Shown piece after piece: positions 1 to 64,000 of a stretch of DNA of 64,000 nucleotides; the stretch's first letter is position 1; every line of letters begins with the position of its first letter. Below the pieces are notes generated by a model. That model saw nothing but the letters and a program-made list of their open reading frames with translations, was not told where the DNA came from and ran no database searches. Position numbers and translations under genes: made by a program. Source of the stretch: Sulfitobacter sp. EhC04 (GTDB lineage Bacteria; Pseudomonadota; Alphaproteobacteria; Rhodobacterales; Rhodobacteraceae); NCBI RefSeq assembly GCF_001650875.1, contig NZ_LXYI01000089.1, positions 124,001-188,000 on the forward strand. The letters are read 5' to 3'.

Positions 1-770
1 CGCGAGGGTTGGTGGTGGACCCGTTGGGCGGTCTGCCCGACCTTTGGGCGCGGCGTGTACGGTTCATCGAAGATGCCGCCGCCCGCATTCGCGAAGATTA
101 CCTTCGCATCCTGCGGTATTTTCGGTTTTCGGCCTATTTTGCGGACCTGTCCGGTGGTTTCGATCATGACACACTGGCGAGCATTTCAGAGAATTTGCCC
201 GGTTTAGAGACACTTTCAGCCGAGAGGGTCGGGCAGGAGATCATCAAGCTGATGGCTGCCCCCGACCCGTCACAGGCTGTCGCCGTCATGAGGGCAATTG
301 GCGTTTTGCACATCGTGCTGCCGGGCTGTGACGACAGGTTTCTGGGGCCTTATGTCCATCTGGAATCGACCTGCGAAATCAGCCCAGATTGGCGTGGCCG
401 GTTTGCCGTTCTGGGTGGCGATGATATGGCGGACCGACTGCGCCTCAGCAAGTCGGATGCGCGACATCTCGCCTTGCTGCATCAGATCGGATGGATGGGT
501 CCGCCCTTGGCCGAAGTCGCCTATCGCCAGGGTCAGGGCATTGCGGAACAGGTGATGTTGATGCGCTGTGCCATGATGGGCGAACCGCCGGAAAGCGGTT
601 GGTTAGAGACGATTGAGATGGCTGCCCAGGCAGAATTTCCAGTCTCTGCCCGTGATCTTATGCCGACATATCAGGGGCCTGCGCTGGGCGCGCGTCTGGA
701 AGAGTTGGAAAGCAAATGGATCGCCTCGGGATTTGCCCTGAGCCGAGAGGCATTGATTGGTACATTTTGA
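1..770 (+). CDS. CCA tRNA nucleotidyltransferase, C-terminal part (5' end outside window)
   Basis: This is the C-terminal portion of a class II CCA-adding enzyme, which completes or repairs the 3' CCA end of tRNAs in the cytoplasm. The reading frame is open from the left edge. The visible part begins within the conserved VVDPLGGLPDL segment that follows the nucleotidyltransferase head, and continues with the neck motif REDYLRILRYFRFSAYF and a helical body domain. The catalytic DxD and nucleotide-selecting residues must lie upstream of the window. It ends at a TGA at 768-770. The TTG at position 9 is inside the gene, not a start. About 165 bases of non-coding DNA separate it from the ABC exporter genes. 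Confidence 0.9.
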   Translation, partial: RGLVVDPLGGLPDLWARRVRFIEDAAARIREDYLRILRYFRFSAYFADLSGGFDHDTLASISENLPGLETLSAERVGQEIIKLMAAPDPSQAVAVMRAIGVLHIVLPGCDDRFLGPYVHLESTCEISPDWRGRFAVLGGDDMADRLRLSKSDARHLALLHQIGWMGPPLAEVAYRQGQGIAEQVMLMRCAMMGEPPESGWLETIEMAAQAEFPVSARDLMPTYQGPALGARLEELESKWIASGFALSREALIGTF

Positions 771-850
771 GGTCTCGACAGGCGAGAGATCATCCAATAG
801 ATGTAAATGCATAAACTTGGAGGGTTGCAAAATGTACCGCGGGATCTGGT

Positions 851-864
851 TCAGATAAATCTGA
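851..864. repeat. Short inverted repeat upstream of the ABC exporter pair
   Basis: TCAGAT and ATCTGA are separated by AA. It is a perfect 6-bp inverted repeat in the 165-base gap, about 70 bases before the first exporter start. It could be a small operator. No regulator can be assigned, and a repeat this short can occur by chance. Confidence 0.25.
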
Positions 865-935
865 CATACCCCACGTCCTGACCGGTTCGCACGGCGCGCC
901 GGTGCATTTTGCTGTTTCTACCTAAGGCCCCTGCC

Positions 936-2783
936 ATGTTTCGTTTTTTCGAGAACCTCGTCGACCCTTATGTTTCCTATTCAGAGTCTGACACGCCGCC
1001 ACGCAGGCTTTGGCCGTTTCTGCGTGAGTATTCCGTCCCTTTCAAAAAGGTTTTCCTGCTCACCGGGATAATGTCCATTATCGTTGCCGCGATCGAGATC
1101 GGGCTGATCTATTACATGGGCCGCCTTGTCGATCTGCTGGGCGGCGATCCCGCGCAGATGTGGGCCGATCATGGTGCCGAATTCATCGGCGTTGCGCTGT
1201 TCGTGCTGATCCTGCGGCCCCTTTTGCAGGGGTTCGACGTGGCGTTGCTGAACAATGCGATCCTGCCGAATTTTGGCACGCTGATCCGTTGGCGCGCACA
1301 TCGGCATGTGCTGCGGCAATCCGTCGGCTGGTTTGAAAACGACTTTGCAGGCCGGATCGCCAATCGCATCATGCAGACCCCGCCCGCAGCGGGTGAAGTG
1401 GTGTTCCAGGTGTTCGACGCGATGTCCTATGCGCTGGCCTATATGATCGGCGCGGCAATTCTGCTGTCTGCCTCCGATTGGCGCTTGTTAGTGCCGCTTT
1501 TGATCTGGTTTGCCCTTTATGGGGCGCTTGTGAAATGGACTGTCACGCGCGTCGGCCCCGCGTCAAAGGCCGCGTCCGATGCGCGGTCCATGGTGACCGG
1601 GCGGGTGGTGGATGCCTATACCAACATCCATTCGGTCAAGATGTTCGCGCATCACGACATGGAAGTCAGTTTCGCCAAGGAAGCCATCGAAAAGTCCCGT
1701 GTTACTTTCCAGAAGGAGATGCGGATTTTCACGATCATGGATGTCGTTTTGGTGGCCCTGAATGGTGTGTTGATCGTGGGCGTTGTCGGTTGGGCACTCG
1801 CGCTCTGGATCGCGGGTGAGGCCAGTGTCGGCGTTGTTGCGGCGGCCTCTGCGCTGACGTTGCGGCTCAATTCCATGACCGGCTGGATCATGTGGGCGCT
1901 GTCGTCCTTCTTCCGCGAGCTTGGTGTGGTTGCAGAGGGGATGGAGACGATCGCGCAACCCGTCACCCTGACAGACCAGAAAGATGCCGCGCCCCTGACG
2001 CTTGAGCATGGTCGCATCGAAATCAAAGGGTTGTCGCACCATTATGGCCGCCTTTCGGGTGGGTTGAACGACATCTCGCTGACGATCAAACCGGGGGAGC
2101 GGATTGGCCTTGTCGGTCGGTCCGGTGCGGGAAAGTCGACATTGGTAAAGCTGTTGCTGCGGTTCTATGACCCGGAGTCGGGCCAGATCCTGATTGACGG
2201 GCAGGACATCACAACCGTCCGCCAGGACAGCCTGCGGCGGCAGATCGGGATGGTGCAGCAGGACAGTTCTCTGCTGCATCGGTCGGTGCGCGACAATATC
2301 GTCTACGGCAACCCCGACGCATCCGAAGCGCAGATGATTGCGGCGTCGCAACAGGCGCAGGCGCATGAGTTCATCCAGGATCTCAGCGACCCCGAAGGGC
2401 GGCGCGGTTATGATTCGCGTGTGGGAGAGCGTGGCGTGAAGCTGTCCGGCGGGCAGCGTCAGCGGATCACGCTGGCCCGCGTGATCCTGAAAGATGCGCC
2501 GATTCTGTTGCTGGACGAGGCGACAAGCGCGCTTGACAGCGAGGTGGAGGCGGCGATCCAGGAAACGCTCTATGGCATGATGGCGGGCAAGACGGTAATC
2601 GCGATTGCACACCGGCTGTCCACGATTGCGGAAATGGATCGGATTATCGTTCTGGACCAGGGGGTTATCGTCGAAGATGGAACTCATGACGCGCTTTTGG
2701 CGCAAGGAGGACTATATGCAGATTTCTGGAACCGCCAGTCCGGCGGCTTTCTGGCGATGGATATGGAAGAGACCCCCGCGTGA
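936..2783 (+). CDS. ABC exporter half-transporter, first of a pair (TM domain plus ATPase)
   Basis: This is a 615-residue type IV ABC exporter subunit: a six-helix transmembrane domain (about residues 30-320) followed by a nucleotide-binding domain. Walker A GRSGAGKST is near residue 393, the signature LSGGQRQR near 502, Walker B ILLLDEATSALD near 523, and the H-loop AHRLST near 558. The ATG at 936 is preferred over an in-frame TTG at 909, because AAGG lies a few bases upstream and the protein then begins MFRFFENLVDPY. The next gene is a paralogue that overlaps it by 4 bases, so the two probably form a heterodimer. The substrate cannot be told from sequence; lipids, drugs or peptides are all possible. 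Confidence 0.9.
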   Translation: MFRFFENLVDPYVSYSESDTPPRRLWPFLREYSVPFKKVFLLTGIMSIIVAAIEIGLIYYMGRLVDLLGGDPAQMWADHGAEFIGVALFVLILRPLLQGFDVALLNNAILPNFGTLIRWRAHRHVLRQSVGWFENDFAGRIANRIMQTPPAAGEVVFQVFDAMSYALAYMIGAAILLSASDWRLLVPLLIWFALYGALVKWTVTRVGPASKAASDARSMVTGRVVDAYTNIHSVKMFAHHDMEVSFAKEAIEKSRVTFQKEMRIFTIMDVVLVALNGVLIVGVVGWALALWIAGEASVGVVAAASALTLRLNSMTGWIMWALSSFFRELGVVAEGMETIAQPVTLTDQKDAAPLTLEHGRIEIKGLSHHYGRLSGGLNDISLTIKPGERIGLVGRSGAGKSTLVKLLLRFYDPESGQILIDGQDITTVRQDSLRRQIGMVQQDSSLLHRSVRDNIVYGNPDASEAQMIAASQQAQAHEFIQDLSDPEGRRGYDSRVGERGVKLSGGQRQRITLARVILKDAPILLLDEATSALDSEVEAAIQETLYGMMAGKTVIAIAHRLSTIAEMDRIIVLDQGVIVEDGTHDALLAQGGLYADFWNRQSGGFLAMDMEETPA

Positions 2784-4609
2784 GACTTGCCAACTGGATC
2801 GACCCGTTTTCAAAAAGCGATAGCCCGCCGCCGCGGCACCTGATGGGATTCTTCCGCTGGACGCTCAAGGGGTCCGGCCCGGCGCTGACCACTGCCGGCA
2901 TCCTGTCGATCCTCGCCGGGGTGGTCGAGGTGATGGCGGCGTTGATCCTTGGCATGGTGGTGGATGCGGCGTTGTCATCTGACGCGGGATCGGTGTTTCA
3001 GGATCAGTCGGGCATCCTGCTGATGTCGCTGGGGTTCTTCGTGGTCCTGCGCCCGGCGATCTTTGGCGTCAGTTCCTTCATGCAGTCCATCGTCATCGGG
3101 CCGAATGTGTTCAACCTCGTCCTGTCGCGGCTGCATCGCTACACGCTGGGGCAGGCCGTTACCTTCTTTGACAACGATTTTGCCGGGCGCATTTCGCAAA
3201 AGGAAATGCAGACCGGACGCGCCCTGACCGATGTGGTGATCGAGATGATCCATACAGTGCTCTTTGCGCTGGCGTCCTTTGTCGGGGCGGTGATGCTGCT
3301 GGGCACTGTGGATTGGCGCATCGCACTGGGGTTGGTGGCGTGGATGGGCGGTTATGTTCTGTTGATCCGCCGCTACATGCCGCTTGTCCGGACCCGGTCA
3401 AAGGCGCGCGCCGCTGCCCGTGCGATGGTGACAGGGCAGGTGGTCGACACGATCACCAATATCAAGACGGTCAAGCTGTTTGCCCATGCCGAGCATGAGG
3501 ACCGCGCCGCGCTGGGCGCGATGAGCAGGTTTCGCGATACCTCGCTGGCCTTTGGCAAGGTCAGCGTGTCGTTCCGGTTCTGGCTGATGACGATTGCAGG
3601 CTTGCTGCCCGTGCTGCTGGTGGGTGGGGCGCTGTGGTACTGGTCGCTGGGGCTGGTCACCGCAGGCGATATCGCCGCCACCGGTGCCGTGTCGCTGCGG
3701 CTGGCGCAGATGACGGGCTGGGTCAGTTTCACACTGATGGCGCTTTACGCCAACCTGGGCGAGGTTGAGGACGGCATGCGCACCCTGACGCCGGCACAGA
3801 CCCTTCTGGATGCCAGGGACGCGACCGAGCTTGAGGTGTCGCAGGGCGATATCGTCTTTGACGATGTGCGCTATACCTACGGGCGTGGTGGCGGTGGTGT
3901 CGAGCATATGTCACTGAGCCTTGCGCCGGGCGAAAAACTGGGCGTGGTTGGCGCATCGGGTGCGGGAAAATCCAGTTTGGTTTCGCTTCTTTTGCGGCTC
4001 TATCCCTTGGAAAAGGGCCGTATTCTGATCGACGGTCAGGACATTGCACATGTGACGCAGGAAAGCCTGCGGCGGCAGATCGGGATGGTTACGCAGGAAA
4101 CCGCGATGTTCAACCGCTCTGCCTTTGACAACATCAGGTATGGCAAGCCTGACGCCACCCGCGAAGAGGTGATCGCCGCCGCGCGCAAGGCCGAGGCGCA
4201 TGAGTTCATCGAGATCATGCAGGACCACAAGGGCCGCAAGGGATACGACGCGCATCTGGGCGAACGGGGTGTCAAGCTTTCGGGTGGTCAGCGCCAGCGG
4301 ATCGCCCTGGCCCGTGCCATTCTCAAGGATGCACCGATCCTGGTGCTGGATGAAGCGACCAGCGCGCTCGACAGTGAGGTCGAAGCGTCGATCCAGTCTG
4401 CGCTGACCCGTGTGATGGAGGGCAAGACGGTATTGGCCGTGGCGCACCGCCTGTCCACGCTGACAGATATGGATCGCATCGTCGTGATGGACGCGGGCAG
4501 GATCGTCGAAGAGGGGACGCATGAGAGCCTTTTGGCCGAAGATGGGCTTTATGCCCGCTATTGGCATCGGCAGTCTGGCGGGTTCCTTGGTCTGAAGGCG
4601 GCGGAATAG
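2780..4609 (+). CDS. ABC exporter half-transporter, second of the pair
   Basis: This 609-residue paralogue of the preceding gene has the same layout: transmembrane domain to about residue 320, then an ATPase with Walker A GASGAGKSS near 390, signature LSGGQRQR near 499 and Walker B ILVLDEATSALD near 520. Both subunits keep the catalytic glutamate after Walker B, so neither ATPase site looks degenerate. It starts with GTG at 2780, overlapping the TGA of the upstream gene, which indicates translational coupling. The pair sits between tRNA and rRNA modification genes, and that context does not reveal the cargo. Confidence 0.9.
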   Translation: MRLANWIDPFSKSDSPPPRHLMGFFRWTLKGSGPALTTAGILSILAGVVEVMAALILGMVVDAALSSDAGSVFQDQSGILLMSLGFFVVLRPAIFGVSSFMQSIVIGPNVFNLVLSRLHRYTLGQAVTFFDNDFAGRISQKEMQTGRALTDVVIEMIHTVLFALASFVGAVMLLGTVDWRIALGLVAWMGGYVLLIRRYMPLVRTRSKARAAARAMVTGQVVDTITNIKTVKLFAHAEHEDRAALGAMSRFRDTSLAFGKVSVSFRFWLMTIAGLLPVLLVGGALWYWSLGLVTAGDIAATGAVSLRLAQMTGWVSFTLMALYANLGEVEDGMRTLTPAQTLLDARDATELEVSQGDIVFDDVRYTYGRGGGGVEHMSLSLAPGEKLGVVGASGAGKSSLVSLLLRLYPLEKGRILIDGQDIAHVTQESLRRQIGMVTQETAMFNRSAFDNIRYGKPDATREEVIAAARKAEAHEFIEIMQDHKGRKGYDAHLGERGVKLSGGQRQRIALARAILKDAPILVLDEATSALDSEVEASIQSALTRVMEGKTVLAVAHRLSTLTDMDRIVVMDAGRIVEEGTHESLLAEDGLYARYWHRQSGGFLGLKAAE

Positions 4610-4648
4610 GCCCTTTTTCTATGCCCGTGCACAGGATATGGCGCAGGT

Positions 4649-5863
4649 ATGACAGAGCATCAGATCATTCGTTTGGGTCACCACGGTGACGGTATCGCCA
4701 CCGGCCCGATTTATGCGCCCATGACCCTGCCGGGTGAGGTCGTATCCGGCGAGGTCGTGGGAGAGACGCTTGCCAATGTCAGGATCGTGACGCCGTCAGA
4801 TCGGCGCGTGTCGCCGCCCTGCCGCCATTACAAGTCCTGTGGCGGGTGTCAGTTGCAGCATGCCTCGGATGATTTTGTCGCGGAGTGGAAGCAGGAGTTC
4901 GTCCGGATTTCATTGAATGCTCACGGGTTGGAGACTGAATTTCGCCCTATCGTGACCTCTCCGCCGCAGTCGCGCCGCAGGGCTGTATTTGCCGCGCGCC
5001 GCACCAAGAAGGGCGCCATGGCCGGTTTCCATGGCCGGGCGTCCGACGTGATCATCGAGATTCCCGACTGCAAGCTGCTACATCCCGATCTTATGGCCGG
5101 ATTGGCCATCGCGGAACGGCTGGCCATGATCGGCACCAGCCGCAAGGCGGCCCTGGCCGTTACAGTCACCCAAAGCGATGTGGGGCTGGATGTTGCCGTG
5201 GCGCAGGGCAAACCGCTTGATGGGCCGTTGCGTCAGACGCTGGCGCAAGTGACCGAGGAGCTTGGGCTGGCGCGGTTGAGCTGGGAAAATGAGACGGTCG
5301 CGATGCGCGTGCCCCCGATCCAGCATTTCGGCAGGGCCGACGTGACGCCGCCGCCGGGCGCGTTCCTGCAGGCCACCAAAGAGGGTGAAGCGGCGCTTTG
5401 CGATGCGGTCAGGGACGCGGTTGGCCCGGCGGCCCGGATTGCCGACCTTTTCGCCGGATGCGGGACCTTTACACTTCCCCTGGCGGAAAAAGCCAGTGTC
5501 ATGGCGGTGGAAAGCGAAGCAGAGATGCTGGAAGCGCTTGATCACGGCTGGCGCATGGCCGGGGGGCTGAAACCGGTCACAACGCAGGCGCGCGATCTTT
5601 ACCGGCGTCCGATGCTGCCGGATGAACTGGCCAGGATGGATGCCATCGTGCTGGACCCACCGCGCGCGGGGGCGGAGCGGCAGGTGGCCGAAATCATCCT
5701 GACAAAAGTGCCTCGAATTGCTTATGTTTCGTGCAATCCGGTGACTTTTGCGCGCGATGCCGCAATGTTGGTGGGCGGTGGATATTCGCTGGACTGGGTA
5801 CAGGTCGTGGACCAGTTTCGCTGGTCGTCGCATGTCGAACTTGCCGCGTGTTTTTCAAGATAG
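4649..5863 (+). CDS. RlmD/RumA-type 23S rRNA (uracil-5-)-methyltransferase
   Basis: This is a class I SAM-dependent RNA m5U methyltransferase of 404 residues. The N-terminal part resembles a TRAM RNA-binding segment. It is followed by iron-sulfur ligands C58, C64 and C67 (CRHYKSCGGC) and a fourth cysteine near 141, the arrangement of E. coli RumA. The SAM site is FAGCGTFTLP (near 268), then LDPPRAGAERQ, and the nucleophile lies in YVSCNPVTF. RumA modifies U1939 of 23S rRNA; alphaproteobacterial relatives are often annotated only as class I RNA methyltransferases, so the exact target uridine is inferred. It lies 39 bases after the exporter genes and has no strong ribosome binding site of its own. 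Confidence 0.87.
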   Translation: MTEHQIIRLGHHGDGIATGPIYAPMTLPGEVVSGEVVGETLANVRIVTPSDRRVSPPCRHYKSCGGCQLQHASDDFVAEWKQEFVRISLNAHGLETEFRPIVTSPPQSRRRAVFAARRTKKGAMAGFHGRASDVIIEIPDCKLLHPDLMAGLAIAERLAMIGTSRKAALAVTVTQSDVGLDVAVAQGKPLDGPLRQTLAQVTEELGLARLSWENETVAMRVPPIQHFGRADVTPPPGAFLQATKEGEAALCDAVRDAVGPAARIADLFAGCGTFTLPLAEKASVMAVESEAEMLEALDHGWRMAGGLKPVTTQARDLYRRPMLPDELARMDAIVLDPPRAGAERQVAEIILTKVPRIAYVSCNPVTFARDAAMLVGGGYSLDWVQVVDQFRWSSHVELAACFSR

Positions 5864-5994
5864 CGCCTGCCGCTGGCGCTGGTGCCGCAGTGCGAAATTT
5901 CTTGTGACTCACCACTTTTTGAACAAAGCATTTTTTGGTATGTGATAGCGGGGACCAAAGATACATTTGACCCGTCAGGCAGGATCGAAAACAG

Positions 5995-6492
5995 ATGAAA
6001 CGCAGAACACTTATTCTGGGCGGCACCGCGCTAGTGGCGCTGGGTGCCTGTAGCAACAGCAAGTTCAAACGGTATAATGGCCCCGAAGTCACCTACGTCG
6101 TGGTGAACAAGAGTGATCGCAAGATGTGGCTGCTGCATCATGACCGGGTGCTGGAAGAGTATCCGATTTTGCTCGGGTTTGCTCCGGTTGGCCACAAGAC
6201 GGTCGAAGGCGACGGCAAGACACCTGAAGGCACCTACATCATCGACCGCCGCAATCCGAACAGCCGTTTCCACCTGTCGATTGGTATTTCCTATCCGAAT
6301 GACGAGGACCGCAGGCGCGCGGCAGAGCTGGGTCAGAAGCCCGGCGGCGATATCTTTATCCATGGCCAGAAAGTGCCCACGCGCAAGGACAAAAGCGATT
6401 GGACATGGGGCTGCATCTCTGTGCGGAACAAGGAGATGGAAGATATCTATGCGATGGTTCGGGACGGCACGCCGATCCTTCTGAACCCGTGA
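5995..6492 (+). CDS. L,D-transpeptidase family lipoprotein
   Basis: This 165-residue YkuD-fold protein is predicted to cross-link or modify peptidoglycan in the periplasm. The N-terminus MKRRTLILGGTALVALGAC is a lipoprotein signal, with the lipobox ending at C19. The catalytic motif is present as H123 (IFIHGQ) and C140 (TWGCISVRN), matching the HxG...[ST]xGC(I/h)R pattern of the family. The gene is short because almost nothing precedes the catalytic domain. A second, unrelated-length L,D-transpeptidase lies 0.7 kb downstream, so this stretch appears devoted to the cell wall. Confidence 0.87.
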   Translation: MKRRTLILGGTALVALGACSNSKFKRYNGPEVTYVVVNKSDRKMWLLHHDRVLEEYPILLGFAPVGHKTVEGDGKTPEGTYIIDRRNPNSRFHLSIGISYPNDEDRRRAAELGQKPGGDIFIHGQKVPTRKDKSDWTWGCISVRNKEMEDIYAMVRDGTPILLNP

Positions 6493-6529
6493 GGCCGCGT
6501 GGGTGGTGGGGGATGAGTGACCAAAGGCC

Positions 6530-7039
6530 CTAGTTGCCCATCACCATCGTCCACCAAATCTTGCCACCCGGTTCCTGAAACCAGGAAAATCCCATGTTGC
6601 GCGCGTCCGGCGACATGATGACGCGGCGGGTGTCCGGTTGCTCCATCCAGGCTGCAAGAGTCTCCAGTTCCGATTCGTAAGTCTCTGAAATTGTTTCGCC
6701 AATCAGGTGCCCGGTATAGCCGACGCGGGCGATCCGGTCGATTGGGGAGGAGCCGTCAGAACCGAAATGCCAGGGACGGTTTTGCACCGACATGTCACGG
6801 GAATGCGTAGCGGCAGCGGCGTTCAGTTGCGGGTTCAGTTCTACGGGCGCTTGCCCGGCAGCGCTGCGCAGGGCATTGACGGAATCAAGCATTCTGAACT
6901 GGATCTTGCCAGTTTCGCCAGCGCGAATACGATAGGCCTTGGGCAGCGGTTTGCCGTCGGTGCCAATTTGGGGGGCGACAGGCGCACAGGCAGACAGGGC
7001 GAGGCAGAACGCCATCAGAATGGACAGAATACGGATCAC
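6530..7039 (-). CDS. CAP-domain (SCP/PR1-like) lipoprotein
   Basis: This 169-residue secreted protein has a CAP domain (cysteine-rich secretory protein/PR-1 superfamily). Visible hallmarks are NALRSAAGQAPVELNP, HSRDMSVQN, WHFGSDGSSPIDR, GENISE-like GETISETY, and WWTMVMGN at the end. The frame is open back to 7180, but I place the start at GTG 7039. It has GGAG seven bases upstream and gives a proper lipoprotein signal, VIRILSILMAFCLALSAC. The function of bacterial CAP proteins is mostly unknown; a periplasmic or envelope role is inferred from the signal and the flanking L,D-transpeptidases. It is convergent with the upstream lipoprotein gene. Confidence 0.85.
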   Translation of the reverse strand: MIRILSILMAFCLALSACAPVAPQIGTDGKPLPKAYRIRAGETGKIQFRMLDSVNALRSAAGQAPVELNPQLNAAAATHSRDMSVQNRPWHFGSDGSSPIDRIARVGYTGHLIGETISETYESELETLAAWMEQPDTRRVIMSPDARNMGFSWFQEPGGKIWWTMVMGN

Positions 7040-7137
7040 GGCATAGCTCCACGTGTTTGTTTCGCCCCTCCTACAGCGGACAGCGTTGCAGTTCAAACGC
7101 ACATCGGCGTTACCTTGCCTGATGACGGGTCTTTGAT

Positions 7138-7166
7138 TTGATACTGAGGCTTTAGGGTCATATATC
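7138..7166 (+). promoter_or_regulatory. Probable sigma-70-type promoter of the second L,D-transpeptidase
   Basis: TTGATA (7138-7143) and TATATC (7161-7166) are separated by 17 bases, about 40 bases ahead of the start codon at 7207. It lies in the divergent gap between the CAP lipoprotein and L,D-transpeptidase genes. Confidence 0.6.
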
Positions 7167-7206
7167 GGGAAGAATCTCAAAATACCTTTTTGATGGAGAC
7201 ATGATA

Positions 7207-7818
7207 ATGTCCGACAAGCACCATAAGTTCAGCAGCCGTCGGGCTTTCCTTGCAGGATCCGCCGCTCTGATCGCATCGCCCGCTTTGGCACAGACTTCGT
7301 CAAGCGTGAATTCCGAGGCGACGACCCAGACCGAACGTGACCTTACAGAGACAGTCCGCCGCAACATCTCCAGCTTCCGCACGCTGGATTGGCGCCCCTA
7401 TTTCGACAACACCCGCAATGGTGCGGTCCTGGTCGATATCGACAGTCGTGCGGTGCACTACTGGTCAGAAGACCAGAGCATCTACAAGCTTTACCCCTCG
7501 TCCGTTCCCCTGACGGAGGACCTGACGCGCCGTGGCCGGACAAGTGTTGTGCAAAAGGTCGAAGGGCCAAGCTGGCGGCCAACGCCCTCCATGCTTCAGC
7601 GTAATCCGGAGTGGCCTGAATACATCGGACCGGGCCCGGATAACCCCCTTGGTACGCACGCGCTGTACCTGAGCTGGACCTACTACCGGATCCACGGCAC
7701 CCACGACACGCGCAAGATCGGGCGCCGTTCGTCGAATGGCTGTATTGGTCTTTATAATGAACATATTGCGGAATTGTTCGGCATGACCAAGGTCGGCACG
7801 CAGGTGTTGCTTATTTGA
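7207..7818 (+). CDS. L,D-transpeptidase with twin-arginine-like signal
   Basis: This is a 203-residue YkuD-domain protein. The N-terminus carries SSRRAFLAGSAALIASPALA, a twin-arginine-type or Sec signal peptide. The catalytic motif is H163 (YRIHGTHD) with C179 (SSNGCIGLYN). Two ATGs are available. The ribosome binding site GGAG at 7195-7198 is only 2 bases from ATG 7201 but 8 bases from ATG 7207, so 7207 is chosen. The protein probably forms 3-3 cross-links or attaches proteins to peptidoglycan in the periplasm. The more exact reaction cannot be read from sequence. Confidence 0.88.
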   Translation: MSDKHHKFSSRRAFLAGSAALIASPALAQTSSSVNSEATTQTERDLTETVRRNISSFRTLDWRPYFDNTRNGAVLVDIDSRAVHYWSEDQSIYKLYPSSVPLTEDLTRRGRTSVVQKVEGPSWRPTPSMLQRNPEWPEYIGPGPDNPLGTHALYLSWTYYRIHGTHDTRKIGRRSSNGCIGLYNEHIAELFGMTKVGTQVLLI

Positions 7819-7913
7819 CGACATTTCAGGACTTGTAAGACGCAAAAACGGAATCCGGGTTTGCAATCCCCCGGTTATGCTGTTTAGAAAGTTTTACGAG
7901 GTAAGTCTTGGGT

Positions 7914-7940
7914 GCGTGCGTGCACAATTGTGCAACACGC
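7914..7940 (+). repeat. Inverted repeat / hairpin in the leader of the 60-residue protein
   Basis: A perfect 14-base palindrome, TGCACAATTGTGCA (7921-7934), is flanked by GCGTG and CACGC, which pair across a small asymmetric internal loop. It ends about 20 bases before the start codon at 7960. It may act as a DNA operator or as an mRNA hairpin that protects or controls the leader. Confidence 0.5.
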
Positions 7941-7959
7941 CTTTTCTGGAGGTTATACT

Positions 7960-8142
7960 ATGAAAAAACTCGTTCTCGCCGCTGCTCTGACAGCCGCTGC
8001 ATCGACTGCTTATGCTGGTTCGCTGGCTGAGCCGATCGTGGAAGCACCCGTCATCGTTGAAGAAGCATCTTCTTCTTCTTCCGGTGTTCTGGTTCCTCTG
8101 CTGCTGCTGGCTGTTGTTGCCGCTGCTGTTGCTGCTGACTAA
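7960..8142 (+). CDS. Small secreted or membrane protein of unknown function (60 aa)
   Basis: I do not know a function for this protein. It begins MKKLVLAAALTAAASTAYAG, a signal peptide with a likely cut after AYA. A valine/glutamate-rich stretch (EPIVEAPVIVEEA) and five serines follow, then a hydrophobic C-terminus, VLVPLLLLAVVAAAVAAD. It could therefore be a tail-anchored periplasmic peptide or a short membrane protein. The start is set by a strong GGAGG seven bases upstream; an in-frame GTG at 7912 lacks that support. It has its own terminator and a palindromic leader, which suggests a monocistronic, well-expressed transcript. The sequence has no cysteines. Confidence 0.72.
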   Translation: MKKLVLAAALTAAASTAYAGSLAEPIVEAPVIVEEASSSSSGVLVPLLLLAVVAAAVAAD

Positions 8143-8168
8143 TCCAGCGCGACGTCTAAATCGAAAAA

Positions 8169-8193
8169 GGCGGTGTTCTGCACCGCCTTTTTT
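8169..8193 (+). terminator. Intrinsic terminator after the 60-residue protein
   Basis: A 7-bp GC-rich stem, GGCGGTG/CACCGCC, with a 5-base loop is followed directly by six T. It lies 26 bases after the stop codon at 8142. Confidence 0.9.
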
Positions 8194-8255
8194 GCGTTTT
8201 GAGGGATGTTTGTGACAAGGGCAATTCGCCCCGCCTGCGACGCCACTTCAGGCGT

Positions 8256-9302
8256 TTAGTCCAGCCAGCCCTGGAGATTTTCCTGAACCGCGTTTGACAG
8301 CGCCGCGATATGCGCCTCGTCATCGTTCAGGCATGGGATATAGGTAAAGCCTTCACCCCCCGCCTCTACAAAGCTTTCCTTGATCTCTTCGTTGATCTCT
8401 TCCAGCGTTTCGATGCAATCCGCTGAAAAGGCGGGTGCGCAGACGGCAATGTTCATGTTGCCTGCCTTGGCCTGCCGGGCGACCTCTTCCACTGTGTAGG
8501 GTTGCAACCATTCCTCGGGGCCGAATTTTGACTGGAATGTCGTCATGATCCGGGTGTCACCCCAACCCAGCCGCTCTTTCAACAGACGTGTCGTTTTCTG
8601 GCATTGGCAATGGTAGGGGTCGCCTTCCATCAGATAGCGGATGGGGACACCGTGGTAGGAGCAGATCAGAATATCGGGGCGTTTTTCCGCGGCGGCATAG
8701 GCCCGTTCAATGGACTGCGCGAGCGCCTCAATATAGTCCGGGCGGTCGAAGTAGGGTTCGACGACCCGCGCGACCGGCTGCCATTTTTCCTTGCCCAACG
8801 CGGCAAAGAACGCATCGCAGGCCGTGGCCGAAGTTGCACCCGCGTATTGCGGATATAGCGGGAAGAACAGGATCTTGGTACACCCTGCCGCAGTCATTGC
8901 CGCAACCTTCGATTGCGTTGACGGGTTTCCGTAACGCATGCAGAAATCCACCATCACATCGTCGCCGTAGCGTTCTTTCAGGGCCGTCGCCAACTTTGCG
9001 GTCTGCGCCTTGGTGATGGTCATCAACGGGCTTTCACCGGCCTCCTCGTTCCAGATGCTTTTGTAGGCGGCACCGCTGGTGAAGGGGCGTTTGCTGAGGA
9101 TGATGAGTTGCAGCAGCGGCTGCCAGAGCCATGGGGAATAGTCGATGACCCGGCGATCGGACAGGAATTCGCCCAGGTAGCGGCGCATCGACCAGTAGTC
9201 ATAATTGTCAGGCGTGCCTAGGTTCGCCAACAGGATTCCGACACGTTCCTTGCGGACAGCGGGATGGTCATCGTTGGCATGTTGCGGGCGCGCGGCTTGC
9301 AT
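8256..9302 (-). CDS. hemH: Ferrochelatase
   Basis: Ferrochelatase inserts ferrous iron into protoporphyrin IX, the last step of protoheme synthesis, at the inner membrane or in the cytoplasm. Visible motifs are the N-terminal VGILLANLGTPD, the active-site histidine in CSYHGVPIRYL, and the acidic site in APAFSADCIETLEEI. The length of 348 residues is normal. The frame is open to a TTG at 9320, but the ATG at 9302 has AAGGA seven bases upstream and is preferred. The gene follows the degenerate methyltransferase gene by 54 bases and may be co-transcribed with it. A 6-bp inverted repeat (8232-8254) without a T-run lies just beyond its stop. Confidence 0.96.
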   Translation of the reverse strand: MQAARPQHANDDHPAVRKERVGILLANLGTPDNYDYWSMRRYLGEFLSDRRVIDYSPWLWQPLLQLIILSKRPFTSGAAYKSIWNEEAGESPLMTITKAQTAKLATALKERYGDDVMVDFCMRYGNPSTQSKVAAMTAAGCTKILFFPLYPQYAGATSATACDAFFAALGKEKWQPVARVVEPYFDRPDYIEALAQSIERAYAAAEKRPDILICSYHGVPIRYLMEGDPYHCQCQKTTRLLKERLGWGDTRIMTTFQSKFGPEEWLQPYTVEEVARQAKAGNMNIAVCAPAFSADCIETLEEINEEIKESFVEAGGEGFTYIPCLNDDEAHIAALSNAVQENLQGWLD

Positions 9303-9356
9303 AGATCTGTCCTTGGTCAACCGTATCGTGCTGAAATAACCGGTTTCACCACAGGG

Positions 9357-10175
9357 TCAATTGCGCAACTTTGTCTCAGCCGTGTTCAGGGCATCCGCCA
9401 GACGCTGTTGCGCGGAACCGGGCCGCAGTGGTTTCTGCTGGCTTTCGTCGGGTGCCCATCCGGTCAGGAATATCAATTCAAAGGTGGCAGTCACGCGGCC
9501 CTCGCCATCGTTGAAATGGTTTTGATAGAGGTCTGCGGCGGTCTCGAACACGGCACGGGCGGTCGGCTGTCGCAGGCGCGCAAACAGGGCGTTGGTCTCT
9601 CCCATGGCGCGCAGGTCGCGCATCAGCGCCCAGGCGTCCCGGTAGGACACCGTCAGCGGCAGTGCATCTGCCACCGGCAGAGCAAATCCGGCCCGTTGCA
9701 GCAGCCCGCCCATGTCACGCAGTTCGGCCATGGGTGCCACGCGCGGCGACATCCCACCTGTAACCGAGGCTTCGGCCTGGCCCAGACAGGCGCGCAATTC
9801 CTGCAAGGTCTGCCCACCAAACGCGGCAGAGACAAACAGACCGTCCGCGCTCAGCGCCCGGCGGCACTGGATCAGCTGTCCGACGGGGTCGTTGGACCAA
9901 TGCAGTGACATCCCGTGGATCACGAGGTCATGCGCGCCAACCTCCAGCGACAGGACCTCCGAGGCGGGAACAACTGTCGCTTCCGGCAGCAGGTCACCCC
10001 AGATGGCGGGGAAATCCGTGACCACGGCCGGTGCGGTAAAGGACTTGTTAACCATCCCGAGCCGATCCTGAATCTCGTCGATCGCCTGTTGATGCAGGAA
10101 CAGCGCCTCGGGCGTTGCGCGCGCGCGGCGAAAAGCCAGTGCAGTCAGATCAGTCAGGGGCGTTGGCGTGGTCAT
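9357..10175 (-). CDS. SAM-methyltransferase-like protein with degenerate SAM site
   Basis: This 272-residue protein resembles the BioC/NDUFAF5 branch of class I methyltransferases through HDLVIHGMSLHWSNDP, QLIQCRRALSADGLFVSA and the C-terminal helices. The glycine-rich SAM motif (usually LDxGCGxG) is absent; the corresponding place reads VVTDFPAIWGDLLPEA. Catalytic methyl transfer is therefore doubtful. Mitochondrial NDUFAF5 is known to hydroxylate a complex I subunit instead of methylating it, which is one possible parallel. The start ATG at 10175 has no ribosome binding site. It lies 11 bases from the divergent comF start and seems to be the first base of the transcript. Confidence 0.75.
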   Translation of the reverse strand: MTTPTPLTDLTALAFRRARATPEALFLHQQAIDEIQDRLGMVNKSFTAPAVVTDFPAIWGDLLPEATVVPASEVLSLEVGAHDLVIHGMSLHWSNDPVGQLIQCRRALSADGLFVSAAFGGQTLQELRACLGQAEASVTGGMSPRVAPMAELRDMGGLLQRAGFALPVADALPLTVSYRDAWALMRDLRAMGETNALFARLRQPTARAVFETAADLYQNHFNDGEGRVTATFELIFLTGWAPDESQQKPLRPGSAQQRLADALNTAETKLRN

Positions 10176-10181
10176 GGGAGG

Positions 10182-10210
10182 TCAATATGCCGTTGTTGGA
10201 AAGACTGCAA
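10182..10210 (-). promoter_or_regulatory. Promoter predicted to give a leaderless methyltransferase mRNA
   Basis: On the minus strand TTGCAG (10210-10205) and TATTGA (10187-10182) are 17 bases apart. The -10 box ends 6 bases before the A of the ATG at 10175, so the transcript should start at or next to the start codon. Confidence 0.5.
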
Positions 10211-10921
10211 ACCGGGTTGAACGCCATCTATCCGGCGCGCTGTCTGGCTTGCGGTGGCATCGTGGACAGTGATTTTGGTCTTTGTGGCCCATGTTGGCGG
10301 GACACGTCGTTCATAGGCGGCACGATTTGCGACCAATGTGGCGTGCCATTGCCCGGTGTGTCAGGGGGCGACGTCTTGTCCTGCGATTCCTGCCTGCAAA
10401 GCCCGCGCCCCTGGGTCCAGGGGCGCGCGGCGCTGTTGTACGTCAACACGGGGCGCAAACTGGTCCTGGCGCTGAAACACGGGGACCGCCAGGAAATCGC
10501 GCGGCCCGCCGGGCGTTGGATGACCACGGCGGCAAAACCTGTGCTGCATCCCGATACGCTGTTTGCCCCGATCCCGCTGCACTGGCAACGCAGGCTCAGG
10601 CGCAGGTACAATCAGTCGGCTTTGCTGGCCCGCGCGATGGCACGGGAATCGGGGCATTCCTGCTGCGTCGATCTGCTTTTACGGTATCGCGCGACACCTT
10701 CGCTGGACGGTCTGGGAAGGGAGGAAAGGCGCAGAGCCCTGGAAAACGCCATCCGCCTCAATCCGGCGCATCTGGACATGGTCCGCGACCGACCGGTGCT
10801 GCTGGTGGACGATGTGATGACCTCTGGCGCGACATTGGCCGCCGCAACGGAGGCCTGTCTTTCAGCAGGATCGGGACCTGTTTGTGTGGTAACACTGGCG
10901 CGCGTGGCCAAAGACACCTAA
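10187..10921 (+). CDS. comF: ComF family phosphoribosyltransferase-like protein
   Basis: This 244-residue protein has an N-terminal double zinc-ribbon (CLACGGIV, CGPCW, CDQCGVP, CDSCLQ) and a C-terminal PRTase fold with the signature VLLVDDVMTSGATLAAA. ComF proteins are cytoplasmic and are needed for DNA uptake in competent bacteria, but many carriers are not known to be transformable. GGGAGGT at 10176-10182 fixes the ATG at 10187. The start codon is only 11 bases from that of the divergent methyltransferase gene, so its promoter must lie inside that gene. A strong stem-loop follows immediately after its TAA. Confidence 0.88.
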   Translation: MPLLERLQTGLNAIYPARCLACGGIVDSDFGLCGPCWRDTSFIGGTICDQCGVPLPGVSGGDVLSCDSCLQSPRPWVQGRAALLYVNTGRKLVLALKHGDRQEIARPAGRWMTTAAKPVLHPDTLFAPIPLHWQRRLRRRYNQSALLARAMARESGHSCCVDLLLRYRATPSLDGLGREERRRALENAIRLNPAHLDMVRDRPVLLVDDVMTSGATLAAATEACLSAGSGPVCVVTLARVAKDT

Positions 10922-10953
10922 ATCCCTTTCAAGCAATACTTGTTGAAAGGGAT
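10922..10953 (+). promoter_or_regulatory. Stem-loop burying the grxC ribosome binding site
   Basis: ATCCCTTTCAA (10922-10932) and TTGAAAGGGAT (10943-10953) form a perfect 11-bp stem with a 10-base loop. It begins at the base after the comF TAA. The 3' arm contains AAAGGGA, the ribosome binding site for the grxC ATG at 10959. There is no T-run behind it, so translational control is likelier than termination. Confidence 0.7.
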
Positions 10954-10958
10954 ACGAT

Positions 10959-11216
10959 ATGAAACCCGTCGAAATCTACACATCGCCGCTCTGCGGTTTC
11001 TGTCATGCCGCCAAACGGTTGCTGAACCAGAAAGGTATCAGCTTTTCCGAGGTGGATGTTTTGGCCAACCCCGACCGCAAACCCGAAATGATCCAGCGGG
11101 CAAACGGAGGGCGCACCGTTCCGCAGATATTCATCGGGGAAACCCATGTGGGCGGATGTGACGACCTTTTTGCGCTGGAGCGTGAGGGCAAGCTGGATGG
11201 CTTGCTGGCCGCGTGA
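10959..11216 (+). CDS. grxC: Glutaredoxin 3
   Basis: This 85-residue class I glutaredoxin reduces protein disulfides and mixed glutathione disulfides in the cytoplasm. The dithiol site is C12-G-F-C15 (SPLCGFCHAAK). Glutathione-binding hallmarks TVPQIFIGE and GGCDDLFAL follow. CGFC instead of CPYC is unusual against the E. coli protein but fits the fold. It is the second gene of a likely comF-grxC-nitrilase-marR unit. Its ribosome binding site is in a stem, so translation may depend on ribosomes arriving from comF. Its TGA overlaps the next start. Confidence 0.93.
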   Translation: MKPVEIYTSPLCGFCHAAKRLLNQKGISFSEVDVLANPDRKPEMIQRANGGRTVPQIFIGETHVGGCDDLFALEREGKLDGLLAA

Positions 11217-12058
11217 TGCAAGGCGCGATCCTGCAATTAAACGTGTCCGACGACCCAAAGGACAACCTTGGCAAGACGCTTGCGCTGCTTGATGACGCGG
11301 TGAGTGCCGGGGCGGAGTTTGTCCTGACACCAGAAGTGACCAATTGCGTGTCGACCAGCCGCAGCCACCAGCAAGACGTACTGATGCACGAGGATGAGGA
11401 CATCACATTGGCCGCTTTGCGCAAGGCGGCGGCGGATGCGGGCATCTGGTTGCTGATCGGCTCGCTTGGGCTCAAGACCGGGGATCCGGACGGGCGTTTT
11501 GCCAATCGGTCCTTTCTGATCGACCCGCAGGGTGGGATCGCGGCGCGATACGACAAGATCCACATGTTCGACGTGCAGATCAACGAGGCTGAGACCTATC
11601 GCGAATCGGCGGGCTACCGTCCGGGCACACAGGCGGTGGTGGCCGACACAGCCTTTGGAAAGATCGGGATGAGCGTCTGTTACGATGTCCGGTTTCCGCT
11701 GCTCTACAATGAGCTGGCCAGCGCCGGGGCGCAGATCATCACCGTGCCAGCGGCGTTTTCACCGGTGACCGGTGCGGCCCATTGGCACGCGCTGCTCAGG
11801 GCGCGGGCGATTGAAACGGGCTGTTTCGTGATTGCCCCAGCGCAGACCGGCAGCCACGCCAGCGCTGCACACAAGACGCGCGATTGCTATGGCCATTCGC
11901 TGGTGGTGTCGCCCTGGGGCGAGGTGCTGCTGGATGCAGGCGACACACCCGGCGTTTACACCTTTGCCCTGGATATGGATGATGTTGCAAAGGCGCGGGG
12001 CAAGGTCCCCAGCCTGGCAAACGCGCGCATCTTTGATGCGCCAAAGGTGGGTTCTTGA
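11216..12058 (+). CDS. Carbon-nitrogen hydrolase (Nit2-like)
   Basis: This 280-residue nitrilase-superfamily amidase has the Glu-Lys-Cys triad: E40 in LTPEVTN, K114 in RYDKIHMFDV, and C155 in GMSVCYDVRFP. The sequence is closest in feel to the Nit2/omega-amidase branch, which hydrolyses deaminated glutamine or glutathione. A role in repairing deaminated glutathione beside grxC is attractive but is an inference. The ATG at 11216 shares its A with the grxC stop; an overlapping GTG at 11213 is an alternative start that adds one residue. The following marR gene begins 12 bases after the stop. Confidence 0.87.
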   Translation: MQGAILQLNVSDDPKDNLGKTLALLDDAVSAGAEFVLTPEVTNCVSTSRSHQQDVLMHEDEDITLAALRKAAADAGIWLLIGSLGLKTGDPDGRFANRSFLIDPQGGIAARYDKIHMFDVQINEAETYRESAGYRPGTQAVVADTAFGKIGMSVCYDVRFPLLYNELASAGAQIITVPAAFSPVTGAAHWHALLRARAIETGCFVIAPAQTGSHASAAHKTRDCYGHSLVVSPWGEVLLDAGDTPGVYTFALDMDDVAKARGKVPSLANARIFDAPKVGS

Positions 12059-12070
12059 CCGGGGCAGTGG

Positions 12071-12505
12071 ATGAGTGATGACAGTCAGACAGTTGCGATC
12101 ATGCTGTTCAGCGAGTTGCTGGCGGCCGATCATGCCGTGCGCAGCCGTCTGACAAGGGTGTTGCCGAAAGGGATGGAGATTTCGCATTTTTCGGTGCTCA
12201 ATCACCTGTCCTGGCAGGGCGATGAAAGCAGCCCGGCGCGCTTGGCCGAACGGTTCGGCGTCACACGCGGCGCAATGACCAACACCCTGACCAAGCTGGA
12301 ATGGTCGGGTTATGTTCATATCCGCCCGGACTGGGACGATGCGCGGCGCAAGATGGTCGCGATCAGCCCGGCAGGGCGGCAGGCACGCGACGATGCGGTT
12401 GCCGCCATCGCGCCGATGATCAACGAGGTGGTGGAAAGCCTGGGCGAAGAACAGACCCGCGCCGCGCTGCCGATCCTGCGCGAAATCCGGATCAAGCTTT
12501 CCTGA
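12071..12505 (+). CDS. MarR family transcriptional regulator
   Basis: This 144-residue winged-helix regulator has the recognition region [29 protein letters not shown] followed by the wing [19 protein letters not shown], typical of MarR dimers that release DNA on binding small phenolic or oxidised ligands. It is the last gene of the comF-grxC-nitrilase unit, and no autoregulatory palindrome is obvious in its short upstream gap. Its 3' end overlaps the convergent ubiG gene by 14 bases. The target genes are not known. Confidence 0.87.
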
Positions 12506-13238
12506 GGCTTGCCGTCACGTAGTTCACGCTCAAATCCTTGTCCGACAGCCGCCAGCTCCAGGCGATGGGGTTGAACACGAATCCCTTGCGGTCTACCGGC
12601 TCCAGCCCCGCCTGCCGCAGCAGATCGAACAATTCGTCGGGGGTGATGAACTTGGACCATTCATGCGTGCCTTTCGGCAGCCATCGCATGATGTGCTCCG
12701 CGCCGACAATCGCCACCGCAAAGGATTTCGGATTGCGGTTGATCGTCGAACAGATATGCAGCCCGCCCGGTTTAAGCAGGTCATGGCAGGCAGTCAGATA
12801 ATCGATGGGGGAAGCGACATGTTCGACCACCTCCATGTTCAGGACCACGTCGAATTTCTCGCCCGCTTCTGCCATCGCCTCGGCGGTGGTGTGGCGATAG
12901 TCGATGGTCAGGCCGGATTGTTCCGCGTGGACCTGTGCCACGGGAATATTCCCTTCCGCCGCATCGGCACCGACCACATCCGCCCCCAAGCGCGCCATCG
13001 GTTCGGCCAGCAGACCGCCGCCACAGCCGATGTCGAGCATGCGCAGGCGCTTGAAAGGGTCGGGCGCTTTCAGGTCGCGGTCGAATTCCCCGGCAATCTG
13101 GCTTGTGATGTAATCCAACCGACAGGGATTGAGCATGTGCAGCGGCTTGAACTTGCCGTTCAGATCCCACCATTCCGCCGCCATGGCTTCGAATTTGGAA
13201 ATTTCTGACGGATCAACCGTTGTTCGAGACGTTTGCAT
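12492..13238 (-). CDS. ubiG: Ubiquinone O-methyltransferase UbiG
   Basis: UbiG carries out both O-methylations in ubiquinone synthesis. The 248-residue protein has the N-terminal [21 protein letters not shown]-type segment that marks the family, SAM motif [14 protein letters not shown] at 68-80, and EVVEHVASP and [11 protein letters not shown] downstream. The start ATG at 13238 has AGGAAG about 7 bases upstream. It is divergent from the proline iminopeptidase gene with 48 bases between starts, where the only -10-like element is a palindromic TATATA. Its end overlaps marR tail to tail. Confidence 0.96.
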
Positions 13239-13286
13239 TTTCCGCTTCCTATGTTCTTGTACGCTTGGCCACTATATAGGTCCCAC

Positions 13287-14258
13287 ATGGACAAGTATCC
13301 CGACCAAATGCGCGCGGCGCAGTATCTTTATCCCCCGATAGACCCCTTCGATCAGGGGATGATGTCGGTTGGGCAGGGGCATAGGGTCTATTATGAGCAA
13401 TGCGGAAACCCCGATGGCATACCGGTTGTGGTCTTGCATGGTGGCCCCGGCGGGGGGTGCAGCCCGTCGATGCGCCGATATTTCGATCCAGCCGCCTATC
13501 GGGTGATTCTGTTCGATCAGCGCGGCTGTGGCCGGTCGCGGCCCCACGCAAGTGTGACCGACAACACCACCTGGCACCTGGTCGCGGACATCGAGATGAT
13601 TCGCAAAGAGCTGAAAATCGACCGCTGGATCGTCTTTGGCGGGTCCTGGGGGGCGACGCTGGCGCTGGTCTATGCCCAGACGCATCCGGACGCCGTGCGC
13701 CACATGGTGTTGCGCGGCGTTTTCCTGATGACGCAGTCGGAACTGGACTGGTTCTATGGCGGTGGTGCCGGGAAATTCTGGCCCGAGGTCTGGGACCGCT
13801 TCGTGTCGCTGATCCCCAAGGAAGAACAGGATGACCTGATCAAGGCCTACCACAGGCGCCTGTTCTCGGGCGATCTGCCGATCGAGCAACAATTCGGCAG
13901 GGCATGGGCCGCATGGGAAAACGCGCTGGCGTCGATCCATTCATCCGGAGCATCGCATGAGGGGCCATCAGATTATGCCCGTGCCTTTTCCCGGTTGGAG
14001 AACCACTATTTCACCAACGCTGGCTTTCTGGAGTTTGATGGCCAGATCGTCGAGCACATGCCACGTATTGCGCATATCCCCGGCACTATCGTGCAGGGGC
14101 GGTATGATATGATCTGCCCGCCGGTCAGCGCCCACAGGATCGCCGAACGCTGGCCCGGTGTTGAACTGCTGATGGTGCGGAACGCGGGCCATGCCCTGTC
14201 GGAACCGGGAATCAGCGCAGAACTGGTGCGCACCATGGACAGGATCGCAAAGTCATGA
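13287..14258 (+). CDS. pip: Proline iminopeptidase
   Basis: This 323-residue alpha/beta hydrolase releases N-terminal proline from peptides in the cytoplasm. The oxyanion region is HGGPGGGCSP (51-60), the nucleophile S120 is in GGSWGATLAL, the acid is in QGRYDMICPP, and the histidine is in NAGHALSEPG. The ATG at 13287 gives the normal N-terminus; an upstream in-frame ATG at 13233 lies on the other side of the only -10-like sequence and would overlap ubiG. TATATA at 13273-13278 is just 8 bases before the ATG, so the mRNA may have almost no leader. It overlaps the next gene by 4 bases. Confidence 0.92.
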   Translation: MDKYPDQMRAAQYLYPPIDPFDQGMMSVGQGHRVYYEQCGNPDGIPVVVLHGGPGGGCSPSMRRYFDPAAYRVILFDQRGCGRSRPHASVTDNTTWHLVADIEMIRKELKIDRWIVFGGSWGATLALVYAQTHPDAVRHMVLRGVFLMTQSELDWFYGGGAGKFWPEVWDRFVSLIPKEEQDDLIKAYHRRLFSGDLPIEQQFGRAWAAWENALASIHSSGASHEGPSDYARAFSRLENHYFTNAGFLEFDGQIVEHMPRIAHIPGTIVQGRYDMICPPVSAHRIAERWPGVELLMVRNAGHALSEPGISAELVRTMDRIAKS

Positions 14259-15115
14259 GTCGTGGGTCTGCCTTCCTTGACCGCCGCGCGGTGTTTTCCA
14301 GCGCAGCGGCTGCGGCCTTGCTGGCAGCCACGGGCGTTGGCGCGGCGGGTGTGCCGACGCGGGGCGGGCGCTTGCGGATGGCGCTGTCGGGCGGGTCCCG
14401 CAGCGATTCGTGGTCGCAGGGTGATGGGTTGTTCATGCAGGTGGCGCGGCAGGGGCTGATCTATGACACCCTGACCGAAGTTGCCGCCGATGGCACCCTG
14501 CGCGCCGAGCTGGCACTTGGCTGGCAAGCCTCTGCCGATGCGCGGATCTGGGATTTCGACCTGCGCCGCGGTGTGCATTTCCATGACAATGCCGCCTTTA
14601 CTGCCATGGATGCGGTGGCCAGCCTGCGCGATCTGGTTGCAGGTGAGGTGAGCGCCCCGCGCCCGGACAAGCTGAGAATCACCCTGGAGATGCCGAACGT
14701 CGGCCTGCCGTTAATGCTGTCGGGGCCTGAATATGTGATCCGGCCCGCCCATGCGCCCGGTGCGGGCATCGGGACCGGGCTTTATCAGTTGCGCCGGTTC
14801 CGGCCGGGCCAGCAGCTTTTGGCGACACGCGCTGCCTGCCACTACCGCGACGGCACGGCAGGCTGGTTTGACGAGGTCGAGCTGACCTCGATCCCTTCCG
14901 AACCCGTGCGCGGTCAGGCGCTGGGCGAATACCTGGTGGACGCGGTGGACATCCGTGATGCGGGGGCGCTGGCCGGTCTGCCGGATATTGACCTGATGCC
15001 CGACGCGCGCCAGCCGGTTCAGGCGGTCAGCAATGCGGTGGCGCAACCTGCACAGGTCAGCCCCCTGCGCCCGCTGGACAACCTGCGGGCGGCGGAACGT
15101 TGGTGGTTTGCCTGA
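14255..15115 (+). CDS. Short family 5 substrate-binding protein (peptide ABC transporter type)
   Basis: This 286-residue protein matches the N-terminal lobe of DppA/OppA-type binding proteins: GGRLRMALSGG, LIYDTLTEVAADGTLR, WDFDLRRGVHFHDNAAF, and GTGLYQLRRF. The N-terminus FLDRRAVFSSAAAAALLA is a twin-arginine-like export signal. Family members normally exceed 500 residues; here most of the second lobe is missing. The sequence nevertheless reads cleanly to a tidy end, RAAERWWFA, without a frameshift. It may be a stable short form. It overlaps pip by 4 bases, so the two may act together on peptides: binding outside, proline removal inside. Confidence 0.72.
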   Translation: MSRGSAFLDRRAVFSSAAAAALLAATGVGAAGVPTRGGRLRMALSGGSRSDSWSQGDGLFMQVARQGLIYDTLTEVAADGTLRAELALGWQASADARIWDFDLRRGVHFHDNAAFTAMDAVASLRDLVAGEVSAPRPDKLRITLEMPNVGLPLMLSGPEYVIRPAHAPGAGIGTGLYQLRRFRPGQQLLATRAACHYRDGTAGWFDEVELTSIPSEPVRGQALGEYLVDAVDIRDAGALAGLPDIDLMPDARQPVQAVSNAVAQPAQVSPLRPLDNLRAAERWWFA

Positions 15116-15132
15116 GCCTTGCGCGGGGGGCC

Positions 15133-15161
15133 TTGCGATTGGCGGCAACCCGGCGTATATG
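15133..15161 (+). promoter_or_regulatory. Promoter of the rimP-nusA-infB operon
   Basis: TTGCGA (15133-15138) and TATATG (15156-15161) are 17 bases apart, giving a transcript start near 15168 and a leader of about 86 bases. The box design matches the dnaK promoter of this window (TTGCGA-17-TATATA). Confidence 0.55.
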
Positions 15162-15215
15162 GTCCTCAACAGCGGCGCGTTCGGGTCCACACCAAACGCT
15201 CCACCGATCTTGAAC

Positions 15216-15238
15216 ACGGGCCGCGCGCCCGTTTTTTT
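15216..15238 (+). terminator. Terminator-like hairpin in the rimP leader (candidate attenuator)
   Basis: ACGGGC and GCCCGT form a 6-bp stem around CGCGC, followed by seven T. It stands 16 bases before the rimP start, downstream of the likely promoter, and so would act as an attenuator of the rimP-nusA-infB operon. An upstream pairing, GCGTT (15177-15181) with AACGC (15195-15199), is a possible further leader structure. Confidence 0.65.
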
Positions 15239-15253
15239 GTGCCTGAAAGAACC

Positions 15254-15835
15254 ATGTCCAACGACCTGATAGCAAAAGCCGCCATTGACCGCCGCCTGGC
15301 CGAGATCATCACCCCGGTGATCGAGGACATGGGGTTTGAACTCGTGCGTGTGCGCCTGATGTCGGGCAAGAACACGACCCTGCAGATCATGGCCGACAGG
15401 CCCGAGGGCGGGATCGAGGTTGATGACCTCGCGCTGATCAATCAGGCCATCGGCACCGTGCTGGATGTCGAGGACCCGATCCTTGACGAATATACGCTGG
15501 AGGTTTCAAGCCCCGGCATCGACCGTCCGCTGACCCGGCTCAAGGATTTCGACATGTTCGAAGGCTATGAGGCGAAAATCGAGACGGACGAACTGATTGA
15601 CGGCCGCCGCCGCTTCAAGGGAGAGCTGGCCGGGATCGACGGGAATGAAGTGCTGATCAACGTCGAAGAGGGGACCATCGGGCTCAACTTTGACTGGCTG
15701 TCGGACGCCAAGCTGGTGCTGACGGACGAGCTGATCAAGGAAATGCTGCGCCAACGCAAGGCGGCTGGCGCGCTGAACGAAGAAGATTTCGATGAAGTTC
15801 AGACCGATGATGAGTCTGCTGAGGGAGAAGACTAA
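15254..15835 (+). CDS. rimP: Ribosome maturation factor RimP
   Basis: RimP helps assemble the 30S subunit. The 193-residue protein shows the N-terminal domain ([21 protein letters not shown]), the conserved centre [13 protein letters not shown] and a C-terminal SH3-like domain, and ends in an acidic tail. The frame is open back to 15119, but the ATG at 15254 is the natural start: it lies just after the leader hairpin, and the residues upstream of it do not resemble the family. nusA begins on the last base of its stop codon. Confidence 0.95.
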
Positions 15836-17454
15836 TGGCCATTACATCTGCCAACCAGCTTGAGCTGCTGCAAACCGCCGAAGCGGTGGCACGAGAAAAG
15901 ATGATCGACCCCGGTCTGGTTGTCGAAGCGATGGAAGAATCGCTCGCCCGTGCGGCCAAGTCCCGCTACGGGGCCGAAATGGATATCCGTGTCAGCATTG
16001 ACCGCAAGACGGGTCGCGCGACATTCACCCGCGTGCGCACCGTGGTCGAAGAGGAAGAGCTGGAGAATTACCAGTCCGAATTTACCGTGGCGCAGGCCAG
16101 GGAATACATGGACGATCCCAAGGTTGGTGACACCTTTGTCGAGGAAGTGCCGCCGGTCGAAATGGGCCGTATCGCCGCGCAATCGGCCAAGCAGGTGATC
16201 CTGCAAAAGGTCCGCGAAGCCGAGCGGGATCGCCAGTACGAAGAATTCAAGGACCGCGCAGGCACCATCATCAACGGTCTGGTCAAGCGCGAGGAATATG
16301 GCAACGTCATCGTCGATGTGGGCGCTGGCGAGGCGATCCTGCGCCGGAATGAGAAGATCGGCCGCGAAAGCTATCGCCCGAATGACCGTATCCGCGTCTA
16401 TATCAAGGACGTGCGCCGCGAACAGCGCGGACCGCAGATTTTCCTCAGCCGTACCGCGCCCGAATTCATGGCCGAACTGTTCAAGATGGAAGTGCCCGAA
16501 ATCTATGACGGCATCATCGAGATCAAGGCGGTGGCCCGTGACCCCGGTTCGCGTGCCAAGATTGCCGTGATCAGCTATGACAACTCGATCGACCCGGTCG
16601 GTGCCTGCGTCGGTATGCGCGGCAGCCGGGTTCAGGCCGTGGTGAACGAGCTTCAGGGCGAGAAGATCGACATCATTCCCTGGAACGAAGATCAGCCGAC
16701 GTTCCTGGTGAACGCGCTGCAACCTGCGGAAGTATCCAAGGTTGTTCTGGATGAAGAAGCCGGCAAGATCGAAGTCGTCGTCCCCGAAGAGCAGCTGTCG
16801 CTTGCCATTGGCCGTCGCGGTCAGAACGTGCGTCTGGCCAGCCAGCTGACCGGTCTCGATATCGACATCATGACCGAAGAGCAGGAAAGCCAGCGCCGCC
16901 AGGCCGAATTCGAACTGCGCACCAAGCTGTTCATGGACAATTTGGACCTGGACGAGTTCTTTGCCCAGCTTCTGGTCTCCGAAGGGTTCACCAACCTTGA
17001 AGAAGTCGCCTATGTCGAAGTTGACGAGCTTCTTGTGATCGACGGGGTGGACGAAGATACCGCCGCCGAGCTTCAGGCCCGCGCCCGTGACGTGCTGGAA
17101 GCGCAGAACAAGGCGGCCCTGGAAGCGGCCCGCGCATTGGGTGTCGAAGACAGCCTGGTTGAATTCGAGGGTCTGACACCCCAGATGATTGAAGCGCTGG
17201 CAAAGGATGACGTGAAGACACTGGAAGACTTTGCAACCTGCGCCGACTGGGAACTGGCTGGCGGCTGGACAACGGTGAATGGCGAGCGTGTTAAGGACGA
17301 TGGCACGCTGGAACCTTTCGACATCTCGCTTGAGGAAGCGCAGGACATGATCATGACCGCCCGCGTCATGCTGGGCTGGGTCGATCCTGCGGACCTTGAA
17401 GCGGCTGAAGAAACCGACGAAGACGGCGAAGCAGCCGAGGAGGCCGGGGCCTGA
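15835..17454 (+). CDS. nusA: Transcription termination/antitermination protein NusA
   Basis: NusA binds RNA polymerase and controls pausing, termination and antitermination. The 539-residue protein has the N-terminal polymerase-binding domain (1-125), an S1 domain (about 135-200, IINGLVKREEYGNVIVDVG), KH1 (GACVGMRGSRVQAV) and KH2 (LAIGRRGQNVRLASQ). These are followed by two helical acidic repeats, as in E. coli but not in Gram-positive bacteria, and a very acidic last 20 residues. The start overlaps the rimP stop by one base, which fits the classic coupling. The cognate leader hairpin upstream could be a target for NusA autoregulation. Confidence 0.97.
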   Translation: MAITSANQLELLQTAEAVAREKMIDPGLVVEAMEESLARAAKSRYGAEMDIRVSIDRKTGRATFTRVRTVVEEEELENYQSEFTVAQAREYMDDPKVGDTFVEEVPPVEMGRIAAQSAKQVILQKVREAERDRQYEEFKDRAGTIINGLVKREEYGNVIVDVGAGEAILRRNEKIGRESYRPNDRIRVYIKDVRREQRGPQIFLSRTAPEFMAELFKMEVPEIYDGIIEIKAVARDPGSRAKIAVISYDNSIDPVGACVGMRGSRVQAVVNELQGEKIDIIPWNEDQPTFLVNALQPAEVSKVVLDEEAGKIEVVVPEEQLSLAIGRRGQNVRLASQLTGLDIDIMTEEQESQRRQAEFELRTKLFMDNLDLDEFFAQLLVSEGFTNLEEVAYVEVDELLVIDGVDEDTAAELQARARDVLEAQNKAALEAARALGVEDSLVEFEGLTPQMIEALAKDDVKTLEDFATCADWELAGGWTTVNGERVKDDGTLEPFDISLEEAQDMIMTARVMLGWVDPADLEAAEETDEDGEAAEEAGA

Positions 17455-17476
17455 TCTCAGGCCTCGGAAGCACCTG

Positions 17477-18097
17477 ATGGGTCGCGGTGGCGCAACCAAG
17501 GATCGGTCTGACGGTCCCGAACGTAAATGTATCTCGACGGGCGAGGTGCAACCCAAGTTCGGGCTTGTGCGTTTTGTTGTTGGTCCCGACCAGCAGGTTG
17601 TGCCCGATATTCTGGGCAAACTGCCGGGGCGCGGCATTTATGTCTCGGCGGATCGTGATGCGATTGATCTGGCCGTGAAGAAAAAGCTGTTTACCCGTGC
17701 GGCCAAGCAGCAGGTGAACGTGCCCGATGGGCTGGCCGACGAAGTGGAAAAGCAGCTTGCCCGGCGTGTGGTCGATCTTATTTCGTTGCAGCGCAAGGGC
17801 GGGCGTGCCGTTGCGGGCTATGAAAAGGTAAAGAGTTGGCTGCAGTCCGAGGAAGCAGAAGTGCTGATCCAGGCATCAGACGGATCGGGTCGCGGTAAAA
17901 GCAAATTAAGCACGCCGCACTACGGCCATTACATTGGATGGCTGACGGCAGATGAATTGGGTTTGGCATTCGGTCGTCAAACTGTGATACATGGGGCGCT
18001 CGCCTCTGGTGGACTCACGCTACGTGTTGTAGAGGAAGCCCAACGACTTAAAGGCGTGCGCAAAAACGAGACTGGCAAGGGCCAGTCGAAAGGATAG
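17477..18097 (+). CDS. YlxR-type RNA-binding protein with L7Ae-like C-terminus
   Basis: This 206-residue protein fuses a YlxR (DUF448) domain, marked by RKCISTGE and GRGIYVSADRDAI, to a ribosomal L7Ae-like segment (RKGGRAVAGYEKVKSWL, about 105-170). YlxR proteins lie between nusA and infB in many bacteria and bind RNA; a nucleoid or RNase P-related role has been proposed in Gram-positive species. The ATG at 17477 follows GGAAG at 17466 and comes 22 bases after nusA. An upstream start within nusA is possible but adds only a basic stretch out of family. It belongs to the rimP-infB operon. Confidence 0.88.
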   Translation: MGRGGATKDRSDGPERKCISTGEVQPKFGLVRFVVGPDQQVVPDILGKLPGRGIYVSADRDAIDLAVKKKLFTRAAKQQVNVPDGLADEVEKQLARRVVDLISLQRKGGRAVAGYEKVKSWLQSEEAEVLIQASDGSGRGKSKLSTPHYGHYIGWLTADELGLAFGRQTVIHGALASGGLTLRVVEEAQRLKGVRKNETGKGQSKG

Positions 18098-18106
18098 ACG
18101 AGCTAG

Positions 18107-20578
18107 ATGAGCGATAGTGACGGCAAGAAAACATTGGGTCTGCGCGGCGGCGCGCGTCCGGGGAATGTAAAGCAAAGCTTTAGCCACGGGCGGACCAAGA
18201 ACGTTGTAGTCGAAACCAAGCGCAAGCGCGTTGTGGTGCCCAAGCCGGGTGCCGGTAAAGCAGGTGCTGGCGGATCACCGGTTGGGGATCCTTCGAAGCG
18301 TCCTGCCGGGATCACCGATGCGGAAATGGACCGCCGCCTGAAGGCTGTTCAGGCCGCCAAGGCCCGCGAGTCCGAAGAGGCCGCAGCCCGCGAAGCCGAA
18401 GAAAAGGCCCGCGCAGAAGACCGCGAACGCCGCAGGGCTGAGCAGGAAGAGAAAGAGCGCGAGGAAAAAGAGCGCGAAGAAGCGCTCAAGGCGAAGGCCG
18501 AGGAAGAAGCGGCAAAGGTCCGCGAGGCCGCTGCGGCTGCCGAAGCTGCGGCAGCAGCGCCCGCCGAGCCAGCAGTTGCCCGCACGCCGAACAACAAGGC
18601 GGCACCGGCGCAGGCCCCCCGCAAGACCGAGCGTGACCGCGAGGAAACCAACAAGAAGAACCGTGGCAATGACAACCGCCGTTCCGGCAAGCTGACCGTC
18701 AACCAGGCGTTGACCGGCGGCGAGGGTGGACGGCAGCGGTCGATGGCTGCGATGAAGCGCAAGCAGGAACGCGCGCGGCAGAAGGCCATGGGTGGCCAGG
18801 TCGAGCGTGAAAAGGTCGTGCGCGACGTGCAGTTGCCCGAGGCGATCGTCGTCTCCGAACTGGCAAACCGTATGGCTGAACGTGTTGGTGAAGTCGTCAA
18901 GGCGCTGATGAACAACGGCATGATGGTGACACAAAACGAAACCATTGATGCCGATACCGCCGAACTGATCATCGAGGAATTCGGCCACAAGGTTGTCCGC
19001 GTTTCCGATTCCGATGTTGAGGATGTCATCAAGGAAGTCGTTGACGACGCCAAGGATCTGGTTGGCCGTCCGCCGGTCATCACGATCATGGGTCACGTTG
19101 ACCACGGCAAGACATCGCTGCTGGATGCGATCCGCAACGCCAAGGTCGTCGCGGGCGAGGCCGGCGGGATCACGCAGCACATCGGCGCTTATCAGGTCAC
19201 CACAGAAAACGGTGCCGTGCTGTCGTTCCTCGATACACCGGGCCACGCGGCCTTTACGTCGATGCGGTCGCGCGGTGCTCAGGTGACGGACATTGTTGTG
19301 CTGGTTGTGGCGGCTGATGATGCGGTGATGCCGCAGACCATCGAAGCGATCAATCACGCCAAGGCCGCGAAAGTTCCGATGATCGTGGCGATCAACAAAG
19401 TCGACAAACCCGCCGCGAACCCGGACAAGGTCCGCACCGATCTGCTGCAACACGAGGTCATCGTGGAGAAGCTGTCGGGCGACGTGCAGGATGTGGAGGT
19501 TTCCGCGACCACTGGTCAGGGCCTGGATCAACTGCTGGAAGCGATTGCGCTTCAGGCTGAAATCCTTGAGCTCAAGGCGAACCCGAACCGTGCCGCCATC
19601 GGTGCCGTGATCGAAGCGCAGCTTGACGTGGGCCGTGGTCCCGTGGCGACGGTTCTGATCCAGAACGGGACGCTGCGCCAGGGCGACATCTTTGTTGTGG
19701 GCGAACAATACGGCAAGGTGCGCGCGCTGATCAACGATCAGGGCGAGCGTGTGAAAGAAGCCGGGCCATCTGTCCCTGTCGAGGTTCTGGGCCTGAACGG
19801 CACACCCGAAGCAGGCGACGTGCTGAACGTGACCAGCACCGAAGCACAGGCGCGCGAAATCGCCAACTACCGCGAGAAAGCGGCGAAGGACAAGCGCGCG
19901 GCGGCCGGTGCGGCAACCACTCTCGAACAGCTGATGGCCAACGCCAAGGCGGACGAGGATGTTTCCGAACTGCCGATCCTGGTCAAGGCCGACGTGCAGG
20001 GTTCTGCCGAAGCCATCGTTCAGGCGATGGAAAAGATCGGCAACGACGAGGTGCGTGTGCGGGTTCTGCACTCCGGTGTCGGTGCGATCACCGAAACGGA
20101 CGTGGGCCTTGCCGAAGCATCCGGTGCGCCGATCATGGGCTTCAACGTCCGTGCCAACGCATCCGCGCGCAACACAGCCAACCAGAAGGGCGTGGAGATC
20201 CGGTATTATTCCGTCATCTATGACCTTGTGGATGATGTGAAAGCCGCAGCCTCCGGCCTGCTCAGCAATGAGATCAAGGAAAACTTCATTGGTTATGCGA
20301 CTATCAAGGAAGTCTTCAAGGTTACGGGCGTGGGCAAGGTTGCCGGTTGTCTGGTCACGGAAGGTGTCGCACGGCGCTCTGCCGGTGTGCGCCTGCTGCG
20401 CGACAACGTGGTGATCCATGAAGGCACCCTGAAAACGCTCAAGCGGTTCAAGGATGAAGTGCCCGAAGTGCAGTCCGGTCAGGAATGCGGCATGGCGTTC
20501 GAGAATTACGATGACATCCGTCCCGATGATGTGATCGAAATCTTCGAGCGTGAAGAGGTCACACGGACGCTGAGCTGA
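18107..20578 (+). CDS. infB: Translation initiation factor IF-2
   Basis: IF-2 is the GTPase that brings fMet-tRNA to the 30S subunit. In 823 residues it has a basic N-terminus, a highly charged E/K/R/A-rich coiled-coil segment (about 75-165), an IF2 N-terminal domain, and the G domain. G1 is GHVDHGKT (near 328), G3 is DTPGHAAF, and G4 is NKVDKP. Domains II to IV follow, ending in [11 protein letters not shown]. It is the last gene of the operon. Its stop codon lies 6 bases from the convergent phosphoesterase gene, and its terminator lies inside the end of that gene. Confidence 0.98.
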
Positions 20579-20584
20579 TCAAAG

Positions 20585-21391
20585 TCAGTTTTGAGATTTG
20601 TCAGGGACCCGGTTGAATTGCCGGGTCTCTTTCGTTTGGAAGCTGCCCGTTCCTTCGTCAAAGCTTTGTCGCGCGAGGTGGATCGCATCCGGCGAAATGT
20701 CGATTACATTGAAATCGTTGGGCTCGCCACGCAGGCGTGACGACAGGCTCGTGCCTGCGTGCAGTTGGATCGCGTTGCGGCGGGGCCTTTCCCCGGCCCG
20801 GTGGGCGAATTCTTCGGCGTGCCACAGGTGCAGGTGCCCAGACAGGATCAGGTCGGCACCGCAACCGATCAGCCGTTCCAGCGCAGCGGCCGCACCAGGG
20901 ATCGGTTTCTTGCTGACGCCATTTGGGTGCTCCAACGGGTGATGCGCCACCAGCACCCGCAGCTTGTGGGCAGGTGCATCCCGCATCGCATTGCAGGCCC
21001 TGCGCAATCGAGACGCGGACAGTCGGCCCGCCTGCCATTGAAAACGATCAACCGTGTTCAGGCCGACCATCACCATCTGCGCGGTTTCGACACACGGGGT
21101 CAGATCGCCGGAGATATAGGCGCGGTAATGCCCGAAAGGTCGGAAGAAGCGGGTCAGGGGCCGATGAATGGGGATGTCATGATTGCCGGGGATACACAGC
21201 ACGGGCGCGTCGATCCGGTCGATAAACGCGCGGGCGCTGACATATTCGCGCCGCCGCGCGCGCTGGGTCAAATCCCCCGAGATCGCAACCTGATCCGGCC
21301 CGAGTTCCGCCAGGGCCTTCAGCAGTGGCTCGATCAGATCGGCGCGGTCCTTGCCGAAATGCAGATCGGACAGGTGAATCAACCGGGTCAT
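20585..21391 (-). CDS. Calcineurin-like metallophosphoesterase
   Basis: This 268-residue cytoplasmic phosphodiesterase has all five metal motifs: LSDLHFGKD, SGDLTQRARRREY, IPGNHDIP, VAHHPLEHP and SGHLHLWH. The motif set resembles CpdA-type cyclic-nucleotide phosphodiesterases and related UDP-diacylglucosamine pyrophosphatases, so the substrate is open. It overlaps the lipid-kinase-like gene by 4 bases and is translated after it, so a shared lipid or phosphoester role is possible. Its 3' end is shared with the infB terminator on the other strand. Confidence 0.87.
   Translation of the reverse strand: MTRLIHLSDLHFGKDRADLIEPLLKALAELGPDQVAISGDLTQRARRREYVSARAFIDRIDAPVLCIPGNHDIPIHRPLTRFFRPFGHYRAYISGDLTPCVETAQMVMVGLNTVDRFQWQAGRLSASRLRRACNAMRDAPAHKLRVLVAHHPLEHPNGVSKKPIPGAAAALERLIGCGADLILSGHLHLWHAEEFAHRAGERPRRNAIQLHAGTSLSSRLRGEPNDFNVIDISPDAIHLARQSFDEGTGSFQTKETRQFNRVPDKSQN
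20606..20637 (+). terminator. Intrinsic terminator of the infB operon
   Basis: AGGGACCCGG (20603-20612) pairs with CCGGGTCTCT (20621-20630) around an 8-base loop, with one G-T pair, followed by TTCGTTT. The hairpin overlaps the last codons of the convergent phosphoesterase gene. Confidence 0.65.
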
Positions 21392-22305
21392 CGCACCGAG
21401 ACGGGTGCGTCTCGTGGCACCATGACCCGCAAGGGATTTGCCGCGTGGCGCAGGGTAAAGGGGCCGCCCATGCGGGTGATCTCGCCGTCGCGCGCGACGG
21501 GGCGGCGCTTGCGCTTCATTACGATTTCGATGTTTTTGCCGCTGATCATCTCATAGTCAGTCTCGGGTTTTGCAACGCCAAGGGCAAGGGCCGCAGCATG
21601 GCGCAGCAGACCGATCCGCCCGGTATTGGGCGCAATCAGCACCACAAGTTTGCCAGCCGCCACGGCCTCCGCGCCGTCCAGCCCCATCTGCTCCAGTTGG
21701 TAGGCGTTGTTGATGACAAAGATGATCGGGGTGCGGCGGGTCAGGTCTTGACCATCGACAGTGACGTTCAGACGCAGCGGCGCACGGAAGGTCGCAAGTG
21801 TTTTCACCACGGACCAATAGGCCGCCAGCCTGCTGCGGCCCCAGCGGCGATATGTGCCCTCGCGGGTCTGGAGGATTGCCGCATAAGCCCCGATGCTGGC
21901 GTTGTTGAGGAACATCCGGTCATTGACGGTCGCGACATTGACCTCGCGGGGGTGCCCCGTGATCAGGGCTTCTACCGCCGCGTCCATTTCCTGTGGCAAG
22001 CCCAGAGAACGGGCGAAGTAGTTGAATGTTCCAGAAGGAATAATCCCGATGTCACGGCCACTGCCCGCAAGAACGGAAGCCGCCCCGCAGATCGTGCCAT
22101 CACCGCCTGCAATCGCCAGTGCAGCGTCTCGATCCGCCAGTGCCGCATTGGCTGCGGCTTCCACACTGTCATGATCCTGAACATTAATGAAATCGACGTC
22201 GCGTCCACGCTTGGTGAACGCGGCGCGAATTGCCGATCTCTTGTCATCGCCATCACGGCTGCCGGAGGCAGCATTAAGGATCACGATTGTTCGTTGGTCT
22301 GACAT
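21388..22305 (-). CDS. Diacylglycerol kinase family (lipid kinase-like) protein
   Basis: This 305-residue protein has a DAGK catalytic domain. ILNAASGS opens the fold, the ATP-binding loop is AIAGGDGTICGAASVL, and GIIPSGTFNYFARSLGLP follows. The C-terminal half is a beta-sandwich. Family members phosphorylate diacylglycerol, sphingoid bases or related lipids at the inner membrane; the bacterial YegS group shows the same layout. The exact lipid cannot be read off. It starts at ATG 22305 and is coupled to the phosphoesterase gene by a 4-base overlap. Confidence 0.86.
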   Translation of the reverse strand: MSDQRTIVILNAASGSRDGDDKRSAIRAAFTKRGRDVDFINVQDHDSVEAAANAALADRDAALAIAGGDGTICGAASVLAGSGRDIGIIPSGTFNYFARSLGLPQEMDAAVEALITGHPREVNVATVNDRMFLNNASIGAYAAILQTREGTYRRWGRSRLAAYWSVVKTLATFRAPLRLNVTVDGQDLTRRTPIIFVINNAYQLEQMGLDGAEAVAAGKLVVLIAPNTGRIGLLRHAAALALGVAKPETDYEMISGKNIEIVMKRKRRPVARDGEITRMGGPFTLRHAANPLRVMVPRDAPVSVR

Positions 22306-22347
22306 CTTTTGCCCCTATCAAGAAAGGGCGGACGCCCCAGAGGCAAA

Positions 22348-22363
22348 CGCCCAAGGTCGGGCG
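22348..22363 (-). terminator. Weak hairpin after the 44-residue protein
   Basis: CGCCC and GGGCG pair around a 6-base loop and, on the minus strand, are followed by TTTG. It lies between the 44-residue gene and the lipid kinase gene and may separate them only partly. Confidence 0.35.
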
Positions 22364-22390
22364 AAGTTCGTCAGACGCTTAAATATTCTG

Positions 22391-22525
22391 TCAGTTGTTC
22401 CGATTCACCGGCTTTCCGCAATAAATCTTGTCGTCCACCTGCACTGTCATCTGCCCGTTTGGCGTGTTACCCACAAAAATGCCCTGCACAGAGATACAGG
22501 AACCGATTGTTATCGTACGCAACAT
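22391..22525 (-). CDS. Small conserved-looking protein of unknown function (44 aa)
   Basis: No function is known to me. The sequence begins MLRTITIGSCISVQG, contains a short beta-rich centre (GQMTVQVDDKIYCGKPV), and has two cysteines (residues 10 and 37). It has no signal peptide or membrane helix. The start is secured by GGGGAGGAAGCAGT directly before ATG 22525; this is one of the strongest ribosome binding sites in the window, so the peptide is very probably made. An upstream in-frame start at 22582 lacks such a site. From memory, peptides with this TITIGSCxSVQG opening recur in Roseobacter genomes, but I cannot verify this here. Confidence 0.7.
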   Translation of the reverse strand: MLRTITIGSCISVQGIFVGNTPNGQMTVQVDDKIYCGKPVNRNN

Positions 22526-22586
22526 ACTGCTTCCTCCCCAGAAAGTTGAAATCAGTTTACCAAACGATATGAGCATTACCACACAA

Positions 22587-22650
22587 TTGTTTCACAAAAG
22601 CTTAATATTCGTGCGCAAATTTAGGGCACTAGTGCAATTTTGTTTCACAA
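22587..22650. repeat. Pair of 11-bp direct repeats upstream of the 44-residue gene
   Basis: TTGTTTCACAA occurs at 22587-22597 and at 22640-22650, 53 bases apart, which is five helical turns. A perfect palindrome, GCACTAGTGC (22626-22635), lies between them. The region is upstream of the 44-residue gene and overlaps the end of mutT. Confidence 0.4.
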
Positions 22651-23043
22651 CCAGTCTCGGAGCACCGGGATAAGCGGGATATCTGCCGCTGGCATCGGAT
22701 AGTTCCGCAACTCGTTCGGGCGCACCCATTTCAGCGCCTGACCTTCGTTCGACATGGGGGTGCCTTCCCATTTGCGGCAGGCAAACAGCGGCATCAGCAG
22801 GTGAAACGTATCATAGCTGTGACTGGCAAATGTCAGTGGCGCCAGGCAGGATGACCAGGTGTTGATCCCCAATTCCTCCTGCAATTCCCGGATCAGCGCC
22901 TTTTCGGGTGTCTCGCCCGGTTCGACCTTGCCGCCGGGAAATTCCCACAGGCCGGCCATTGCCTTGCCCTCGGGCCGTTGCGCCAACAGGACGCGCCCGT
23001 CAACGTCGATCAGCGCAACGGCAGAGACAAGGACAACCTTCAC
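22645..23043 (-). CDS. mutT: 8-oxo-dGTP diphosphatase MutT
   Basis: MutT hydrolyses oxidised guanine nucleotides and so prevents mutation. The 132-residue protein has a complete Nudix box, with G37-GKVEPGETPEKALIREL and EELGI following (residues 37-60). The N-terminal VSAVALIDVDGRVLLAQRPEGK and the C-terminal WVRPNELRNYPMPAADIPLI are typical of MutT proper. It lies 19 bases after argJ and is the last gene of the parvulin-argJ-mutT unit. Confidence 0.92.
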   Translation of the reverse strand: MKVVLVSAVALIDVDGRVLLAQRPEGKAMAGLWEFPGGKVEPGETPEKALIRELQEELGINTWSSCLAPLTFASHSYDTFHLLMPLFACRKWEGTPMSNEGQALKWVRPNELRNYPMPAADIPLIPVLRDWL

Positions 23044-23062
23044 TTCAGGTCCCTCGGATACA

Positions 23063-24289
23063 TCATGACCGGTAGTCGGCGTTGATGGCGATATATCCGT
23101 GGGTCAGATCACAGGTCCAGACCGTGGCGGTGCCGGTCCCCAGGCCCAGATCCACGGCGATCAGGATGTTCTGGCCCTTCATATGCGCGGCGGCTGCCTC
23201 TTCTGAATAATCGGGGCTGCGCCAACCGTCTCTGGCAACTTCCACGTCCCCAAAACGGATCGACAGGCGGTCGCGATCTGCATCGGCACCGGATTTGCCG
23301 ATGGCCATGACAACCCGGCCCCAGTTCGGGTCCTCGCCCGCAATGGCGGTCTTGATCAAAGGCGAATTGGCGATCGCCATGGCATGTGTCTTGGCGTCTG
23401 CATCCGATGCGGCACCGGTTACCGCAACCTCGACGAACTTTGTCGCCCCCTCGCCATCGCGCACAACCTGATGCGCGAGGTCCAGCATCACACCATGCAT
23501 GGCTGTGGCGAATGCCGTAATCCCCGTGACGTCCTGGCCCGATGTGCCGGTGGCGGCCACAATCAGGCTGTCCGATGTCGATGTATCGCTGTCCACGGTG
23601 ATGCAGTTGAACGTCTTGTCCGCGCTGGTGCTGATCATCGCCTGCAGGGCGGCCTGATCAATCGCGGCATCGGTAAAGATATAGACCAGCATCGTGGCCA
23701 TATCTGGGGCGATCATGCCGGACCCCTTGGCGATCCCGGCAATCTTTACCGTTGCGCCGCCAACCTCGATCTCCGCAAACGCGCCCTTGGGAAAGGTGTC
23801 GGTTGTCATGATCGCCTTGGCCGCTGCGGCAATGCCCCCTGCATCCAGCCCGGCCTTCAGACCGGCAAGGCTGGCGGTGACCCGGCCATGCGGCAATGGT
23901 TCGCCGATGACTCCGGTGGAGGACGTGAAAACGCGCGATTGAGGTACATCGCAGGCAGCCGCCACAGCCGATGTGATGGCCTGCACCGAGGCGACACCGT
24001 TCCTGCCTGTAAAGGCATTGGCGTTGCCCGAGTTCACCAGTATGGCGGCCCCCGCATCGGAGGCTCCGCCGATCTTGTCCTGGCAATCCAGCACCGGCGC
24101 GGCGCGGGTCCTGGACCGGGTAAAGACCCCGGCCACCGCCGTACCCGGTGCCAGTTCGGCCAGCATCACATCGGTGCGGTCCTGATACTTGACCCCGGCA
24201 GAGGCGGTGGCGAAACGCACACCGCCAATGACCGGCAATTCAGGGAAGGCCGCAGGGGCCAGCGGTGAGACTTGTGTGATCTTGCCCAA
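23063..24289 (-). CDS. argJ: Bifunctional glutamate N-acetyltransferase/amino-acid acetyltransferase ArgJ
   Basis: ArgJ transfers the acetyl group from N-acetylornithine to glutamate in the cyclic arginine pathway. The 408-residue precursor is expected to cut itself before T199 in GSGMIAPDMATMLVYIF, giving alpha and beta chains. Other hallmarks are LVNSGNANAFTG and NCITVDSDTSTSDS in the beta chain. The gene follows the parvulin gene by 3 bases and precedes mutT, so all three are co-transcribed. Whether it also uses acetyl-CoA cannot be decided from sequence alone. Confidence 0.96.
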   Translation of the reverse strand: MGKITQVSPLAPAAFPELPVIGGVRFATASAGVKYQDRTDVMLAELAPGTAVAGVFTRSRTRAAPVLDCQDKIGGASDAGAAILVNSGNANAFTGRNGVASVQAITSAVAAACDVPQSRVFTSSTGVIGEPLPHGRVTASLAGLKAGLDAGGIAAAAKAIMTTDTFPKGAFAEIEVGGATVKIAGIAKGSGMIAPDMATMLVYIFTDAAIDQAALQAMISTSADKTFNCITVDSDTSTSDSLIVAATGTSGQDVTGITAFATAMHGVMLDLAHQVVRDGEGATKFVEVAVTGAASDADAKTHAMAIANSPLIKTAIAGEDPNWGRVVMAIGKSGADADRDRLSIRFGDVEVARDGWRSPDYSEEAAAAHMKGQNILIAVDLGLGTGTATVWTCDLTHGYIAINADYRS

Positions 24290-24292
24290 TTC

Positions 24293-25141
24293 TTATTCCA
24301 GCCACTCGACGTTCTTGAGAACCGCGGGATCAATCTCTTCGGCGGCGGACTGGTCCACATCGGCCTTTGCGGTGATGTCCTCGATGGCGGTCTGAACGCG
24401 GGTCTGACGCAATTGCAACTCGATCTCTTCGCGTACTGCATCCAGCGCCGGTGCCTCAGTATCGCGCACTTCATTCAGCTTGATCACATGCCAGCCGAAC
24501 TGTGTCTCCACCGGCTCGGACACCGCGCCCGGCTCCATCTCCATCACGGTGTTCTCAAAGGCGGGGACCATCATGCCCTTGCCAAACCAACCCAGCGCCC
24601 CGCCGCCCGGACCGGAGGGGCCGGTCGATTTCTCGCGCGCGAGTTCGGCAAAATCGGCACCTTCATCCAGCTGTGCCTTGATCGCCTTTGCCTCTTCCTC
24701 AGTCTCGACCAGGATATGGGCGGCGTCGAATTCCTTTTCCGGTTCGGCGCTGGCGTATTGTTCGTCATAGGCGGCCTGAACCTCCGCTTCTTCCAACGGT
24801 GCAGCCATGATCTTTTCGATCACTTCACCGGCCTTGAGCGAGCGGCTCTCGTTTTCAAGCGAAAGTTCGACGCGCGCGGGCAGGTCGCCCTCAAAGCTGT
24901 CGCTGAGGGCGGTCTGCTGAACAAGTTGTTCGAGGATGCCCTTGAACAGCACGTCGTCGGGAAGTTGCTGATATTGTTCGGGCAGGCGTGCGCGGGCGAT
25001 GATCATGTGGCCCAGGGTGATGTCGGTGCCGTTGACGGTCGCCACCACGGTATCAAGCTGCGGTGTGTCCTGCGCGGTCGCAGGCAGGCCGAGGCAGGCG
25101 GAAACGGCCAGAGCGGCCACAAAAGTGAGTCGTTTATGCAT
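24293..25141 (-). CDS. Parvulin-type peptidyl-prolyl isomerase, periplasmic
   Basis: This 282-residue PpiC/SurA-like foldase has a signal peptide ([23 protein letters not shown]), a helical chaperone region, and a rotamase domain with [33 protein letters not shown] and [11 protein letters not shown]. It helps outer membrane and periplasmic proteins to fold. It is divergent from secA across a 170-base gap, so the export ATPase and a periplasmic foldase may share regulation. argJ begins 3 bases downstream. Confidence 0.91.
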
Positions 25142-25180
25142 GGATTGTCCTATCGTTACGCCCCGCGAGGGGCTGCTACA

Positions 25181-25208
25181 TTGACAGTGTTATGTGCGGC
25201 CCTTACAT
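25181..25208 (+). promoter_or_regulatory. Possible secA promoter
   Basis: A consensus -35 TTGACA (25181-25186) is followed after 16 bases by a poor -10 match, TTACAT (25203-25208). It lies in the gap between the divergent parvulin and secA genes. Confidence 0.35.
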
Positions 25209-25311
25209 CGCCTATCAGGCGCGGCTCAGGCGTTTCCCCATACATCTATGGTCTGACTGGGCGCTGGGCAAGCAGATCGCTGCCACACATAAAAAATCGG
25301 CTGGAGAGCAC

Positions 25312-28023
25312 ATGCTGGGTATCGGAACTATCGCCAAAAAGGTCTTTGGCACGCCAAACGATCGCAAAATCAAGGCGACCCGCCCGCTGGTGGATGAGAT
25401 CAATGCGCTGGAGCCTGATTTTGAAAAGCTGACCGATGCCGGCATCAAGGACAAGACAGAGGAACTGGCCAAACGCGCCCTGTCAGGTGAAAACCTTGAT
25501 GTCCTTTTGCCGGAAGCCTTTGCCAATTGCCGCGAGGCCGCACGGCGGACTCTGGGCCTGCGCGCCTTTGACACGCAGTTGATGGCGGCGATTTTCCTGC
25601 ACCAGGGCAATATCTCCGAGCAGAAGACGGGCGAGGGCAAGACACTGACCGCAGCCCTTGCCGCCTATCTGAACGCCTTATCCGGCAAAGGTGTTCATGT
25701 GGTTACCGTCAACGAATATCTGGTGAAGCGTGATGCCGACTGGATGGGCAAGGTGTTCAATGCGCTGGGCCTGACCTGTGGTGCTGCCGTGTCGCAGATG
25801 CCCGAAGACGCCAAGCGCGCGGCATATGAATGCGACATCACCTATGCCACCAACAACGAGCTTGGATTCGACTATCTGCGCGACAACATGAAGTCGAACC
25901 TGAGCGAAATTCTGCAAAAGAAACACAATTACGCCATCGTGGACGAAGTCGACAGCATCCTGATCGACGAGGCGCGGACGCCGCTGATCATCTCCGGCCC
26001 TGCGCAGGACCGTTCAGAGATGTATGTCACCATCGACAAGGTGATCCCGTTGCTGCAACCGGACCACTACGAGCTGGACGAAAAAAGCCGCAACGTCACC
26101 TTTACCGATGAGGGCAACGAGTTTCTCGAAGAACAGTTGCGGGCCCGGTCGCTGCTTGAGGAAGGTCAGACCCTCTATGACCCCGAAAGCACCACCATTG
26201 TGCACCACGTCAACCAGGGCCTGCGCGCGCACAAGCTGTTCCTGAAGGACAAGGACTATATCGTGCGCGACGGCGAGGTCATGCTGATCGACGAATTCAC
26301 CGGCCGCATGATGCATGGCCGCCGCCTGTCCGACGGGCTGCACCAGGCAATCGAGGCCAAGGAAGGCACCTCCATCCAGCCCGAAAACGTGACGCTCGCC
26401 TCCGTCACCTTCCAGAACTATTTCCGCCTCTATGACAAGCTGGCCGGGATGACCGGCACCGCGCTGACAGAGGCCGAAGAATTTCAGGAAATCTATGGTC
26501 TGGGCGTGGTCGAAGTTCCGACCAACCTGCCCATCGCCCGTGTTGACGAGGATGATGCGGTCTATCGCAGCGTTCAGGAAAAATACGAGGCGATGATCGA
26601 AAAGGTGAAAGAGGCAAACGCCAAGGGGCAGCCTTGCCTTGTCGGCACCACCTCCATCGAAAAATCCGAACAGTTGAGCCAGTTGTTGACGGCTGCGGGC
26701 ATTGAACACAACGTCCTGAACGCGCGCCAGCACGAACAGGAAGCGCAGATCATTGCCGATGCGGGCAAATTCGGTGCCGTGACCATCGCCACCAACATGG
26801 CGGGGCGCGGGACAGACATTCAGCTTGGCGGCAACGTCGAACTGAAGGTGCTCGAAGCACTGGACGCGGACCCCGAGGCGGACCCGGAAAAGATACGGGC
26901 GGATATCGAAGCCCAGCACGCCGACGAAAAGCAAAAGGTGCTTGAGGCGGGGGGCCTTTATGTTCTGGCCTCGGAACGGCACGAAAGCCGTCGGATCGAC
27001 AACCAGTTGCGCGGTCGCTCGGGCCGTCAGGGGGATCCGGGGCGCACCTCGTTCTTCCTGTCACTGGAAGACGATCTGATGCGCATCTTTGGCTCTGAAC
27101 GGCTCGAAAAGGTTCTGACCACACTTGGCCTGAAAGAGGGCGAAGCGATCATTCACCCCTGGGTCAACAAGTCGCTGGAACGTGCGCAGGCCAAGGTCGA
27201 GGGCCGCAATTTTGACATCCGCAAGCAGTTGCTCAAATTCGATGATGTGATGAACGAACAGCGCAAGGTCATCTTTGGACAGCGCCGCGACATCATGGAG
27301 GCGGACGACCTGAACGAGATCGTCACCGACATGCGCCATCAGGTGATCGACGACCTGATCGACACCTATATGCCGCCCCGCACCTATGCGGATCAATGGG
27401 ACACCCAGGGGTTCTATGCGGCAGTGATCGAACACCTGAACATGGATCTGCCGATCATCGCTTGGTGCGAGGAAGACGGCGCAGACGACGAGGTGATCCG
27501 CGAACGCCTGATCGAGGCAACCGACAAGATGATGGCGCAAAAGACCGAAGCCTTTGGCCCGGAAAACATGCGCACCATCGAAAAACAGCTTTTGTTGCAA
27601 TCCATTGACGGCAAGTGGCGTGACCACCTGATGACCCTTGAACACCTGCGGTCCGTTGTCGGGTTCCGGGGCTATGCCCAGCGTGATCCGTTGAACGAAT
27701 ACAAGAACGAAAGCTTCCAGCTGTTCGAAAGCATGCTCGACAGCCTGCGTCAGGACGTGACCCAGAAGCTGGGCCAGGCGCAACCAATGTCCCAGGAAGA
27801 GCGTAACGCTTTCATGCAGGAGATCGCCCAGCGACAAGCCGCGATGGAAAAGGCCGCCGATGCGGGCGCGCAGGAACCGAATGTGCCAGCGCCCTCTCCG
27901 GTTGCCACCGCAGAAGGCTTTGTCGAGGATGACCCGACCACTTGGGGCAACCCGTCCCGCAACGATGCCTGCCCTTGTGGATCAGGCAAGAAGTTCAAGC
28001 ATTGCCACGGGCGCCTTTCCTGA
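25312..28023 (+). CDS. secA: Preprotein translocase ATPase SecA
   Basis: SecA drives unfolded proteins through SecYEG. The 903-residue protein has Walker [13 protein letters not shown] (near 106), [16 protein letters not shown] (near 209), the second ATP-binding fold with [13 protein letters not shown], and the C-terminal zinc-binding SEC-C tail [13 protein letters not shown], which contacts SecB. ATG 25312 is chosen because GGAG lies 5 bases upstream and the protein then begins [13 protein letters not shown]; the frame open to 25192 encodes an unrelated tail. It is followed by a terminator and then by a secreted protein gene on the same strand. Confidence 0.97.
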
Positions 28024-28029
28024 GGTGAC

Positions 28030-28049
28030 ACCGGGCCACGCCCCGGTTT
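28030..28049 (+). terminator. Intrinsic terminator of secA
   Basis: ACCGGG and CCCGGT form a 6-bp stem around CCACGC, with TT and C following. It begins 7 bases after the secA stop. The T-run is short, so read-through is likely. Confidence 0.6.
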
Positions 28050-28139
28050 CGCCCAATTCCCAGCACTTCACCGTCATACCCTAGCCCTGATTTCAAGGCA
28101 CTCATTCCCTGAACGATTCCTTTTCTGGAGGACAGGGTA

Positions 28140-29150
28140 ATGGCGCGTATGAAGGAAATTCTGACGGTTGCAGGGACGCTTGCCTGCGCCATCGGCATCG
28201 GCTTTGTCATGCAGAACTCCGATGCGGCCAAGGCAAGATACGGCAAGCACGAAACACCCGCGCCCAAAGAGCTGGAAGAGACCGCAACCAGTGCCCTGCT
28301 CGATGTCCAGCAGATCAAGCTGACCTCGGGCGAGTTCAAGGTTGCCGATGACCTGCCTGCAACACCAGCCATTTCGGCGTCGGAACCCGATGCGACTGTC
28401 ATCAAGGTACGCGCCCCGCAAAGCGTTCTTGAAGGTCCGCCGGCACCAGGGTCCGCGGCCCCTGCTTCCGCCTGTGCCATCACCGCCGAAGCCCGCGCCA
28501 TGGCTGCGGCCATGGTCGATTTGCGGCTGGACGCGGTCTGCTTGCCAAATGAACGCGTCACCGTGCATCACAACGGCATGATCTTTACCGAAACCACGGA
28601 TGCAAACGGTAAACTGAACACCACCGTTCCCGCCCTGGCGCGCGACGCCATGTTCATTCTGGCTTTCGGTAACGGGGATGGTGCGGTGGCGCAGACCCAG
28701 GTTGATGAACTGGTCGACTATGACCGTGCCCTGGTGCAGTGGAAAGGCAATGCCGGTTTCGAAATCCATGCCCGTGAATTCGGGGCAAACTACGGCGATG
28801 CCGGTCACCACTGGAAAGATGCACCCGGCGCAGTGGCCGATGCCGTGATTGGGCGCAGCGGCGTTCTGACCCGGCATGGGGATGCCGCAGCGGCAGATCC
28901 GTTGCTGGCCGAGGTCTATACCTTTCCCAGGGCCGAGTCTGAGCAGGTCGGCACTATTGCGCTCAGTGTTGAAGCAGAGGTCACCAAAGCCAATTGCGGC
29001 GTCGAGGCAGAGGCGCAATCGCTTCAACTGATGAACGACGGGCAGATCAAATCACAGGACCTGATACTGTCTGTTCCGGAATGCGATGCGGTTGGCAGCT
29101 TTCTGGTGTTGAATAATCTGCTTCAAGACCTGAAAGTCGCGGGAAAGTAA
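28140..29150 (+). CDS. Membrane-anchored or secreted protein of unknown function (336 aa)
   Basis: No function is known to me. The N-terminus MARMKEILTVAGTLACAIGIGFVMQ is an uncleaved signal or a membrane anchor. A low-complexity linker rich in Pro, Ala and Glu follows (about 30-110). The remaining 220 residues look globular and contain four cysteines placed as two possible disulfides, C119/C136 and two near the end. A polysaccharide- or carboxypeptidase-like segment (NERVTVHHNGMIFTETTD) is not diagnostic. Relatives in this bacterial group are, I believe, labelled translocase only because they follow secA. GGAGG nine bases upstream supports ATG 28140. Confidence 0.65.
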   Translation: MARMKEILTVAGTLACAIGIGFVMQNSDAAKARYGKHETPAPKELEETATSALLDVQQIKLTSGEFKVADDLPATPAISASEPDATVIKVRAPQSVLEGPPAPGSAAPASACAITAEARAMAAAMVDLRLDAVCLPNERVTVHHNGMIFTETTDANGKLNTTVPALARDAMFILAFGNGDGAVAQTQVDELVDYDRALVQWKGNAGFEIHAREFGANYGDAGHHWKDAPGAVADAVIGRSGVLTRHGDAAAADPLLAEVYTFPRAESEQVGTIALSVEAEVTKANCGVEAEAQSLQLMNDGQIKSQDLILSVPECDAVGSFLVLNNLLQDLKVAGK

Positions 29151-29169
29151 AACCGCACTCAGAGGTCCC

Positions 29170-30732
29170 ATGATCTTGCTTAGATGTGCGGCGTTTATCG
29201 CCGCACTTTTTCTTTTCTGGCACCATCCGGCCGCCGCGCAGGATGTGGCCCTGACCTCGCGCGATGGCAAGGTTGAACTGAGCGGCACGCTGCTGGGGTT
29301 CGACGGGGAATTTTACCGCGTCCAGACTGAATACGGCGAGTTGACGATAGACGGCTCGGGCGTGCTCTGCGCCGGGCCCGGCTGCCCCAACCTGGAAGAC
29401 TTCGTGGCCGAGGTACAATTGTCAGGCTCCGCCACGATGGGCGCGGTTCTGATGCCGGCGCTGATTGACGCCTATGGCCAGCGAGCGGACTACCTCGTTA
29501 CCCGCGAAGATGGCGAGGACCCGACCCGGTTCACCTACCTGTTGTCGCGCCGGGATACGGGCAAGCTTGCCGCTCAGTTCCATTTCCGCGCAACCAACAC
29601 CGACGAGGGGTTTGCCGATCTTTTGGCGGATGAGGCCGATATCGTCATGGCCCTGCGCGAGATCGGGCGCGAGGAACGCATCAATGCGCGCGAGGCCGGG
29701 ATGGGCGATCTGACCGGCGCGAACCGCAGCCGGGTTCTGGCCCTGGACGCGGTGGTGCCGGTTGTAGCTCCGACCAATCCCTTGCGGGCGATTTCCCCGC
29801 TGATGCTTGCCCGCGCCTTCTCGGGGGAAGTGACCAATTGGCAAGAGCTTGGCGGGCCCGATGCGCCAATCGAATTGCATCTGCCCAGCCCCTCCAGCGG
29901 GTTGAGTCAGGCGATTGTCGATCAGGTCATGAAACCGGCAGGTATGACCCTGACCGATACGATTGTGTGGCATGCCCTGCCTGAAAACCTGGCAAAGGCT
30001 GTGGCCGACGACAGCCTGTCGCTGGGCATCACCAGCTATGCCGAACAGCGCGACACGATGGTGCTGACCCTGGGCGGCACCTGCGGCTTTGCGCTGAACG
30101 CGGCACGGCGGACGATCAAGACGGAGGATTATCCGCTGACGGCCCCCATGTTCCTGTATTTTCCGGCGCGTCGCCTGCCCCTGATCGCGCGAGAGTTTCT
30201 GGCCTTTACGCGGGGCCCGGCGGCGCAGAACGTGATCCGGCGCGCGGGGTTCGTGGACCAGGCACCGGAGGAAATCCCGGTCGAACAGCAGGGTAACCGG
30301 TTCACCAATGCCATCTCCGTGGCGGGCGAGGAAATTTCGCTTCAGGAATTGCAGCGGATGACTGCGACACTGCAACCGATGGCCCGGTTGACCACCTCTT
30401 TCCGGTTCGAGGCAGGGTCGATCCGTCTGGATGCGCAAAGCCGGTCAAACGTGCAGCAATTGGCGCGGGCGCTGGAGCAGGGGCAATACGACGCGCGGCG
30501 GATGCTGTTTGTCGGCTTTAGCGACGGGCAGGGGGCCGCAACGCCGAACCGCGATATTGCGCTGCGTCGGGCAGAGGCGGTGCTGCGCGCAGTGTCTGCC
30601 GCCGCTGTCACGGCCAACCTGGAACGTGTTGACCTGGGGGTGGATGCCTTTGGCGAGGCGATGCCGATGGCCTGTGACGATACCGCATGGGGTCGGCAGG
30701 CAAACCGGCGGGTAGAGGTCTGGGTGCGGTGA
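29170..30732 (+). CDS. PstS-like substrate-binding domain fused to OmpA-like domain
   Basis: This 520-residue exported protein begins with a signal peptide (about 1-24, ending PAAAQ). A periplasmic binding domain of the PstS type follows (QLSGSATMGAVLMPALIDAYG, then ADIVMALREIGREE, FSGEVTNWQELGG and GLSQAIVDQVM). The C-terminal 100 residues are OmpA/MotB-like (FRFEAGSIRLDAQSR, FVGFSDGQGAATPNRDIALRRAEAVL). It may thus sense a ligand and bind peptidoglycan at the same time. No phosphate transporter genes are nearby, so ligand and partner are unknown. A full intrinsic terminator is built from its signal-peptide codons. Confidence 0.82.
   Translation: MILLRCAAFIAALFLFWHHPAAAQDVALTSRDGKVELSGTLLGFDGEFYRVQTEYGELTIDGSGVLCAGPGCPNLEDFVAEVQLSGSATMGAVLMPALIDAYGQRADYLVTREDGEDPTRFTYLLSRRDTGKLAAQFHFRATNTDEGFADLLADEADIVMALREIGREERINAREAGMGDLTGANRSRVLALDAVVPVVAPTNPLRAISPLMLARAFSGEVTNWQELGGPDAPIELHLPSPSSGLSQAIVDQVMKPAGMTLTDTIVWHALPENLAKAVADDSLSLGITSYAEQRDTMVLTLGGTCGFALNAARRTIKTEDYPLTAPMFLYFPARRLPLIAREFLAFTRGPAAQNVIRRAGFVDQAPEEIPVEQQGNRFTNAISVAGEEISLQELQRMTATLQPMARLTTSFRFEAGSIRLDAQSRSNVQQLARALEQGQYDARRMLFVGFSDGQGAATPNRDIALRRAEAVLRAVSAAAVTANLERVDLGVDAFGEAMPMACDDTAWGRQANRRVEVWVR
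29186..29216 (+). terminator. Intrinsic terminator inside signal-peptide codons
   Basis: GTGCGGCG and CGCCGCAC form a perfect 8-bp stem around TTTAT, followed by TTTTTCTTTT. It lies 36 bases after the stop of the upstream gene and 16 bases inside the PstS/OmpA fusion gene, encoding the hydrophobic core CAAFIAALFLF. Confidence 0.8.
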
Positions 30733-30740
30733 TGTTCCCG

Positions 30741-30764
30741 GCATCCAAGATGCTGTTTTTCTTT
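30741..30764 (+). terminator. Intrinsic terminator after the PstS/OmpA fusion gene
   Basis: GCATC and GATGC pair around CAA and are followed by TGTTTTTCTTT. It lies between two convergent genes and touches the radC stop. Confidence 0.7.
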
Positions 30765-31512
30765 ATATATACCCTTCCGCGCGAAAACTGAGTTCGCTGG
30801 ATTTTCCGATGATCAGGTGATCGTGCAGGGTGAGCCCAAGCGCATCGCACGCTGTCGAGATCTGGTTGGTCATGTCGATGTCCGAGCGCGACGGCGTCGG
30901 GTCGCCCGATGGATGGTTGTGCACGAGGATCAAGGCGGAAGCATTGAGTTCCAGCGCCCGCTTGGCAACCTCGCGGGGATAGACGGGCACGTGATCCACG
31001 GTCCCTTTCGCCTGTTCCTCATCCGCGATCAGAACATTCTTGCGATCCATATAGAGCACGCGAAACTGCTCGGTCTCGCGGTGGGCCATGGTGGTGTGGC
31101 AATAGTCCAGCAGCGCATCCCAACTGGAAACAACCTGTTGTTTCAAAACCTTGGCGCGGGCAAGGCGCTGGGCTGCCGCCTCGACGATCTTCAGTTCGGT
31201 GATCACGGCGTCACCAATACCCGACAGGTCGCGCAGCCGCGCCTCAGAGGCGGAGACAACGCGGTTGAAGTCGCCGAAACGGTCCATCAGGGCATGTGCC
31301 AGCGGTTTGACATCGCGGCGCGGGATGGCGCGGAACAGGACCAGTTCCAGAAGCTCATAGTCCGGCATGGCAGCGGGGCCACCGGCCATGAACCGCGCGC
31401 GCAGGCGCTGGCGGTGATCCTTGATATAAGAAGGCTGCCTGCCCGTCACCGGGGCGGTTTCTGGTGCCTCGTCCAGCAAGTAGGGCAGGGGCTGTTCGTT
31501 GAATTGGTCCAT
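30763..31512 (-). CDS. radC: RadC family JAB/MPN protein
   Basis: This 249-residue protein has an N-terminal helix-hairpin-helix region (LRDLSGIGDAVITELK) and a C-terminal JAB1/MPN-like domain with the metal motif HNHPSGDPTPSRSDID (about 195-210). RadC was named for a repair defect that is now disputed; the true substrate is unknown. It stands alone in a minus-strand block, with an operator-like inverted repeat 65 bases upstream of its start. The start ATG 31512 gives a normal-length protein. Confidence 0.92.
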   Translation of the reverse strand: MDQFNEQPLPYLLDEAPETAPVTGRQPSYIKDHRQRLRARFMAGGPAAMPDYELLELVLFRAIPRRDVKPLAHALMDRFGDFNRVVSASEARLRDLSGIGDAVITELKIVEAAAQRLARAKVLKQQVVSSWDALLDYCHTTMAHRETEQFRVLYMDRKNVLIADEEQAKGTVDHVPVYPREVAKRALELNASALILVHNHPSGDPTPSRSDIDMTNQISTACDALGLTLHDHLIIGKSSELSFRAEGYI

Positions 31513-31576
31513 GCCCGAGGGTCACCTGAGTCTGGTTACCAAGGGGTTAATCAGCCCGGAAATGCCCGGCACACAA

Positions 31577-31599
31577 CCTGTGCACAACCTGTACACAGG
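31577..31599. promoter_or_regulatory. Operator-like inverted repeat upstream of radC
   Basis: CCTGTGCACA and TGTACACAGG are separated by ACC, matching as an inverted repeat at 9 of 10 positions. The core TGTRCACA occurs in both arms. It sits between the dnaJ 3' end and the radC start. Confidence 0.4.
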
Positions 31600-31660
31600 C
31601 CGTGCACCGATTGGCATACGATGCAGGCCTCTGCCGTGGATCAGCCCCACTCAGCGCGCG

Positions 31661-31679
31661 CGCCGGACCAGGCCCGGCG
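31661..31679 (-). terminator. Stem-loop just after dnaJ
   Basis: CGCCGG and CCGGCG pair around a 7-base loop, 6 bases after the dnaJ stop. There is no T-run, so it may be an mRNA 3' protecting structure rather than a strong terminator. Confidence 0.35.
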
Positions 31680-31685
31680 TGCAAG

Positions 31686-32840
31686 TCACCCCTTCATCGA
31701 ATCCCAGAAGCTTTTCACGCTGGAAAAGAAGCTGCTGCTTTCAGGGTTGTTCTCTGACGACAGGTCTTCGAATTCCCGCAGCAATTCCTTTTGCCGCGAT
31801 GTCAGGTTCACCGGCGTCTCGACCGCCAGTTCGATGATCATGTCGCCGGTGCCACCACCGCGCAGGGGGGGCATGCCCTTGCCGCGCAGGCGCATCTGGC
31901 GGCCAGACTGGCTGCCGCCGGGGATCTGCACCCGGCCACGGCCGCCGTCGATGGTGGGCACCTCGATATTGCCGCCCAGGGCAGCGGTGCTCATCGAGAC
32001 CGGCACACGGCAGAACAGGTTGGGGCCATCGCGGTCAAACAGCTCGTGTTCCTTCACCTCGATGAAGATATAGAGGTCACCGGACGGGCCGCCGCGCATG
32101 CCTGCCTCGCCCTCGCCTGCCAGACGGATGCGGGTGCCGGTTTCGACACCTGCGGGGATGTTGACGCTGAGCGACCGGTCTTTTTCCACGCGCCCCGCGC
32201 CGCGGCAGGTCTTGCAGGGATTCTTGATGATCTGGCCCATGCCGGAACAGGTGGGGCAGGTGCGTTCGACGGTAAAGAAACCCTGTTGCGCGCGGACCTT
32301 GCCCATGCCCGAACAGGTCGGACAGGTTGTCGGTTCACCGCCGCCTTCCGCGCCGGATCCATCGCAGGATCCGCATTGCACGGAGGTTGGCACATTGATG
32401 GACTTTTGCAGGCCTGAATAGGCGTCCTCCAGCGAGATGCCGAGGTTGTAGCGCAGGTCGGCCCCGCGCGCGGCGCGGCGGCCACCGCCACCCGCGCCAC
32501 CGCGACCCCCCATGAAGTCGCCAAAGAGGTCGTCGAACACATCCGAGAATGCGGAGGAGAAATCACCCTGACCGCCGCCGGGGCGTCTGCCGCCACCGCC
32601 GCCGCCCATGCCACCTTCGAATGCGGCATGACCGAAACGGTCATAGGCTGCTTTCTTGTCGGCATCCTTCAGCACTTCGTAGGCTTCGTTGGCTTCCTTG
32701 AACTTCGCTTCGGAATCGGCGCTGTCCTTGTTCCGGTCCGGGTGAAACTCCTTGGCCTTCTGGCGGTAGCCCTTCTTGATCTCGTCGGCGGATGCGCCTT
32801 TGGCGACACCAAGCACATCGTAGTAATCACGTTTTGCCAT
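31686..32840 (-). CDS. dnaJ: Chaperone protein DnaJ
   Basis: DnaJ delivers clients to DnaK and stimulates its ATPase. The 384-residue type I protein has the J domain with HPD (FHPDRNKDS, near 33), a Gly-rich linker (about 75-125), four zinc motifs [16 protein letters not shown] (twice) and CKTCRGAG, and the C-terminal substrate domains. AAGGA lies 9 bases before ATG 32840. It is downstream of dnaK across 81 bases that contain an extensive hairpin, so its level can be set separately from dnaK. Confidence 0.97.
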
Positions 32841-32867
32841 GGATCATGTCCTTTTGCTGGAACGTGA

Positions 32868-32898
32868 AGGGCCGGCCCGTCTGGATCGGACCGGCCCT
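32868..32898. repeat. Hairpin in the dnaK-dnaJ gap
   Basis: AGGGCCGG and CCGGCCCT form a perfect 8-bp stem, extended by three further pairs across one mismatch. On the transcribed minus strand no T-run follows, so it is more likely an RNA stability or processing element than a terminator. Confidence 0.55.
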
Positions 32899-32921
32899 GT
32901 CAGTGGTTCCCCTGAGCGGGA

Positions 32922-34841
32922 TTACGCGCGCTTGTCGTCGTCGAGGTCTTCGAACTCGGCATCGACGATGTCATCGTCACCGCCGCTGCGGGACGCTTGT
33001 TCATCTGCGGCTTCCGCCATGTCGTCGCCATCATCCTGCGCGGCTTTGTAGATCGCCTCGCCCAGTTTCATGGCGGCCTCGGTCACGTTCTGGATGCCGG
33101 ACTTGATCTTGTCGGCGCTGTCTGTTTCCAGATCGTCCTTGAGCGCGGCAATGGCCAGTTCGATCGCTTCCACGGTGGTCGGGTCGACCTTGTCGGAGTG
33201 CTCTTCCACGGACTTTTCGGTCGAGTGGATGAGGCTTTCCGCCTGGTTTCTCGCCTCGATCAATGCGCGGCGTTCCTTGTCGGATTCCGCGTTCTCCTCG
33301 GCGTCCTTGACCATCTTTTCGATGTCCGCATCGGACAGACCGCCGGAGGCCTGGATCGTGATCTTCTGCTCCTTACCGGTGCCCTTGTCGAGCGCGCCAA
33401 CCGAAACGATACCGTTGGCGTCGATGTCGAAGGTCACTTCGATCTGGGGCATGCCGCGCGGGGCGGGCGGGATGTTTTCCAGATTGAAGGCACCGAGGAT
33501 CTTGTTGTCGGAGGCCATCTCACGTTCACCCTGGAAGACCCGGATGGTGACCGCGTTCTGATTGTCCTCGGCGGTCGAGAAGACCTGAGACTTTTTCGTC
33601 GGGATCGTGGTGTTGCGGTCGATCAGACGGGTGAACACGCCACCCAGCGTTTCAATGCCCAGCGACAGCGGGGTCACGTCCAGCAGAACGACGTCTTTTA
33701 CGTCACCTTGCAGAACACCGGCCTGAATGGCGGCACCCAGGGCGACGACCTCATCGGGGTTCACACCCTTGTGCGGCTCTTTGCCGAAGAATTTCGTCAC
33801 TTCCTCGACGACTTTCGGCATACGGGTCATACCACCCACAAGCACGACTTCGTCGATGTCGGAGGCCGACAGACCCGCGTCCTTGAGCGCGTCCTTGCAA
33901 GGCTTCAGCGACGCCTTGATCAGGTCGCCCACCAGGCTTTCCAGCTTGGCACGGGTCAGCTTCATGACCATGTGCAGCGGCTGTCCGTTGGCACCCATGG
34001 AGATGAACGGCTGGTTGATCTCTGTCTGGCTGGAGCTGGACAGCTCGATCTTGGCCTTCTCGGCTGCTTCTTTCAGACGTTGCAGCGCCATCTTGTCCTG
34101 GGTCAGGTCGACGTTGTGCTCTTTCTTGAACTCACCGGCGAGGTAGTTGACGATCCGCATGTCAAAGTCTTCACCACCCAGGAACGTGTCGCCGTTGGTG
34201 GATTTGACTTCGAACAACCCGTCGTCGATTTCCAGGATGGTCACGTCGAATGTACCGCCGCCAAGGTCATAGACCGCGATGGTTTGGGTGTTTTCCTTGT
34301 CCAGACCATAGGCCAGCGCGGCGGCTGTCGGTTCGTTGATGATCCGCAGCACTTCCAGACCGGCAATCTTGCCCGCGTCCTTGGTGGCTTGACGCTGGGC
34401 GTCGTTGAAATAGGCAGGAACGGTGATGACCGCCTGGGTCACTTCTTCGCCAAGGTAGGACTCGGCGGTTTCTTTCATCTTGCCCAGGATGAAAGCGGAA
34501 ATCTGGGAGGGGGAGTATTTCTCGCCCTTGGCCTGAACCCATGCGTCGCCATTGCCACCGTCGATGACGGTAAAGGGCAGGTTCTTTTTGTCCTTGGCGA
34601 GATCCGTGTCGTCGTTGCGACGGCCGATCAGGCGCTTGACGCCAAAAATGGTGTTGTCGGGGTTGGTGACAGCCTGGCGTTTTGCAGGCTGACCGACGAG
34701 ACGTTCGTCGTCGGTGAAGGCCACGATGGAAGGTGTTGTGCGCGCGCCTTCCGCGTTTTCGATCACGCGGGGCTGGCTGCCGTCCATGATGGCGATACAG
34801 GAGTTGGTAGTTCCAAGGTCAATGCCGATTACTTTGGCCAT
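32922..34841 (-). CDS. dnaK: Chaperone protein DnaK (HSP70)
   Basis: DnaK is the ATP-driven cytoplasmic HSP70. The 639-residue protein shows [27 protein letters not shown] and [10 protein letters not shown] in the ATPase domain (1-385), the substrate domain with NTTIP and [10 protein letters not shown], and a C-terminal lid ending in an acidic EFEDLDDD tail. Length and motifs are normal. Upstream of it a promoter fits both the housekeeping and the alphaproteobacterial heat-shock pattern. The leader is about 107 bases. Confidence 0.98.
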
Positions 34842-34954
34842 GTTTTTCGATCCCTCATGCTATTCAAGGCGATGACACGAGGCGCAGGCCCGTTACGGCA
34901 CCCTTGCCCCGATCTGGTAACACTGAATGCGGCTGCATCCAGCGGTTCGGTGGG

Positions 34955-34983
34955 TATATAGGGGCTGGAAATGCCGCTCGCAA
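34955..34983 (-). promoter_or_regulatory. dnaK promoter, heat-shock-like
   Basis: On the minus strand TTGCGA (34983-34978) and TATATA (34960-34955) are 17 bases apart. The -10 region reads CCTATAT, matching the CYTATNT reported for alphaproteobacterial RpoH promoters. The -35 GTTG differs from CTTG by one base. Confidence 0.55.
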
Positions 34984-35101
34984 CCGTCAGAGAATGGGTC
35001 AATCGCGGATTCTTGGGTGAATTTTCCCGAAAGCGTCGTCAAGCGATGGCGCGACCTGAACGGCGGGCTGCAGATGCCGCATATCATGTCCGGCAATCCT
35101 G

Positions 35102-36214
35102 TCAGATATCCGCCAGACGATTTGGCACATCGTTGTTCTTCAGGAAATCCTTGAACTCTTTAAAATAGGTGCGCTGGCGGCTATTGAAGGCCGTGAAATC
35201 GCTCTGTTTCACGATTTGATCCGGATCAATTTTTTCACCTCTGATGATTTCTTCGGCGGGTATCGTGGGAATGCCAGCTTGGCGGCCCATTTCCACGGTT
35301 CGAGTGTCATGAGTGACCAAAACCGATGGCGTGCCTGACAGCAGCCCAGCAACAACGCCGTGCAGACGGGTGCCGAGCACGAGATCGTGGTTGGCGGAAA
35401 AGGTCATCCACTCCGGTACGTTCGCAAACAGATGAAAATTCTTGCGCAGGTATTTTGCGGCTTCATCGGCAGGGCGTTCGAATAGGAATTCGAGAATAGC
35501 AGCGATTTCGGGGTTATCCGCTCCGACTTCGGAACGGGCCACCTGCATCAAGGGCAGTTCAGTTTGCCCTATCGAAGATGCGCCGTGGTCAAAAGCGAAC
35601 TGCAGCAACTTCCGGGTCAGGTGAGTGCGCAGATTCGGTTGTTTCTGGATGTAATCGCCTGCCGGGGTAATCAGTACAGCGACTCGTAGCGGCGCACGGC
35701 GTGAGATAATGCGCGCCACCTCGGCTGGGCGATCAACATGCCAAAGAAAAGATGGGCAGCCCGTTACTGTAACGTTTTTGACCCCGTGTGATGCCACGAC
35801 CTCTGCAGTGAAGTCACCCCGGACCGATAGCGATGAACAACGTTCCGATATGACTTTGAGGAAGCGTTGTGAGCCTTCTGGCAGTTTAATTTTACGCTCT
35901 TCGATCGCCTGTGCGCCAAGCCCCATGATGCAGATCGGCAAATCTATCTTTTCCAACCGTTTGGCCAAGCCGCCTAGATCGCGGCTATCCTGAAGCCAGT
36001 TGGCGGCGGGAATTACAATGCCATCTGCCCCTTCAAGCGCTTCGTCGGATAATTTGCCGCCCAGCTTTGCCTGATCATGTTTCACAAGGCGCCGGACAGA
36101 CGAAAGGAACAGCATATTTCCGGTGTTCCCGGCTGCGTCGAATATCTCTTGACTGGTCATGTATTGACCATCGAGCGTGCCGAAAGAACGAGAATAGATA
36201 AAGGGGTTGCGCAA
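35102..36214 (-). CDS. Polysaccharide pyruvyl transferase family protein
   Basis: This 370-residue protein resembles the CsaB/WcaK group, which adds pyruvate ketals to sugars of surface polymers. Visible features are GNMLFLSSVRRLV, GLGAQAIEERKIKLP, VRGDFTAEVVASHGVKNVTVTGCPSFLW, HDLVLGTRLHGVVAGLLSGTPSVLV and THDTRTVEMGRQAGIP. It begins with TTG at 36214, supported by GGAG at a spacing of 8. The gene is visibly less GC-rich than its neighbours and more rich in AT-ending codons, which suggests transfer. It follows an ABC-2 permease gene by 142 bases on the same strand, and the two may share a surface-polymer role. Confidence 0.78.
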   Translation of the reverse strand: MRNPFIYSRSFGTLDGQYMTSQEIFDAAGNTGNMLFLSSVRRLVKHDQAKLGGKLSDEALEGADGIVIPAANWLQDSRDLGGLAKRLEKIDLPICIMGLGAQAIEERKIKLPEGSQRFLKVISERCSSLSVRGDFTAEVVASHGVKNVTVTGCPSFLWHVDRPAEVARIISRRAPLRVAVLITPAGDYIQKQPNLRTHLTRKLLQFAFDHGASSIGQTELPLMQVARSEVGADNPEIAAILEFLFERPADEAAKYLRKNFHLFANVPEWMTFSANHDLVLGTRLHGVVAGLLSGTPSVLVTHDTRTVEMGRQAGIPTIPAEEIIRGEKIDPDQIVKQSDFTAFNSRQRTYFKEFKDFLKNNDVPNRLADI

Positions 36215-36356
36215 ATCAGTATCTCCAAAAATCGAGTCAGAATTTTGCTAACATACTGATGGCTGGCGCACCATATGATGCACGGATTTAATGCGTTACC
36301 AAACCATCTCAGCGATGCTTGGTTCTAAAACTTGTGTTTAGCGTCGCGCACGTGCC

Positions 36357-37181
36357 TTACCGCCGCGCGTTCCAGCTGAGGGATGCGTGTCTGCGGGTGT
36401 AGAATTCGCCCATCAGCCCGATCACCAGAAAGGCCAGGCCGACCCACATGGCGTATTCCCAGTTGGTATAGCGCGGGTTGTAGTTGATGAAGGCAAAGCC
36501 GCGCGCCTGGTCGATGACGTGGAACAGCGGGTTCCAGTCGAACATCGCCAGCATGAAGCTGGGCAGCGTGTTGGCCACGAACATCTTGCCCGACGCGATC
36601 ATGTTGGCGCGCTGATAGACCATGCTGAACATGCTGACGACCGTGGGGAACCATGGCTTCATCGCCAACAGGACCAGGCCCAGCGCGCAGCCGGTGAACC
36701 AGGCGACCAGCAGCATGCCAAAAGCCGCAATCGGCTGGTCGATTTCCAGAGGGGTCCAGGCCACATGATAGGCAAACAGGATCACAAAAAGTGACAGAAC
36801 CTGGATGTACAATGCACCCACAGCGGCGGAGGCGATCGCGATGATGGTGTTCATCGGCGCGTGCTGCATCATCGGGCTGGCAGGCCCTTCGGAACCTGCG
36901 ACGGCACCCAGCGCCTTGGTATGGGTCAGGTAAAGAAAGATGCCGGACATGATGTAGACCAGGAAATCGCCCCGCAGCGCGGCGCTGCGCATCCCGAGGA
37001 TGGAAAACATCACATAAAAGGCGGCAACGAACATGATCGCCTGAAGCATGTTGGTAAAGATGGCGACAAAGGCGTTGTTGTGCTGCTTGCGCACGGACCG
37101 GACAACAGAGTGGTAGACCAGTTCGGCCATCGCCAAGGCGGAACTGAAGCCGCCCTTCGGTTTGCGTGTGGACTGGAACAT
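36357..37181 (-). CDS. ABC-2 type polysaccharide export permease (KpsM-like)
   Basis: This 274-residue membrane protein has about six helices, among them FVAAFYVMFSILGM, FLVYIMSGIFLYL, IQVLSLFVILFAYHV and VGLAFLVIGLMGEFY. It fits the KpsM/Wzm class of capsule and O-antigen exporters. The matching ATPase (KpsT/Wzt) is not next to it and is absent from the window. Its neighbours are a pyruvyltransferase-like gene (same strand) and the divergent cysQ-led glycan genes. The start ATG 37181 has AAGGCAG upstream. Confidence 0.82.
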   Translation of the reverse strand: MFQSTRKPKGGFSSALAMAELVYHSVVRSVRKQHNNAFVAIFTNMLQAIMFVAAFYVMFSILGMRSAALRGDFLVYIMSGIFLYLTHTKALGAVAGSEGPASPMMQHAPMNTIIAIASAAVGALYIQVLSLFVILFAYHVAWTPLEIDQPIAAFGMLLVAWFTGCALGLVLLAMKPWFPTVVSMFSMVYQRANMIASGKMFVANTLPSFMLAMFDWNPLFHVIDQARGFAFINYNPRYTNWEYAMWVGLAFLVIGLMGEFYTRRHASLSWNARR

Positions 37182-37296
37182 CTAGTCTGCCTTCTGATCT
37201 GCGCGATGCTGACACGGAATTCTTGCCGTTCCGTTAGTGCCGCAGCATAAGGGGGCCCAACCGACTAATCAACGAAAGCGATAGAGGCAGCCTATT

Positions 37297-38094
37297 ATGG
37301 ACTACAATAAATTGGTGACTGTGATGCGGAAACTCTCCCTGGAGGCGGGCGACAAGATCATGGAAATTTACGGCCAGGACGATTTCGACGTGAAGGCCAA
37401 ATCCGATGACAGCCCGGTCACAGCCGCAGATGAGGCCGCTGATGCGATTATCTCGGACGGGTTGCGCGCGGCATTTCCGGATGTTGCGCTGGTCACCGAG
37501 GAGCAGGCGGCAACCCATGCCGCGCAGGGCGATACCTTTCTGATTGTCGATCCGCTGGACGGGACCAAGGAATTCATCCACCGGCGGGGCGATTTCACTG
37601 TGAACATCGCGTTGGTCGAGGGCGGCGTGCCGACGCGCGGCGTGGTTTATGCCCCGGCAAAATCGCGCATGTTCTTTACCCAGGCAGATGGGCAATCGGT
37701 CGAGGAGACAGGTGATTTCAGCAAGGACACGGTGGGTCAGGTTACGCCCATATCCGTCTCTAACTCGGACAATTCGGCCCTGATGGTGGTGGCGTCCAAG
37801 TCGCACCGAGATCAGGCGACCGATGACTATATCGCGAAATATGCGGTCAAGGACATGAAGAGCGCGGGGTCGTCGCTGAAGTTCTGTCTGGTGGCAACCG
37901 GCGAGGCGGACCTGTACCCCCGTGTCGGGCGCACGATGGAATGGGACACGGCGGCGGGTCACGCAGTATTGCTGGGCGCGGGCGGTGCGGTGGTGCGTTT
38001 CGATGATCTGACGCCTTTGACCTATGGCAAGGACGGTTTTGCCAATCCGTTTTTCATCGCCCATGCGCCGGGCGTCGATCTGAAGTCGGCCTGA
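37297..38094 (+). CDS. cysQ: 3'(2'),5'-bisphosphate nucleotidase CysQ
   Basis: CysQ removes the 3' phosphate from PAP, the by-product of PAPS use, and so prevents its accumulation. The 265-residue inositol-monophosphatase-fold protein has SPVTAADEAAD, VDPLDGTKEFIHRRGDF (metal site) and the closing WDTAAGHAVLLGAGG. It heads the plus-strand glycan cluster; the last gene of that cluster encodes a sulfotransferase-like protein that would produce PAP. Its TGA overlaps the ATG of kdsB. Confidence 0.93.
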   Translation: MDYNKLVTVMRKLSLEAGDKIMEIYGQDDFDVKAKSDDSPVTAADEAADAIISDGLRAAFPDVALVTEEQAATHAAQGDTFLIVDPLDGTKEFIHRRGDFTVNIALVEGGVPTRGVVYAPAKSRMFFTQADGQSVEETGDFSKDTVGQVTPISVSNSDNSALMVVASKSHRDQATDDYIAKYAVKDMKSAGSSLKFCLVATGEADLYPRVGRTMEWDTAAGHAVLLGAGGAVVRFDDLTPLTYGKDGFANPFFIAHAPGVDLKSA

Positions 38095-38894
38095 TGTCTG
38101 TTCTGGTTGTCATTCCGGCGCGCTATGCCTCGACGCGCTATCCGGGCAAGCCGCTTGCGGCGCTCAGGGGCGCAAGTGGCGTGTCGCGAAGCCTGATCGA
38201 GCGGTCGTGGCATGCTGCCAGCGCGGTTCAGGGAGTGGACCGCGTGGTGGTGGCCACGGATGACGACCGGATCAGGCAAGCCGCCGAAGGATTCGGGGCG
38301 GAGGTTGTCATGACCTCGACCAATTGCGCCAATGGCACAGAGCGTTGTGCCGAGGCACATCAGGCGCTGGGCGGCGGTTTTGATATTGTCGTGAACCTTC
38401 AGGGCGATGCGCCGTTGACACCGCATTGGTTTGTCGAGGGTCTGGTTGCGGGTCTGCGCAACGCGCCAGAGGCAGGCATCGCCACGCCGGTGCTGCGCTG
38501 TGACGGGGCCGCGCTGAACAGTCTGCTGGCCGACCGCAAAGCGGGCCGTGTCGGCGGTACAACAGCAGTTTTTGCCGTGGATCACCGGGCGCTCTACTTT
38601 TCCAAGGAAGTCGTGCCCTTCACGTCAAAGCCCTATGCAGAGACTGATCAGACCCCGGTTTTCCACCATGTCGGTGTCTATGCCTACCGGCCCGACGCGC
38701 TGGCGGCCTATCCGACCTGGCCTGCGGGACCGTTGGAGCAGTTGGAAGGGCTGGAGCAATTGCGATTCATGGAGCACGGCGAATCCGTGCTATGTGTAGA
38801 AGTGGAGGCGCGGGGGCGCGCGTTCTGGGAGTTGAACAACCCCGAGGACGTGCCGAAGATCGAGGGTATGATGGCGCAGATGGGCCTTGAATGA
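38094..38894 (+). CDS. kdsB: 3-deoxy-manno-octulosonate cytidylyltransferase
   Basis: KdsB activates Kdo to CMP-Kdo, the donor for the LPS inner core and for Kdo-linked capsules. The 266-residue protein opens with VLVVIPARYASTRYPGKPLA, continues with VVVATDDDRI and NLQGDAPLTPHWF, and ends with VEARGRAFWELNNPEDV. The CDS overlaps cysQ by one base and the following glycosyltransferase by 4. kdsD, which makes the Kdo precursor, lies 12 kb away on the other strand. Confidence 0.95.
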   Translation: MSVLVVIPARYASTRYPGKPLAALRGASGVSRSLIERSWHAASAVQGVDRVVVATDDDRIRQAAEGFGAEVVMTSTNCANGTERCAEAHQALGGGFDIVVNLQGDAPLTPHWFVEGLVAGLRNAPEAGIATPVLRCDGAALNSLLADRKAGRVGGTTAVFAVDHRALYFSKEVVPFTSKPYAETDQTPVFHHVGVYAYRPDALAAYPTWPAGPLEQLEGLEQLRFMEHGESVLCVEVEARGRAFWELNNPEDVPKIEGMMAQMGLE

Positions 38895-40126
38895 ACGATC
38901 TGACGGTCAGCGTGGTGATCGTCAGCCGGGGCCGTCCCGATGCCCTGCGGCGCTGCCTGACCGGCGTTTCGCAGCTTCAGTATCCCGCGTTTGAGGTCGT
39001 GGTTGTCGCCGACCCCGCCGGGGTCGATGCGGTGCAGGCCGCCGGATTTGCCGATGATTTGAAGGTCGTGCCGTTTGATCAGCCGAATATTTCGGCCGCG
39101 CGCAACCTTGGGATCGGCCAAGCGGCAGGCGAGATCATCGCGTTCATTGATGACGATGCCGTGCCGGAGCCGCAATGGCTGCGCCATCTGGTCCAACCCG
39201 CCAGCAGATCCGAGGTTGCCGCCATGGGCGGCTATGTAAGGGGGCGCAACGGCATATCCTTTCAATGGCGCGCCCGCAGCCTTGATCCGCTGGGCGAGGC
39301 GCAGGAGCTGGACCTGCATCCGCACCAACCAACCGTGCTGCACCCGCCCAAGGGCCTTGCGATCAAGACCGAAGGCACCAACATGGCGTTCCGGCGCGAT
39401 GTGCTGGTGGCCTTGGGCGGTTTCGACCCTGCATTTCACTATTTTCTGGATGAGACCGACCTGAACATGCGTCTGGCTCGGGCCGGTCATGCCACGGCCA
39501 TTGTACCGCTGGCCGAGGTGCATCATGGGTTCGCGGCCAATGCGCTGCGCGGACCGGACCGGGTGCCAAGGGACCTTTTCGATATCGGGGCAAGCTGGGC
39601 GGTGTTCCAGCGCAAGCATATCGACCCGTCCAGACATGCCGAACAATGGGCGCGGCTGCGCCGGTCAGAGCGGCATCGCCTGTTGCGCTATCTGGTGTCC
39701 GGCCCGCTGGAACCGGCGCAACTGCGGCGGCTGATGAAGCGGCTTGATCAGGGATATGCCGAAGGGAAGGTGCGTGATTTGACAGCCGCCCGGATCGCCA
39801 TGCATCCGCAGGTGCCCTTTGCCCGCTTTCCCGCCGTGCCCCGCCGGTCCGCGGTTATCGCGACTCGCCCCTACCGGCTGCGCCGGGACCGGCAGATCGC
39901 CGCAGATCGGGTGCGCAACGGCGAGATCATTTCCCTGATTTGCCTGTCCCTGACAGCGCGTTTTCACTGGGTCAGTTTCGAGCCGGAAGGATTATGGCTG
40001 CAAAGAGGCGGGATTTTTGGTAAATCCGACCGTGATATGCTGGTTTTCAGCGCTTTTTCGCGCATGTCCAGGTTGAAAAGGGAACAAAACCGCGTTGCCA
40101 GTCAGCGCGGATTGCGCGAAGAGTAA
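38891..40126 (+). CDS. Glycosyltransferase family 2
   Basis: This 411-residue GT-A enzyme has an N-terminal SVVIVSRGRPDALRRCLTG, NISAARNLGIGQAAGE and the metal-binding IDDDAVPEPQW, followed by GGFDPAFHYFLDETDLNMR. The C-terminal third is basic and outside the catalytic fold. Donor and acceptor cannot be told. The ATGA overlap with kdsB implies co-translation, so it may add a sugar to a Kdo-containing structure. It ends 121 bases before galU. Confidence 0.86.
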   Translation: MNDLTVSVVIVSRGRPDALRRCLTGVSQLQYPAFEVVVVADPAGVDAVQAAGFADDLKVVPFDQPNISAARNLGIGQAAGEIIAFIDDDAVPEPQWLRHLVQPASRSEVAAMGGYVRGRNGISFQWRARSLDPLGEAQELDLHPHQPTVLHPPKGLAIKTEGTNMAFRRDVLVALGGFDPAFHYFLDETDLNMRLARAGHATAIVPLAEVHHGFAANALRGPDRVPRDLFDIGASWAVFQRKHIDPSRHAEQWARLRRSERHRLLRYLVSGPLEPAQLRRLMKRLDQGYAEGKVRDLTAARIAMHPQVPFARFPAVPRRSAVIATRPYRLRRDRQIAADRVRNGEIISLICLSLTARFHWVSFEPEGLWLQRGGIFGKSDRDMLVFSAFSRMSRLKREQNRVASQRGLREE

Positions 40127-40248
40127 CACGGGATCCGGAATGTAAGGTTTGAAAAATTTTTGCTCAGGCTGATCTGGATCAGATATTAATGAGACGAAGA
40201 ATGTAAACGAGAATGGCGAGAGCCGTTTCGAAGGGACTTAGGATCAAA

Positions 40249-41142
40249 ATGCGTAAAAAGGTCACAAAAGCAATTTTCCCCGTCGCGGGCCTCGGAACCC
40301 GATTTTTGCCGGCAACCAAATCGGTACCAAAGGAAATCATGACTCTCGTGGACAGGCCGTTGGTGCAATACGCCATCGACGAGGCACGGGCCGCCGGGAT
40401 CAAGGAATTCATCTTTGTCACATCTCGCGGCAAGGGCGCGCTGGAGGATTATTTCGACCACGCGCCGCAGCTGGAACAAGAGCTGCGCAAGAAGGGCAAG
40501 GACGACCTGTTGCAGGCTCTTCAGGACACCAACATGGAAAGCGGCGCGATTGCATACATCCGTCAGCACAAGGCGCTGGGCCTGGGTCATGCGGTGTGGT
40601 GCGCGCGGCGGTTGATCGGGAACGAACCCTTTGCGGTGATGCTGCCCGACGATGTGATCGCGGCGGAAAAGCCCTGCCTGCAGCAGATGGTCGAAGCCTA
40701 TGCAGAGACCGGCGGCAACATGGTCGCCGCTATGGAAGTGGAGCCGGAGCGCGCGTCGTCATACGGGATGCTCGATATATCCGAGGACATGGGCCACATG
40801 GTCAAGGCAAAGGGCATGGTGGAAAAACCCAAGGCGGAGGATTCGCCCTCCAACCTGGCGGTGATCGGGCGCTATATCCTTGAGCCATCGGTGTTGCGCC
40901 ATCTGAACCAGTTGAAATCCGGGTCCGGTGGTGAAATTCAACTGACAGACGCCATCGCCCGCGACATCGAACAGGGCAACCCGGTTTACGGCTATCGGTT
41001 CCGTGGCCAGCGGTTCGATTGCGGCTCTAAATCAGGGTTTTTGCAGGCGACCGTCGCCTTTGGCCTTGCCCGTGAAGAGCTGCGCGACGATCTGTATTCC
41101 TATCTCAGCAGCATCATGCAGATGGACAAGGCCGCGCAGTAG
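40249..41142 (+). CDS. galU: UTP-glucose-1-phosphate uridylyltransferase
   Basis: GalU forms UDP-glucose from UTP and glucose-1-phosphate. The 297-residue protein opens with KAIFPVAGLGTRFLPATKSV and contains VMLPDDVIAAEKPCLQQ, EIQLTDAIARDI and RFDCGSKSGFLQATV. ATG 40249 with AGGA 6 bases upstream is preferred to the ATG at 40213. An AT-rich gap of 121 bases precedes it, including a 6-bp inverted repeat CTGATC-TG-GATCAG at 40169-40182. galE follows 20 bases downstream. Confidence 0.96.
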   Translation: MRKKVTKAIFPVAGLGTRFLPATKSVPKEIMTLVDRPLVQYAIDEARAAGIKEFIFVTSRGKGALEDYFDHAPQLEQELRKKGKDDLLQALQDTNMESGAIAYIRQHKALGLGHAVWCARRLIGNEPFAVMLPDDVIAAEKPCLQQMVEAYAETGGNMVAAMEVEPERASSYGMLDISEDMGHMVKAKGMVEKPKAEDSPSNLAVIGRYILEPSVLRHLNQLKSGSGGEIQLTDAIARDIEQGNPVYGYRFRGQRFDCGSKSGFLQATVAFGLAREELRDDLYSYLSSIMQMDKAAQ

Positions 41143-41162
41143 CTGCACCGGAAAGGAAAGAC

Positions 41163-42146
41163 ATGAGCAATGTTCTGGTGACAGGCGGTGCGGGCTATAT
41201 CGGGTCGCATGCCTGCAAGGCGTTGAGGGATGCGGGATACACGCCCGTCACCTATGACAACCTCGAAACCGGCTGGCAGGATGCGGTCAAGTTCGGCCCG
41301 TTCGAGCGGGGCGATCTGTTGGACCGGGCGCGTCTGGACGAGGTGTTTGCGGCTTATGCGCCGGTTGCGGTCATGCATTTTGCCGCGCTGAGCCAGGTGG
41401 GCGAGGCAATGGCCCAGCCCGGCAAATACTGGCGCAACAACGTCGCGGGGTCCCTGACGCTGATCGAGGCGGCCGTGGCTGCGGGCTGCAAGGATTTTGT
41501 TTTCTCCTCGACCTGCGCCACCTACGGCGATCAGGACAACGTGGTGCTGGACGAGAATTCAGCCCAGTATCCGCTGAATGCCTATGGCGCGTCGAAACGC
41601 GCGATCGAGGACATTCTGCGCGATTTTGAAGCCTCCGATGGGTTGCGCCATGTGATCTTTCGCTATTTCAACGTGGCCGGGGCAGACCCGGAGGGTGAAG
41701 TGGGCGAATTCCACCAGCCGGAAACACATCTGGTGCCGCTGATGCTGGATGCGATAGCGGGAAAGCGTGATGCCTTGACGATTTACGGCACCGATTACGA
41801 TACGCCCGATGGCACCTGCATCCGCGATTACGTCCATGTCTGCGATCTGGTCGATGCGCATGTTCTGGGTCTGAAATGGCTGGAAGACGGCAAAGGCAGC
41901 CGGGTGTTCAACCTTGGCACCGGGTCGGGCTTTTCCGTGCGCGAGGTGCTGACCCACAGCCGAGAGGTGACCAATCGCGAGGTGCCCCATGTCGAAGGAT
42001 CGCGCCGTGCGGGAGATTGTACCAAGCTGGTGTCAGGTTCCCAGCGGGCGGAAACGGAACTGGGCTGGAAACCGCATCGGTCCACGCTCAGACAAATGAT
42101 CACCGACGCGTGGAGATGGCACCAAACTGGACATTACGACACATAA
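41163..42146 (+). CDS. galE: UDP-glucose 4-epimerase
   Basis: GalE interconverts UDP-glucose and UDP-galactose. In 327 residues it has the NAD site GGAGYIGSH (8-16), the catalytic Y141-x3-K145 (NAYGASKRAI), FRYFNVAGADPEG, and the C-terminal substrate loop around GTDYDTPDGTCIRDYVHVCDL. ACATG 41163 follows AAAGGAAAG. Placed between galU and a glycosyltransferase, it points to galactose in the surface glycan. Its tail probably overlaps the next gene by about 20 bases. Confidence 0.96.
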   Translation: MSNVLVTGGAGYIGSHACKALRDAGYTPVTYDNLETGWQDAVKFGPFERGDLLDRARLDEVFAAYAPVAVMHFAALSQVGEAMAQPGKYWRNNVAGSLTLIEAAVAAGCKDFVFSSTCATYGDQDNVVLDENSAQYPLNAYGASKRAIEDILRDFEASDGLRHVIFRYFNVAGADPEGEVGEFHQPETHLVPLMLDAIAGKRDALTIYGTDYDTPDGTCIRDYVHVCDLVDAHVLGLKWLEDGKGSRVFNLGTGSGFSVREVLTHSREVTNREVPHVEGSRRAGDCTKLVSGSQRAETELGWKPHRSTLRQMITDAWRWHQTGHYDT

Positions 42147-43338
42147 GGCACCGCCCGCGCGGCTGCTGGACCTGACCCGCTCCTTGCGGCGGGCGGGTCG
42201 GGTGGCGACGGGTGTGGACCGTGTCGAACTGGCGTATCTGCGCCGGTTCCTGCAGGACGACGTCCCGTGTTTTGGTCTGTTGCGTACCGCGCTGGGCTAT
42301 GTGCTGCTGGAACGGCAAGGGCTGGAGGGTTTCCTTGCCCGGCTCGAAGGGCGCACGCCCTGGGGTCGCGTTAATGTCTTATCCCGGTTGGCGCGGTCGC
42401 GGCCGGATGCGGTGCAGCGGGCGGAAAGCGATGTGCGACGTCTTGCCTTGACGCGGTCCTGGCGGTCGGCCTTGCCGGGAATGCTGCGGCGGGAATTTCC
42501 AAACGGTTTTGACTATTTCAACGTCGGGCACAGCAATCTGACCGACCGCGTGCTGGGCGCCATCAAATCCGCGGGCGGCAATATCCACGTGCTGATCCAT
42601 GACGTGATTCCGCTGGAATATCCGGAGTTCCAGCGCGCGGGCAGTGTAAAGACCTTTGAGGCCAAGCTGCGCCGGGTCAGCGCGCGTGCAGACAGGATCA
42701 TCTATAACTCAAAAGACACGCGGGACCGGACGGAACGGTATCTGGACGCGATGGGGCGGGTGCCGCCCGGGGTCGTGGCCTACCTCGGGACGGAGCTGCC
42801 GCGCCCGGACATTTCGGCGCTGCCGCAGGGGCTGCCGCCCAAGGGCCCCTATTTTGTCACTGTCGGCACATTGGAGCCGCGCAAGAACCACGCTTTCCTG
42901 TTGGACCTGTGGGAGGAGATCGGGCCCGCCGCGCCGCCGCTGTTCCTGTGTGGCAGCAGAGGCTGGAACAATGACGCGCTGTTTGCACGCCTTGACGCAC
43001 TGGATGTGGGCCACCCGGTTCAGGAGCTGTCCGGGTTGGACGACAAGGCGCTTGCGGCCCTTGTTCAGGGGTCAGCGGGTACGCTGTTTCCGAGCCTTGC
43101 GGAGGGTTTTGGGCTGCCACCACTGGAGGCGATACAGCTTGGATCGCGGGTTTTATGCAACGATCTGGAGGTATTACGCGAATTTTTGGGAGAGAATGCC
43201 GTTTACGCATCAGTTTCAGATCGGTATTTGTGGATAGATATGCTTAACCAGTGGACAGAGAAGCCGGTGGGCGCGGGAACGAAGACCTTGTTTGTTGGAC
43301 CTGATTGGGACGAACACTTCAAGACCGTGTTAAGGTAG
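42127..43338 (+). CDS. Glycosyltransferase family 4/1 with probable CTG start
   Basis: This GT-B fold enzyme has TGVDRVELAYLRRF near the N-terminus, LIHDVIPLEYPEF, TVGTLEPRKNHAFLLDL, SGLDDKALAALVQGS and the donor-site FPSLAEGFGLPPLEA. The first ATG/GTG/TTG in frame is TTG 42184, but the residues just upstream (PARLLDLTRSLRRAGRVATG) look like the family N-terminus. The only candidate start there is CTG 42127, with GGAG 11 bases upstream, giving 403 residues; an in-frame stop at 42097 bars anything further back. With TTG 42184 the protein has 384 residues. Donor and acceptor are unknown. Confidence 0.75.
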   Translation: MDITTHKAPPARLLDLTRSLRRAGRVATGVDRVELAYLRRFLQDDVPCFGLLRTALGYVLLERQGLEGFLARLEGRTPWGRVNVLSRLARSRPDAVQRAESDVRRLALTRSWRSALPGMLRREFPNGFDYFNVGHSNLTDRVLGAIKSAGGNIHVLIHDVIPLEYPEFQRAGSVKTFEAKLRRVSARADRIIYNSKDTRDRTERYLDAMGRVPPGVVAYLGTELPRPDISALPQGLPPKGPYFVTVGTLEPRKNHAFLLDLWEEIGPAAPPLFLCGSRGWNNDALFARLDALDVGHPVQELSGLDDKALAALVQGSAGTLFPSLAEGFGLPPLEAIQLGSRVLCNDLEVLREFLGENAVYASVSDRYLWIDMLNQWTEKPVGAGTKTLFVGPDWDEHFKTVLR

Positions 43339-43389
43339 AGATGGTAGCGCCTGGATGCGCAGCCGTATCGGCAAGGTAGAGGGCGGTTT

Positions 43390-44400
43390 TTGGGTGTTTT
43401 ACAGTCATATTGGCTGAGGGTGCAGCGGAAGCGATGGCGAGTCCGCGCCCTGCGCAAGCGTCGCGAACTGAAGCGGGTCGCGAACCGGACCGGACAAATC
43501 CGGCCCGACGATCTGCTGTTGTTCTGCACCCAGCGCAATGAAGGTATCCGGCTGCCGTATTTCCTGGATTATTACCGGGACATGGGCATCGGTCATTTCT
43601 TCTTTGTCGACAATGACAGCACCGATGGATCGCTGGATTATCTTGCGGATCAGCCGGATGTGTCGGTGTGGAGCACGACGGCAAGCTACAAGCGCGCCCG
43701 TTTCGGGGTGGACTGGCTGAACTGGCTGGCACGCAAATACGCCCATGGGCATTGGGCGCTGACCGTCGATCCCGATGAATTTCTGGTCTATCCGTTCTGC
43801 GATACGCGCCCGCTGCGGGCCCTGACGGACTGGCTGGATGCCTCTTCGATCAAGTCGTTCTCTGCGATGTTGCTGGACATGTATCCCAAGGGGCGGCTGG
43901 ATGAGCAGCCCTATCAGCCCGGTCAAAACCCGATCGAGATTGCCACATGGTTCGACAGCGGAAATTACACCATTTCGCGCAACCACCTGTTCACCAACCT
44001 GTGGATTCAGGGCGGGCCACGGGCGCGCGTTTTCTTCCCCGACCTCCCGGAAAAGGCACCGGCCCTGAACAAGGTGCCGCTGGTGAAATGGGACAAGCGC
44101 TATACCTACGTCAGCTCCACCCATATGCTGCTGCCGCGCGGCCTGAATCAGGTCTATGATGAATGGGGTGGTGAAAAGGCATCGGGCGTGTTGCTGCATG
44201 CCAAGTTCATCGACACTTTCGGGACCAAGGCCGCCGAGGAACTGGAACGGTCGCAGCATTATGCCGGGTCCGTCGAATACAAGGCCTATGCTGATCGGCT
44301 GAAGGACGACCCGCAACTTTGGTGCAAATGGTCAGAGCGGTATATCAACTGGCGGCAGCTTGAGATTCTGGGTCTGATGTCGAAAGGAAACTGGGCATGA
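43390..44400 (+). CDS. Glycosyltransferase family 2 (glycosyltransferase 92-like) protein
   Basis: This 336-residue protein has the layout of the GT2_4/GT92 group: LLLFCTQRNEGIRLPYFLDYYRDMG, FFVDNDSTDGSLDYL, WALTVDPDEFLVYP (metal motif), and WFDSGNYTISRNHL. A basic N-terminal stretch of some 35 residues (QRKRWRVRALRKRRELKR) may contact membranes or nucleic acid. The start is TTG at 43390 with GAGGG upstream; no ATG or GTG lies before the catalytic part. Donor and acceptor are unknown. It overlaps the following GT14-like gene by 4 bases. Confidence 0.83.
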   Translation: MGVLQSYWLRVQRKRWRVRALRKRRELKRVANRTGQIRPDDLLLFCTQRNEGIRLPYFLDYYRDMGIGHFFFVDNDSTDGSLDYLADQPDVSVWSTTASYKRARFGVDWLNWLARKYAHGHWALTVDPDEFLVYPFCDTRPLRALTDWLDASSIKSFSAMLLDMYPKGRLDEQPYQPGQNPIEIATWFDSGNYTISRNHLFTNLWIQGGPRARVFFPDLPEKAPALNKVPLVKWDKRYTYVSSTHMLLPRGLNQVYDEWGGEKASGVLLHAKFIDTFGTKAAEELERSQHYAGSVEYKAYADRLKDDPQLWCKWSERYINWRQLEILGLMSKGNWA

Positions 44401-46094
44401 CGGTCGGGATCGTCATGTTGGTGCATACCGCGCTGGGCCGGGCCGAACAGGTGGCGCGCCACTGGTCGGCGGCGGGGTGTCCCGTGGTGATCCATGTCGA
44501 CAAGGGGGTCCCGCGCCGGACCTATGACGCTTTTGTCAATGCGATGGCGGATCGGAAGGATGTCTCGTTCTGCGCCCGCTACCGGTGCGAATGGGGCACC
44601 TGGGGCATCGTCGCCGCATCGCAAAGCGCGTCGGAACTGCTGCTGGCCAGCTATCCGGAGATCAAACATGTCTATCTGGCATCAGGGTCCTGTCTGCCGC
44701 TGCGTCCGGTGCAGGAGCTGATTGATTACCTCGACGAACGCCCCAACACCGATTTCATCGAAAGCGCGACAACCGCCGATGTGCCCTGGACCGTGGGCGG
44801 GCTGGACGAAGAGCGGTTTACAATGCACTTCCCGTTCTCCTGGAAAAAACGGCGCTACTTCTTTGACAAGGCGGTGGCGGTGCAGCGCTCTCTCGGACTC
44901 AAGCGGAAGATGCCGCACGGGATCGTGCCGCATATGGGGTCGCAATGGTGGTGCCTGTCGCGACGCACTTTGTCGGCGATCCTGCAAGACCCGGAAAGAC
45001 CCACATATGACCGGTTCTTCAGGCATGTCTGGATACCGGATGAATCCTATTTCCAGACTCTTTCGCGGCTGTATTCCGAAAAGATCGAAAGCCGCTCACT
45101 GACGCTGTCCAAGTTCGACTTTCAGGGTAAGCCGCATATTTTCTATGACGACCACCTGCAATTGCTGCGGCGGTCGGACTGCTTTGTCGCACGCAAGATC
45201 TGGCCCTATGCTGACCGCCTGTACGAGGCGTTTCTGACCGATGTTGCCGGCGCCATGAAAAAGACGGAGCCGAACCCCGGCAAGATCGACCGCATCTTCT
45301 CAAAGGCGGTGGAGCGGCGGACGCGCGGGCGGTCGGGCCTTTATATGCAAAGCCGTTTTCCAAACGAGGATTGGGAGAACGGAGTCACGGCGGCTCCCTA
45401 TTCGATGTTCCAGGGATTTACCGAATTGTTCGAGAACTTCGAACCCTGGTTGGCCAAGGCAACTGGCGCGCGGGTGCATGGGCATCTGTTTGCAACGGAT
45501 GGCGTGCATTACGCTGACGGTCAGACCGCCATCAACGGCGCGCTGTCGCAGTCTGCGAAGCTGCGTGACTATAACGGCAAGGCGTTCCTGACCAATCTGA
45601 TCTGGAACACCCGTGGCGAGCGGCAGTGTTTCCAGTTCGGCCCGGCAGACAACCAGACTATCAACTGGCGCGTGGCAAAAGACCCCAACGCGCAGGTTTC
45701 CGTCATCACCGGGGCCTGGGCGGTGCCGCTGTTCCGCTCAAACCTCGATTTCGCCAAGATCCGCACAATTGCCGCGCAGCTGCAAAAGGTCGAAAGCGAA
45801 CACATGGATATCCTGCGGTCGCCCTTTTCCAAGGCGCGCGTGCGCATCTGGACCATGGCCGAATTCATCGAGGCACCGATGGAACCCCTTCAGGGAATAC
45901 TGGACGAAATCGGGCGCACCAAGCTGCGCCGCCTGTCGGAAGCCCCCAAGATGGTTGATCTGAGTGGTTTTGGCCAATTCCTGCAAAACCTCAAAAACCA
46001 GGGGATGCACCCCTATCTGATGGGCGATTTCCCGGCGGAACGTGGTGTTGCGTCAAATCAGAAAACCCAGCGCAAACCCTATCTGGTACAGTAA
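44397..46094 (+). CDS. GT14 (core-2/I-branching-type) glycosyltransferase with long C-terminal extension
   Basis: The N-terminal 290 residues match the Branch family of beta-1,6-GlcNAc-type transferases: IVMLVHTALGRAEQVARHW, VIHVDKG, VYLASGSCLPLRPVQELIDYL, and the acceptor-side GSQWWCLSR. The last 270 residues (from about 295) are not part of that fold and I do not recognise them; they include YSMFQGFTELFENFEPWLAK and QCFQFGPADNQTINWR. The two halves may add a branch and a second modification. It overlaps the GT2 gene by 4 bases and the sulfotransferase gene follows after 2 bases. Confidence 0.77.
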   Translation: MTVGIVMLVHTALGRAEQVARHWSAAGCPVVIHVDKGVPRRTYDAFVNAMADRKDVSFCARYRCEWGTWGIVAASQSASELLLASYPEIKHVYLASGSCLPLRPVQELIDYLDERPNTDFIESATTADVPWTVGGLDEERFTMHFPFSWKKRRYFFDKAVAVQRSLGLKRKMPHGIVPHMGSQWWCLSRRTLSAILQDPERPTYDRFFRHVWIPDESYFQTLSRLYSEKIESRSLTLSKFDFQGKPHIFYDDHLQLLRRSDCFVARKIWPYADRLYEAFLTDVAGAMKKTEPNPGKIDRIFSKAVERRTRGRSGLYMQSRFPNEDWENGVTAAPYSMFQGFTELFENFEPWLAKATGARVHGHLFATDGVHYADGQTAINGALSQSAKLRDYNGKAFLTNLIWNTRGERQCFQFGPADNQTINWRVAKDPNAQVSVITGAWAVPLFRSNLDFAKIRTIAAQLQKVESEHMDILRSPFSKARVRIWTMAEFIEAPMEPLQGILDEIGRTKLRRLSEAPKMVDLSGFGQFLQNLKNQGMHPYLMGDFPAERGVASNQKTQRKPYLVQ

Positions 46095-46096
46095 TC

Positions 46097-47524
46097 ATGG
46101 CCGACAAATTCCACAGCTTTGTCGTGTTTGCAGAGATGCGCACGGGGTCGAACTTTCTGGAAACGAACCTGAATGCCTTTGGCGGTATCAAGTGTCATGG
46201 AGAGGCGTTCAACCCGCATTTTCTGGGCTATCCGCATAATGAGCCGATCCTTGGGATTGATCAGAAAACCCGCGACCGGGACCCGCATATTTTGTTGAAA
46301 GCCATTCGCGGGAACACCGCGCGGCTTAGTGGTTTCCGGTATTTTCATGACCATGATCCACGCATTTTCGATGCGGTCATGGAGGATGCGAAATGCGCCA
46401 AGATCATCCTGACCCGGAACCCGGTGGACAGCTACGTAAGCTGGAAGATCGCGCAGGAGACGGGGCAGTGGAAGCTGACGGACGTGAAGGCGCAGAAGAC
46501 GGCGCAAGCGGTATTTGATGCGCGCGAATTCGAGGCGCATCTTGAGGCATTGCAGGCGTTTCAGGTGACCTTGCTGAACCGGTTGCAGGTCAGCGGGCAG
46601 ACGGCGTTTTATGTGGCCTACGACGATCTGCAAAGCGTCGAGGTGATGAACGGGCTGGCGCGCTATCTGGGCGTGGACGAGACGCTGGATGCGCTGGACA
46701 GCAATCTGAAAAAGCAGAACCCAAGCCCGATATCGGCAAAAGTCAGCAACTACGACGAGATGACGGCGGCGCTGTCCCGGCTGGACCGTTTCGATCTGAC
46801 CCGGACCCCGAATTTTGAACCGCGCCGGGGGCCCAATGTGCCGTCTTATGTTGCAGCGGCACAAGCTCCCTTGCTGTATCTGCCGCTGCGGTCTGCCCCG
46901 CGCGTCGAGATCATGCAATGGCTGGCGGCGCTGGATGGAGCCGGGCGTGGCGCGCTGTCTTCGAAGATGACGCAGAAGGACCTGCGCCTGTGGAAGCGCG
47001 ACCATCCCGGTCACCGCAGCTTTACCGTGATACGGCACCCGCTGGCACGGGCGCATGATGCCTTTTGTCGTCATATTCTGACGACGGGCAAGGGCAGTTT
47101 CGTGCAACTGCGCAAGACCATGATGCGCCGCTATAACATGCCGCTGCCTGCCGACGGACCGGATGCGGGTTATGGGCTTGCGGAACACCGCGCAGCCTTT
47201 GCCGCCTTTCTGGTCTGGCTCAAGGGGAACCTCGCGGGTCAGACGGCTATTCGGGTGGATGCGGCATGGTGTTCGCAGGCACAGGCAATTCAGGGTTTTG
47301 GGGAGCTATGCCTGCCTGACCGGATCATCCGCGAGGACGACATGGCAGAAGAACTGGCTGCGCTGGCGGCTTCGGTCGGTATTGCGGATGCACCGCCGCC
47401 CCCGTTGCCGGAGGCCGATCAGCCATTCACGCTGAATGCGATCTATGATGATGAAATTGAAAAGCTGGCAACGCAGGCCTATCAGCGCGACTATGTGACC
47501 TTCGGCTTTTCCAGCTGGAAATAG
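46097..47524 (+). CDS. Tandem sulfotransferase-like protein (NodH/Stf0-type plus degenerate second module)
   Basis: This 475-residue protein has two sulfotransferase-like modules. The first has the PAPS 5'-phosphosulfate loop EMRTGSNFLETNLN (13-26) and the 3'-phosphate motif ILTRNPVDSYVSW (104-116), as in NodH and Stf0. The second carries a 3'-phosphate-like motif FTVIRHPLARAHDAF (309-323), but its 5' loop is replaced by YLPLRSAPRVEIMQW (261-275), so it may not bind PAPS. It probably sulfates a glycan or lipid-linked sugar. It is the last gene of the cluster that opens with cysQ. It ends 7 bases from the convergent ptsN gene. Confidence 0.75.
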   Translation: MADKFHSFVVFAEMRTGSNFLETNLNAFGGIKCHGEAFNPHFLGYPHNEPILGIDQKTRDRDPHILLKAIRGNTARLSGFRYFHDHDPRIFDAVMEDAKCAKIILTRNPVDSYVSWKIAQETGQWKLTDVKAQKTAQAVFDAREFEAHLEALQAFQVTLLNRLQVSGQTAFYVAYDDLQSVEVMNGLARYLGVDETLDALDSNLKKQNPSPISAKVSNYDEMTAALSRLDRFDLTRTPNFEPRRGPNVPSYVAAAQAPLLYLPLRSAPRVEIMQWLAALDGAGRGALSSKMTQKDLRLWKRDHPGHRSFTVIRHPLARAHDAFCRHILTTGKGSFVQLRKTMMRRYNMPLPADGPDAGYGLAEHRAAFAAFLVWLKGNLAGQTAIRVDAAWCSQAQAIQGFGELCLPDRIIREDDMAEELAALAASVGIADAPPPPLPEADQPFTLNAIYDDEIEKLATQAYQRDYVTFGFSSWK

Positions 47525-47531
47525 CGCGCGG

Positions 47532-47996
47532 TCAGGCGGCCTGAACCGACTGCTCTTCGATCAGAATGGTGTAAAGCGTTGCGGGATCCGGGTTCGCGCG
47601 CAGTTTGCTGCAAATCGCTGTGTTGCGAAGGGTGCGCGACACCAGTGCAAGCGCCTTGAGGTGCTCGACGCCAGCCTCTTCGGGGGCAAAGAGCGCAAAG
47701 GCGATGTCCACCGGCTGCCGGTCCACCGATGAGAAATCGACAGGCCGATCCAGAAGGATGAATGCGCCGACCACCGATTCCAACCCGTCAAGCCGCGCAT
47801 GGGGCAGGGCCACACCGTGGCCCACACCCGTTGGTCCCAGGGCTTCTCTTGCCATCAGGGCGTCGACGACAACGCCTGATTTGAAGCCATAGACAGATTC
47901 GACCAGGTCGCCGAGGTCCTGCATCAGCCGCTTCTTGCTGGAGGCCGCGTTAACGACCTTGACCGCTTCCGGCTTGAGTAGTTTTGCAAGTTCCAT
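47532..47996 (-). CDS. ptsN: PTS IIA-like nitrogen regulatory protein PtsN
   Basis: PtsN (EIIA-Ntr) is the phospho-acceptor that links nitrogen/carbon status and potassium transport to regulation. The 154-residue protein has the phosphorylated histidine H66 in GVGHGVALPHARLDG and the EIIA fold throughout. It lies 45 bases after hpf, the arrangement seen in many Proteobacteria, but here rpoN is not between lptB and hpf. No sugar transport genes surround it, so a regulatory role is likely. Confidence 0.94.
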   Translation of the reverse strand: MELAKLLKPEAVKVVNAASSKKRLMQDLGDLVESVYGFKSGVVVDALMAREALGPTGVGHGVALPHARLDGLESVVGAFILLDRPVDFSSVDRQPVDIAFALFAPEEAGVEHLKALALVSRTLRNTAICSKLRANPDPATLYTILIEEQSVQAA

Positions 47997-48041
47997 TCGG
48001 TTAGTCCTGCTCTTTTGAACGGGTTTCCCCGAGCACTTTTC

Positions 48042-48605
48042 TCAGGGGTCGATCCAGCCGATGTTGCCATCTTCGCGGCGATACACGACATTCAGCCCCT
48101 CTTTGCCCTCCTTGCGAAACACCAACACTGGCGCCCCTGCGAGTTCCATCTGCATGACAGCTTCGCCGACAGACAAGGTTGCGATCCTGGTCTGCATTTC
48201 CGCGATGATCATGGGTTGGAGGGTTTCGGGTTCCTGCGCGTCAGAATCGCTTGTAGAGGCAAGGATATACGAGGAGGCACCGAAGAGTTCAACCGGTACG
48301 GCGCGGACTTGATGGTGATCTTTCAGGCGACGCTTGTAGCGGCGCAGCTGCTTTTCCATCTTTTCGCTGCAGGCATCGAAGGCGCCATAGATTTCGGTGC
48401 TGTGCGCCTTGGCCGATGCGGTGAGACCGGTGGAAAGATGGACGGTCGCCTCACAGACAAACTCGTGACCCGACTTGGAAAAGATGACCTGTGCGTCCGT
48501 CGGACGTTCTGCATATTTCCCGACGGCCGCGCCCAATTCGTCCTTGACGTGGGTTTGCAGTGCTTCGCCGATGTCGATCTGTTTGCCGCTGATCTGGTAC
48601 CGCAT
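48042..48605 (-). CDS. hpf: Long-form ribosome hibernation promoting factor
   Basis: HPF dimerises 70S ribosomes into inactive 100S particles in poor conditions. The 187-residue protein has the N-terminal domain (MRYQISGKQIDIGEALQ, HLSTGLTASAKA, DAFDACSEKMEKQL) and a C-terminal dimerisation domain (VRKFKEGLNVVY-like FRKEGKEGLNVVYRREDGN), so it is the long form that needs no RMF. AAGGAG five bases upstream fixes ATG 48605. The 250 bases upstream hold no gene that I can see and probably contain its own promoter. Confidence 0.94.
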   Translation of the reverse strand: MRYQISGKQIDIGEALQTHVKDELGAAVGKYAERPTDAQVIFSKSGHEFVCEATVHLSTGLTASAKAHSTEIYGAFDACSEKMEKQLRRYKRRLKDHHQVRAVPVELFGASSYILASTSDSDAQEPETLQPMIIAEMQTRIATLSVGEAVMQMELAGAPVLVFRKEGKEGLNVVYRREDGNIGWIDP

Positions 48606-48855
48606 AGGTTCTCCTTGTTATCTCTTGTTCGAACATCGCTTAGCTGACCACCAGAGTGGGGCATGATGATGTTCAAATGCGGAAAAATGGCCGTGCGTCC
48701 GGGTTGTTCTTGACCGTGCCTTGGCGTGAAGGCCGGTGCAGTTTCAAACAGGAACGCAGTGTTGCCATGTCTTCATGAGGCCAAGAATGCGTTGCAAAGT
48801 CAATGGTGATCCCATGCGCCCCAGCCAAATTTTGCTGCAAGAAGTTTACGAAATT

Positions 48856-49614
48856 TTAGGAAATCCGAAAGTTTTCACCAAGATAAACCCGGCGCACGTT
48901 TTCGTTCTGCACCACTTCTTCGGGGCTCCCGGACATCAGCACCTTGCCCTCGTGCAGGATATAGGCGCGGTCGACGATTTCGAGCGTTTCCCGGACGTTG
49001 TGGTCGGTGATCAGAACACCGATTCCCCGTGTTTTCAGATCCGCGACCAACATCCGGATGTCGCCGACCGAAATCGGATCAACCCCGGCAAAGGGTTCAT
49101 CAAGCAGGAGGTACTTGGGATTCGCGGCAAGGCAGCGGGCGATCTCGACCCGGCGGCGTTCCCCGCCTGACAGGGCAAGGGCCGGCGCGCGGCGCAGGTG
49201 CTCGATAGAGAACTCCGACAGCAGTTCCTCAAGCCGTTCGCGCCGCTTGTGACGATGTGGCACCGCAATATCGAGGATCGCAGCGATGTTGTCCTGCACG
49301 CTGAGACCGCGAAAGATGCTCATCTCCTGCGGTAGATAGCCAATGCCAAGCTGCGCGCGACGGTACATGGGCAGCAGGGTCACATCCTTGCCATCAACGG
49401 TCACAGTGCCGCCTTCGGGCGTGACCAGACCGGCAACGGCGTAAAATGTCGTGGTTTTGCCCGACCCGTTTGGCCCCAGCAGGGCGACAACTTCACCCCG
49501 GTTCAGCTGCATCGAGAAATCCCGGATCACCGTCTTTTTCCGGTAGGATTTGCGCAGGTGATCTATCTTCAGGCCTGGACTGCCCTCTGCGACCTTCAAG
49601 TCAGGGGATGCCAT
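48856..49614 (-). CDS. lptB: LPS export ABC transporter ATPase LptB
   Basis: LptB powers the LptB2FG complex, which extracts LPS from the inner membrane. The 252-residue protein shows Walker [14 protein letters not shown], signature [16 protein letters not shown] and Walker [16 protein letters not shown], together with the short helical LptB extension. It begins on the last base of lptA, so the LPS export genes are translationally coupled. lptF and lptG are not in the window. Confidence 0.95.
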
Positions 49615-50117
49615 CAGTTGTCGCCACCTGTCTGCAAGATGGTGCGCACGCGGCCAGACATCTGCGCGGTCCCGTCCGAAAGACGGACGCTCATCTTGTC
49701 GGCGGATAGGGCGCTGGGCCCCTGTGCCAGCAGGACGTTCCCGGTCATCACGATGGTGCCGGTGTCGATGTTGTAATCCGCCCGCTCCGATTCAGCCGCA
49801 TCCGGACCAGAGACCAGCGTGACCCCGCCTGTTGCTTCCAGCCGCGCAATGCCCTTGTTCTGATCTCGGTAAACCACCAGGACGCGGGCCGCAGACAGGC
49901 GCAGATCGCCCTGGCCGATCATGACGTTTCCGGCAAAGATTGCGGTTCCGGTCTCCTGATCCACCGAAAGATTGTCGGCGGTCACTTCCACGGGTTGATT
50001 GGTGTCCTGTCGGATCGTGCCAAAGGCGACACTGGCACCCTGTGCCAAAAGCGGCCCGGCAAACACGATCAGAAAGACAGGCAGCAACAGGGATCTTAGA
50101 TGGTTCACTTGGGTCAC
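49614..50117 (-). CDS. lptA: LPS transport periplasmic protein LptA
   Basis: LptA is the periplasmic bridge protein of LPS transport. The 167-residue protein has a signal peptide ([20 protein letters not shown]) and an OstA-type beta-jellyroll with [25 protein letters not shown] and [10 protein letters not shown]. It ends before a strongly charged tail. It overlaps lptC by 4 bases and lptB by one. The length is normal for the family. Confidence 0.9.
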
Positions 50118-50731
50118 TCTTCTACCAGTTTGGGATCGTATATCAGTTTCACACCGTTTTTGAAAATCAATTGGGTGCCTTCTCCCTCTTTCGGGGTACT
50201 GATGATCATGCTTCCCGCATTGAGGGTGCCCATCGGGCTTTGGGCCTGGACCGGGCCGGGAGACCTGACATCCAGACTTGTCATTTGGGTGGTCAGCCGG
50301 TCACTTTCAATCATGTAGTTGCTGGACGTCTCAATCAACACATTGCCTTCAAGGTCGGCACGGTCTTTCGGCATTTCGAAATGGGCGACATTGGCGTGAA
50401 GGGTCAGGGTTGTGCCGCCGACAAGGTCAATGACCACCCGCACAACCTCGGCTCGGTTCGCGCCGACCTCGTTCTGCGGGGTGGTCAGCTTTTCTGCGGA
50501 AAAGGAAATAAGGTCGCCGTTGGCGGTGGCACCGGAAAAGAACGGGCCGGTCACCTGCTGGTCGCGCAGGCGGTCCTGTATTTCCTTGTCCGCAAACGGG
50601 ATCGCATTCTCAGGGTCGATGACGCGGGACAACAGGAAGAGGGTCGACAAGAGCGCCAGCGCCAGAAGCGGAAACAGGACCTTGAGCAAGGACACCATGC
50701 GCGAATGGCGATCGGCCTGCATGGAGTTCAA
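50114..50731 (-). CDS. lptC: LPS export membrane protein LptC
   Basis: LptC is anchored to the inner membrane and hands LPS from LptB2FG to LptA. The 205-residue protein has a single N-terminal helix (SLLKVLFPLLALALLSTLFLL, about 14-34) and then an LptC-type beta-jellyroll with DLRSPGPVQAQSPMGTLNAG. Sequence conservation is low in this family, so the position between kdsD and lptA weighs heavily in the call. It overlaps both neighbours by 4 bases. Confidence 0.88.
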   Translation of the reverse strand: MNSMQADRHSRMVSLLKVLFPLLALALLSTLFLLSRVIDPENAIPFADKEIQDRLRDQQVTGPFFSGATANGDLISFSAEKLTTPQNEVGANRAEVVRVVIDLVGGTTLTLHANVAHFEMPKDRADLEGNVLIETSSNYMIESDRLTTQMTSLDVRSPGPVQAQSPMGTLNAGSMIISTPKEGEGTQLIFKNGVKLIYDPKLVEE

Positions 50732-51690
50732 CCCAGCCCGACGCGCAGGCAGTCGTGGATGTGCAGCAGGCCGGCGGGCACGTCCGGTGCGGCCGGGTCT
50801 ACCACCAGCAAGCAGGTGATCTTGCGCGCGTTCATGATGCCGACGGCGCGTTCGGCCAGGTCATCCGGTCCGATGGTGACAGGGGCACGGGTCATGACAT
50901 CGCGCGCCTTGAGCGCCATCAGCCCCTCCATATGGCGGCCCAGATCCCCCAGGGTGATGATGCCTGTGAGCACCCCCTTGTCGTTGATGACGCCGGTCAC
51001 GCCAAAGGCCTTGCTGCTGATTTCTGCCAGGGCGCGGGGCATATCCGCATCCTCGGTGACCAGCGGCAGGGCGTCACCGCTGTGCATGAGGTCCCGCACC
51101 CGGCTGAACTGTGCGCCCAGCTTTCCGCCGGGATGAAAATTTCGGAAGTGTTCGGCGGTAAAGGCACGGTTCTCCATCAGGGCGACCGCCAGCGCATCGC
51201 CCATGGCAAGCGTCATGGTTGTGGAAATTGTCGGCACCGCCCCGGTGCCGCAGGCTTCGCCCAGTTGCGGCAGTGCCAGTATGACGTCCGACTGGCTGCC
51301 CAATGCGCTCTCGGGACGGCTGGTCATGCCGATCAGCGGAATATCGAAGCGTCGCGAATAGGCGATAAGGTTGCCCAGTTCCGGCGCTTCGCCCGAGTTC
51401 GAGATGGCAAGCACGACGTCAGCCGCAGTGATCATGCCCAGGTCGCCATGGCTGGCCTCTGCCGGGTGGACAAATTGCGCAGGTGTGCCGGTGCTGGCCA
51501 GGGTGGCCGCGATCTTTTTGGCGATATGGCCGGATTTGCCGATGCCGGTGACAATGACGCGGCCTTTGCAGCCGCGCATCATGTCGATGGCGATGCGAAA
51601 GCGGTCATCGAGGCTGTCGGCGAGGGTTTCAAGCGCGGCGGATTCGGCGCGGATCACCCGACGTGCGGTATCCAGAAAGGGTGTATTCAT
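50728..51690 (-). CDS. kdsD: D-arabinose 5-phosphate isomerase KdsD/KpsF
   Basis: This enzyme converts ribulose-5-phosphate into arabinose-5-phosphate, the first dedicated step of Kdo synthesis. The 320-residue protein has a SIS domain (VTGIGKSGHIAKKIAATLASTGT, HPAEASHGDLGMI, AISNSGEAPEL) and a C-terminal pair of CBS domains (VTGVINDKGVLTGIITLGDL). It overlaps rnd and lptC by 4 bases each. Together with kdsB at 38 kb it supplies Kdo to LPS or capsule. Confidence 0.95.
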   Translation of the reverse strand: MNTPFLDTARRVIRAESAALETLADSLDDRFRIAIDMMRGCKGRVIVTGIGKSGHIAKKIAATLASTGTPAQFVHPAEASHGDLGMITAADVVLAISNSGEAPELGNLIAYSRRFDIPLIGMTSRPESALGSQSDVILALPQLGEACGTGAVPTISTTMTLAMGDALAVALMENRAFTAEHFRNFHPGGKLGAQFSRVRDLMHSGDALPLVTEDADMPRALAEISSKAFGVTGVINDKGVLTGIITLGDLGRHMEGLMALKARDVMTRAPVTIGPDDLAERAVGIMNARKITCLLVVDPAAPDVPAGLLHIHDCLRVGLG

Positions 51691-52301
51691 ATGTGTGCAA
51701 AGATATCCGTGTCTGGCCAGCCCAGAAGATCGAGACGTGCGCGCGAGGGCAGGAAATCAAAACAGGCCTGTGCAATCTCCATCCGGCCTTCACGCTCCAG
51801 CATCGCATTCAGCTTGTCGCGCAGTTGATGCAGGTACAGAACGTCAGAGGCAGCATAGTCAAGCTGGGCGTTGGTCAGCTTGGCGGCACCCCAGTCGCTG
51901 GATTGCTGCTGCTTTGAAATGTCGATTGCCAGCAGTTCCTGAAGCAATTTTGCCAGCCCATGCCGGTCGGTATAGGTGCGCACAAGGCGGCTGGCGATCT
52001 TGGTGCAATAGACCGGCGCGGTCAGGGCACCAAAGGCATTCATCATCGCGGCAATGTCGAAACGGCCAAAATGAAAAAGTTTCAGCACCTCCGGGTCTTG
52101 CAGGAGCCTGCACAGGTTCGGTGCCTTGGTCTGGCCTTTGGCGACCTGGATCAGATGCGCGTTGCCGTCCCCTGCCGAAAGCTGCACCACGCAAAGCCTG
52201 TCGCGGTGCGGGTTCAGGCCCATTGTCTCGCAGTCGATGGCGACAACCGGTCCAAGGTCCAGGTCATCTGGCAGATCGTTCTGATGGAGTGTGTTTGTCA
52301 T
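51687..52301 (-). CDS. rnd: Ribonuclease D
   Basis: This 204-residue DEDDy 3'-5' exoribonuclease acts on tRNA and stable RNA precursors. The acidic residues lie in VVAIDCETMGLNPHRDRLC, FHFGRFDIAAM and DYAASDVLYLHQL. The HRDC domain found in longer RNase D enzymes is absent, which is usual for the short alphaproteobacterial form. It leads the minus-strand kdsD-lptC-lptA-lptB unit with a 4-base overlap. Confidence 0.92.
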   Translation of the reverse strand: MTNTLHQNDLPDDLDLGPVVAIDCETMGLNPHRDRLCVVQLSAGDGNAHLIQVAKGQTKAPNLCRLLQDPEVLKLFHFGRFDIAAMMNAFGALTAPVYCTKIASRLVRTYTDRHGLAKLLQELLAIDISKQQQSSDWGAAKLTNAQLDYAASDVLYLHQLRDKLNAMLEREGRMEIAQACFDFLPSRARLDLLGWPDTDIFAHI

Positions 52302-52370
52302 GCAAGATGCTATATCCTGCCTGCGCTTCTGGGGAAAGCGCGTTGCGCTCCGGCCTGCACAGGCGGCGGA

Positions 52371-53147
52371 TCAGGTGATCAGATCGCGCAGGGCCGGGCG
52401 GGGGAAGCGGGCCAGCAAATCAGCGACCATCAGGTGAGACTGCCGTGCCGGTCCGGCAGGGTCTGTCAGAACCAGGGGCAGTGGCGGGTTTTTCAGCACC
52501 AGCCGCCGCCAGTTATGCACAATCAACCCCCTGAGCACTGCAACTTGCAGTGGGGTCATCGTGTCACTGCCGGGTAGGGCAGCGGCAAGCCTTTTCAGGG
52601 TTTGGGCCAGATCGGTATAGGCGATGGCCAGCGATTCAGTGTGAAGCTGCGCCCGCAGCCAGTCTGGCACCGTGGTGCCCGGAAGGCTCAGCGTATCGGG
52701 TGGCGGCGCGGCATCGGCAGGCCCCACGAAAAGGCGCGGCGCAAGCGGGGCAAAGCCCAGGCTGCCCATCCGGGCAAGGCTCTGATCCTCGACCGTCTCC
52801 AGCAGGACCAATTGCCAGCCGCCAGATCCGTCGTCGGGCGTGGCATAGATGCGCGGGGTGGCCGCCGCGCTTTCGGCACGACCTTTTTCGGTCAGGCTGT
52901 GACGGCTGATGCGCCCGACCTTGTCGGACTTTATCCAACCATCATTGCGCAAGCGGTGCAGGGCCACGCGGGTGGCTTCGGGCTTGATCTCAAGCAGGGT
53001 CATCATTGCCGAAAGGACCGGACCGTCGATGGCGGTGCCTTCCGCCTGCGCCAGATCACCGAAGAGACTGATCATCAGGGACCACACCCGCCCGCCACCA
53101 ACCGCACGCAGGGGGGCGGTCAGTGTGATGAAACTCTCAGTACGCAT
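52371..53147 (-). CDS. paaX: Phenylacetic acid degradation repressor PaaX
   Basis: PaaX represses phenylacetate catabolic genes and is released by phenylacetyl-CoA. The 258-residue protein has an N-terminal winged helix (VLSAMMTLLEIKPEATRVALHRLR, then NDGWIKSDKVGRISRHSLTE) and the PaaX central and C-terminal domains. It is the last gene of the catabolic operon and overlaps paaZ by 11 bases, so it would be made with the enzymes it controls. A spaced inverted repeat at 60153-60192 is a good candidate target. Confidence 0.87.
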   Translation of the reverse strand: MRTESFITLTAPLRAVGGGRVWSLMISLFGDLAQAEGTAIDGPVLSAMMTLLEIKPEATRVALHRLRNDGWIKSDKVGRISRHSLTEKGRAESAAATPRIYATPDDGSGGWQLVLLETVEDQSLARMGSLGFAPLAPRLFVGPADAAPPPDTLSLPGTTVPDWLRAQLHTESLAIAYTDLAQTLKRLAAALPGSDTMTPLQVAVLRGLIVHNWRRLVLKNPPLPLVLTDPAGPARQSHLMVADLLARFPRPALRDLIT

Positions 53148-55161
53148 TCATGGTCAACAGTTCGTATGCCGCGACGGGTTTGTCGTCTTGATTGGTCAGG
53201 GTCACATGCCAGCGTACCTCGCCATATTCTTCGTTGCGCGGTGTCTTGTGCTTGACGCTCAGCCGGACCTTGATGCTGTCACCCGCCGCGACCGGTTCCA
53301 TGAAGCGCAGGTTGTCCAGGCCGGTGTTGGCCAGAACCGGCCCCGGATCAGGCTGCACGAACAACCCTGCGGCAAAGCTGAGCAGAAGATATCCATGCGC
53401 GACGCGGCCCGGAAAGAACGGGTTCGCCCTGGCGGCTTCGTCGTCCATATGGGCATAGAAGGTATCGCCGGTGAAATGGGCGAAGGTTTCAATGTCGTCC
53501 AGTGTCACGGTGCGGGAGGGCGAGTTGAACGTCTCTCCCAGATCAAGCTGATCGAAAGTCCGGGTGAACGGATGCGCCCTGTCCGAAATCTCTGTGGCAC
53601 CTGGCACCCATTGCTGACCGATGGCGGTCAGGATGTCGGGGCTGCCCTGCACCGCGGTGCGCTGCATGTAATGCATGACGCCGCGGATGCCGCCAAGCTC
53701 TTCGCCGCCGCCTGCGCGGCCGGGACCACCGTGAACCATGTGCGGCAGGGGCGCGCCGTGACCGGTCGCCTCCTTCATTGAGATACGGTTGTTGAAATAG
53801 AGACGCCCGTGAAAGGCAGCGGCCCCCAGCGTGATTTCGCGCGCCACATCGCCGTCATTGGTGATGACGGATGCAACCAGCGAGCCCTTGCCCTTGTTCA
53901 GCAGTTGGATCGCATGGGGCAGATCACGATAGGGCATGATTGTCGAAACCGGGCCGAAGGCTTCGGTATCATGTACCCTTTCGGCACTGTCGGGGTCGGC
54001 ACAATGAAACAACATGGGCGGCACAAATGCACCCTTGTCCCGATCCGCACCCGCGACGGTAAAGTCGTCGGGGTCGCCAAACACGCGCTCGGCCTCTGCG
54101 CCGATGGCGGCGGCTTTTTCCAGCACATCGCGTTTCTGGCCGGCAGAGACCAGCGCGCCCATGCGGGTGGTTTCAAGGCGGGGATCACCGATGCTGATCT
54201 TGCCCAGTCGTTCGCTGATGGATTCGATAACAGGCTCTATCAAGGCATCTGGAACCATGATGCGCCGGATTGCCGTGCATTTCTGGCCCGCCTTCGCGGT
54301 CATCTCGCGTTGGACTTCCTTGACGAACAGGTCGAATTCCGGCGTGCCAGGGGTGGCATCGGGACCCAGAACGCTGGCGTTCAGGCTGTCCTGCTCCGAC
54401 GCGAAGCGCACGGAATTCTGCATCAGCCGGCGATTGCCGCGCAGTTTCAGCGCCGTGTCGGCAGAACCGGTAAAGGCTATCGCATCCTGACAATCCAGAT
54501 GGTCCAGCATGTCGCCCAGGCCGCCACTGACCAGTTGCAGGGCCCCTTCTGGCAGCAGGCCACTGTCCAGCATCATGCGCAGGCAGGCTTCGGTCACATA
54601 GCAGGTGGCGGTTGCGGGTTTGACGATGGCGGGCACCCCGGCCAGCAGGGTTGGTGCCAGCTTTTCCAGCATCCCCCAGACCGGGAAGTTGAAGGCGTTG
54701 ATATGGACCGCGACGCCCTGCAACGGCGTGCAGATGTGGCGGCCAAGGAACTGCCCGTCGCGCCCCAGTTGTTCGGGGGGACCGTCCAGGTAGACATGCG
54801 CATCGGGCATCTCTCGCCGCCCCTTGGCGGCAAAGACCATCATCGTGCCAATCCCGCCGTCCACGTCGATTTTGTGATCCGACAGGGTGGCACCGGTGTC
54901 ATAGCTGAGATCGTAGAGCGCCTGTTTGCGGTCGTTCAGATAGCCCGCCAGCGCCTTGAGCATCCGGGCGCGGTCATGGAACGTCAACTTGCGCAGGGCA
55001 GGTCCGCCGGTATCGCGGGCGTAGGCCAGCATCGCCTGCACATCAAGCGCGTCGTTGCCGGCCTGCGCGATTACATCGCCGGTGATGGCGCTGGCAATGT
55101 TGCGGGCACCGGCCCCCGGTGCGATCCATTGTCCGGCGGCGTAACTGGAAACGTCGAGCAT
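53137..55161 (-). CDS. paaZ: Bifunctional ring-opening enzyme PaaZ (ALDH plus enoyl-CoA hydratase)
   Basis: PaaZ opens the oxepin-CoA ring and oxidises the resulting aldehyde. The 674-residue protein has an aldehyde dehydrogenase domain (about 1-515) with IVKPATATCYVTEACLR and the catalytic cysteine in AGQKCTAIRR, and a C-terminal MaoC-type hydratase (about 540-674) with DTFYAHMDDEAARANPFF containing the D-x4-H catalytic pair. It lies 9 bases after paaE and overlaps paaX. Both domains look intact, so no second dehydrogenase or hydratase gene is needed. Confidence 0.94.
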   Translation of the reverse strand: MLDVSSYAAGQWIAPGAGARNIASAITGDVIAQAGNDALDVQAMLAYARDTGGPALRKLTFHDRARMLKALAGYLNDRKQALYDLSYDTGATLSDHKIDVDGGIGTMMVFAAKGRREMPDAHVYLDGPPEQLGRDGQFLGRHICTPLQGVAVHINAFNFPVWGMLEKLAPTLLAGVPAIVKPATATCYVTEACLRMMLDSGLLPEGALQLVSGGLGDMLDHLDCQDAIAFTGSADTALKLRGNRRLMQNSVRFASEQDSLNASVLGPDATPGTPEFDLFVKEVQREMTAKAGQKCTAIRRIMVPDALIEPVIESISERLGKISIGDPRLETTRMGALVSAGQKRDVLEKAAAIGAEAERVFGDPDDFTVAGADRDKGAFVPPMLFHCADPDSAERVHDTEAFGPVSTIMPYRDLPHAIQLLNKGKGSLVASVITNDGDVAREITLGAAAFHGRLYFNNRISMKEATGHGAPLPHMVHGGPGRAGGGEELGGIRGVMHYMQRTAVQGSPDILTAIGQQWVPGATEISDRAHPFTRTFDQLDLGETFNSPSRTVTLDDIETFAHFTGDTFYAHMDDEAARANPFFPGRVAHGYLLLSFAAGLFVQPDPGPVLANTGLDNLRFMEPVAAGDSIKVRLSVKHKTPRNEEYGEVRWHVTLTNQDDKPVAAYELLTMNAY

Positions 55162-55170
55162 GTCGGCTCC

Positions 55171-56235
55171 TTAATGTGTGTCGTAGTCTATGACGAGCTT
55201 GTCGCTCAGCGGATAGGACTGGCAGGTCAGCACATAGCCGCGTTCAACCTCGTAATCCTCAAGCGCGTGGTTCGAGATCATTTCGACCTCGCCCTCCAGC
55301 ACCTTGCCCATGCAAGTGGAACAGACACCGGCCTTGCAGGAAAACGGTGCGTCCTGCCCGTTTTCAAGGGCGGCTTCCAACACGGACTGACCCTTTTTCA
55401 TGGTAAAGCTGCGTTCGGCCCCTTCGATGATCACGGTGATCTCAGTGCCCTTCTGACCCTCACTGCGCTTGGCCATTTCCTTTTTGGCAAGCTGGCCCTG
55501 CTGGCTTTCGCTGAACAGTTCGAACTTGATCTGATCATGCTCTAACCCGTGGCCTTTCAGGCTGTCGGCAATGGCTAGCATCATTGGCTCGGGGCCACAG
55601 ATGAAGGCGGTGTCGATGCTGTCAACGTCGATCCACTGCCTGAAAAGACGTGTGCATTTGTCCTGATCCACGCGGCCGGTGAAAAGGTCGATGTCCTGCC
55701 CGGATTCCAGCATGTGGATGATGGTCAGCCGCCCCATGTAGCGGTTCTTGAGATCCTCCAGCTCCTCGCGGAACATGATCGTGTTCACCGCGCGGTTGGC
55801 ATAGACCAGCGTGAAGGTCGATTTAGGCTCGCGCTTCAGCACCGTCTTGAGGATCGACAGGACCGGCGTGATGCCTGACCCGCCCGCAAAGCCGAGGTAG
55901 TTTCGGGCGCGATCAGGCTCTAACGCAGTGAAAAACTTGCCCTGAGGCGGCATGACGTGCAGCGTATCGCCGACCTTGAGGGCCTCGTTGGCGAAGGTGG
56001 AAAAGGCGCCGCCATCCACCTTCTTGATCCCGACCTGAAGTTTCCCATCGTCGAGACCCGTGCAGATCGAATAGTTCCGGCGCAATTCGGTGCCGTCGAA
56101 ATCCTGCTTGAAAGTCAGGTACTGGCCTTGGGTGAAGACAAAAGCATCGGGGTTTTCCGGCTCAAGCGTCAGCACCACGGCATCGCGGATGGTGTGATGA
56201 ATATCAGTCACTGTTACGGGGTGAAACTGGCTCAT
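55171..56235 (-). CDS. paaE: Phenylacetyl-CoA epoxidase reductase subunit PaaE
   Basis: PaaE passes electrons from NADPH to the di-iron PaaA. The 354-residue protein has an FAD domain (RRNYSICTG), an NAD(P) domain (GGSGITPVLSILK), and a C-terminal plant-type 2Fe-2S domain with C-x4-C-x2-C in FSCKAGVCSTC and a fourth cysteine in VLTCQSYP. It lies 10 bases after paaD and completes the ABCDE set in operon order. Confidence 0.94.
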   Translation of the reverse strand: MSQFHPVTVTDIHHTIRDAVVLTLEPENPDAFVFTQGQYLTFKQDFDGTELRRNYSICTGLDDGKLQVGIKKVDGGAFSTFANEALKVGDTLHVMPPQGKFFTALEPDRARNYLGFAGGSGITPVLSILKTVLKREPKSTFTLVYANRAVNTIMFREELEDLKNRYMGRLTIIHMLESGQDIDLFTGRVDQDKCTRLFRQWIDVDSIDTAFICGPEPMMLAIADSLKGHGLEHDQIKFELFSESQQGQLAKKEMAKRSEGQKGTEITVIIEGAERSFTMKKGQSVLEAALENGQDAPFSCKAGVCSTCMGKVLEGEVEMISNHALEDYEVERGYVLTCQSYPLSDKLVIDYDTH

Positions 56236-56244
56236 TTCAGTGCC

Positions 56245-56712
56245 TCAGATACATTTGAAATAGTCGAAGGGTTCAAGGCAGGACTGGCAACGCCATTGTG
56301 CCTTGCAGGGGGTCGAACCGAACTGGCTGATCTTTTCCACCTGCGTTGATTTGCAGCGTGGGCAGTGTTGCGGTCCCCCTGCGGGTTGGGGCGGGGCGAT
56401 GCCGTATTCCTCCAGCCTGGCCTTGCCGGTGTCGGTCAGCCAGTCGGTGGTCCAGGCGGGGGACAATTGCCTTTTTAGAGACAGTTTTTCGATCCCCTTG
56501 GCGCGCAGCGCGGTCTCGATATCGAGGTTGATGATGCGCGTGGCGGGGCACCCCGAATAGGTCGGTGTAACCGTCACCTCAAGCGTGTCGCCGCGCCATT
56601 GCACATCCCGGATGATCCCCAGATCGGTCAGGGAAATTACCGGGATTTCCGGGTCAGGCACGGCGGAAAGCCAGGACCAAACAGTCTCTAACGAGGGTTT
56701 TTCGGTTACCAT
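56245..56712 (-). CDS. paaD: Phenylacetyl-CoA epoxidase subunit PaaD
   Basis: PaaD is thought to help mature the epoxidase, possibly in metal or iron-sulfur handling. The 155-residue protein has a DUF59/MIP18-like N-terminal part (DPEIPVISLTDLGIIRDV, YSGCPATRII) and a C-terminal zinc ribbon (CPRCKS, CQSCLEPFDYFKC). ATG 56712 is used, not the ATG at 56742, because the former gives the normal N-terminus and overlaps paaC by only 7 bases. Confidence 0.91.
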   Translation of the reverse strand: MVTEKPSLETVWSWLSAVPDPEIPVISLTDLGIIRDVQWRGDTLEVTVTPTYSGCPATRIINLDIETALRAKGIEKLSLKRQLSPAWTTDWLTDTGKARLEEYGIAPPQPAGGPQHCPRCKSTQVEKISQFGSTPCKAQWRCQSCLEPFDYFKCI

Positions 56713-57461
56713 GTGGCATCCGGGTAGGCGCGTTGCAGCCATTGCATCTGGGTCAGCATATGGCCCAGATGCTCTGTGTGCCGCGCGCCCGATTTCCCGC
56801 CCTTATGGGCAAAGTCGTCTGTCGGTTTCTGCAACGTCGCCTCGGCGAGGACGGCATCAAGCATCGCGTCGTAGTCCGGGCGGAGGGTTGACGGGTCGGG
56901 CGCAATACCGTCACTGACCATGGCCTGATCGACCGCGTCCGCAATGAACATTTCACCAACGAAAGGATAGAGACGATCCAGCGCGTCCTGCATCCGTTTG
57001 TGGCTTTCCTCTGTCCCGTCGCCAAGGCCGATCACCGTGTCGGTGGCCCGCTCAAGGTGATAGGTGACCTCCTTGACCGACTTTTCCGCGATCGCGGCAA
57101 TCTGGTCGTTGCTGGATGTCATCAGCCCCTTGAGTTGCGCCAGATGCCAGCCGTCAAACAGGAACTGGCGCATCATGGTGCGCCCGAAGTCGCCGTTGGG
57201 CTGTTCGACCAGCAGCAGATTGCGGAAATCCCAGACGTCGCGGTGAAAAGCGAGCTGGTCTGCATCGCGGCCCTTGCCCTCGACCTCTCCGGCGAGGCCA
57301 AGCCAAAGCTGCGTTTGCCCGATCAGGTCGAGCGCGGTATTGGCCAATGCGATGTCTTCTTCCAGCACAGGTGCAACGCCGCACCATTCAGAGATGCGAT
57401 GCCCCAGGACCAGCGTGTTGTCGCCCATCCGGCAGAGATATTCAAAGAGCGCGTCGCTCAC
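56706..57461 (-). CDS. paaC: Phenylacetyl-CoA epoxidase structural subunit PaaC
   Basis: PaaC is the structural partner of PaaA in the epoxidase. The 251-residue ferritin-like helical protein contains LGHRISEWCGVAPVLEEDIALANTALDLIGQ and KEVTYHLERATDTVIGLGDG. It looks like PaaA in fold but is shorter. It overlaps paaB by 4 bases and paaD by 7, so the five subunits are tightly coupled. Confidence 0.93.
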   Translation of the reverse strand: MSDALFEYLCRMGDNTLVLGHRISEWCGVAPVLEEDIALANTALDLIGQTQLWLGLAGEVEGKGRDADQLAFHRDVWDFRNLLLVEQPNGDFGRTMMRQFLFDGWHLAQLKGLMTSSNDQIAAIAEKSVKEVTYHLERATDTVIGLGDGTEESHKRMQDALDRLYPFVGEMFIADAVDQAMVSDGIAPDPSTLRPDYDAMLDAVLAEATLQKPTDDFAHKGGKSGARHTEHLGHMLTQMQWLQRAYPDATW

Positions 57462-57802
57462 ATCGCCCCCACTTCGTCTGGAATGTCAAAGAATGTCGGG
57501 TGGCGATAGACCTTGTCATTCGCCGGTTCATAAAGCGCGCCTTTCTCTTCCGGGGAAGAGGCGGCAATGGCGCTGGCCGGGACTGCCCAGATGCTGACGC
57601 CCTCGTTGCGGCGCGTGTAGACGTCGCGCGCATTCTTGATCGCGCCCTCGGCATCGGCGGCATGCAGGCTGCCCACATGGCGATGGCTTAACCCGTGCTG
57701 GCCGCGGATGAAGATCTCCCAAAGCGGCCATTCGGTCGCCCGCGCCTTGCCGTGCGGCGCAGCGTCTGTGTCGGAATAGGGACTGGATTCAGGGCTGCTC
57801 AT
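57458..57802 (-). CDS. paaB: Phenylacetyl-CoA epoxidase subunit PaaB
   Basis: PaaB is a small structural subunit of the epoxidase complex. The 114-residue protein has WPLWEIFIRGQHGLSHRHVGSLHA, NARDVYTRRNEG and SIWAVPASAI, the classic PaaB signature; the N-terminal 20 residues are longer than in E. coli. AGGAGG nine bases before ATG 57802 sets the start. A palindrome-rich gap of 72 bases separates it from paaA. Confidence 0.93.
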   Translation of the reverse strand: MSSPESSPYSDTDAAPHGKARATEWPLWEIFIRGQHGLSHRHVGSLHAADAEGAIKNARDVYTRRNEGVSIWAVPASAIAASSPEEKGALYEPANDKVYRHPTFFDIPDEVGAM

Positions 57803-57830
57803 CTGGGCATCCTCCTGTCAGGGGCGGGGG

Positions 57831-57874
57831 CAAAAGTTTTGAAAACTTTTGGTCAATTCCTTTGAAGGAATTGA
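57831..57874. repeat. Two consecutive AT-rich palindromes between paaA and paaB
   Basis: CAAAAGTTTT-G-AAAACTTTTG (57831-57851) is followed by TCAATTCCTT-TG-AAGGAATTGA (57853-57874), both perfect 10-bp inverted repeats. It is AT-rich in a GC-rich operon and ends directly before the paaA stop. From memory, similar double palindromes recur in Roseobacter genomes as short dispersed repeats. Confidence 0.65.
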
Positions 57875-58867
57875 TCACTCCGCCGCGATTGCGGTTTTGC
57901 GTTTCTTTTCGGCATGGGCCAGCAGTCCTTCGCGGACCCAGCGGCCTTCGTCCCAGGCGCGGTTGCGGGCTTCCAGCCGTTCGGTGTTGCAGGGGCCATT
58001 GCCCTTGAGCACGTCAAAGAATTCGTCCCAGTCGGGTTCGGAGAATTCGTAATGCCCGGTTTCTTCGTTGAACTTCAGGTTCTCATCGGGAACCGTAAGG
58101 CCAAGGTATTCGGCCTGCGGTGCAGTCTGATCGACGAATTTCTGGCGCAGTTCGTCGTTGGAGTTCATCTTGATCTTCCAGGCCATGGATTGCGCGGAAT
58201 GCACCGATTCCGCATCCGAGGGGCCGAACATCATCAGCGACGGATACCAGAACCGGTTCAGCGCATCCTGTGCCATCTTGCGCTGCGCTTCGGTGCCCTT
58301 GGCCATCTTCATCATGATGTCGAAACCCTGGCGCTGGTGAAAGGATTCCTCCTTGCAGATCCGCACCATCGCGCGGGCGTAAGGCCCGTAGGACGTGCGC
58401 TGCAGCGGCACCTGGTTCATAATCGCGGCACCGTCAACCAGCCAGCCGACAGCCCCCATGTCGGCCCATGTCAGCGTTGGATAGTTGAAGATGGAAGAGT
58501 ATTTCATCTTTCCCGACAACAGGTCACGGGTCATCTGGTCACGGGTCACGCCCAGCGTTTCCGCCGCGCAATAGAGGTACAGACCATGGCCTGCCTCGTC
58601 CTGCACCTTGGCCAGCAGGATCGCCTTGCGCTCTAGCGTCGGCGCACGGGTGATCCAGTTGCCCTCGGGCAACTGGCCAACGATTTCGGAATGGGCGTGC
58701 TGACCGATTTGGCGGATCAGGTTCTTGCGGTAGCCTTCCGGCATCCAATCCTTCGGCTCGATCTTGCCGCCCGCGTTGATGCGTTCCTGAAAGGCGCGTT
58801 CTTCCGGTTCCATATCGTCAAGTGATTTGACGCCTTCACCGGTAGACTTGATCATCTGTGCATACAT
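57875..58867 (-). CDS. paaA: Phenylacetyl-CoA epoxidase catalytic subunit PaaA
   Basis: PaaA is the di-iron catalytic subunit that epoxidises phenylacetyl-CoA. The 330-residue ferritin-like protein keeps the iron ligands in [17 protein letters not shown] (E-x2-H) and [14 protein letters not shown]. It is preceded by 25 bases from the thiolase gene and followed by the double palindrome. All five subunits A to E are present, so the complex should be functional. Confidence 0.95.
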
Positions 58868-58892
58868 TGAATCCGTCCTTTCAGGTTAACAT

Positions 58893-60098
58893 TCAGCTTG
58901 TGCGTTCAAGGATAAGGGCGACGCCCTGTCCAACGCCCACACACATGGTACACAAGGCATAACGTCCGCCTGTGCGTTTCAGTTGCAAGGCAGCAGTCAT
59001 CACAAGGCGTGCACCGGACATACCCAGGGGGTGCCCGATGGCAATGGCCCCTCCATTGGCGTTCACATGAGGTGCGTCATCCGCCACGCCAAGGGCGCGC
59101 AGGGTGGCGAGCCCCTGGGAGGCAAATGCCTCGTTCAACTCGATCACATCCATCTGGTCAATGGTCAGACCAGCGCGGGCCAGCACCTTGTTACAGGCGG
59201 GGATCGGGCCGATGCCCATGACGCGCGGTTCCACACCGGCGGCTGACATGGCGACCACGCGGGCGATGGGCGTCAGGTTATGATCGCGGGCGGCCTGTTC
59301 GGAAGCGATCAGCAGCGCCGCCGCACCGTCATTCACGCCAGAGGCGTTCCCGGCGGTCACGGTCAGGTCCGGCCCGTTGATGGCGCGCAGTTTGCCCAGC
59401 GCTTCAGCAGTGGTCTGGGGGCGCGGATGTTCGTCGCGGTCCACGATGATCGGGTCACCCTTGCGCCGGGGGATCGTGACCGGCGTGATTTCATCGGCAA
59501 AGACGCCCGCGGCATCCGCAGCAGCCCAGCGTTCCTGGCTGCGCAGGGCAAAGGCATCCTGGTCGGCGCGGCTGACATCGTGGTCAGTGGCGACATTGTC
59601 GCCGGTTTCGGGCATCGAATCGACGCCGTACTGCGACTTCATCTTCGGGTTTATGAAGCGCCAGCCGATGGTCGTGTCATAGACAGCGTTGCTGCGCGAA
59701 AAGGCGGTTTCGGCCTTGGGCATCACGAAGGGTGCGCGCGTCATGCTTTCGACGCCACCGGCGATGGCAAGGTCGATGTCGCCTGCGCGGATTGCACGTG
59801 CGGCAGAACCCACTGCATCCATGCCAGAGGCGCAGAGCCGGTTGATGGTTGCGCCCGGCACGTCAACGGGCAGGCCTGCCAGCAGCGCGGCCATCCGCGC
59901 GACATTTCGGTTGTCTTCGCCGGCCTGGTTGGCGCAGCCCATGATCACGTCATCGACACGCGACCAATCCACATCCGGATTGCGCGCCATAAGTGCCGCG
60001 ATGGGGGCCGCTGCCAGATCGTCAGCGCGGACGGATGCCAGCGCACCACCGAAGCGGCCAATTGCCGTGCGTTGCGCGTCGCAGATGAAAGCCTGCAT
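58893..60098 (-). CDS. pcaF: 3-oxoadipyl-CoA thiolase (PcaF/PaaJ type)
   Basis: This 401-residue thiolase cleaves 3-oxoadipyl-CoA into acetyl-CoA and succinyl-CoA, the final step of the phenylacetate and beta-ketoadipate routes. The nucleophile is in INRLCASGMDAVGSAAR, the general base in GGAIAIGHPLGMSGARL, and the second cysteine in YALCTMCVGVGQG. It is the first gene of the paa operon, which makes PaaJ an equally good name. AGAGGAG lies 6 bases before ATG 60098. The other beta-oxidation-like genes (paaF, G, H) and the CoA ligase paaK are not in the window. Confidence 0.93.
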   Translation of the reverse strand: MQAFICDAQRTAIGRFGGALASVRADDLAAAPIAALMARNPDVDWSRVDDVIMGCANQAGEDNRNVARMAALLAGLPVDVPGATINRLCASGMDAVGSAARAIRAGDIDLAIAGGVESMTRAPFVMPKAETAFSRSNAVYDTTIGWRFINPKMKSQYGVDSMPETGDNVATDHDVSRADQDAFALRSQERWAAADAAGVFADEITPVTIPRRKGDPIIVDRDEHPRPQTTAEALGKLRAINGPDLTVTAGNASGVNDGAAALLIASEQAARDHNLTPIARVVAMSAAGVEPRVMGIGPIPACNKVLARAGLTIDQMDVIELNEAFASQGLATLRALGVADDAPHVNANGGAIAIGHPLGMSGARLVMTAALQLKRTGGRYALCTMCVGVGQGVALILERTS

Positions 60099-60152
60099 GT
60101 AGTTCTCCTCTTTGGTTGATTTTAACTCTGGTTGCGATTCGGGACAAGGTAA

Positions 60153-60192
60153 ATGTTACTTGATGATCTTGATGTGCAAAATTCAGTAACAT
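60153..60192. promoter_or_regulatory. Candidate PaaX operator with overlapping promoter
   Basis: ATGTTACT (60153-60160) and AGTAACAT (60185-60192) are perfect 8-base inverted repeats with centres 32 bases apart, about three helical turns. On the minus strand a -35-like TTGCAC lies between the arms and a -10-like TAACAT in the nearer arm. It is about 55 bases upstream of the first paa gene. Confidence 0.5.
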
Positions 60193-60208
60193 ATTTGGTT
60201 TCGACTCG

Positions 60209-60829
60209 TTAACTCAGGCCATGCGCTTCCAGCGCAATTTGAGTGGCGGGACGTCGCAACATGGCTTGGGCGTGGGTTTCCAGCGCCGGGAAGGGATCGA
60301 GGCTCAGGTCATGTGCCGCCATCCAGCGGCCCACCAGAAACAGGTAGGGGTCGCAATAGCTGTAGTGGTCGCCCAGCGCCCATTCCCCTTGCATCAGATT
60401 CTGTTCCAGCATTTCCGCGCAATCAAGAAGGTTCGGGCGCACCCTGGCCTGCATGGCCTTTTGTGCGGCGGGGTCGTCAGCCCAGCGGGCCGCGCGTTTA
60501 CCATGGGCAAAGGCCACATGAACGGTGGAGCACAGATAGGCGCAGAGCGATCGGGCCTGCGCCTGTTGGAATGTCGTTTCAGGCAGTAGCCCGGCCTTTG
60601 GGTGTTGTGCGGCAATGAATTCGAGGATCGCGGGGTTTTCAGTGATGATGCCCGCGCCAGTCCGCAGGGCGGGCAGGCGGCCCTTGGGGTTGATCGCAAT
60701 GTATTCCGGGGCTTTCTGCGCACCCGAGGCGATGGGCACTTCGCATGATTCAAAAGACGCGCCGACCTCGTGCAGCAGGATATGCGCGGCAAGCGCCGAA
60801 GAGCCTTTCGAGAAGTAAAGTGTCAGCAT
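60209..60829 (-). CDS. Glutathione S-transferase family protein
   Basis: This 206-residue cytosolic GST-fold protein has an N-terminal thioredoxin-like domain (MLTLYFSKGSSALAAHILL, INPKGRLPAL, ENPAILEFIA) and a helical C-terminal domain. Its pocket residue is near the first turn (KGSSAL), as in beta/theta-like classes. Substrate unknown. ATG 60829 with AGGGGG upstream is preferred over an in-frame TTG at 60850. It is followed by the paa operator region and preceded by a TauE/SafE gene. Confidence 0.88.
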   Translation of the reverse strand: MLTLYFSKGSSALAAHILLHEVGASFESCEVPIASGAQKAPEYIAINPKGRLPALRTGAGIITENPAILEFIAAQHPKAGLLPETTFQQAQARSLCAYLCSTVHVAFAHGKRAARWADDPAAQKAMQARVRPNLLDCAEMLEQNLMQGEWALGDHYSYCDPYLFLVGRWMAAHDLSLDPFPALETHAQAMLRRPATQIALEAHGLS

Positions 60830-60855
60830 GTCTGCCCCCTGCACCGGCAACCGGT

Positions 60856-61605
60856 CTATTGTTTTGCCAATTCCTGTATCAGGATGCCGATGCCGACAAG
60901 CAAGGTAAGACCGATCAGCAGGCGGCGGAACATGTTGTCGCTGATACGCCGGAAAACAAAGATACCGATCTGCGCACCGATCAGGCCGACAGGGACAATG
61001 ACCGCAAGTGCGCGCAAGGCGTCGGTGTCATAGGTGCCGCGCAGGGCCAACAGAGTGACGGTCGTGCCCAGCACCGCGACGTTGAAGGGTTGCAATACGG
61101 CACGGGTCTCTGCCCTCGGCCAGGGTCTGAGCGACAACCACATGACCGGGATTGCCCCGGAGACGGAGGCCGCACCACCCATGACGCCGCCGATCAACCC
61201 GACGAGGCTGTCCAGAATCGGAGTGCGCCGTTCCAAGCGGGGCAGGGCGCGACGAAAGCTGAAGTAGCTGCCATAAAGGACAAGGAAGAAGCCGATGCCG
61301 ATCCGCAGGGTGCGCGCGTCGATCGCATGCAGGGTCAGCAGGCCGACCGGGACGCCGATCAGGCCCGGAACAAGGAAGCGGAGCAGGCGGGCCGGATTGG
61401 CCAGAATTTCGCGACGGACGATCCACAGGCCTTGAAGGCCTGCGAGGATCGACATCAGCGCGACGATGGCCACCGCTGTCACCGGGTCCAGAACGATCAG
61501 GAAAAAGCCAAGCGCAAAGAGCGCGGTTCCGGTGCCGGACAGGCCATTGATGAAGCCGCCGCAAGCGGCCCCGGCCACAAGGTAAAGAACGGTTGTCAGG
61601 GTCAC
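60856..61605 (-). CDS. TauE/SafE family membrane transporter
   Basis: This 249-residue integral membrane protein has about eight helices, among them AGAACGGFINGLSGTGTALFALGFFLIV and GLIGGVMGGAASVSGAIPVM, which are the tandem repeat of the TauE/SafE family. Members export sulfite, sulfoacetate or other anions; the substrate is not clear here. It begins 27 bases after gyrB in the same direction and lies 26 bases ahead of the GST gene, so it may be read as part of that unit. Confidence 0.85.
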   Translation of the reverse strand: MTLTTVLYLVAGAACGGFINGLSGTGTALFALGFFLIVLDPVTAVAIVALMSILAGLQGLWIVRREILANPARLLRFLVPGLIGVPVGLLTLHAIDARTLRIGIGFFLVLYGSYFSFRRALPRLERRTPILDSLVGLIGGVMGGAASVSGAIPVMWLSLRPWPRAETRAVLQPFNVAVLGTTVTLLALRGTYDTDALRALAVIVPVGLIGAQIGIFVFRRISDNMFRRLLIGLTLLVGIGILIQELAKQ

Positions 61606-61632
61606 GGCAGGTGTCGTTCCCCTGACATCGCC

Positions 61633-64000
<2,368 letters not shown>

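Follow-up and report, generated by a model that had tools for sequence, protein, structure and literature searches.

A conserved terminator-like hairpin in signal-peptide codons as candidate start-proximal attenuator of a PstS-like/OmpA gene in Rhodobacteraceae

Background

The attenuator in the leader of the Escherichia coli ampC gene combines an own promoter, a short leader and an intrinsic terminator and serves growth-rate control. A ribosome at a start codon in the nascent ampC leader prevents formation of the hairpin. In leader-peptide attenuators of the trp, his and pyrBI type, translation of the nascent RNA decides whether the terminator is formed. According to the available excerpts of the published reports, ribosomes can prevent intrinsic terminator hairpins (PMC5021804), and the mapped intrinsic terminators of Zymomonas, an alphaproteobacterium, resemble those of E. 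coli (PMC7566282). For the Rhodobacterales, the SAM/SAH riboswitch is the only element named in the available part of a survey of structured RNAs (PMC2864571). Terminators inside genes are easily dismissed, be it as false positives or because ribosomes are assumed to suppress them. Here we describe a terminator-like hairpin within the first codons of a gene for a secreted protein and compare it with these systems. The window is the whole stretch of 64,000 nucleotides that was analysed, and all coordinates refer to it.

Methods

Orthologs were collected in two surveys, one of 118 related genomes, 84 of which had a match at E ≤ 0.001, and one of an even draw of 395 genomes from the family with a completeness of 90 % or more, 277 of which had a match at E ≤ 1e-60. 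The sample of 193 loci comprises 30 and 27 loci taken directly from the two surveys, 36 fetched loci and 100 of 120 further listed matches; from the remaining 20, three were already in the sample and 17 lay outside it. Beyond the matches listed, the 395-genome survey was covered for 30 genomes with weaker homologs. One locus was duplicated, thus 192 are distinct. 183 loci were taken as having the upstream gene. The best matches in the 30 genomes with weaker homologs (31–48 % identity), picked by hand among the matches of both surveys, form a separate set of distant homologs, in which L302 repeats L066.

The loose criterion for a terminator asked for a stem of six or more uninterrupted pairs, four or more of them G-C, beginning 4–23 nt downstream of the alignment anchor (the ATG or a position near it), and for four or more T in the 9 nt after the stem. 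Stem distances were counted from the closest start codon in frame; GTG or TTG was accepted if there was no ATG nearby. Promoter-like elements were sought in the 130 bp before the anchor with a TTGAAA-like first hexamer and a second hexamer carrying A at position 2 and T at position 6, at a spacing of 16–18. Codons and base pairing were analysed in 180 of 193 loci, after exclusion of 13 that did not match the N-terminal motif. As double change we counted a standard pair, G-U included, that was altered on both sides.

Results and discussion

The locus and its hairpin

The following features were assigned:

28140 to 29150, plus strand: upstream ORF, the neighbour in most loci; its last codons hold the promoter-like element
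29109 to 29114, plus strand: -35-like element TTGAAT, in the 3'-terminal part of the upstream ORF
29132 to 29137, plus strand: -10-like element GAAAGT, 17 bp after the -35-like element
29144 to 29214, plus strand: predicted terminated RNA of about 70 nt, with an estimated start 7 nt downstream of the -10 element and its end within the U tract
29161 to 29165, plus strand: Shine-Dalgarno-like AGAGG, from the sequence
29170 to 30732, plus strand: gene for a secreted PstS-like (PBP_like_2) and OmpA protein of 520 amino acids, from ORF and Pfam
29186 to 29206, plus strand: predicted terminator hairpin with 5' arm 29186–29193, loop 29194–29198 and 3' arm 29199–29206
29207 to 29216, plus strand: U tract TTTTTCTTTT, in Leu-Phe-Leu-Phe codons

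The 520-amino-acid protein matches PF12849 (2.5e-17) and PF00691 (1.8e-9); its closest named relative among the matches listed, from which records of the own genome were possibly excluded, is a protein of Sulfitobacter sp. DFL-14 (97 % identity). The upstream ORF at 28140–29150 gave no Pfam match. The ORF preceding it is presumably SecA, and the genes further out we take to be ArgJ, a PpiC-type isomerase, RadC, DnaJ and DnaK. A second terminator-like hairpin with TTTTTCTTTA lies at 30739–30765, right after the stop codon of the PstS-like/OmpA gene, and is probably the ordinary end of this gene; opposite to it, on the other strand, is a presumably radC-like gene.

The hairpin inside the gene, GTGCGGCG-TTTAT-CGCCGCAC, consists of eight perfect pairs, seven G-C and one T-A, with a loop of 5 nt, and nine of the ten nucleotides directly 3' of the stem are T; both are features of intrinsic terminators. 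Hairpin and flanks fold with -16.3 kcal/mol (z -4.5), which none of 200 dinucleotide shuffles reached. Within 14 kb, 26 terminator-like sites were counted against a shuffle mean of 13.2, and the hairpin at 29186–29206 had the highest number of G-C pairs in its stem among the 26. It lies within the codons for C-A-A-F-I-A-A-L of the signal peptide, begins 16 bases downstream of the A of the ATG at 29170 and is separated by 36 bases from the last base of the upstream stop codon (29148–29150). The initial annotation had claimed a perfect 8-bp GC stem at this distance inside the gene, in the signal-peptide code and 36 bases behind the upstream gene; placement, distances and perfect pairing were confirmed, only the pure GC composition has to be corrected for the T-A pair. 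A start codon 3' of the hairpin was considered by eye and rejected because the signal peptide needs a start ahead of the hairpin.

A strict terminator scan of the 369-kb contig of the window yielded 34 terminators, nine of them inside crudely called ORFs. Two of these nine were at most 60 nt from the called start, the signal-peptide hairpin and another in the first codons of an ORF that, by eye, is apparently miscalled. The stem pattern, with up to three mismatches, had no second occurrence in the own genome and its match on the reverse strand was the identical palindrome, thus a repeat family was rejected. A known RNA family was rejected as well, since no Rfam family reached its gathering score between 27900 and 31600; the match over the hairpin scored 18.8 against 58.7 bits.

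Conservation among orthologs

Under the loose criterion, an in-ORF terminator was present in 185 of 192 distinct ortholog loci. Within the genus it was found in 60 of 61 loci, so that loss of the stem in close relatives, which the initial annotation had named as an argument against the element, was not seen; the sole genus locus outside this count, L039, carries one A-C mismatch in the stem. An ortholog above paralog level was absent from the genus genome G056. Altogether seven of the 192 loci keep the protein without an unbroken hairpin (L039, L062, L129, L143, L171, L178, L182). At least 6 T in the next 9 nt followed the stem in 165 of the 185 loci with hairpin, and the median hairpin energy of the 180 aligned loci was -16.4 kcal/mol. 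The stem started 13 nt (96 loci) or 16 nt (59 loci) downstream of the A of the start codon, among 183 loci for which a start could be assigned. L124 has an extra codon in the loop, the stem is intact.

Two orthologs have a disturbed reading frame behind an intact hairpin. In L148 a TGA breaks the frame and the rest of the protein continues in another frame, by frameshift or assembly error. In L063 (genome G038) hairpin and T tract are intact, and the ortholog is split into two adjoining matches in different frames (residues 4–260 and 255–520), hence the gene looks broken.

The distant homologs were evenly divided: an in-ORF terminator was present in 15 of 30, and such a hairpin was absent from the other 15. 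Among the former is L314, whose unrelated stem precedes TTTTT. A promoter-like match was present in 4 of the 15 without the hairpin (L301, L308, L315, L324), and several others of these are probably paralogs.

A promoter-like element in the tail of the upstream gene

The promoter scan picked a spacing of 17 bp in 193 of 193 loci and the exact motif TTGAA-N17-GANNNT in 187 of 193 (186 of 192 distinct loci), a uniformity that is partly built in because TTGAA and, in the second hexamer, A at position 2 and T at position 6 add to the score of the scan; P-values for the motif are only descriptive because it was defined after the loci had been seen. The picks are in register, since the Pro and Cys codons 11 and 9 codons upstream showed no variation in any of the 183 loci taken as having the upstream gene. 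In all of these, Leu in the -35 element was encoded by TTG, while nearby Leu codons varied, e.g., fourteen codons upstream with CTG (70), CTC (36), CTT (24) and TTG (16). Further codons with little variation were noticed around 29098–29130 of the window: the Phe codon three before the -35 codon was TTT in 166 of 167 cases, and the Gln/Glu codon in the promoter spacer ended with A in 124 of 125. An activator site or another element may overlap the promoter here.

A consensus promoter scanner did not list the element at 29109–29137. The alphaproteobacterial sigma-70 promoters described in the available part of one study keep the -35 TTG and mostly lack the T at -7 (PMC8407463). The element at 29132–29137 has the T at its last position and a G rather than a T at its first, which leaves the sigma factor uncertain. 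From the usual spacing between -10 element and start, transcription would begin at a median of about 28 nt upstream of the ATG, and at 26 nt in the window. The hairpin would then begin about 42 nt downstream of the estimated start.

The upstream gene ends 16–26 nt before the anchor in 173 of 193 loci. This distance is typical, and no other strong terminator is located between both genes in the window, hence the hairpin could be the end-of-operon terminator of secA or the unknown gene, overlapped by the next start, with the downstream gene living on read-through. We consider this unlikely in view of the loci without the upstream gene. In L143, L145, L157, L161, L173, L182 and L190, from seven genera, a SecA-like C-terminal motif is located at most 200 nt from the ATG, so that the upstream gene is gone, and L180 lacks it in yet another context. 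All eight carry the exact TTGAA-N17-GANNNT motif, which occurred in 0.02–0.22 % of 5000 shuffles per region, a descriptive figure, while only 10–25 of 45 positions beside the motif agree with the consensus derived from the coding loci. Six of the eight retain the hairpin, L180 and L145 in weak versions (6 bp; 4 T), and L143 and L182 have lost it. Moreover, L143 and L180 possess, by eye, an extra terminator-like hairpin between the gene upstream and the promoter-like element, which would be expected if transcripts from upstream required a separate end at this place, although L143 is among the loci whose in-ORF hairpin was lost. The promoter-like element and, in six of eight loci, the hairpin thus survive the loss of the upstream gene and cannot serve this gene only, and transcripts from a conserved promoter just upstream would meet the hairpin too. 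Because the promoter-like element lies about 60 bp before the ATG and is kept without the upstream gene, the own short transcript is the probable main target. The terminator-shaped element proposed at the outset stands, its assignment to transcripts of the upstream gene finds no support in that form; ending these may be an extra role.

Taken together, it is probable that the PstS-like/OmpA gene carries a promoter of its own together with an internal attenuator, yielding an RNA of about 70 nt. A small RNA gene would likewise consist of a promoter, a short body, a terminator hairpin and a U tail, and small RNAs derived from 5' regions are known in E. coli, as reported in the accessible part of PMC7815308. 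The RNA might accordingly have a job of its own, acting in trans or as a sponge, with the gene as read-through from it. This is quite improbable: the single-stranded part from the start to the hairpin is poorly conserved across the loci, where in an ungapped alignment anchored on the hairpin two G columns near the Shine-Dalgarno distance stand out, and the curated Rfam scores gave no family. The leader columns being low in information outside the ribosome site, no seed is visible and a trans-acting seed was rejected.

Selection on RNA versus protein

Four alanine codons are near-fixed, as GCG (165 of 168), GCG (166 of 176), GCC (168 of 175) and GCA (156 of 174), compared with GCG 40 %, GCC 38 %, GCA 14 % and GCT 8 % in the body of 30 of these genes. 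An arginine codon is CGT in 126 of 133 cases versus 19.5 % in the gene bodies. Over 8 pairs and 180 loci, 1418 of 1440 stem pairs are formed against a shuffle mean of 1387 and a maximum of 1393. Double changes amounted to 26 against a mean of 2.3 and a maximum of 8 in 1000 shuffles, counted as sequences and not as events, since neither counts nor shuffles consider relatedness. Twenty of the 26 fall within the three pairs that join third codon positions on both sides, three of these 20 belonging to L143 and L178, which are not counted as terminator loci. Stems of dissimilar sequence with kept pairing and T occur in L166, L173 and L186. When the first 28 codons were recoded synonymously, 7.7 % of the draws contained a strong hairpin followed by a T tract, compared with 161 of 192 loci; the loose criterion was reached by 35 % of the draws versus 185 of 192 loci, a high figure because the alanine codons repeat. 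Chance or protein constraint do not explain the hairpin, and strong selection on hairpin and T tract apart from the protein is supported by these comparisons; selection on the promoter-like element is likewise supported by comparison of the loci. The alignment of related genes proposed in the initial annotation thus came out in its favor: the stem is kept at synonymous sites, with near-fixed alanine codons and compensatory changes.

A selected hairpin could also control translation initiation or mRNA stability instead of transcription, the T run being a by-product of Leu-Phe codons. A stable hairpin 13–16 nt behind the AUG would hinder or pause ribosomes too, CTT makes up 35 % of the Leu codons in nine signal-peptide-like genes of the contig (26 codons), and L129, without a stem, keeps 6 T in 9. 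Nevertheless this is very improbable, as CTT encodes the first Leu after the stem in 147 of the 165 loci with Leu at this site, compared with 12.8 % of Leu codons in the bodies of 30 of the genes and 22 % of Leu in codons 5–16 of 319 crudely called contig genes. In addition, the T density is lower in five of the six stem-less loci (not counting L039): between +30 and +54, the 9-nt stretch richest in T has 3–6 T, with at most 5 T in all except L129, compared to at least 6 T in 172 of the 185 others. A perfect palindrome about 80 bp behind the promoter-like -35 element could bind a dimeric regulator as DNA operator, which is hardly credible, since an operator would preserve bases rather than pairing and the dissimilar stems of L166, L173, L186 and L314 keep pairing and T tract. 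Protein or codon bias alone, to which the loose hairpins among the recodings may be credited, has a negligible chance in view of the rarity of strong ones, adjacent alanine codons fixed to different synonyms and the third-third double changes.

Proposed attenuation mechanism

With moderate confidence, we regard the element in codons 6–16 as an intrinsic terminator and start-proximal attenuator of its own gene. Since the stop signal is kept in the family, partly via paired silent changes, the gene seems built to shorten many of its transcripts. RNA polymerase would start near 29144, copy a leader of about 26 nt and the first codons and meet the terminator after about 70 nt, where many transcripts may end. 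The transcript would continue if rapid loading at the AUG brings a ribosome onto the stem in time, such an early ribosome covering or melting the stem and letting the polymerase pass. By the size of the ribosome footprint, the first base of the stem presumably coincides roughly with the leading edge of an initiating ribosome. Transcripts from secA or the upstream gene would reach the same terminator. The output of the gene would be the product of promoter activity and the efficiency of early translation initiation.

Leader pairing with the 5' arm was no better than in shuffled sequences (mean z 0.015, n = 179 loci). An antiterminator in the leader, suggested by eye in some loci by a CGCA-like stretch, was rejected on account of this z of about 0. 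As the leader is poorly conserved and without antiterminator pairing, the ribosome is the simplest agent of antitermination, and ribosome-dependent escape appears as the most natural way to expression of the gene.

In E. coli, terminators in the first 100 bp of the coding region work, as far as the available part of PMC4824070 reports, which supports a real termination at the signal-peptide hairpin. In the same excerpt, the tR2 terminator 30 bp behind the AUG remained largely efficient, with a reduction of about 10 % by translation (PMC4824070). Ribosome loading may thus switch little, given that tR2 lost only this fraction. A weak ribosome effect would make the hairpin a constant damper, or would call for a pause or a factor.

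A more far-reaching interpretation is tentative and, on balance, we incline slightly against it: the last codons of the upstream protein would be a promoter and the signal-peptide codons a terminator, together a gate for ribosome availability, and the N-terminal R-A-A-x-x-A-A-L-F-L-F would be conserved for the RNA and not for the signal peptide. With such a gate, the mRNA would end if no ribosome has engaged by the time that about 70 nt are copied.

A conserved in-ORF terminator with compensatory silent changes offers a clean natural system for the race between the first ribosome and RNA polymerase. It suggests that a terminator and a promoter can fix signal-peptide codons and those in the tail of an upstream gene, a point of relevance to codon recoding, the annotation of start sites and the interpretation of 'conserved' N-termini. 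If true, a compact control unit within two protein genes is held across much of a bacterial family.

Comparison with known systems

Among the titles and text passages covered, a literature search found no comparable arrangement in print, and a search for Roseobacter transcript maps recognised none as covering the locus. The main text of a paper on Paracoccus small RNAs mentions neither OmpA nor SecA. The geometry agrees with the ampC type: in 155 of 183 loci, the first base of the stem is found 13 or 16 nt downstream of the start-codon A. As proposed here, the element would share with ampC an own promoter, a short leader, an intrinsic terminator and a ribosome at the start codon that prevents the hairpin. 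In ampC, ribosome site and terminator precede the gene in a leader, whereas the PstS-like/OmpA gene uses its own start and has the terminator within the coding sequence. With leader-peptide attenuators the element would share, again as proposed, that translation of the nascent RNA governs an intrinsic terminator. Unlike in the trp type, the start before the hairpin is that of the 520-amino-acid gene and not of a leader ORF, and a conserved antiterminator pairing is missing.

Three further reports, used as far as their text was available, come close in single aspects. The E. coli construct of PMC4824070 has, like the gene described here, a terminator close behind the AUG, which was shown to work in cells; those terminators were engineered, while the one in the PstS-like/OmpA gene is natural and conserved over many genera. 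RNA 3' ends in 5' UTRs and inside ORFs of E. coli, e.g., in ispU with a stem and eight U, likewise indicate premature early termination (PMC7815308), but were mapped experimentally, whereas termination is deduced here from conservation and lies inside signal-peptide code. The duf1127-1 gene of Sinorhizobium meliloti is also a case of alphaproteobacterial attenuation that depends on early translation (PMC12218461), with the difference that an upstream ORF and probably Rho are involved and translation favours termination (PMC12218461). Within this range of systems, the signal-peptide element probably works like a ribosome-sensitive attenuator that bears the sequence features of an intrinsic terminator.
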